Assembly (NCBI GenBank): GCA_020850915.1
Contig: JADZDV010000361.1
Coordinates: 1-13,775 of the forward strand
Length of the DNA stretch: 13,775 bases
Direction: 5' to 3'
From: Chloroflexota bacterium
Lineage (GTDB): Bacteria; Chloroflexota; UBA6077; JADZDV01
Positions within the stretch are counted from its first letter, which is position 1; each line of letters begins with the position of its first letter. The translations under genes and the position numbers were made by a program. Positions 1 through 13,775 of the stretch are shown here, in pieces. A model generated the notes under the pieces. That model searched no databases, was not told the DNA's origin, and saw nothing but the letters and a program-made list of their open reading frames with translations.

Positions 1-1340
1 ACCGGTCCGCCCTGGTTGACGATGGCGATCGCCAGGTCGGTCCGGCCGTCGCCGGGCGTGCGGATGGCGAGCGTCGGCAATGGCTGGTCGCCGGCGACAT
101 ACCTCCCGAGCAGTTGGGCGCCCGGCTGGAGGTACGGCAGGATCTGGAGCATCCCGAAGTACCGCTTGCGCGGGAAGAAGGCTTCAGCCGGTCCCTGCAA
201 GAGCCCCCAGCGAGTAATCGCCGCGTGGCCGGCCTGGAAGTAGTCCACGGCATCCCAGTAGATCGCGGCGTCGACACCGTCGTTGTAGTGAGCGACCGCC
301 GTGGCCGCGATGTCCAGCATGAAGCCCACCTCATCGTCGGCGTCCTCACCCCGGTCCAGATCGCCAAAGCTGAAGGAGGTGTACTCGGTGATATAGACCG
401 GAAGGTCGTAGCCGGACTCGCGGACGGTCTCGACCAGCCGCTCGGTGAAGCTGCTCGGGTAGTACTGGTGCGTTGCGACCGCGCCCATGTAGGGCATGAT
501 GTCCGGGTCGTCCAGCATCGGGCGGAGGTACTCCAGCGCGTTCTCCGACGAGGCCGTGTCGGGGCCGTACAGCTTCACACCGTACGCCGCCAATCGCGGC
601 CCGAGCCGGCGCGCCACCTCGGCGAAATCGTCCGGGGCGATGTACGTCCCGTCGCCGCCGTCCGGCTCGTTCATGATCGTCGCCGCGAAGACGCTCAGGC
701 CCTTGACGCGGACCAGGTAGTCCACGATCGCTTCGTAGTACTCGACGTACTTGTCGTAGTACTGGGGAAGCAGGGTCCCGCGCCGGGTGCCGTCGTCGGT
801 GAATGCCCCAGGCGCACCCCAGACGCCGAGCAGCACCTGGACGTTCTGGCGATTGAGGCGGCGGAGCATCTCCCAGCTCGGCTGATAGCGCGGTGCCGCC
901 ATGATCGCCTGGTACTGGTCCGGCGTGAGCTGTTCAGCAGGGACACCGTCCGGGGCGAGCGGAAGCTGCCCGGTGTCCACGCGCGCGATGGCGGGACGGA
1001 ACGGCTCGAGCAAGCGGCGCCGCATGCTGGCGTGGAACGGTTGGCAGCTCCAGAGGGTGTGCTCGAGGTTGAAGCCAGCCCCGGCGATCGGGTTACCGGT
1101 GATGCCGCCATCCACCACGAGCGTCTCCGCGACCGCTGGGTCTTCGTTCGTCGGCACCGGCTCCGGGGGCAGGGGCGGATCCTCGCGGTAGAACGGTTCG
1201 ATCGGCCCCGGATTGCAGCCGAAGACAAGCTCCTGGTTCGTCGGCTCCTGCCGCGGGAACTGCGCCGCGACGGGCTGACAAGAGAGCAGCGACGCCAGCA
1301 CGAACAGCGTCAGCGCGGTCCAACGACGCCTGGAGAACAT
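1..1340 (-). CDS. Secreted clan GH-A glycoside hydrolase, 3' end cut by window edge
   Basis: Probable exported glycosidase acting on an extracellular polysaccharide or glycoconjugate; substrate not predictable from sequence. 446 residues are visible from the ATG at 1340-1338, which follows a good ribosome site (GAGGGGTGAG). The N-terminus has an RRR stretch, a hydrophobic core (residues 8-19), LLSC at 18-21 and VAAQ at 24-27. It is therefore a signal peptide, either lipoprotein type (Cys21) or cut by signal peptidase I. A (beta/alpha)8 barrel follows, with the clan GH-A signature: Asn-Glu-Pro at 224-226 (acid/base Glu225), THQYY near 290-294 and ITEY at 317-320 (nucleophile Glu319). The end after residue 420 looks like the start of a C-terminal beta domain, as in GH30, GH39 or GH51-like enzymes. 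The family within the clan is uncertain. The gene is divergent from the cNMP-domain gene. Confidence 0.82.
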   Translation of the reverse strand, partial: MFSRRRWTALTLFVLASLLSCQPVAAQFPRQEPTNQELVFGCNPGPIEPFYREDPPLPPEPVPTNEDPAVAETLVVDGGITGNPIAGAGFNLEHTLWSCQPFHASMRRRLLEPFRPAIARVDTGQLPLAPDGVPAEQLTPDQYQAIMAAPRYQPSWEMLRRLNRQNVQVLLGVWGAPGAFTDDGTRRGTLLPQYYDKYVEYYEAIVDYLVRVKGLSVFAATIMNEPDGGDGTYIAPDDFAEVARRLGPRLAAYGVKLYGPDTASSENALEYLRPMLDDPDIMPYMGAVATHQYYPSSFTERLVETVRESGYDLPVYITEYTSFSFGDLDRGEDADDEVGFMLDIAATAVAHYNDGVDAAIYWDAVDYFQAGHAAITRWGLLQGPAEAFFPRKRYFGMLQILPYLQPGAQLLGRYVAGDQPLPTLAIRTPGDGRTDLAIAIVNQGGP

Positions 1341-1588
1341 ACGGTATCTCACCCCTCGGGACGCGGGCAGCGTTCAGTGCCCTCACCCCCACGATACACC
1401 GCTACGCGCGGTTCGCGCGCGTCCATCACGGAACTGGGTGCGCCCGAAAATATGGCAGCGTGGTAGACAGACCGGGAGGGGCGCCCCTACAACGGCCGTT
1501 CCAACGCACGTCGGTCGCACCCCACGGGACTGCGCGTGCCATAATGGTGCCACGAGCTGACGTGCAAGCCACACGTGGGAGATGGCCG
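1341..1588. other. Divergent intergenic region between hydrolase and cNMP-domain gene
   Basis: This 248 nt stretch must hold the promoters of both flanking divergent genes. On the plus strand a CATAAT hexamer at 1540-1545 resembles a -10 box about 45 nt before the ATG at 1589, but no convincing -35 box lies 16-18 nt upstream of it. The rightward reading frame stays open back to an ATG at 1460. That extension looks non-coding and the ATG there lacks a good ribosome site, so the stretch is treated as untranslated. Confidence 0.4.
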
Positions 1589-2164
1589 ATGGCGGTCGAG
1601 CGAGATATGGAGCCGGGAGAGCGCTCCCAGCCGCGCGCGCTGTTTGCGTGGTTCCCGGCACACAACGTTCAGCACGATGAGGACCAGCTACGGGCCGAAA
1701 CGCTGCTGGCGGGCATCCCGCTCTTCAAGCGCGTGCCGCCCCACCGCCTGCGGGCCATCGCGGAGCTCACCCAAACGCGGAGCTTCAAGGCCGGTCAGGT
1801 GGTCTTCGGCATGGGCGAGGTCGGCTCTCGCCTGTACGTCATCCGATCGGGCGAGATGCAGGTGGTCCGGGGCGAGCCGGCTGGCGCGCCGGTCGTGCTG
1901 GCGAGGCTGGGCCCGGGCGAGTTCTTCGGCGAGCTGTCACTGTTCGACCGGGGCACGCGCTCCGCCACAGTGATCGCCACGACCGACACCGAGACGCTTA
2001 CCCTCGGCCGCGCCGACATCCTGGAGCTCCTGCAGCGCTTCCCGGAGATCGGCATGAGCTTCCTCGAAGCGCTCAGCGACCGGCTGCGGACGGCGGACAA
2101 CCTGCTGGAGAACGCCGACCGCATCGCCCGTCTCAACCAAGCCCCGGAGCAGCAGCCAGGCTGA
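1589..2164 (+). CDS. Stand-alone cyclic nucleotide-binding domain protein
   Basis: 191-residue protein with one cNMP-binding domain (about residues 38-165) of the CAP/PKA regulatory-subunit fold. The phosphate-binding cassette reads FGELSLFDRGTRSATV at 113-128. Glu115 and Arg124 are 9 residues apart, as in the canonical cAMP-binding cassettes of protein kinase A, so nucleotide binding is plausible. No helix-turn-helix follows: the C-terminus is only a helix (about 155-185) and a Gln/Pro-rich tail. It is therefore unlikely to be a DNA-binding Crp/Fnr regulator and may act on a partner protein. The ATG at 1589 was chosen because GGGAG lies about 7-8 nt upstream and the homologous region begins soon after. 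It is followed after 46 nt by the TDGLP gene on the same strand. Ligand and partner are unknown. Confidence 0.85.
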   Translation: MAVERDMEPGERSQPRALFAWFPAHNVQHDEDQLRAETLLAGIPLFKRVPPHRLRAIAELTQTRSFKAGQVVFGMGEVGSRLYVIRSGEMQVVRGEPAGAPVVLARLGPGEFFGELSLFDRGTRSATVIATTDTETLTLGRADILELLQRFPEIGMSFLEALSDRLRTADNLLENADRIARLNQAPEQQPG

Positions 2165-2210
2165 CGACGGCCCCCAATCCCTCTGCTACGATAGCGCGGG
2201 GAGGCATGTG

Positions 2211-3266
2211 ATGAGCGCGACCATGCAGTTTGCGTCCGAACGTATCGAACTGCCTGACGCTCTGGCCGTGATCGAATACTACTTCGAGCAGGGCTGGACC
2301 GACGGGCTTCCGATCGTGCCGCCAACGGCGGAGGCGGTGGCGGCGTTCCTGACGACCACCAGCAGCCGCCCAGATGACATCGTCGGTTACGTGCCCAACC
2401 GGAACATCACGGTCACCGCTGAGAAGGTCGCCATCAACGCCGTCATGGCGGGCTGCAGGCCAGAGTACTTCCCGGTCGTCCTGACGGCGACCCAGGCGCT
2501 CACCGACGACCGTTTCAATCTCCACGGCTCGATGGCCAGCACGGCGGGCGCCGCGCCGCTGGTCATCGTGAACGGTCCCGTCGCGGCGCAGATCGGCGTC
2601 AACGCGGGCGACAACGTCTTCGGTCCTGGCTGGCGGGCCAACGCGACAATCGGCCGCACGCTGCGCCTGGTGCTGATGAATGTCTGTCGGGCCCAGCCGG
2701 GCGTGATGGACAAGGCGACGCTCGGCCACCCTGGTAAGTACACCTACTGTATCGGGGAGCTCGAGTCAGAGAGCGCCTGGGAGCCGCTCCACGTGGAGCG
2801 TGGCGCCGCCCGCGACCAGAGCGCGGTTACCGTCTTCGCGGCCGAGGCGCCGCACTACGTCAGGAACGACTCCGCCAACTCAGCCGAGGCGATCGCCAAC
2901 AGCATGATCGACGTGCTGAGCCGAGCCACGAACCGCGGCGGCTGCTGCGTGATCGTCGTATGCCCGGAGCACCTGCAGGTCTTCCTGCGGGACGGCTGGA
3001 GCAAGCGGGACCTGCGGACGTACCTCGCTGAGCGGACGGTCCGCTCGTTGGCCGACCTCAAGCGGTGCGGCTGGGTGCCCGGCGCCGTCAGGCCGGCGGA
3101 TGAGCAGAACATGCAGCGCTGGTACGGAAGCCCGGACCAGGTGCTGGTCGTCGTGGCGGGCGGCAAGACGTCTGGCTCGTCAGCCGTGGTGCCGCCGTGG
3201 GCCGGCGGGATGAGCTCGCAGCCCGTGACGAAGGGCGTGAGTGACTGCCTCGACAGCCGAGGCTGA
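2211..3266 (+). CDS. UGSC-associated protein of unknown function (TDGLP motif)
   Basis: 351-residue protein, apparently soluble: no signal peptide or membrane segment is visible. Near the N-terminus is the motif WTDGLPIVPPT (29-39). Other marked segments are MAGCRPEYFPVV (79-90, Cys82), a Gly/Asn-rich NAGDNVFGPG stretch (131-140), RTLRLVLMNV (149-158), and a strand with Cys245, Cys246 and Cys251. I recognise the style from uncharacterised bacterial proteins that I recall next to UGSC-family genes, but I know of no established activity. The start at ATG 2211 is preferred over GTG 2208 because GGGGAGG at 2198-2204 leaves a 6 nt spacer. The UGSC gene starts 22 nt after the stop with its own strong ribosome site, so the two are very likely co-transcribed and act together, perhaps as a complex or on one pathway. 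That link is inferred from context. An extended -10-like TGCTACGAT at 2184-2192 is too close to the start to be convincing. Confidence 0.8.
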   Translation: MSATMQFASERIELPDALAVIEYYFEQGWTDGLPIVPPTAEAVAAFLTTTSSRPDDIVGYVPNRNITVTAEKVAINAVMAGCRPEYFPVVLTATQALTDDRFNLHGSMASTAGAAPLVIVNGPVAAQIGVNAGDNVFGPGWRANATIGRTLRLVLMNVCRAQPGVMDKATLGHPGKYTYCIGELESESAWEPLHVERGAARDQSAVTVFAAEAPHYVRNDSANSAEAIANSMIDVLSRATNRGGCCVIVVCPEHLQVFLRDGWSKRDLRTYLAERTVRSLADLKRCGWVPGAVRPADEQNMQRWYGSPDQVLVVVAGGKTSGSSAVVPPWAGGMSSQPVTKGVSDCLDSRG

Positions 3267-3288
3267 GACTATCAGAGGAGGCACAAGC

Positions 3289-3855
3289 ATGTCGGATGCT
3301 CCAAGCCGCGGGATCGTCGTGCTCGATCCGACGGCGCGCCCAGTCCCAAAGCTCGGGTCGCGCGCCGAGCGGCTCGACACACTGGAGGGCAAGCGCATCG
3401 GCTTCATCGACAACAGCAAGCGGAACTCGGACCAGGTGCTGCGGCGCCTGGACACCATGCTGCACCAGCGCTACGGCACGGCCGACTCGATCACCATCCG
3501 GAAGAGCATGCCGAGCCGCATCGTCGACGCGAACGAGATTGAGCAGCTCCTGGGAAAGGTGGACGCCGTCATCCCCGGCGTCGGGGATTGAGGGAGCTGC
3601 TCATCGTGCAGTGTGCACGACGGAATCGTCTTCGAGAACCTGGGCGTCCCGGCCGCGCCGGTGATCACCCGCCCCTTCGTGAACATGGCCCGCGCCTCGG
3701 CAGACGCCAACGGCATGCCTGAGTACCCCTACGGCGTCGTTGAGCACCCGATCGCCCGCCTGACCGACGATGAGCTGGACGCGAAGGCGGATGAAGCGCT
3801 GCCGCTCGTGGTGGCGCTGTTGCTCGGACAGTCGGAAACACCTTCCACACCGTAG
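3289..3855 (+). CDS. UGSC-family selenoprotein, in-frame TGA read as selenocysteine (Sec101)
   Basis: 188-residue protein interpreted as one gene through an in-frame TGA at 3589-3591. The ATG at 3289 follows AGAGGAGG (3274-3281) with a 7 nt spacer. Residues 1-100 look like an alpha/beta sulfur-redox type domain: KRIGFIDNSKRNSDQVL, then DAVIPGVGD just before the TGA. Translation through the TGA gives U-G-S-C-S-S-C-S-V-H-D (101-111). This is the motif that names the UGSC family, in which I recall Cys replacing Sec in many homologues. The same frame then continues to a TAG at 3853 with coherent sequence (GIVFENLGVPAAPVITRPF and a VVEHPIARL segment). A SECIS-like hairpin sits 19 nt after the TGA. 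Sec101 and Cys104 would form a redox pair, and Cys107 is a third candidate. The reaction is unknown. The last residues and stop lie at or in a repeat. Alternative: a nonsense mutation of a Cys codon. Confidence 0.85.
3589..3620 (+). promoter_or_regulatory. Selenocysteine TGA codon with downstream bacterial SECIS-like hairpin
   Basis: The TGA is 3589-3591. From 3604 to 3620 the RNA can fold into a perfect 7 bp stem (UCGUGCA with UGCACGA) closed by a GUG loop at 3611-3613. The loop starts 19 nt after the UGA and its first base is G. As I recall the general bacterial SECIS rules (short apical loop with a G in the first two positions, about 16-37 nt after UGA), all are met. SelB with Sec-tRNA would bind here. 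No selA, selB, selC or selD gene lies in this window, so decoding capacity must be encoded elsewhere. A weaker competing hairpin, GACG-GAAT-CGTC at 3619-3630, overlaps the 3' arm. Confidence 0.72.
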
Positions 3856-3921
3856 GGTGGGCACTGCCCACCATTCCCAGTGGGATATTTCCGGGATGTG
3901 ATGGGCAGTGCCCACCCTACG
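3851..3921. repeat. Palindromic repeat copy 1 (71 nt)
   Basis: Perfect 20 bp inverted repeat, arms 3851-3870 and 3902-3921, separated by a 31 nt centre. Arm key is CGTAGGGTGGGC at the outer end. The left arm begins inside the UGSC gene: its TAG (3853-3855) is that gene's stop codon. A second copy with the same ends and near-identical size lies at 4036-4107, which makes this a dispersed repeat rather than a gene-specific terminator, although as RNA it could still act as a 3' stabilising or terminating hairpin. No transposase is seen. The sequence just right of it (GATCCTTCG) matches part of the outer arm of the next element. Confidence 0.85.
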
Positions 3922-3964
3922 ATCCTTCGGACTTCGAGACTTTACCTGTAATCATGCGCTCACA

Positions 3965-4178
3965 TTGTCATCCTGAGCGCTAGCGAAGGATCACGCAGTC
4001 GGAGATCGCCAGACGGAATCGGACAAGCCGTCCATCGTAGGGTGGGCTCTGCCCACCACGTCCGCCTTGAGATTGACCCGGGAATGGTGGGCGGAGCCCA
4101 CCCTACGGTTAGCGGGATGATTGGCTCCGGGGAAGTGGTGCGCAACTGCGTGATCCTTCGCTGCGCTCAGGATGACAA
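3965..4178. repeat. 214 nt compound palindrome with a concentric inner palindrome
   Basis: Outer arms 3965-3999 and 4145-4178 are inverted copies (35 and 34 nt) that differ by one inserted base; the key core is GTCATCCTGAGCGC...GAAGGATCACGCAG. Inner arms 4036-4058 and 4085-4107 are inverted copies with 22 of 23 matches and are a second copy of the repeat at 3851-3921. Both pairs are centred at about 4071.5, so they behave as one nested palindrome. The 36 and 37 nt spacers between inner and outer arms show no obvious complementarity. There is no coding potential. It is likely a non-autonomous, MITE- or REP/BIME-like intergenic element, possibly formed by one element inserting in the middle of another. 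Confidence 0.82.
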
Positions 4179-4208
4179 TGGGGCCAGTTCAGGATGACAA
4201 TGGGGCCA
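4167..4208 (+). repeat. Short tandem direct repeat, two 20 nt units, 22 nt period
   Basis: The segment 4167-4186 (TCAGGATGACAATGG...) is repeated exactly at 4189-4208, with two bases between the copies. The first copy overlaps the end of the outer arm of the preceding palindrome, so the repeat duplicates the edge of that element plus a few flanking bases. It could be slippage, or a partial duplication left by an insertion or excision event. Confidence 0.8.
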
Positions 4209-4232
4209 CTTACAGAGGATTGTGAATGCAAA

Positions 4233-4260
4233 GAATGGCGGGCCGATGAGCCCGCCATTC
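4233..4260 (-). terminator. Hairpin, probable terminator for the dedA unit
   Basis: A perfect 10 bp stem (4233-4242 with 4251-4260, GAATGGCGGG) has an 8 nt loop. It lies about 86 nt beyond the dedA stop in the direction of dedA transcription. On the minus strand only a short CTTTGC follows, so the U-tract is weak. On the plus strand no T-run follows. Termination is probable from position, but efficiency is uncertain. Confidence 0.5.
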
Positions 4261-4346
4261 TCGGTATTCCTGTCCAGAGCCTTACCTTGCCAGCGCCACC
4301 GCCGCCGCGGCGACCGCCACGAGACCCGCTCCGAGGAGGGTTGGGG

Positions 4347-5018
4347 TCAATCGGCCGCGTTGCTCCGGCCAACTCGGGCCCGTACGAAGGCGTGCACCAG
4401 GTTCCTGTTCTCGCGGTAGAGGTGCCAGGCGGTCGGGAGCACGGAGATGACGATGATCATGAGGACGACCAGGACGATGTACTTCTCCACGTCTTTGGCC
4501 GGCAGCAGGCTACCGAAGACGTAGCCGCCAACAGTCATCAGGACTACCCAGCCGATGCCGCCGATGACGTTGAAGCTCAGGAACTTCGAGTACGTCATGG
4601 CGCCAATGCCCGCCACGATCGGGACGAACGTCCGCACGATCGGCAGGAAGCGGGCCAGGATGATGGCCTTGCCACCGTGCGTCTCGTAGAAGTCGTGCGC
4701 CTTCTCCAGGTTGCGGCGGTGGAACCAGAAGCTGTCCTCGCGCTGGAAGAAGCGGCGGCCCACCTTGTTGCCGAACCAGTAGCCAACGCTGTCCCCCAGG
4801 ATCGCGGCGATCGCGAGGGCGACGATCAGGACCGGGAGGCTGAAAAAGCCCTGGGATGCCGCCACGCCGGCGATGAACAGCAGGCTGTCACCCGGAAGGA
4901 AGAAACCGAAGAACAGGCCAGACTCCGCGAAGACGATGCCGAACAGCACGACCAGCGCCAGCGGGCCGGCCATGCGAATGATCTCTTGCGGATCGAGGTA
5001 GTGCAGTAGTTCCATCAT
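4347..5018 (-). CDS. DedA-family membrane protein (SNARE-associated/VTT domain)
   Basis: 223-residue inner-membrane protein of the DedA family, whose members are linked to lipid-carrier or phospholipid recycling, membrane potential and resistance to envelope stress. It has hydrophobic segments near 16-40, 46-75, 116-140, 147-172 and 178-198. Residues matching the functional set described for E. coli DedA proteins are present with the same spacing: Glu32 and Asp44 in FAESGLFFGFFLPGDSLL-type sequence, and Arg123 and Arg129 in ARFLPIVRT. Length is normal for the family. The start was set at the ATG at 5018-5016 (a second ATG follows directly). The frame is open further upstream, but that part is unlike the family. 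The ribosome site is weak (TCTGGGACA). The deacetylase gene ends 75 nt upstream on the same strand, suggesting a two-gene envelope operon. Confidence 0.9.
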   Translation of the reverse strand: MMELLHYLDPQEIIRMAGPLALVVLFGIVFAESGLFFGFFLPGDSLLFIAGVAASQGFFSLPVLIVALAIAAILGDSVGYWFGNKVGRRFFQREDSFWFHRRNLEKAHDFYETHGGKAIILARFLPIVRTFVPIVAGIGAMTYSKFLSFNVIGGIGWVVLMTVGGYVFGSLLPAKDVEKYIVLVVLMIIVISVLPTAWHLYRENRNLVHAFVRARVGRSNAAD

Positions 5019-5093
5019 TGTCCCAGAGAGAACGGTCCGCCGATTGTACACGAGGGTCAGGGCCTGGGCGCCCGCGGCCAAGCGCCCGGCGGC

Positions 5094-5864
5094 TCAGGGG
5101 CGGTCGTTCGGCTGCATACCGAGCAGCTCGGAGACCGTGACGATCCGCAGGCCCTGAGCCTGGATGCCTTCGACGATTGTCGGCAGCGCCTGCGCCGTCG
5201 CGCCCGCTGCCAGGTGGTGCACCACGATCGCTCCCCCGCCGACATGGCGCAGCACGTGTGACTGCACCCCAGCCGGTGTGGCGTTCGTGCGCCAGTCTCC
5301 GCTGTCCACCGTCCAGTAGACCGAGCGGAACCCCAGCTCACGGGCCACGTCCAGCACCCGCTGGTTTCGGGCGCCGAATGGTGGACGGAACCACGGCTTC
5401 GTGGATTGCCCGGTCAGGCTCTTCACGATCCCGTCCGTATAGTCAAGCTCCCAGAGGATCTGGTCCTTGGAGAGCGCGGTGAAGTCCGGGTGGTAGTAGC
5501 TGTGATTTGCCAGCTCGTGACCGTCCGCCGCCACGCGCTTCGTGAGGTCCGGGTAGGACTCGGCCCACTGCCCGGTCAGGAACATCGTGACGTGAAGGTG
5601 ATGAGCCTGGAGGGTGTCGAGAATACTGGCCGCGGCACTATCGTCGCTGCCGGCGTCAAAGGTCAGCGCCACCATCCCGCTCTGGAGATCGCCCTCGCTC
5701 ACCTCATCCCAGCCCGTCTGGGCCGCGACTGGCGCCGGCCGCGGCAGGAGCAACGCGACCGTCAGCACGGCGACAACCGCTCCGATGGGCCACCGCGCGG
5801 TGTGCAGGCGTCCCCGCGGCCGGCGCGCCAGAGGAGAGAGCGTCAGGTGTTGTCGTTCAGCCAT
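5094..5864 (-). CDS. Exported polysaccharide deacetylase (CE4/NodB domain)
   Basis: 256-residue CE4 esterase, expected to remove acetyl groups from peptidoglycan or another N-acetylated glycan outside the membrane. After a basic N-terminus, a hydrophobic stretch at 27-40 ending near PVAAQ (45-49) is a signal peptide or anchor. The NodB motifs are in order: TFDAGSD at 68-74 (catalytic-base Asp70), HSYYHP at 121-126 (metal ligands His121 and His125), RPPFGARN at 160-167, DSGDW at 187-191, and IVVHH at 213-217. The last replaces the more usual His-Asp with His-His, but His216 can still serve. The metal site is complete, so an active enzyme is expected. It is upstream of dedA on the same strand and divergent from lon. 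The exact substrate is not predictable. Confidence 0.9.
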
Positions 5865-5894
5865 ATCCCGCCCCGAGCATTCGTTCCGCCATGG

Positions 5895-5900
5895 TACACT
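5895..5900 (+). promoter_or_regulatory. Possible -10 box for lon
   Basis: TACACT at 5895-5900 lies 52 nt before the TTG start of lon, a sensible leader length, in the short divergent gap between the deacetylase and lon. No good -35 box is seen 16-18 nt upstream, so this is a weak call. No CIRCE or other heat-shock operator was recognised nearby. Confidence 0.25.
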
Positions 5901-5952
5901 GTCAGGTAGTCTCGCTCCTGGCCCAGATCCCCCAGACCGTGGAGGCGGCCGA

Positions 5953-8340
5953 TTGCCGCGTCGAAAGAGGGCAGCCCCGGCTCAGCCGCCGGTCACCTTG
6001 CTGCCAGTCCTCCCCATCAGGGACACCGTTCTCTTCCCGCACGTCGTCAGCCCCCTGTTCGTCGATCGTGACCGCTCGCTCAAAGCGATCGACGCGGCGA
6101 TGGCCGGAGACCGAAGCATCATCGTCGTCTCCCAGCGGTCGTCCGAGACGCAGCGACCAGGCGAGGATGACCTGTTCACGATCGGGACCGAAGCGATCGT
6201 CGGGCGGGTGCTCAAGATGCCGGACGGCACGACGTCCATCCTTGTGCAGGGGCAGCGCCGCGTGCGGATCGAAGGGATTGCCCAGGAGGAGCCGTTCATC
6301 CAGGCGCTTGCCGTTCCGCTGGAGGAGCCGCCCGCCGCCGGGGAGGACCTCGAGGCGCTCAGCCGGGCGGTGCTGAGCATGTACGAGAAGATCACCAAGC
6401 TCAGCCGGACCATCCCGGAGGACCACTACGTCGCGGCGATGAACATCGACGAGCCGGGCTGGCTGGCCGACTTCGTTGTCTCTGACCTGGAGATTTCGGT
6501 CTTTCAGCGCCAGGACGTTCTCGAGACCCTGGACCCGATCGAGCGGCTGCACAAGTCCAGCGTCTTCCTGGCCAAGGAGCTGGACGTCCTGGAGCTCCAG
6601 AGCAAGATCCACTCGCAGGTGCAGCAGGAGGTTGACAAGAACCAGCGGGAGTACTTCCTGCGCGAGCAGCTCAAGGCGATCCAGAAGGAGCTGGGCGAAT
6701 CGGACGTGATGACGCGCGACATCGCCCGCCTGCGGGAGAAGATCGAAGAGAGCGGGATGCCGGCGGACGTCCGCACCAGAGCCGGCGAAGAGCTGGACCG
6801 GCTGGCCGCCATGCCGACCATGTCGCCAGAAGTGGGCATGGTCCGGAGCTACCTGGACTGGCTCGCCAGCCTGCCCTGGTCGCAGCAGACCGAAGACCAG
6901 CTCGACCTGGATCACGCCTCCCAGGTTCTGGACGCCAACCACTACGGGCTCCCGAAGGTCAAGGAGCGCATCCTCGAGTTCCTGGCCGTCCGCAAGCTGG
7001 CCGTGGAGGGCCAGCGCAGCCCGGTGCTCTGTTTTGTCGGGCCACCGGGAGTGGGCAAGACGAGCCTGGGCCGCTCGATCGCCCAGGCGATGGGGCGCAA
7101 GTTCGTCCGGATCTCCCTGGGCGGCATTCGCGACGAGGCTGAAATCCGTGGCCATCGGCGGACGTACATTGGCGCGCTGCCCGGCCGCATTCTCCAGACG
7201 ATGAAGACCGCCGGCACGGTCAACCCGGTCTTTGTGCTCGACGAGATCGACAAGATCGGCGCCGACTTCCGGGGCGATCCGTCTGCCGCCCTGCTGGAAG
7301 TGCTGGACCCGGAGCAGAACAGCGCCTTCTCCGATCACTACCTGGACGTGCCGTACGACCTCTCCAAGGTGATGTTCATCACCACCGCCAACTACCTCGA
7401 CCCCGTCCCCCCCGCGCTGCGCGACCGCACGGAGGTGATCGAGCTGCCGGGCTACATCGAGGAGGAGAAAGTCCAGATCGCACGGCGCTTCCTGGTGCCG
7501 AAGCAGATTGCCGAGAACGGTCTCAAGGACCACGCGCCCCACTTCTCCGACGCGGCCCTCCGACGGCTGATCCGCCAGTACACCCGCGAGGCCGGCGTCC
7601 GGAACCTCGAGCGTGAAATCGGCGCCATCTGCCGCAAGATCGCTCGGCGGGTCGCCAGCGGCCAGAAGGGGCCGAGCGCCGTGGCGCCGTCAGCGCTGGA
7701 GAGCTATCTTGGCCCGATCCGCTTCCACCACACCCTGGCGGAGGAGCGGGACGAGATTGGCGTCGCGACGGGCGTTGCCTGGACGCCGGTCGGCGGGGAT
7801 GTCATGACTGTCGAGGTCTCGCTGGTTGAGGGCAAGGGCAACCTCTCCACGACCGGCCAGCTTGGCGACGTCATGAAGGAGTCGGCCCAGGCGGCCTGGA
7901 GCTACGCCCGCTCCCGAGCCCGAGACCTCGGCCTGGCGGAGGGCTTCTACGAGAAGCTGGACGTCCACATCCACGTCCCGGCGGGCGCCATCCCGAAGGA
8001 TGGCCCGTCCGCCGGCATCACCATGGCAACAGCCCTGATCTCCGCGCTGACGCGCGTGACGGCGTGCCGTGAGGTCGCTATGACCGGTGAGATCACCTTG
8101 CGGGGTCGCGTCCTGCCGGTCGGCGGCATTCGTGAAAAGGTGCTCGCGGCCCACCGGGCCGGCATCAAGACGTTCATCCTGCCGGAAGACAACATGAAGG
8201 ACCTGGCCGAGGTTCCCACGGACGTCAAGCGACAGCTCAACTTCGTCCCGGTCAAGACGATGGACGCTGTCTTGCCGATCGCCCTGAACGAGATGTCCCC
8301 TGCCCTGCGAGCCGTGGAGCCGCGCGCGGCGACGTCCTGA
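5953..8340 (+). CDS. lon: ATP-dependent Lon protease
   Basis: 795-residue cytoplasmic AAA+ serine protease that degrades misfolded and regulatory proteins. It has all domains of bacterial LonA. The N-terminal substrate-binding domain starts at [13 protein letters not shown] (near residue 17) and is followed by a helical, coiled-coil-like region (about 210-310). The AAA+ module has Walker A GPPGVGKT (363-370) and Walker B VLDEID (Asp430, Glu431). The protease domain carries the Ser/Lys dyad: Ser686 in DGPSAG and Lys729, 43 residues apart as in E. coli Lon (Ser679/Lys722). The start was set at TTG 5953: GGAGG at 5941-5945 leaves a 7 nt spacer and the length becomes normal for the family. The frame extends upstream to 5614 but overlaps the divergent deacetylase there and is unlike Lon. 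The gene ends 19 nt before the convergent TPR gene. Confidence 0.97.
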
Positions 8341-8359
8341 CCGGCTCGCGTCGAGGCAG

Positions 8360-9175
8360 CTACTCCACCTCTTCCTCTTCCAGGACCGCCTCGTCGATCG
8401 GCTGCTCGTCCGGGTTGACCTCTCCGAAGCCGAGCGTGTCCTCGGCTTCTTCCGCGCCATCCTCACCCTCCTCCTCGACGTCAGGACGGAAGGCTCCTTC
8501 GCGAGTATAGGCTCGCCCCAGCTCGGCCGAGCTGGTCGGGAAGGATGGTCGAGTCCCCATGCTGGGCGACTTGTACATCTCGCGCAGGATGACGCGCACC
8601 GAGGTGTCGTCCGAGGCCATCACGGCCGCGGAGTAGCGGTTGCCCTCGCCGATCAATCGGATCACGCGCTGGCCGATCCTCGGCTCGAGCTGGCCGACCG
8701 GCTCGTTTGTCGCGAGGTACAGCTTCACCACATTCGCCTCGGCACGCAGCTCGAGCATGTCCCCGGCGTTGAGCTTGGCGACCACCTCAACCGTCCCGAC
8801 GTCCACCAGGCTCGTCACCGCGGTCTTGCCGCTCTCCTCGATGAACAGCCGCGGGTCCACAGGCGTGGGCGGCGGGGCGGCCGCGCCTTCGTCCGCCAGC
8901 TTCGCGAGCTTGGCGAGGTTCTTCTGGCTGATCGTGTTGGACGGATCGAGCTTCGCGGCGCGTCCATACGCCTCGCGGGCCTCGGCGTAGCGGCCCAGCT
9001 CCATCAGCGCCTTCCCGAGACGGTTGGAGGCATCCACGTCGTTCGGGAACAGCTCCAGAAACTGGCGGTTGAGCTGCGCTGCCTCTTCCCAGCGGTTCTG
9101 CATCGCCGCCTGGATTGCCTTTTCGGAGCGGAGCCGCCGCAGTCGCAGACGATCCTCGCCCTGGTACACAGCCAT
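8360..9175 (-). CDS. TPR-repeat protein with beta domain and acidic tail
   Basis: 271-residue, apparently cytoplasmic protein. Two TPR-like units are visible at about 17-50 (AIQAAMQNRWEEAAQLNRQF, FPND) and 51-84 (ASNRLGKALMELGRYAEAREAY, DPSN). A third helix and a Pro-rich linker (99-107) follow. Residues 118-200 form a beta-rich segment (VGTVEVVAKLNAGDMLELRA, GQRVIRLIGEGNRYSAAV) that I cannot assign to a family. The tail from 233 is strongly acidic and ends in a run of Glu. Start at ATG 9175 with GAGGTGA upstream. The architecture suggests a protein-protein or nucleic-acid-associated adaptor, and the acidic tail could bind basic partners; this is inference. It converges on lon with only 19 nt between stop codons and no visible terminator, so the two transcripts probably overlap. 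Confidence 0.82.
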   Translation of the reverse strand: MAVYQGEDRLRLRRLRSEKAIQAAMQNRWEEAAQLNRQFLELFPNDVDASNRLGKALMELGRYAEAREAYGRAAKLDPSNTISQKNLAKLAKLADEGAAAPPPTPVDPRLFIEESGKTAVTSLVDVGTVEVVAKLNAGDMLELRAEANVVKLYLATNEPVGQLEPRIGQRVIRLIGEGNRYSAAVMASDDTSVRVILREMYKSPSMGTRPSFPTSSAELGRAYTREGAFRPDVEEEGEDGAEEAEDTLGFGEVNPDEQPIDEAVLEEEEVE

Positions 9176-9703
9176 GTCGGTCACCTCGATACGCAAAACG
9201 TTATGGCGCCCAGAGTCAGTGGTAGGTACGACCAAAGGATGGGCTCAGAGCGCCAGACCAGGCGGTGCAAAGAACTTGGCACCGGAAGAACGGGGGATAA
9301 TCTTAGAGTATACCGCGCGCCAGCGAGATCGATCGCATTTTCGGACCCACATCGCAAAGATTGTGCCGTCCCCGCGATAAACGCTGACCTCAGAACCGGC
9401 GGGCGACCAGGAGAGGGTCTCTCGCCGGTGCGAGCATACCGTACCACGGGCCCTCGCGCCGGTGGGGAAAAGGGCGGCGGAGCGGCCACGCCCTGCGCAG
9501 ACCGTGACGGCGCTGCTCAGCCAGAAAAATGTTGTCGCGGCTGCAGTTGCAACGGTATGCTAGATTCGCCACAGCCCTCGCCGGGCACTTCTCTTGTCCC
9601 CGATGCCAGCCGGTTGGCGGGTTGCCGCGCAGACGAGGCTGGCGCCCAAACGAGGGTGAACGTTGTCCAGTATACCCCCGCCCCACTCACGGAGGTCCGC
9701 CCG
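9176..9703. other. Divergent intergenic region between TPR gene and ABC importer
   Basis: 528 nt without a credible gene on either strand; the open frames here lack ribosome sites and recognisable content. It should hold the promoters of both flanking genes. On the minus strand TATACT (9312-9307) could be a -10 box for the TPR gene but has no good -35. A candidate promoter for the importer is listed separately. An imperfect hairpin can form at 9396-9428 (CCGGCG with CGCCGG outside, AGAG-GGT-CTCT inside). No riboswitch or RNA gene was recognised. Confidence 0.5.
9532..9561 (+). promoter_or_regulatory. Candidate sigma-70-like promoter of the ABC importer
   Basis: TTGTCG at 9532-9537 and TATGCT at 9556-9561 are separated by 18 nt and match -35 and -10 boxes reasonably. 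Transcription would start near 9568, leaving a leader of about 135 nt before the binding-protein ATG at 9704. It is the best pair seen in this intergenic region, but it is only a sequence match. Confidence 0.4.
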
Positions 9704-11143
9704 ATGAAGATCGGCACATCGTTCTGGCGAGCGTTCTCGACGCTGCTCGTGCTCTTCATGCTGAGCGCGGCCTGTGCGCCCGCCGCCCCGAACCCCACGC
9801 CAACCGCGAAGCCGGCAGAACCGCCGAAGCCGGCCGCTCCAGCGGCGCCCGCGGCCCCGGTCGCCAGCCCGGCTCCGGCAGCGCCCGCGGCCCCTGCTGC
9901 CAGCCCGCCCGCGGCAGCTCTCGCGGCCCCGGCGGCCAGTCCCGCTGCCGCCGCCAGCCCGGCTGCCGCGCCCGCCGCCAGCGCGAGTGGCGCTTCGGGC
10001 GGTACGCTCTCGGGTCGCATCAAGATCGTCTCCAGCCTGCCCCGCACGGGCGGCTCGCGGGCACTGACCGACTCGATGGTCAACGGCATCAAGATGGCCC
10101 TCGACGAGATCAACTCGAAGATCGACAGTGCCACGATCGACTACGAGGACATGGATGACGCCACGCCCGCCCGCGGCCAGTGGGACGCGGCCAAGGAGGC
10201 CGAGAACGCCAACAAGGCGGTCAATGACCCGGACATCATGGCTTACATCGGCACCTACAACTCCGGCGCCGCGAAAATCGCCATCCCGATCCTGAACCGC
10301 GCCAGCCTGGTCATGGTCAGCCCCGCGAACACCTATCCTGGCTTGACCAAGCCTGGCAAGGGTGAGGCGAACGAGCCCGCCGTGTACCAGCCGACCGGCA
10401 AGATCAACTTCGCGCGCGTCGTCCCAGCCGACGACCTCCAGGGCGCCGCGGCCGCGAACTGGGCGAAGCAGCTCGGCGTCACCAAGGCCTACGTCCTCGA
10501 CGACACGGAGCTGTACGGCCACGGCATCGCGGTGGTGTTCGCCGACACGGCCAAGAAGCTCGGCATCAACGTCGTCGGTGGTCCCGAGGGCATCGACGCG
10601 AAGGCGAGCGACTATCGCGCGCTGGCGACGAAGATTCGCGGTACGAACCCGGACCTGATCTACTACGGCGGGACCGCTACGAATAACGCCGGCAAGCTCT
10701 GGAAGGATCTGCGCTCGGTGCTCGGTCCGAATGTGAAGCTGATGTGTCCCGATGGGACCCAGACGGAGCAGTTCCTCAAGGACGCGGGCGACGCGGCGGA
10801 AGGCACCTACTCCACATTTGGCGGCGCTACGCCCGACTCCTACACCGGCAAGGCGCTGGAGTGGAGGAACCGCTACAAGGCCAAGTACAACTCGGAGCCC
10901 GAGGTCTACGCCTCATACTCCTACGAGGCCACGAAGGTTGTCCTGGACGCCATCAAGCGCGCGGGCAAGAAGGACCGCGAGGCGATCCGCCAGGCGGTCC
11001 TGGCGACGAAAGACTTCAGCCAGGGCGTGCTCGGCACGTGGTCGTTCGACAATAACGGCGATACGACCCTGACGACCATGTCCGGCAGCATTGTCAAGGG
11101 CGGCAAGTGGACGTTCTCCGCGCCGCTCAACGCCGGCACCTGA
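9704..11143 (+). CDS. Branched-chain amino acid-type ABC importer, substrate-binding lipoprotein
   Basis: 479-residue extracytoplasmic binding protein of the Leu/Ile/Val-binding (Peripla_BP_6) family. The lipoprotein signal peptide has a hydrophobic core at 11-20 and LSAAC, giving Cys24 as the lipid-anchored residue. Residues 25-97 are an unusually long Ala/Pro/Ser tether rich in PAAPAAP-like units. The two-lobed binding domain begins at GRIKIVSSLPRTGG (about 104) and includes YIGTYNSGAA (181-190) and LVMVSPANTYPG (202-213), the usual ligand-site regions. ATG 9704 is preceded by GGAGGT with a 7 nt spacer. It heads a livJ-H-M-G cluster. The ligand could be branched-chain amino acids, but this family also binds amides, urea and aromatic acids, so it is not fixed by sequence. 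A strong terminator follows. Confidence 0.92.
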   Translation: MKIGTSFWRAFSTLLVLFMLSAACAPAAPNPTPTAKPAEPPKPAAPAAPAAPVASPAPAAPAAPAASPPAAALAAPAASPAAAASPAAAPAASASGASGGTLSGRIKIVSSLPRTGGSRALTDSMVNGIKMALDEINSKIDSATIDYEDMDDATPARGQWDAAKEAENANKAVNDPDIMAYIGTYNSGAAKIAIPILNRASLVMVSPANTYPGLTKPGKGEANEPAVYQPTGKINFARVVPADDLQGAAAANWAKQLGVTKAYVLDDTELYGHGIAVVFADTAKKLGINVVGGPEGIDAKASDYRALATKIRGTNPDLIYYGGTATNNAGKLWKDLRSVLGPNVKLMCPDGTQTEQFLKDAGDAAEGTYSTFGGATPDSYTGKALEWRNRYKAKYNSEPEVYASYSYEATKVVLDAIKRAGKKDREAIRQAVLATKDFSQGVLGTWSFDNNGDTTLTTMSGSIVKGGKWTFSAPLNAGT

Positions 11144-11158
11144 CTTGACGGGCGCCAG

Positions 11159-11190
11159 AGCCCGCCCCTCTTCCGAGGGGCGGGCTTTTT
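11159..11190 (+). terminator. Intrinsic terminator between binding protein and livH
   Basis: A perfect 12 bp GC-rich stem (11159-11170 with 11175-11186) has a TTCC loop and is followed by a run of T to 11190. This is a textbook Rho-independent terminator, starting 16 nt after the binding-protein stop. Since livH, livM and livG lie downstream on the same strand, it most likely works as a partial terminator that sets binding-protein mRNA above permease mRNA. Confidence 0.93.
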
Positions 11191-11333
11191 CGTGTAATGT
11201 TCGCCATCGCTTCAACTCCGCCGCGCCGGAGGCCGTGTCGCCGCGGCGAGCGAGCGTTGTCTACCTCGGACAGCTCTGTTGTTCATCCTGAGCGCGCCCG
11301 CCTAGCTCGTCTGGAAGGAGCACCGCGGACACC

Positions 11334-12290
11334 GTGCAACCGCATGAGACGCTGCTGCAGATCCTGCTGATCGGTATCACCAACGGCTCGATCATCGCGC
11401 TCATCGCTCTCGGCTACACCATGGTGTACGGCATCATCGAGCTGATCAACTTCGCCCATGGCGATGTCTACATGATCGGCTCGCTCACCGCCTTGACCCT
11501 GGTAAACTGGGCGCCGTCGCTGGTGAACGCCCGCCGCCCGGCTCAGTTGGAGACCGCGCCGCTCGTCCTGCTGACGATCGCGGCGTTTCTCGCGGCCATG
11601 GCGCTCTGCGCCGTGCTCAACATGTTCATCGAGCGGCTCGCCTATCGCCCCCTGCGCTACGCGCCACGGCTCGCGCCGCTCATCAGCGCCATCGGCGTCT
11701 CGTTCATTCTGGCCAATATCGGCCTCGTCTGGATCGGCCCCTCGCCGGTCGACTTTCCGCGGCTGCTGCCCGACCTCGACCTGTTCCGCGACGTGCTGAA
11801 GCTCAACACGCCCGTCTTCTTCCGCCTGGCGGACCTCTTTGTCATCGTCATCGCGTTGCCGCTGATGATCGCGCTGAACCAGTTCGTCAATCGGACGCGG
11901 CTCGGGAAGGCGATGCGCGCCACCGCGCAGGACCGCGAGGCCGCGGCGATGATGGGCATCAACATCAACCAGACGATCGCCCTGACGTTCCTGCTGGGCG
12001 GCGCGCTGGCCGGCGCGGGCGGCTTCGTCAACGGCGTGGTGAACAACACCGCCGTCTTCAACCAGGGTTTCAGGGCCGGCCTGTACGCTTTCACCGCGGC
12101 CGTGCTCGGCGGGGTCGGCAACATCAGCGGCGCGTTCCTGGGCGGCATGATCATCGGGATCATCGCCGCGTTCAGCGACCTCCAGTGGGATCCCCGCTGG
12201 ACCCAGGTGGTCGTCTTTGCGCTGCTGATCCTGATCCTGATCTTCAAACCCACGGGTCTGCTCGGCGAAGAGACCACGGAGCGAGCCTGA
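11334..12290 (+). CDS. livH: Branched-chain amino acid-type ABC importer permease LivH
   Basis: 318-residue membrane permease of the HAAT importer family, forming the channel together with LivM. The N-terminal signature NGSIIALIALGYTMVYGIIELINFAHGD-type region (17-44) is diagnostic. Hydrophobic segments follow at about 75-97, 114-135, 164-182, 214-233, 250-280 and 289-305. The cytoplasmic coupling loop RLGKAMRATAQDREAAAMMGI (189-209) corresponds to the EAA loop that docks on the ATPases. The start is GTG 11334. GGAAGGAG at 11313-11320 leaves a long 13 nt spacer, but no better in-frame start is seen. It sits 190 nt after the binding-protein gene, behind a terminator, and 3 nt before livM. The 11191-11333 gap shows no clear promoter. 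Confidence 0.95.
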   Translation: MQPHETLLQILLIGITNGSIIALIALGYTMVYGIIELINFAHGDVYMIGSLTALTLVNWAPSLVNARRPAQLETAPLVLLTIAAFLAAMALCAVLNMFIERLAYRPLRYAPRLAPLISAIGVSFILANIGLVWIGPSPVDFPRLLPDLDLFRDVLKLNTPVFFRLADLFVIVIALPLMIALNQFVNRTRLGKAMRATAQDREAAAMMGININQTIALTFLLGGALAGAGGFVNGVVNNTAVFNQGFRAGLYAFTAAVLGGVGNISGAFLGGMIIGIIAAFSDLQWDPRWTQVVVFALLILILIFKPTGLLGEETTERA

Positions 12291-12293
12291 GCC

Positions 12294-13460
12294 GTGGCGG
12301 CCTCACCGTCGGCCAGCGCTCTCACGTCAAGGCGCGCCAGCCGCGCACACAACCTCCGGCTGTTTCTCGGCTGCCTGGCCCTGGCGCTGGTGTACCCCTG
12401 GATCGACAGGGCACTCCACCTGCAGCTCATGGGCAGCGTGAACCCGATCCTTGTCTACGTGATCCTCGCGATGGGCCTGAACATCGTCGTCGGCTACGCT
12501 GGCCTGCTCGACCTCGGTTACGCGGCGTTCTTCGCTATCGGCGGCTACACCGCCGCCTTCCTGACCTCGCCCCAGAGCCCGTTCCCCTACAAGACAGACT
12601 TCTGGGTGGCGTTGGCGCTGAGCTGGCTGGCGGCCGCTGTCTTCGGCGTGATCCTTGGCGCGCCGACGCTGCGCCTGCGCGGCGACTACCTCGCCATTGT
12701 CACGCTGGCCTTCGGCGAGATCGTGCCCCGGGTGTTCCTGAACCTGGAGCAGTTCACGGGTGGCGGCAAGGGGCTCAATCCAATCGGCAGCCCGCACCTG
12801 TTCGGACGTGACCTGGGCGCCGCTGACCAGATCGAGTGGTACTACCTGATCCTCGCGATCGCCCTGGTCTCAATCTTCGGCATCACCCGCATCCACGACT
12901 CGCGCCTCGGGCGCGCCTGGAAGGCGATGCGCGAGGACGAAGTCGCCGCCGCGAGCATGGGCATCGACCTGGTCAAGACGAAGCTGCTGGCGTTCGCTCT
13001 GGGCGCTTCCTTCTCTGGTTTCGCGGGCTCGGTCTACGCGTCGATGCTCCAGTTCATCGACCCCTACCAATTCGACTTCAGCATCTCGATCGTCATCCTG
13101 TCGATGATTATTCTGGGCGGCATCGGCAACATCTGGGGCGTCATCGCCGGCGGCATCGTCATGGGTATCTTCAACTTCGTGGTGACCGACCGGGCAACGA
13201 GCTGGTTCCACAATCTCGGCGCGACGATCAACGTGCCGATCTTGACGCCGTTGCTGAACAACATCGACCTGACGAACGAGAAGCTCCTGCTCTTCGGCCT
13301 CTCGCTGGTGCTCCTCATGCTGCTGCGACCCGAAGGTCTCTTCCCAAGCGCCCAGCGGAAAGCCGAGATGCTATCTGGACGAAAGGAAGACCTGGAGCCG
13401 TCCCCCTCGCCGGTGGTCGAGGCGCAGGGCGAGTCGGGCGCTTCTGGAGCGCGCGGCTGA
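12294..13460 (+). CDS. livM: Branched-chain amino acid-type ABC importer permease LivM
   Basis: 388-residue membrane permease, partner of LivH. After a short Ser/Ala/Arg-rich N-terminus the hydrophobic segments begin near residue 21. The signature ILAMGLNIVVGYAGLLDLGYAAFFAIGGYTAA-type region spans about 57-88. LRLRGDYLAIVTLAFGEI (126-143) and FTGGGKGL (154-161) are typical of LivM. The EAA-like loop is GRAWKAMREDEVAAASMGID (206-225). The end after about 350 is a hydrophilic tail rich in Ser, Pro, Glu and Gly, longer than needed for the fold. GTG 12294 starts 3 nt after the livH stop, with a weak GGAG upstream, so translation is probably coupled. The TGA overlaps the ATG of livG by one base. 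Confidence 0.95.
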   Translation: MAASPSASALTSRRASRAHNLRLFLGCLALALVYPWIDRALHLQLMGSVNPILVYVILAMGLNIVVGYAGLLDLGYAAFFAIGGYTAAFLTSPQSPFPYKTDFWVALALSWLAAAVFGVILGAPTLRLRGDYLAIVTLAFGEIVPRVFLNLEQFTGGGKGLNPIGSPHLFGRDLGAADQIEWYYLILAIALVSIFGITRIHDSRLGRAWKAMREDEVAAASMGIDLVKTKLLAFALGASFSGFAGSVYASMLQFIDPYQFDFSISIVILSMIILGGIGNIWGVIAGGIVMGIFNFVVTDRATSWFHNLGATINVPILTPLLNNIDLTNEKLLLFGLSLVLLMLLRPEGLFPSAQRKAEMLSGRKEDLEPSPSPVVEAQGESGASGARG

Positions 13461-13775
13461 TGGCAGCACTGCTCGAAGCCACGGCGGTCACGAAGCGGTT
13501 TGGCGGTCTTGTCGCGGTGAGCAACGTGGATTTCACGATCGAGGAGGGCTCGATCGCCAGCATCATCGGCCCGAACGGCGCCGGCAAGACGACGTTCTTC
13601 AACATGATCGCCGGGCTGTACCGCGTCAGCAGCGGCAGCATCAGGTTCCGCGGCGCCGACGTCACACGGCTCCAGCCGCACCAGATCACCACGCTGGGCA
13701 TCGCCCGCACCTTCCAGAACATTCGCCTCTTCGGCGCCATGAGCGCCATGGACAACGTCCTGGTAGGGATGCACT
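13460..13775 (+). CDS. livG: Branched-chain amino acid-type ABC importer ATPase LivG, cut by window edge
   Basis: First 105 residues of the ATP-binding subunit that powers the LivHM channel. It starts at ATG 13460 in a TGATG overlap with the livM stop, which indicates translational coupling. Walker A is GPNGAGKT (37-44) and the Q-loop is in ARTFQNIRLF (82-91, Gln86). The sequence between them matches LivG rather than LivF: the order after livM and the TFQNIRLF Q-loop are usual for LivG. The signature motif, Walker B and the H-loop lie beyond the window. A LivF ATPase gene is expected next. Confidence 0.93.
   Translation, partial: MAALLEATAVTKRFGGLVAVSNVDFTIEEGSIASIIGPNGAGKTTFFNMIAGLYRVSSGSIRFRGADVTRLQPHQITTLGIARTFQNIRLFGAMSAMDNVLVGMH

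Follow-up and report, generated by a model that had tools for sequence, protein, structure and literature searches.

On the forward strand of a contig from a Chloroflexota bacterium (JADZDV010000361.1, assembly GCA_020850915.1), a gene of the UGSC selenoprotein family spans positions 3289-3855 of the 13,775 nucleotide stretch analysed here, referred to as the window. From ATG 3289 the frame runs for 100 codons, meets TGA at 3589-3591, continues for 87 codons more and closes at TAG 3853-3855. The coding span (3289-3852, 188 codons) is a single gene, interrupted solely by this TGA, which is almost certainly read, judging from Cys or TGA at the same column in relatives, as selenocysteine (Sec), residue 101 and part of a UxxC motif. 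The span 3289-3855 proposed in a first-pass annotation stands as the extent of the gene, and its last three nucleotides are the stop codon. A Shine-Dalgarno-like sequence, AGAGGAGG, can be read directly at 3274-3281, before the start codon. On the same strand, an open reading frame at 2208-3266 encodes a protein of 351 amino acids from ATG 2211, GTG 2208 being an alternative start; it terminates 22 nt before the UGSC start, and its homologues adjoin or are fused to UGSC elsewhere. It is called the partner below. Further upstream on the + strand is the gene of a cyclic-nucleotide-binding-domain protein (1589-2164; PF00027, E 1.3e-24), regarded here only as a neighbour of the module. Around the UGSC/partner pair, neither a promoter nor a terminator of note was found. 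The region behind the UGSC gene (3849-4180) contains two near-identical inverted-repeat elements, with arms at 3851-3873/3899-3921 and 4036-4058/4085-4107, and two pairs of perfect 18-nt arms (3963-3980/4163-4180 and 3982-3999/4145-4162), and looks like dispersed-repeat or MITE-like sequence.

The 188-residue read-through product reads GDUGSCSSCSVHDG from residue 99 (GVGDUGSCSSCSVHDG with the preceding residues), Sec occupying the first position of the U/C-G-S-C motif. The profile PF24696 (UGSC) matches it at 171.9 bits (cut-off 25; E 1.8e-50) over positions 2-171 of 172, and the model NF041046 (UGSC family (seleno)protein) gives 141.1 bits where 125 is the cut-off. Both curated cut-offs are passed, as the family assignment made in the first-pass annotation had implied, and the gene is a fresh member of a known, uncharacterised selenoprotein family. 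Our literature search found no paper naming PF24696 or 'UGSC family'. UGSC ranks among the commonest selenoprotein families of the GOS environmental survey, with 255 Sec sequences, in the available text of PMC2398784, and a 2026 review lists it, in the portion accessible, without an assigned function (PMC13188914).

In the public protein set the contig contributes P0201, a protein of 100 amino acids ending at the TGA, and P0222, of 80 amino acids, started at GTG 3613. These are exactly the broken calls that had been predicted from the sequence. The split itself, two same-frame pieces parted by the TGA alone, is confirmed by the frame and by the PF24696 and NF041046 matches that cross the site. 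The two calls are what one would expect also if the TGA were a true stop, due to pseudogene formation, sequencing error or regulatory truncation, and the halves separate or dead. This is very improbable, given what is found at the same column in other genomes, the covarying hairpin behind it and the gene fusions described below.

A single-sequence protein search returned one relative and an alignment-based search with a UGSC profile 1906, of which the 120 listed were examined together with P0122, 121 proteins in all. P0122 is 39% identical to the window protein and has Cys over the TGA (GDCGSCS). Fifty-six of the 121 span both sides of the site and all have Cys there; two of the 58 full-length relatives in this set have another residue (W, L). 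N-terminal fragments ending at or just before the site, the window's P0201 included, account for 59 proteins, and four fit neither class. Genomic loci were collected with the family of the partner, and the best 79 of at least 578 confirmed stretches were retained. A UGSC domain is present in 70 of the 79, and 67 show one TGA at the Sec site. Cys is found at two loci, L008 (a Geodermatophilaceae MAG) and L078 (Natrialba asiatica, a haloarchaeon); at L079 the contig end cuts UGSC off before the site. Carriers recorded as named strains include Sheuella amnicola (L077) and Bacillus piscicola (L007). In a separate draw of 301 Chloroflexota genomes, 32 have UGSC, for a total of 69 matches; 66 have a single TGA as their only stop, two have by eye neither Sec nor Cys at the column, and the third of the remainder is a short N-terminal piece. 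Up to 11 matches occur in one genome: G187 and G172 host 11 and 8, many of them paralogous copies within a single selenoprotein family. Cys in 56 of 58 listed full-length relatives and TGA in 67 of 79 loci exclude that the column is neither Cys nor Sec, and agree with the expectation formulated for position 101 from the window. Dozens of other genomes have this TGA and this hairpin together, and sequencing error is therefore needless as an explanation.

A hairpin fitting bacterial SECIS elements, UCGUGCA[GUG]UGCACGA, lies at 3604-3620 on the + strand, with a loop at 3611-3613. According to the accessible text of PMC13188914, such elements have a stem of 4-16 bp, a loop of 3-9 nt with G in the first two loop positions, a distance of 16-37 nt from the UGA and a minimum free energy of at most -7.5. 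The window hairpin has 7 bp, the 3-nt loop GUG with G first, a distance of 19 nt between codon and loop and, folded alone, -8.2 kcal/mol; the SECIS-like element reported by the first-pass annotation at the expected distance is thus upheld. It is not the minimum-energy fold of the 42 nt behind the TGA, for which a different structure is computed. Folding of 3586-3631 against shuffles gave z -0.52, so that by itself the window hairpin is not strong evidence, and the 42 nt have no extra stability over other windows of the UGSC gene (z -0.08). In 70 of 73 genes compared, the 42 nt after the TGA are more stable than the gene's other windows on average. As the energy in the window is no better than in shuffles or in the rest of the gene, it was dropped as evidence and covariation was used instead.

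For this, 67 distinct 45-mers of relatives, the window included, were compared with 500 shuffles. The seven stem pairs are formed in 92.8% of the cells (shuffled mean 83.1), 28 stem cells differ on both sides (6.3 on average in the shuffles), and covariation scores 0.234 (0.088 on average in the shuffles); none of the 500 shuffles reached any of these values. Two of the five pair measures stay within the shuffles, with 80 of 500 for pairs with both-side change and 263 of 500 for further pair types. If the partner strand is shifted by 1-3 columns, pairing falls to 12-63%; the loop is GUN in 66 of the 67 sequences. The covariation is strong, though coding constraint enters into it: the coded residues (SVH versus SVL) could cause part of it, and kinship among sequences can beat such shuffles in the absence of any structure. 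RNAalifold proposed only 4 of the 7 pairs on the 45-nt alignment; Rfam gave no match in the window at the gathering threshold and, even with E allowed up to 1, none near the hairpin. On these data, the role of the hairpin in directing the recoding of the UGA 19 nt upstream is shown comparatively, not biochemically. A covarying SECIS argues in turn against a true stop, and the selenoprotein interpretation first given to this gene is supported.

The Sec machinery was monitored in related genomes. As stand-ins for the host, the 12 nearest Chloroflexota genomes by Lon protein were taken from a 400-genome draw restricted to that phylum (best identity 73%); by this protein the window looks like Chloroflexota DNA. 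A tRNA-Sec scored over the cut-off in 10 of the 12, at 65-75 bits (missing in G267 and G171), SelB in 10 of 12 (missing in G267 and G079), both together in 9, and the partner family was found in 7. Among the genomes of 50 of the 79 loci, 46 have a tRNA-Sec over the cut-off. The four exceptions are L078, which has the Cys form, L067, whose stretch lacks UGSC, and two draft genomes of unstated completeness with TGA forms, L023 and L045; the L008 genome has the Cys form, yet a tRNA-Sec is present. At that cut-off 5 of 14 control genomes pass the tRNA-Sec search, and 3 of 14 at E 1e-9; the former being loose, E 1e-9 was used in the Chloroflexota draw, where 231 of 301 genomes are positive. UGSC carriers show no significant enrichment in tRNA-Sec (27 of 32, the 27 counted by eye, versus 204 of 269; Fisher p 0.38), and the co-occurrence in this phylum is accordingly compatible with Sec insertion but not discriminating.

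Neither Pfam nor NCBIfam gives a match to the partner at E up to 10, and 21 diverse members of its family gave single weak matches only, the best at 0.028. The family is large, 7989 of 8000 scored candidates being related. A search of genome contigs by single protein yielded 81 pattern matches and no relative, and the alignment of the partner was used instead. UGSC/partner pairs were compared in the window and at 67 loci, 68 in all, L045, L062 and L079 having been dropped (limits 1300 nt and E 1e-30). The two genes are on one strand in 67 of the 68 pairs and within 250 nt in 59, and UGSC is downstream in 60 of the 67 loci. Their pairwise distances are strongly correlated (Mantel r 0.886; maximum 0.10 in 2000 permutations), to which shared descent also adds. 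UGSC is missing from the stretch at nine of the 79 partner loci (L027, L043, L053, L058, L060, L065, L067, L074, L076), six of which are from Poribacteria; at L027, L060 and L076 the sequence stops no more than 250 nt past the partner. Seen from the other side, nine of the ten UGSC loci first retrieved from the Chloroflexota draw show a partner in the few kilobases covered, L086 being the exception. Many partners terminate with a CxxC tail (CIDC and similar), found in 50 of the 120 relatives listed; the window's own lacks the full tail and has CLDS (3246-3263, residues 346-351). Cys82 is one of the partner's invariant residues. By this comparison of sequences, the upstream gene is a near-constant partner of UGSC, and the usefulness attributed early on to a co-transcribed partner as genomic context is justified by this companionship and by the fusions found in other genomes.

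Twelve further regions were fetched, most of them picked for UGSC matches in long open frames. In 13 ORFs at these 12 loci, a UGSC domain and, after it, a partner domain share a single frame; the fusion at L100, at a contig edge, has only 75 partner positions. Eleven of the 13 have a TGA, which occupies the Sec site; the fused span contains no other. Since the partner domain lies behind the TGA, it can be made only by read-through, unless translation restarts, a further point against termination at this codon. A variant motif, GHUSTC, is found in nine of the 11. The ORFs at L092, L093, L095-L098 and L101-L103 form a fused subfamily, in which the Sec motif is GVGHUSTCAPAVA and the TGA is followed by a hairpin of another kind. 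In the fused proteins at L099 (5738-7543) and L100 (1-1173) the Sec column is by eye neither Sec nor Cys, and these are possibly non-catalytic paralogues. A fusion of UGSC to a conserved domain denominated Unknown_1 is described in the available part of PMC2398784, and there likewise the UGSC domain is joined to a conserved domain of unknown role; Unknown_1 is quite possibly the partner family described here.

A relation of UGSC to glycine reductase is suggested by the likeness of the motif UGSCSSC to UGTCTRC of GrdB, the glycine reductase selenoprotein B. Alignment by hhalign of 45 UGSC proteins with 14 read-through GrdB sequences gave a probability of 95.8% (E 7.8e-9) over 93 columns, with Sec on Sec. 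The probability is still 86.3% when the eight motif columns are masked on both sides. The masked C-terminal part alone scored 46.0, and none of 150 column permutations exceeded 20.0; with the motif kept and the other columns permuted, the score was at most 37.8 versus 61.6 observed. Reversed GrdB and the part of GrdB before the Sec region, used as controls against UGSC, both gave 0.7%. PrdB alone versus UGSC reached 51%, and 3% when masked, GrdB versus PrdB being at 99.7%. Kinship of UGSC to Asp/Glu racemases was rejected (0.6%; GrdB and PrdB versus racemases 8% and 18%).

Curated models point in the same direction at low scores. TIGR01917 (glycine reductase selenoprotein B) matches 11 of the 45 UGSC proteins at 0.001 (best E 2.4e-6), leaving 34 that have no match at that threshold, and the mixed B family, GrdF, PrdB and GrdH models match 3, 3, 2 and 1 of the 45. 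Among the 30 UGSC proteins displayed singly, seven have a TIGR01917 match (one at 0.0013), all over the Sec region (profile 327-414 of 431) and at 18-27 bits against a cut-off of 602; overall, UGSC relatives score 15-27 bits with GrdB/PrdB models, far under the curated cut-offs (65-800 bits). The UGSC protein of the window has no match to these models at E up to 10. Matches to PF07355, as at L107, reach position 347 of 347 and contain no internal stop, the TGA being directly behind; the profile perhaps ends just before the Sec codon from having been built on truncated sequences. The relation does not extend to the partner, which, compared with GrdE and PrdA of the PF09338 family, reaches 0.5% and 0.1% respectively (control GrdE versus PrdA, 99.4%). 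No passage linking UGSC and glycine reductase was found in the available portions of PMC2398784, PMC9312934 and PMC13188914. Taken together, the profile comparisons show remote homology between the Sec domain of selenoprotein B and the Sec half of UGSC.

Sequence searches gave no solved structure related to UGSC, the partner or GrdB. The AlphaFold2 model of UGSC (pLDDT 91.5) has five alternations of strand and helix; Sec opens the helix that follows strand 3, and the predicted fold is Rossmann-like. PMC2398784, in contrast, presumes in its available text a Trx-like fold, assigning no function, and UGSC with its partner might be regarded as a disulphide reductase of the thioredoxin fold. The UxxC motif and the terminal CxxC of 50 of 120 listed partner relatives suit such an enzyme. 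It is nonetheless an unlikely one, as the modelled alternation is Rossmann-like and no thioredoxin is named among the 50 matches listed by each of Foldseek and VIA-align, which does not exclude one; moreover, the profile relation is to selenoprotein B, and the many copies per genome in some hosts, with a divergence matched to one partner, are unlike a general reductant.

Neighbourhoods were surveyed at 62 of the 67 loci, five near-duplicates having been dropped; 83 co-oriented or intervening neighbours were counted, and the 48 close or intervening ones were scanned. Pfam matches among the 48 include TctC, the receptor of tripartite carboxylate transporters, in six cases, two of which flank one locus (L070), and SGL in four. 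No neighbour is constant among the 48, and they are too varied to name a substrate; the TctC receptors are a hint towards carboxylates, no more. The same survey bears on the possibility that the pair is a detoxification enzyme, in which the selenol nucleophile would act on a peroxide, an electrophile or a halogenated or nitro compound in a protective, not catabolic, role, by chemistry of the class assumed in the reading preferred below. Such a function would have precedents in the GrdB peroxidase activity named in the title of a paper in the reference list of PMC3091704, and in the GrdB-like operon held responsible for cleavage of the C-F bond of fluoroacetate in the accessible text of PMC10838667. 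It is judged improbable, because TctC, the commonest Pfam match (6 of 48), fits catabolism better, and no constant stress-gene neighbour was found among those scanned.

The reading that we prefer is that UGSC and the neighbouring protein make up one enzyme of two parts, a distant relative of glycine reductase, as appears from their sequences and arrangement. UGA 3589-3591 would be decoded as Sec under the direction of the hairpin 19 nt downstream, giving the 188-residue selenoprotein; this would work in complex with the product of the upstream gene, as adjacency, matched divergence and natural fusions suggest. UGSC would supply the catalytic selenol, as a stand-alone remote relative of the Sec domain of the selenoprotein B of glycine, betaine, sarcosine and proline reductases. 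By analogy, Sec101 may attack a small substrate that the partner binds or activates, at an electrophilic carbon or heteroatom. The invariant Cys104 would then resolve the selenium adduct as a selenenyl sulphide, to be reduced by thioredoxin or, where present, by the C-terminal CxxC tail of the partner. To this account as a whole, from Sec read-through to a glycine-reductase-like attack by the selenol of a UGSC/partner complex, we assign a probability of about 0.55. The presence of several UGSC copies in one genome suggests that these may act on different substrates. The environmental bacteria with several copies are not known as amino-acid fermenters. More tentatively, and with odds that we put somewhat below even, UGSC and its partner could represent a widespread and unrecognised class of two-component selenium reductases, made of the glycine reductase Sec domain in stand-alone form and a wholly different substrate-activating subunit, and multiplied within the genomes of certain environmental bacteria.

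What this analysis adds to the first-pass annotation is the glycine reductase relation and a near-constant, unnamed partner with natural fusions. Partner, fusions and remote link turn a family lacking a function into a concrete, testable enzyme. The data matter also for annotation: gene calling splits UGSC genes, and 59 of the 121 members examined in the public set are fragments ending at the Sec codon.

In D-proline reductase, as described in the available part of PMC3091704, the pyruvoyl subunit PrdA holds the substrate while the Sec of PrdB attacks the alpha carbon; a selenoether is formed, cleaved by a Cys of PrdB, and the enzyme is then re-reduced. The fluoroacetate case (PMC10838667, accessible text) suggests that the selenoprotein B scaffold may be chemically versatile. 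GrdB (TIGR01917, PF07355), PrdB (TIGR04483) and UGSC share the motifs U-G-(S/T)-C, E..G(V/I/L)P and HP(I/L) over the 93 aligned columns, and each appears to work beside a second subunit. They differ in size, UGSC having 188 amino acids versus about 440 for most of the GrdB frames read. They differ also in the second subunit, which in UGSC is from an unrelated family and not of the GrdE/PrdA type of glycine and proline reductases; as the partner is not of the pyruvoyl family, substrate activation must differ from that of these reductases, or else the analogy is a loose one.
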